Shown: positions 1-8,223 of the stretch, in pieces | Numbering within the stretch: the first letter of the stretch is position 1 | Layout of the letters: each line of letters opens with the position of its first letter | NCBI GenBank assembly: GCA_031268615.1 | Contig: JAIRWZ010000124.1 | Location: 1 to 8,223 of the forward strand | DNA: 8,223 nt | Direction: 5' to 3' | Origin: Actinomycetes bacterium | GTDB taxonomy: Bacteria; Actinomycetota; Coriobacteriia; WRKU01; WQUG01 | Notes under the pieces: model-generated | The model's input: only the letters and a program-made list of their open reading frames with translations | Database searches by the model: none | What the model was told of the DNA's origin: nothing | Made by a program: the position numbers and the translations under genes

Positions 1-557
1 TGGAGGGTTCGGGGAATCACATTAACAGTGGCCCTCAAAACGACGTTGCCTGTCTCATGGCAAGAGGTGCAGCTGCGTTTCTCATGTGCCGCAAAGCTCA
101 AGTCCGCCGCATGCACCGTTGATTTATGACAAGCCAGACAGTACCCGCGCGTCTGGGTCGTTAGTCCAAAGCTGACCCACAGCACAAGGGCGCTTGCGGC
201 AATAATGAGGAAGCGCGTCCATCCTCGCCCTGTTTTCACCTTTTGGAAAGGTTCTGCCGCCAGCTCTGTGGCCTGTTCTTCGCTCAGTTTGGTGAGGACC
301 TCGCCCTCTTCGTCAACCAGCGCGTACTGTTCCTTCTTATTGACGGACACCAGGACAAACATGACCACTGTGAGCAAAATGATAAACACCAACACCACCG
401 CAATGGCAACCAATAACATGAAAGTCAAGGGTGAAGAAGCTGGGTTTTTGATGGCTTCAGAAATAGTGGCCATCCTCTTGTCAAAGTCAGCCAAGGTCAA
501 TGAATTCAGGGAATCGCGCCACCACGACAGTGAAAAAATGTCTTTCAGAGAATTCAT
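1..557 (-). CDS. Membrane-anchored NapC/NirT-like c-type cytochrome (3' part missing)
   Basis: The reading frame runs leftward from an ATG at 557 and is open at the left edge, giving 185 visible codons. It has two membrane segments, at about residues 44-70 and 113-132, separated by a short acidic stretch. The second helix leads straight into CLACH (140-144), a lone His at 158 and CTSCH (163-167), then a VNVIPRT stretch. A membrane anchor followed at once by two CxxCH motifs about 20 residues apart with an intervening His resembles the entry domain of NapC/NirT/NrfH quinol dehydrogenases; that assignment rests on layout only. More hemes may follow beyond the edge. The start is well supported: AGGAGGT lies five bases upstream (569-563), and the ATG overlaps the upstream stop as ATGA, which points to translational coupling. 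The likely role is passing electrons between the membrane quinone pool and exported hemes; this is inferred. Confidence 0.88.
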   Translation of the reverse strand, partial: MNSLKDIFSLSWWRDSLNSLTLADFDKRMATISEAIKNPASSPLTFMLLVAIAVVLVFIILLTVVMFVLVSVNKKEQYALVDEEGEVLTKLSEEQATELAAEPFQKVKTGRGWTRFLIIAASALVLWVSFGLTTQTRGYCLACHKSTVHAADLSFAAHEKRSCTSCHETGNVVLRATVNVIPRTL

Positions 558-1591
558 CGCGCACCTCCTGGGTGTGCGTGGCCGGCATGACAGTTAGAGC
601 AGTCCGTTTCCTTATGACAGTTCAGACAAAGCTCACGTGACAGAGCGCCTTGCTGAATGCGCGAAGAATGTGCTTTCAGGAACCCTTTGGGGTGTGGCAT
701 GGGCAAACCGTGACAGCTATCGCACATCTTCGTATCCTTGTGGCAGGTGCCGCATTTGTTGCCCCCTGCGGCGGTTGCGGCAGATCCGTGCTGCGCAATA
801 ATGTAGGAGTCATGGGGCACCAGTGGCCCATGACAGCTGCGGCAATCTTCGGTCTTGTGGCAAGAGGCGCAGGTTGTCGTATCACCCAGGCCATGTTTCT
901 CTTTCCAATCCGCGCCGTGCGTCATCGAAAAAATCGAGGTCACACCCACCTGCGCGCTCTCTTGATCGGTCTGTTCGTCACTTGAAACGCGGTCGAGACT
1001 CGCCGATTCAGAGAGCGTAGTTACCTGCGGCGACTGCGGCGTGACGGAACCAATGTGGCAGGATTCACATTGTGCCGTAAACACCTGCTTTTGCCCATGG
1101 CAGCGTACGCATTGTTCCATAGATATCGTTTTCATCCAAGGAGCCGCAACCTCGTGAGCGGTCACACCATGACAGCTGACGCACTGCAATTCTTTGGCGC
1201 AGGTCGCGTGCGATATCCGCAAGCCATTCGCCTCAACCTGCTGGTCAGAGACAAGCGACTGATGGCAGCTTTCACACACCTGATTCGACACCGCAACGGT
1301 CGCGTCTCCCAGGGGTATCACCTGCAATACCATGCCATACATGACGCGCTGGCTCATGGCAAGTCTCTCAATCGTGCCGCCCGCCTGATGGCAACGCTTA
1401 CACGCAAGACTGCGATGCGCACCCTCCGCCTGAGTCGTCGTCTGATTTTGATGACAGCTCTCGCAGTTTGGGGTCCAAACACTGGCCGTCAGCGCCGGGA
1501 GCGCCAGCGCCGCCGCGATAACGATGACGGCAATTCCCAGTATCTGGGGAAGACGACCTTGTTTATTCGATACCTTTGCCAAGGTTTCCAT
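554..1591 (-). CDS. Dodecaheme c-type cytochrome, membrane-anchored or secreted
   Basis: From the ATG at 1591 the protein has 345 residues. One hydrophobic segment (about 14-39) acts as signal or anchor, followed by twelve CxxCH motifs, so twelve c-type hemes are predicted. The first cysteines are at about 43, 64, 106, 137, 161, 175, 241, 250, 280, 290, 322 and 331. The first pair, with a His between them, resembles the NapC/NirT entry layout also seen in the neighbouring cytochrome. A Ser/Gln/Thr-rich linker (about 180-240) separates six N-terminal hemes from six C-terminal hemes. The C-terminal six form three successive modules of CxxCHK, a short gap, then CxxCH, the first two continuing into a Pro-His segment. 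An extra Cys at about 131 is outside any motif. The role is probably electron transfer across or outside the membrane; substrate unknown. The frame stays open to an ATG at 1654. GGAGG abuts the 1591 ATG with no spacer, so a TTG at 1582, nine bases after it, is a serious alternative start. Confidence 0.9.
   Translation of the reverse strand: METLAKVSNKQGRLPQILGIAVIVIAAALALPALTASVWTPNCESCHQNQTTTQAEGAHRSLACKRCHQAGGTIERLAMSQRVMYGMVLQVIPLGDATVAVSNQVCESCHQSLVSDQQVEANGLRISHATCAKELQCVSCHGVTAHEVAAPWMKTISMEQCVRCHGQKQVFTAQCESCHIGSVTPQSPQVTTLSESASLDRVSSDEQTDQESAQVGVTSIFSMTHGADWKEKHGLGDTTTCASCHKTEDCRSCHGPLVPHDSYIIAQHGSAATAAGGNKCGTCHKDTKMCDSCHGLPMPHPKGFLKAHSSRIQQGALSRELCLNCHKETDCSNCHAGHAHPGGAR
563..569 (-). 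promoter_or_regulatory. Strong Shine-Dalgarno for the two-helix membrane cytochrome
   Basis: AGGAGGT on the minus strand, five bases before the ATG at 557. It lies inside the last codons of the upstream dodecaheme gene and, with the ATGA overlap, fixes the start of the downstream cytochrome. Confidence 0.85.
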
Positions 1592-2945
1592 CCTCCGCGG
1601 CAGATGAATCCGCATCCAATACATCACTGTGTGCCAAAGCCTCCGGATCGGCATTGGCCAGCTCTTCGCGCTGTTGACGACGCTTAGTCAAAATACGCGA
1701 GACTACATAGGCGGCAATCAAAATCAGAATAATGATAAGCGGAATACAACAGGCGCGCAGCAAGTCAGCGAGACGACGCTGCAAACCGCCAAGGCCGGAA
1801 GCGGAGGAGCCATCCAACGCAAAAATCTGAACACGACCCAAGGTAGCTTCAGCCGCCAGATAGGAATCCTGTCTGCGATTATAGGCTACACCAGACGGAT
1901 AGCTGAACTTGCCATCCTCTCGACCATAATTGCCCCACTTTTTCAAAAAATGCCCATCTTCGGGACTGAATGCCGCTACGGTAAAGTCAAACATGTCAAT
2001 GACTACAATACGGCCCGCGTCGTCAATGCAGACCGATTGGGGCAGCTGCAAGCCAGCCGGATATTTCTTCTTCAGTTCTTCCTCGTCCTGTCCACGGCTA
2101 CCGGTCATCCCCTGGTTTCCCGGATAAGCAATCTGAACCATCCAGACCTTGTCGCCCGCCTCATCATACTTTGACAGACGCCCGTTATACGAATCGACGA
2201 CGTAGACGTTGTTGTCACTGTCCAAAGCCAGGCCACTGACCAAATCGAAGTCATCCTCGCCGGTCCCTTGCTCACCTAATTTGCCTATATAGCTTCCGTC
2301 CAGCTTAAACGCCGCAAAGCCACCGCGGCTGCCCACAACCAGCATATCGTTACTGGCGGCAATCGCCTGTGGCTCGTCAATATTGAGGGTATACTGCGGA
2401 TTAAAGTTTGCGTCAAACACACGCACCAAGTCGTAGGTTTGCTCCCCCACAATAATCCAGCCGTTAGGGGCCACCGCCATACGGGTTGGATAGTTGAATA
2501 CATCTCCATTGGCATCCTGGGTCACCAGCTGCTTGAAAGACCCATTCATGTAGTACTCAATCAGGCGGAAATGGTTCGCGTCAGTTACCCAGAAACTCTG
2601 CCCATCCGGAGACACCGCCACGTCAGACGGATGCATCAGCTCATCAGGCGCCTCGCCGAAACCATAGACCGACCTAATCCATGTAATATCATTTTCTTCA
2701 GTCTTTGCGATGTTGCCGCCACCGGGTCGCAGAAAGGCATACAACAGGCCGCAGGCCAAGAACAACAGAATAATCAAAACGATTAGCACAACAGTCAATA
2801 TCGCGCGCATGCGGCTGACCGCTTTAGGGTTTTCTTCTTCACGAGTGGCCTGAACTTTGAGTTCGGGTGTCTTTGGTGTTTCTGGTGTTTCTGGTGTTTC
2901 TGGTGTTTCGGTCATCGTATCGGACTCGGTTGCCTTATCAGACAT
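1563..2945 (-). CDS. NHL-type beta-propeller protein with N- and C-terminal membrane helices
   Basis: 460 residues. The N-terminal 45 residues are polar, with TPE-type repeats at 13-28. A transmembrane helix follows at about 47-72, then a soluble region (85-378) of repeated strands in the NHL/six-bladed propeller style: HPSDVAVSPDG, YPTRMAVAPNG, LVSGLALDSDNNVYVVD, LPQSVCIDDAGRIVVID and YPSGVAYNRR. A second helix lies at about 399-416, followed by a basic then acidic tail. With both ends probably cytoplasmic, the propeller would sit outside the membrane. NHL propellers usually act as binding scaffolds, so a role in docking or assembling the cytochromes encoded next is reasonable but inferred. 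I see no CxxCH, so it is not itself a c-type cytochrome. The ATG at 2945 directly follows the upstream stop (TAAATG) and is preceded by AAAGGGGA. The 3' end overlaps the cytochrome gene. Confidence 0.88.
   Translation of the reverse strand: MSDKATESDTMTETPETPETPETPKTPELKVQATREEENPKAVSRMRAILTVVLIVLIILLFLACGLLYAFLRPGGGNIAKTEENDITWIRSVYGFGEAPDELMHPSDVAVSPDGQSFWVTDANHFRLIEYYMNGSFKQLVTQDANGDVFNYPTRMAVAPNGWIIVGEQTYDLVRVFDANFNPQYTLNIDEPQAIAASNDMLVVGSRGGFAAFKLDGSYIGKLGEQGTGEDDFDLVSGLALDSDNNVYVVDSYNGRLSKYDEAGDKVWMVQIAYPGNQGMTGSRGQDEEELKKKYPAGLQLPQSVCIDDAGRIVVIDMFDFTVAAFSPEDGHFLKKWGNYGREDGKFSYPSGVAYNRRQDSYLAAEATLGRVQIFALDGSSASGLGGLQRRLADLLRACCIPLIIILILIAAYVVSRILTKRRQQREELANADPEALAHSDVLDADSSAAEDGNLGKGIE
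1592..1596 (-). promoter_or_regulatory. Shine-Dalgarno that leaves the dodecaheme start ambiguous
   Basis: GGAGG on the minus strand touches the ATG at 1591 without a spacer, which is poor geometry. The in-frame TTG at 1582-1580 would sit nine bases downstream, an ordinary distance. The site lies within the 3' end of the beta-propeller gene, so either start overlaps that gene. Confidence 0.5.
2866..2910 (-). repeat. Five tandem 9-base units encoding Thr-Pro-Glu-type repeats
   Basis: On the plus strand the unit is GGTGTTTCT: one diverged copy (GGTGTCTTT), three perfect copies and one copy ending in G. Read on the minus strand it encodes repeated TPE triplets in the cytoplasmic N-terminus of the propeller protein. 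Because the unit is a multiple of three, copy-number change would keep the frame. Confidence 0.9.
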
Positions 2946-3680
2946 TTATTTCCCCTTTAACTGTGCCAAACCTGCCAAACCTTCTTCGTCGTCCGGCAGG
3001 AACTTCAGTCCCGCTTCAAAATCCTTCTTCGCGGCTTTTGTGTCGCCTTCTTCCAGCTCAATCTGCCCGCGACGTATCAGGGCGCTACCATCCTGCGGAT
3101 ATCCCTCAATAAAGATGCTCAAGTATTCCAGTTCTTTGTCCGCTTCCCCACGGTCAGCATAGATTTCTGAGAGCGCCAAAGCCGACGCGTAATAGTTTGC
3201 CGGCACGCCGTAGGCGCGCGCCCAGTTCGTGTTTTCTCCTTCGATGGAGAGCTCCTGCTCGTAGGCTTCCATCAGACGACTCATCACCTGCTCATATTGA
3301 GCAATCGCCTCATCAACCTTATTCTCTTTCATCAGCAAGTAAGCATCAGCGTAGTCCAAAGCCTGGGACCGCAAAACATCCAGCTTTGCATCCCGGGCCT
3401 GTTGCAAAACATCGCGAGCATCGGTCATTTTGCCCTGGTCAGCCAAGCGCATCACCAAATCGCCATAGTCTTGAGCGGTACCATTCACGCTAATATTGCG
3501 CCGCGCCTCACTCACATCTAAATCGTTGATTGTTTGGGGAGTCTTTTCAAAACTGACGACACCACCTAGCACCGCAAAAACACCGGTCAGTAGCGCGCCA
3601 ATGATAACCAATCCAATGGCCAGCAATAAAATCTGTATGACGCGGTCCGAGAATAAACTGCCTTTCTTTACAGAATCCAT
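2946..3680 (-). CDS. Membrane-anchored tetratricopeptide (TPR) repeat protein
   Basis: 244 residues and the first gene of the operon. A single transmembrane helix at about 14-41 is followed by helical repeats. TPR-like helix pairs are visible at about 69-100 (YGDLVMRLADQGKMTDARDV), 106-138 (ALDYADAYLLMKENKVDEAI), 163-197 (YYASALALSEIYADRGEADK) and 198-231 (ALIRRGQIELEEGDTKAAKK), each with the Gly/Ala and aromatic pattern of the family. No enzymatic motif is seen. TPR proteins mediate protein-protein contact; here the domain probably lies outside the membrane and may help assemble the propeller and cytochromes encoded downstream, by inference from the operon. The ATG at 3680 has GGAGG five bases upstream (3690-3686). 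The stop abuts the start of the propeller gene. Confidence 0.88.
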   Translation of the reverse strand: MDSVKKGSLFSDRVIQILLLAIGLVIIGALLTGVFAVLGGVVSFEKTPQTINDLDVSEARRNISVNGTAQDYGDLVMRLADQGKMTDARDVLQQARDAKLDVLRSQALDYADAYLLMKENKVDEAIAQYEQVMSRLMEAYEQELSIEGENTNWARAYGVPANYYASALALSEIYADRGEADKELEYLSIFIEGYPQDGSALIRRGQIELEEGDTKAAKKDFEAGLKFLPDDEEGLAGLAQLKGK

Positions 3681-3730
3681 GTACGCCTCCGCATATGACC
3701 TGCCCCCTCTGCATCAAAAATGCCCGCTCC

Positions 3731-3739
3731 AGTTTAGCA
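3731..3739 (-). promoter_or_regulatory. Candidate extended -10 promoter for the TPR/propeller/cytochrome operon
   Basis: On the minus strand TGCTAAACT fits an extended -10 (TGn followed by TAAACT, four of six matches to TATAAT). Transcription would start near 3724, leaving a leader of about 45 bases before the ATG at 3680. No good -35 box was found at the usual spacing, so the call depends on the extended motif and its position in the divergent gap. Confidence 0.35.
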
Positions 3740-3783
3740 CAAAACGGCGCACTACCGTCCAGTCACGTATTCTCTCAATATTG

Positions 3784-3789
3784 TAAACT
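3784..3789 (+). promoter_or_regulatory. Weak -10 candidate for the FKBP lipoprotein gene
   Basis: TAAACT on the plus strand, the same hexamer used by the opposing candidate promoter in this 146-base divergent gap. It would give a leader of about 30 bases that contains the ribosome binding site. An 8-base palindrome, CAATATTG (3776-3783), lies directly upstream. No -35 box is recognisable. Confidence 0.22.
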
Positions 3790-3810
3790 AATGGAACGAA
3801 CTATGTTATG

Positions 3811-3818
3811 AGGAGGAG
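3811..3818 (+). promoter_or_regulatory. Shine-Dalgarno of the FKBP lipoprotein gene
   Basis: AGGAGGAG, eight bases before the ATG at 3827. It is among the strongest ribosome binding sites in the window and settles the start. Confidence 0.85.
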
Positions 3819-3826
3819 ACGCGAAG

Positions 3827-4351
3827 ATGAAAAAAGTACTACCGATAATTCTTTGCCTATGTCTGGTCATGGTAGGCGCAGGAATAACTGGCTGTCAGCG
3901 CAGCGACAACATCGAAGATGAAGTCAAGGCCGCATTGGACAAAAAAGCTGAAGAAGCCCAGCAAGCTGAAGAAGCAAAGAAAGCGGCGGCGGAAGAGGCC
4001 GCTCTCTATGAAGTAGATGAGTTGACCATTGAGGACACACAAAAGGGCAAGGGGCGTAAGGTGCGCGAAGGCGACACCGTTACCGTCGATTTTACGGGCA
4101 TGTATCGTGATGGCTTTGTGTACACAACTGCCAACATGGAAGGTGGACCGGCAGTTTTCACAGTCGGCAAGCACGAGGTGCTGGAAGGTTGGGAGCTGGG
4201 GGTCATCGGCATGCAGGTGGGTGGCAAACGTACGGTGAAAGTACCCCCTGAGCTGGGCTATGGTGAGAACGTTCCCCACGCCACCATTCCCCCCGGAGAG
4301 ACACTAATCTACGATTTCACCTTGCTGAAAGTGGTACCCGGAAAGAAGTAG
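3827..4351 (+). CDS. FKBP-type peptidyl-prolyl cis-trans isomerase lipoprotein
   Basis: 174 residues. A lipoprotein signal peptide ends in the lipobox ITGC, with Cys23 as the predicted lipidated residue. Residues 29-60 are an Ala/Glu/Lys-rich, probably helical or coiled-coil spacer. The FKBP domain covers about 64-171, with VTVDFTGM, VLEGWELGVIGMQVGGKR, PPELGYG and IPPGETLIYDFTLLKV. FKBPs catalyse prolyl isomerisation and can act as chaperones; this one should work outside the cytoplasmic membrane. By alignment to human FKBP12, Trp59, Tyr82, Ile91 and Phe99 are kept (122, 145, 154, 164), but Tyr26 is Phe89, Phe36 is Tyr99, Asp37 is Thr100 and Phe46 is Ala109, so catalysis may be reduced. It is divergent from the cytochrome operon and may help fold exported proteins; that link is inferred. 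The family call is secure. Confidence 0.95.
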   Translation: MKKVLPIILCLCLVMVGAGITGCQRSDNIEDEVKAALDKKAEEAQQAEEAKKAAAEEAALYEVDELTIEDTQKGKGRKVREGDTVTVDFTGMYRDGFVYTTANMEGGPAVFTVGKHEVLEGWELGVIGMQVGGKRTVKVPPELGYGENVPHATIPPGETLIYDFTLLKVVPGKK

Positions 4352-4370
4352 TCGCAAGACCTGCCAGTTA

Positions 4371-5117
4371 TTATGCGCTTTTTCGAACGGCGGCGCAGAC
4401 CAACACCTCGTAGTCGGCAACGCGAGGCTTCAGTTCACGTGCGTCTATCTGCTCGAGCGGAATGCCTTCCAACCCACAGAGCGCACTGAAGGCATTGCCA
4501 TAGGCGGTCACCTCAACACTGCCCGTTGGCGGGGGGAAAGCCGCCGTCAACAGTTCCCGCAAGCCCCGCGAAGTGAAACGCCAGCGATCCCCAAAGCGGT
4601 CATCATCCCAACGACTAATCTGGCTGATACAGGGCACGGCAATCAGCGCCGTGCCACCTGGCGCCAGGATACGTGCCAGTTCGCGCAAGGCTGCCCCCAC
4701 ATCGGGCAGGTATTGCAACACGTGAGGCAGCAGCACACAGTCAACAGAGCCGTCGGCAAGGTCAGGGCAGGCGGTCAGGTCTCCCCGGATGACATCGGGG
4801 TCGTCACGCAACTGTTCGTCGGCAGCGTGGGTCAGCACGATGGACGTACTCACTTCGTGGGCTCCGAAACGAAGGGTGTAATCACGTCCGCCGATTTCGA
4901 GTACGCGGCCAGCGATTGCATCGGCATGCGCGGCCAGAAACTGGTCCAGATAATAGCGGTCAACCGGTGTGCCGGCTGCCCAACCAAAGTCCGGATTAAC
5001 CGGTTCGGGGCTGCGAAACGAGCCGAATCGGGGCAAGCGGCGGCGCAGCCTGTTGTGTATTCTGGCGAGGTTCATGTATCCAATTTCTGTCGGTTCTGAC
5101 AATTCTCCTTCTGACAT
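4371..5117 (-). CDS. SAM-dependent class I methyltransferase of a glycan cluster
   Basis: 248 residues. The Rossmann-fold core includes motif I VLEIGGR (72-78), RGDL (111-114), the strand DCVLLPHVLQYLPD (126-139) and ILAPGG (150-155), followed by PCISQISRWDDDRFGDRWRFT (a segment at 162-182). The lead-in PVDRYYLDQFL (51-61) before motif I and the GDRWRFT segment match a Methyltransf_11-type family often found beside glycosyltransferases in polysaccharide loci; this comes from memory of the family. It probably methylates a sugar or a lipid-linked glycan, acceptor unknown. The first ATG (5117) has only a weak GAGAAG upstream. An ATG at 5075 (residue 15, MNLARIHN) is an alternative, also with a weak site. 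The gene is convergent with the FKBP gene, 19 bases apart with no visible hairpin terminator, and divergent from the flippase. Confidence 0.88.
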   Translation of the reverse strand: MSEGELSEPTEIGYMNLARIHNRLRRRLPRFGSFRSPEPVNPDFGWAAGTPVDRYYLDQFLAAHADAIAGRVLEIGGRDYTLRFGAHEVSTSIVLTHAADEQLRDDPDVIRGDLTACPDLADGSVDCVLLPHVLQYLPDVGAALRELARILAPGGTALIAVPCISQISRWDDDRFGDRWRFTSRGLRELLTAAFPPPTGSVEVTAYGNAFSALCGLEGIPLEQIDARELKPRVADYEVLVCAAVRKSA

Positions 5118-5131
5118 CGCTTCTCTGTCGA

Positions 5132-5158
5132 TTCAAAATCCGTGGTTCAAAATCCGTG
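5132..5158. repeat. Two tandem 13-base repeats in the methyltransferase/flippase gap
   Basis: TTCAAAATCCGTG occurs at 5132-5144 and again at 5146-5158, with one base between (period 14). The copies are identical. They lie in the presumed leader of the methyltransferase mRNA and upstream of the flippase ATG. The function is unknown. Confidence 0.85.
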
Positions 5159-5193
5159 CCTGAAGGCGCATCGTCGGTCGGAAAAGCAGCTTT

Positions 5194-5202
5194 AGTATAT
5201 CA
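5194..5202 (-). promoter_or_regulatory. Candidate extended -10 promoter for the methyltransferase gene
   Basis: On the minus strand TGATATACT is a TGn extension plus TATACT, five of six matches to TATAAT. Transcription would begin near 5187, leaving a leader of about 70 bases that carries the tandem 13-base repeats. There is no clear -35 at 17 bases, which an extended -10 can tolerate. Confidence 0.42.
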
Positions 5203-5209
5203 TGGTGGC

Positions 5210-6877
5210 ATGGCCGCTCATCCTTTACAGAGGCTGTTGAAAAACACCGCCGCCAACAGCATTGCGCAGGCAGTTGTGATGTTGGTGGGCTTTTTTGTGC
5301 TGCCGTTGTTGATTCGGGGCTTTGGCGTGGCGGCCTACGGAACCTACGTACTGGCCGTGTCCGTGTCGAGCTGGGCAGGGCTGCTGGATTTAGGGTTACC
5401 GGCGACAGTAGTGCGTCGCGTGGCCGCCGCACAAGCAGTGGGGGCCTTGGGCCAGCTACGTGCGACGTTGCGGTCGGCCGGGGTCTTGTATGCCGCCCTT
5501 GGCCTGGCGCTGACCGCTGTTGTGGCGGGGCTGGCTTTTGCGGCAGGCGCGATTTTCCGCGTCACCCCCGGAGAAGCGCTGACCCTGCGCTGGCTGCTGT
5601 TGCTGACCGCTGGTGCGCAATTGCTGCTGTGGCCAACAGCGTTGTGCCGCGATGCCTTGTCGGGATTACAACGCTACGATTTGGTGTCAGCGCTGGTCAT
5701 CGTGGGCGCGGTGGTTGACGTCGCCGGAGTCGCCGTGGTGCTGGCCAGTGGACGCGGTCCGGTGCTGCTGGTCGCCATTCGTTTGTTTGGGCAGGCGCTG
5801 GTGTTTGCGATGGGCGCGCTGTTCGTCCTGCGCGTCGGAGCGGCGGGAGAGGGATGTGCGCGCGGGGGTACGCGGGTGGCGGGGGCGGAGCGGACAGCGG
5901 TGGCGACAGCGGAGCGGACAGCGGTGGCGGAGCGGACAGCAGCAGCGACAGCGGAGCGGACAGCGACCACAACGACGATGGCAGCAACGACTGCGGTGTC
6001 AACCTCCCCTGCCGCACTGCTGCGTGAGGCGCGCCCGCAGTTCATCCTGCAAGTCTCTGGCCTACTGTCCAAACAACAGACGGCCAAACTGATAGTCGGT
6101 ATCATTCTGGGCACCGCTGCGGCAACTTTGTTTGACGTGGCCGCAAAGTTCAACTCGCTGCTGTCCACGTTCAGTTCACTCTCGACCTCAGCAGCCACGC
6201 CCGTCATCGCCGAACTGAACGCTCTGGAGCGCCACGACTCGTTGCGCGCGCTCCTGATTTCCGGCAGTCGCGCGGTTACCGCGCTGGTCACGCCGGTCAC
6301 CTGCGTGCTGTTGCTGCTGACCGGTCCTCTCATCCGCACTTGGTTGGGCCCATCGTTTGCCGCCGCTATCCCCATTACCTTGCTATTGCTGTCCGCTCAG
6401 GCCGCCGTACCGCTCTATCAAATGGGCGACCCGGTCCTCATCGGCAAAAATCGTCTGCGCCGCTGGGCCAGGTCCGCCGTCTGTATTGCCCTGCTTAACC
6501 TGGCGCTGGCCTGGCTGGGCGTGCGTCTGTTTGGCGCGGTGGGCGCCGGCCTTGCCGCCCTAATCTGCGGCGCCATCGAGCTGCCTTGGTATATGCTCAT
6601 CGTGCGCCGGGAAACGGGCGTGTCCCTGCGTCGCTGGCTGGCAGCCGGAATTTGGCCAGCCATCCCCCTGCTGGCGCTGCCGATACTGCTCTGTCTGTTG
6701 GCGCGTCTGACCCCGCTGACGGACAGCCTGCCCGGACTGGTTACGGTCGCCGCCACCGCCATCGCAGCCTACTGGCTGGTCTTTTGGCGGGTGGGTCTGA
6801 AAGGCTGGGAGCGCAGCCTTTTGTGGAATTCCCTGCGTCATGGCTCTGACTCCGCGGAAAACGGCCAGCATGGATAA
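5210..6877 (+). CDS. Polysaccharide flippase of the Wzx/MOP superfamily
   Basis: 555 residues from the ATG at 5210. About twelve or more hydrophobic helices are spread over the whole length, starting with a typical N-terminus (LLKNTAANSIAQAVVMLVGFF, a segment at 8-28) and GAYGTYVLAVS-like second helix sequence. The layout is that of oligosaccharide or lipid-linked repeat-unit flippases, which move undecaprenyl-linked glycans across the membrane. Between the sixth and seventh helices (about residues 226-270) lies a low-complexity AERTA-rich insert encoded by a DNA tandem repeat, which is not normal for the family. The frame extends upstream to a GTG at 5156, but that GTG overlaps the second 13-base repeat and has no Shine-Dalgarno; the ATG directly precedes the conserved-looking start. 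The ATG also lacks a good site. The 3' end overlaps the next glycosyltransferase by eight bases. The exact substrate cannot be read from the sequence. Confidence 0.88.
   Translation: MAAHPLQRLLKNTAANSIAQAVVMLVGFFVLPLLIRGFGVAAYGTYVLAVSVSSWAGLLDLGLPATVVRRVAAAQAVGALGQLRATLRSAGVLYAALGLALTAVVAGLAFAAGAIFRVTPGEALTLRWLLLLTAGAQLLLWPTALCRDALSGLQRYDLVSALVIVGAVVDVAGVAVVLASGRGPVLLVAIRLFGQALVFAMGALFVLRVGAAGEGCARGGTRVAGAERTAVATAERTAVAERTAAATAERTATTTTMAATTAVSTSPAALLREARPQFILQVSGLLSKQQTAKLIVGIILGTAAATLFDVAAKFNSLLSTFSSLSTSAATPVIAELNALERHDSLRALLISGSRAVTALVTPVTCVLLLLTGPLIRTWLGPSFAAAIPITLLLLSAQAAVPLYQMGDPVLIGKNRLRRWARSAVCIALLNLALAWLGVRLFGAVGAGLAALICGAIELPWYMLIVRRETGVSLRRWLAAGIWPAIPLLALPILLCLLARLTPLTDSLPGLVTVAATAIAAYWLVFWRVGLKGWERSLLWNSLRHGSDSAENGQHG
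5885..5965 (+). repeat. In-frame higher-order tandem repeat inside the flippase gene
   Basis: GCGGAGCGGACAGCG begins at 5885, 5909, 5927 and 5951 (the third copy differs in its last base). The spacings of 24, 18 and 24 bases make a 42-base unit present twice, each unit itself an internal duplication. It encodes AERTA motifs alternating with Ala/Val/Thr. All spacings are multiples of three, so the frame is kept. Confidence 0.9.
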
Positions 6878-7937
6878 ACGAGGCGACGAGACCGTCAGAA
6901 GTGAGTACGTCCATTCCTGCACGATATCGGTCGTGATGCCCGTCTGGAATCCCGGAGCATATCTGGAAGACGCGCTGGCTTCGGTCTGCGCGCAAACCTT
7001 TGAGGATTTTGAATTGCTGCTGACTGATGACGGCAATGACGAGGCGACCCATTCGCAACTGCAAGCTTTTGTCGCAGCTGAACCCCGTGCCCGCCTGATC
7101 TCGCAGGAACACGCCGGACGCGCCGCTGCCCGCAACGCAGGAGTCGCGGCGGCGCGGGGAAGGTGGCTGGCCTTCGTCGATGCCGATGACCTGGTAGCGC
7201 CGCGCTATCTACAGGCACAGCTGGAGTCTGCCCTAAGGACAAAGGCGGACTGCGTGGTGTGCGCTTATGAGCGCTTTGACACTGCCACCGGTGCGCGCCT
7301 GACCCTGCACGACGAAGGGTCGGCGGCGTTGTATGGAACCGATATACGCCACCGTCCCGATATCCTGCTGGCGATGGATGCCAGCCTGTGCAATCACCTG
7401 TATGCCCGTCACTTGTTTTTTGATAACGACGGTGACAGCGAAATGCCAGCCGAACGCGTGCCCGTGTCACCCGCACTCATATTCCCACCTGGAAACGACT
7501 TTGAAGATTTGGCTGTCGCTTACTGTCTGGCGCTGCGAGCACACCGCATTGAAAAAGTTGACGAGCTGTTGTACCGCTACCGCGACGCGGGACCCGCGTC
7601 GGTCATGGCCGCTTGTGACGAGCGCTATCTGCAGATACCGCAAGCTCTGGGTTGTATGGTTGACTATTTTGATGCCTGCGCAGTGGAACCTGACGTACGG
7701 GATAATCTGGCGGCGCTGTGCTTCATTCATCTGCTGTCCGGACGTCTGGATGATTTTTTCGTTCAGGCGACCGCTGCGTTGCGCACGCGTTTTATCGCGA
7801 TGGCCTTTGAATTTCTCAATGTACGGTTTCCGGGATGGAGACATCTGTCCTCCGTGCGGAAAGTCTGTCCGCGTTGGGTAAAGCGCATGGTACTGACACA
7901 CCCAACATTATTGCGGCTGTATGTGTGGATGAGCTGA
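6870..7937 (+). CDS. Family 2 (GT-A fold) glycosyltransferase
   Basis: 355 residues from the ATG at 6870. The N-terminal GT2 domain has ISVVMPVWNPGAYLEDAL (19-36), LLLTDDGNDEAT (49-60) with the nucleotide-binding Asp pair, the HAGRAAARNAG segment (81-91), and the metal-binding FVDADD (102-107) in the usual place. Further on, NDFEDL (209-214) supplies the likely catalytic acidic residues and LLYRYRDAGPASVM follows as in typical GT2 enzymes. The C-terminal part is helical and not recognisable beyond that. It should transfer a sugar from a nucleotide donor in the cytoplasm during synthesis of the glycan handled by the flippase; donor and acceptor are unknown. An in-frame ATG at 6840 is possible, but 6870 gives the short ATGGATAA overlap with the flippase stop and a nearer match to the family N-terminus. 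GGAAAA upstream is a weak ribosome site. Confidence 0.9.
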   Translation: MDKRGDETVRSEYVHSCTISVVMPVWNPGAYLEDALASVCAQTFEDFELLLTDDGNDEATHSQLQAFVAAEPRARLISQEHAGRAAARNAGVAAARGRWLAFVDADDLVAPRYLQAQLESALRTKADCVVCAYERFDTATGARLTLHDEGSAALYGTDIRHRPDILLAMDASLCNHLYARHLFFDNDGDSEMPAERVPVSPALIFPPGNDFEDLAVAYCLALRAHRIEKVDELLYRYRDAGPASVMAACDERYLQIPQALGCMVDYFDACAVEPDVRDNLAALCFIHLLSGRLDDFFVQATAALRTRFIAMAFEFLNVRFPGWRHLSSVRKVCPRWVKRMVLTHPTLLRLYVWMS

Positions 7938-7944
7938 TGCACTG

Positions 7945-8223
7945 ATGAAGGTCATACAAATTTCAACAGCTGATCTGGGCGGCGGCGCCGAGCGCATTGC
8001 CCGCGACCTACATCGGGGACGCCTGGAGCGTAACGAAGCCTCTACGCTGGCTGTTGGTTTTCGTTTTGAGGACTTGCCCCACACCGTCGTCTTGCCCAAC
8101 GATGAACGCCGGGGGCAGTGGGCGCGTCTTATCCTGCGGTTGGCGCCAGCTGCCCCTGCTTTTGGTCAGCGTCTTAGTCCTGCCTCATTGGGCGCCCGTC
8201 GCGCGTTACAGACGCTGGCCATG
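7945..8223 (+). CDS. GT4-like glycosyltransferase, 5' part only
   Basis: 93 codons are visible and the frame is open at the right edge. The N-terminus MKVIQISTADLGGGAERIAR with DLHRGRL following closely matches the start of GT-B fold, family 4 glycosyltransferases (the MKVLxIST..xGGGAxR pattern with a helix ending in an LHxGL-like segment). Only the first Rossmann half begins here, so no catalytic residue can be checked. It starts seven bases after the GT2 stop, probably in the same operon as the flippase and GT2. No strong Shine-Dalgarno is present; GGATGAG lies about eleven bases upstream, so coupling to the preceding gene is likely. The donor sugar is unknown. Confidence 0.82.
   Translation, partial: MKVIQISTADLGGGAERIARDLHRGRLERNEASTLAVGFRFEDLPHTVVLPNDERRGQWARLILRLAPAAPAFGQRLSPASLGARRALQTLAM

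Follow-up and report, generated by a model that had tools for sequence, protein, structure and literature searches.

The four genes at the left end of the window (the whole 8,223-nucleotide stretch analysed, which is the complete contig C133 of a metagenome-assembled genome of 1.07 Mb in 157 contigs, 62% complete) belong to a gene module that is real and conserved. At a probability of roughly 60%, the locus encodes the membrane section of a module for extracellular electron transfer, which is found repeatedly in the phylum and feeds a secreted, perhaps polymerising cytochrome. Export of electrons by the module is likely, and the formation of filaments by the secreted subunit is a tentative proposal with somewhat less than even odds.

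An earlier note on this DNA had described four overlapping or abutting genes for a TPR protein, a propeller held by two helices, a dodecaheme cytochrome and a membrane cytochrome, and the open reading frames, domains and junctions are indeed of this kind (Table 1). The TPR and NHL genes abut, the NHL and MHC12 genes overlap by 29 bases, and the genes for MHC12 and its partner cytochrome overlap by 4 bases. The MHC12 reading frame, counted from the ATG at position 1591, encodes 345 amino acids with 12 CXXCH motifs; the longest possible frame has its start at 1654 and encodes 366 amino acids. Promoter-like sites between positions 3400 and 4450 are weak; two were found, each on the minus strand, against 0.9 expected. 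The contig stops at position 1, and its left flank is therefore absent from the window. In a homology search, the named relatives of the propeller belonged to metagenome-assembled genomes of Coriobacteriia or Actinomycetia.

Table 1. Features of the window, with positions in nucleotides
Feature	Position	Strand	Details
Partner: second membrane multiheme cytochrome	3..557	-	3' part off the contig edge; 185 aa present, 2 CXXCH
MHC12: membrane-anchored dodecaheme cytochrome	554..1591	-	tetraheme head resembling NrfH, then eight more hemes
NHL beta-propeller	1563..2945	-	460 aa; Pfam NHL E 2.2e-20; predicted TM helix at N- and C-terminus
TPR protein, membrane-anchored	2946..3680	-	244 aa; TPR_14 E 5.8e-10
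Intergenic region between divergent genes, perhaps with shared control elements	3681..3826	.	146 bases
FKBP-type prolyl isomerase, lipoprotein-like leader	3827..4351	+	174 aa; FKBP_C E 1.2e-24; divergent, optional neighbour
Methyltransferase of adjoining surface-glycan locus	4371..5117	-	Methyltransf_11 E 1.5e-11
Wzx-like O-unit flippase	5156..6877	+	WZX_like E 1.9e-9, under the model's cut-off
Family 2 glycosyltransferase	6840..7937	+	Glycos_transf_2 E 4e-30

The module is widespread. Among the 59 genomes searched, homologs of the NHL protein (E ≤ 1e-10) and of MHC12 (E ≤ 1e-25) were each found in 35, homologs of the secreted cytochrome (E ≤ 1e-10) in 36 and homologs of the TPR protein (E ≤ 1e-6) in 29. 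The best 46 of the 79 NHL matches, termed strong here and distributed over 33 genomes, were used to analyse the neighbourhood. Within 10 kb, a TPR homolog accompanies 40 of these 46 (39 on the same strand and less than 500 bases away), and, among the matches listed, a secreted cytochrome accompanies 38 and MHC12 accompanies 37; all three are near 26 of the 46, in 22 genomes, again among the matches listed. Around the 33 weaker NHL matches, the same distance holds 4 TPR, 6 secreted-cytochrome and 14 MHC12 neighbours among the matches listed. The co-location counts include MHC12 matches to about E 5e-70 and, of the weak secreted-cytochrome matches, only those near modules. Some NHL matches are situated near contig ends. 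This co-location supports the proposal of a locus for electron transfer in which a propeller and a TPR protein take part. The earlier note had also made its proposal depend on conservation of the four-gene order elsewhere: in family f1, the order TPR-NHL-MHC12-partner, with a partner of 9-10 hemes, is uninterrupted in seven of the eight other genomes (G001-G004 and G006-G008; not G005), and the genes that follow the partner vary. The gene order recurs in many genomes, and therefore the arrangement is more than chance.

The module also extends beyond the class. When 296 genomes were sampled evenly from the phylum, 24 had MHC12 at E ≤ 1e-60, and 20 of these lie outside the class. Twenty loci from 19 of these 20 genomes were analysed, and a partner with 8-13 CXXCH motifs stands beside MHC12 in every one of them; an NHL protein is present in 14, and the secreted family is matched at E ≤ 1e-8, mostly weakly, in 12. 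In locus L097, MHC12 is split into two reading frames.

It should be noted that glycan genes adjoin the module in the window, and that in L024, L025, L031, L034, L040 and L053 homologs of its flippase or glycosyltransferase stand next to the module or to its TPR-NHL pair. This raises the alternative that the NHL and TPR proteins serve surface-polysaccharide or envelope biogenesis and that the cytochromes are adjacent by chance. Such an explanation is very improbable, as the gene order is kept and genomes with MHC12 nearly coincide with genomes with a strong NHL match (33 of the 34 genomes with MHC12 among the matches listed), and as the 23 genomes that represent families f4, f6, f7 and f8 gave no match to NHL, TPR or MHC12 at the cut-offs used, nor any to the secreted cytochrome.

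In the alignment of the MHC12 family, 12 (nearly) invariant CXXCH motifs are accompanied by 11 other conserved histidines; the window protein has one hydrophobic segment. The family profile matches NrfH (2j7a_C) with E 1.4e-12 over positions 16-156, which comprise the N-terminal helix and the first four hemes, and the matches ranking below NrfH are other multiheme cytochromes, for example Mtr, Hmc and c7. Three MHC12 homologs (L024, P0175 and P0190) exceed the gathering threshold of the Pfam family PF03264 (NapC/NirT), P0175 and P0190 having been chosen for the scan since PF03264 was already precomputed for both, and the window MHC12 itself has no PF03264 match at E 0.01. Judged by the N-terminal helix and the tetraheme head in its sequence, MHC12 is an NrfH/NapC-type component. 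A NapC/NirT-like cytochrome had been claimed for the truncated gene: the family is present at the locus, but not in that gene alone, because the NrfH profile match and the PF03264 homologs place MHC12 in it. The truncated partner has two hydrophobic segments. Its homologs in the class (349-475 amino acids) carry 9-12 hemes, and therefore the partner is not a small tetraheme NapC; PF03264 was above gathering in one of the six partner homologs scanned (L102).

In spite of the aligned helix and first four hemes, MHC12 differs from the NrfH and NapC/NirT quinol dehydrogenases by its eight extra C-terminal hemes, and no NrfA partner was noticed beside it. The eight-heme extension could reach into the cell wall. 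Electrons would enter at the NrfH-like head, perhaps from quinol made by salvage, and would then pass along the eight further hemes of MHC12 and the hemes of the partner, out through the wall, where the secreted six- or seven-heme cytochrome would receive them and may polymerise.

Alternatively, MHC12 and its partner might pass electrons to an enzyme that is encoded past the left edge and reduces a soluble compound (nitrite, sulfite, tetrathionate or fumarate). Among proteins of known structure NrfH comes closest to MHC12, the left flank is missing from the window, families outside the class have further 8-14 heme genes of unassigned role near the module, and one multiheme cluster described for Parvivirga contains a molybdopterin oxidoreductase (PMC9686372). 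Nevertheless, this alternative is improbable, given that MHC12 exceeds NrfH by eight hemes and that in the seven f1 loci no multi-CXXCH gene was seen besides the module members and the secreted-cytochrome homologs.

The secreted cytochromes of the relatives are 355-753 amino acids long and have, by eye, a signal-peptide-like leader. The 14 proteins from the loci align with six invariant hemes, one of which is usually CX4CH. Together with 42 database homologs, they give a set of 56 sequences (P0121 and L023 are the same protein and P0164 is a fragment) in which the heme columns number six or seven, as do the columns of extra conserved histidine, and the two numbers are equal in 51 of the 56. 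The seventh heme is present in 46 sequences, and the seventh extra histidine in 44 of those 46 and in none of the other 10. This pairing is the pattern expected of an all-bis-His heme chain as in OmcS and OmcE, in which each extra histidine would be a heme ligand. A PDB search gave no sequence match of the family to OmcS, OmcE, OmcZ or another filament cytochrome, and the AlphaFold (AF2) monomer has a pLDDT of 49, too poor to show the heme geometry. It should also be considered that OmcS and OmcE have no sequence similarity to each other, so that similarity is not defining (PMC9473688).

The position of the secreted gene varies. Among families of the wider class, its usual place is between the NHL and MHC12 genes (for example L038-L040). 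In loci with the window-type gene order, it is found upstream of the TPR gene (L023, L027, L031 and L032), after the NHL gene (L033, L035 and L036) or directly downstream of the partner (L029, L032, L034 and the second module of L024). The site directly downstream of the partner corresponds to the position just past the window's left edge. A small secreted multiheme subunit had been predicted at that position; the placement is found in these four relative loci, but the protein is not small. The window's own genome has four copies, on C74, on C88 (two) and on C32 (at the contig end), and the window has none.

Electrons might also be exported to a secreted cytochrome that is a monomeric or wall-bound terminal reductase, which the TPR and NHL proteins merely hold. 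This explanation is a serious one, although it too falls short of even odds. Gram-positive surface reductases such as OcwA act as monomers, and the secreted family is without a sequence link or a usable structural link to filament cytochromes. OmcZ filaments are about 2.5 nm thick. The pili-like appendages of Parvivirga, an isolate of the Coriobacteriia that is an obligate Fe(III) reducer and forms them only with ferrihydrite, are printed as 0.8-0.9 nm thick (PMC9686372), which is thinner than the known cytochrome filaments, and this value lowers the odds of filaments. In addition, the authors of a study on Dethiobacter suggest a role in complex assembly for its NHL and TPR proteins (PMC10376724). 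The equality of hemes and extra histidines, which leaves no heme spare for an open site, makes the protein less like a catalytic reductase, and the four copies in one genome also count against this explanation.

The obligate Fe(III) reduction of Parvivirga and its ferrihydrite-dependent appendages speak for the proposed role of the module. Anaerosoma, by contrast, is no Fe(III) reducer in spite of its pili-like appendages and numerous multiheme cytochromes. It shares with Parvivirga a cluster that encodes an MtrA homolog and two quinol-oxidising multihemes, and Fe(III) reduction is attributed by the authors to a different cluster (PMC9686372). If G017 and G024 are the Parvivirga and Anaerosoma strains, the module is present in both, and it would therefore be insufficient on its own for Fe(III) reduction.

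Both non-cytochrome members are predicted to be held in the membrane. The TPR protein has a single N-terminal hydrophobic segment (residues 7-45), and in the NHL protein, which is 58% down to about 30% identical to its homologs in relatives, hydrophobic segments at 40-76 and 390-422 flank the propeller. A second TPR-NHL pair is encoded in the window's own genome on C74, beside one of the secreted-cytochrome copies. The two proteins might form a platform in the membrane on which the secreted cytochrome is captured and then docked or assembled, and they would be the foremost candidates for the capture, orientation or polymerisation of the heme chain. To our knowledge, the construction of cytochrome filaments and the porin-free passage of electrons through a monoderm wall are unanswered questions. 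TPR and propeller partners that stay constant beside the same type of secreted heme chain, in many genomes of the phylum, are candidate assembly factors.

The glycan neighbourhood offers a further clue to the secreted subunit. A methyltransferase homolog (47%) adjoins the module in L040, where methyltransferase, flippase and glycosyltransferase genes directly precede the TPR gene, and flippase homologs adjoin the module in L024, L034 and L040. In relatives, the long polytopic proteins encoded nearby contain Wzy_C, and those outside the class often end in TPRs. When 20 neighbour proteins in relatives, some of which were not candidates, were scanned, Wzy_C was found in 11 (10 above the cut-off), all 11 of which share one conserved arginine and one conserved histidine, as PglL-type O-oligosaccharyltransferases do; the same scans gave no match at E 0.001 to PglL_A, a motif that sets PglL apart from WaaL and Wzy, and these proteins could therefore be conventional ligases or polymerases of polysaccharides. 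More often than expected by chance, a Wzy_C gene stands 5 kb or less from MHC12, in at least 15 of 39 cases outside the class (0.89 expected) and in at least 7 of 54 within it (about 0.5 expected), where the expectation was derived from the 150 matches listed under the assumption of uniform placement and, for the class, of 2 Mb genomes. The window itself is without a Wzy_C gene. PglL-type O-glycosyltransferases carry Wzy_C and often adjoin the genes of their substrates (PMC3643930), and glycosylation is described for OmcS and OmcE and not for OmcZ (PMC9473688). The nearby Wzy_C and flippase genes may serve to decorate the surface cytochrome with glycan, and glycosylation of the secreted cytochrome is conceivable, if rather doubtful. 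In the literature searched, no publication on a link between Wzy_C and a multiheme module was found; through the O-antigen-ligase linkage, the glycosylation described for OmcS and OmcE could be approached genetically.

Taken to its full extent, this would mean that the TPR-NHL pair builds glycan-coated nanowires from the secreted hexa- and heptahemes, that MHC12 and the partner, with its 10 hemes, supply them with electrons across the peptidoglycan, and that the linked Wzy_C ligases add the sheath. This extended proposal is unlikely as a whole. If it were true, it would describe a porin-free machine for nanowire assembly across Actinomycetota, in bacteria with a single membrane.

The source of the electrons is less clear than their route. 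All 18 genomes tested have the cytochrome c assembly family PF01578. MqnA/D is absent from all 12 genomes of the order, and MenD exceeds its cut-off in none of 18 genomes, with weaker matches that may be other thiamine-diphosphate enzymes; in the control genomes, MenD was above the cut-off in 7 of 14 and MqnA/D was found in 4 of 14. A UbiA-type prenyltransferase was found in 12 of 14 genomes of the order, and several genomes in these quinone-gene counts are incomplete. UbiA has other roles too. Quinones were not detected in two isolates of the Anaerosomatales (PMC9686372). The missing MqnA/D and MenD and the lack of detectable quinones in either isolate weaken the quinol step, and quinone by salvage is one possible reading.

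The divergent gene next to the module is a real gene for the exported prolyl isomerase that the earlier note had included in the locus, with a lipobox-like ITGC seen by eye. Its linkage to the module is weak: a homolog occurs in only one of 53 retrieved loci (L028), and FKBP is not a conserved member.

Clusters with NHL, TPR and multiheme proteins are as such already published, in Dethiobacter and Geoalkalibacter, the latter species, Geoalkalibacter ferrihydriticus, being a diderm. In a search that was mostly outside subscription journals, no published description was found of the module as a fixed set, of the pairing of hemes with histidines or of the link to Wzy_C. The paper on the Anaerosomatales, isolates of the class with a Gram-positive wall, describes multiheme clusters in Coriobacteriia, and the terms "NHL" and "TPR" are absent from its main text (PMC9686372). 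An operon of SEEP-SRB1 resembles the locus in that multihemes occur in it together with a beta-propeller and a prolyl isomerase (Skennerton 2017, cited in PMC12246660), but its multihemes have 26 and 16 hemes and the FKBP linkage is not conserved here; in the genome that PMC12246660 itself describes, the prolyl isomerase bears five heme motifs.

The filaments of Geobacter are, like the secreted family, secreted heme chains (six hemes in OmcS and four in OmcE), and their surface is described as glycosylated (PMC9473688, PMC12246660). No sequence similarity between them and the secreted family was found, and no outer membrane is expected here. The suggestion in the earlier note that loci of OmcE-type filaments can carry propeller and TPR partners is supported by publications, for NHL at the OmcE-homolog locus of Geoalkalibacter (PMC12016550) and for NHL together with TPR in Dethiobacter (PMC10376724). 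The Geoalkalibacter ferrihydriticus locus unites an OmcE homolog, a quinol-oxidising cytochrome and two NHL-repeat proteins, but it has MtoA homologs, and its description mentions no TPR protein (PMC12016550). The clusters of Dethiobacter alkaliphilus, likened here by description and not by sequence, are larger, contain flavoproteins and MtoA-like cytochromes and are not described in that account as a fixed module; they nevertheless bring together secreted multihemes, a CymA-like quinol oxidiser, NHL proteins and TPR proteins in one cluster (PMC10376724).

The order-level relatives (genomes G000-G013) may rely on salvage of quinone precursors, since MqnA/D was found in none of 12 members of this set and no MenD scored above the cut-off in G000-G013, yet UbiA-family prenyltransferases are present in 12 of the 14 and NapC/NrfH-type cytochromes occur there as well.

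Spermidine-synthase-like membrane proteins are encoded close to genes for secreted cytochromes or MHC12, the 12-heme membrane cytochrome, in five of the 53 fetched loci (Table), and in L048 such a protein is flanked by two secreted cytochromes. An 18-heme protein is encoded upstream of a TPR-NHL pair in L030, with two intervening genes.

In the window, GC content is 0.50-0.57 across the cytochrome module (1-4000), versus a higher 0.58-0.65 across the glycan genes (4001-7200). By eye, the flippase ORF contains an AERTAVAT-like near-repeat run between predicted transmembrane segments.

Large proteins with 10-14 hemes are encoded close to NHL genes in other families of the phylum (L090, L091, L092, L096, L105); the one tabulated for L090, judging from its domains, is possibly a surface cytochrome.

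Table. Features of the fetched loci (L-numbers) and the window
Feature	Location	Remark
Large multiheme protein	L090:411-4520	Ig-like and fibronectin domains
18-heme protein	L030:684-2717	
Spermidine-synthase-like membrane protein	L030, L035, L038, L048, L091	
Near-repeat run	window, about 5870-5990	flippase ORF
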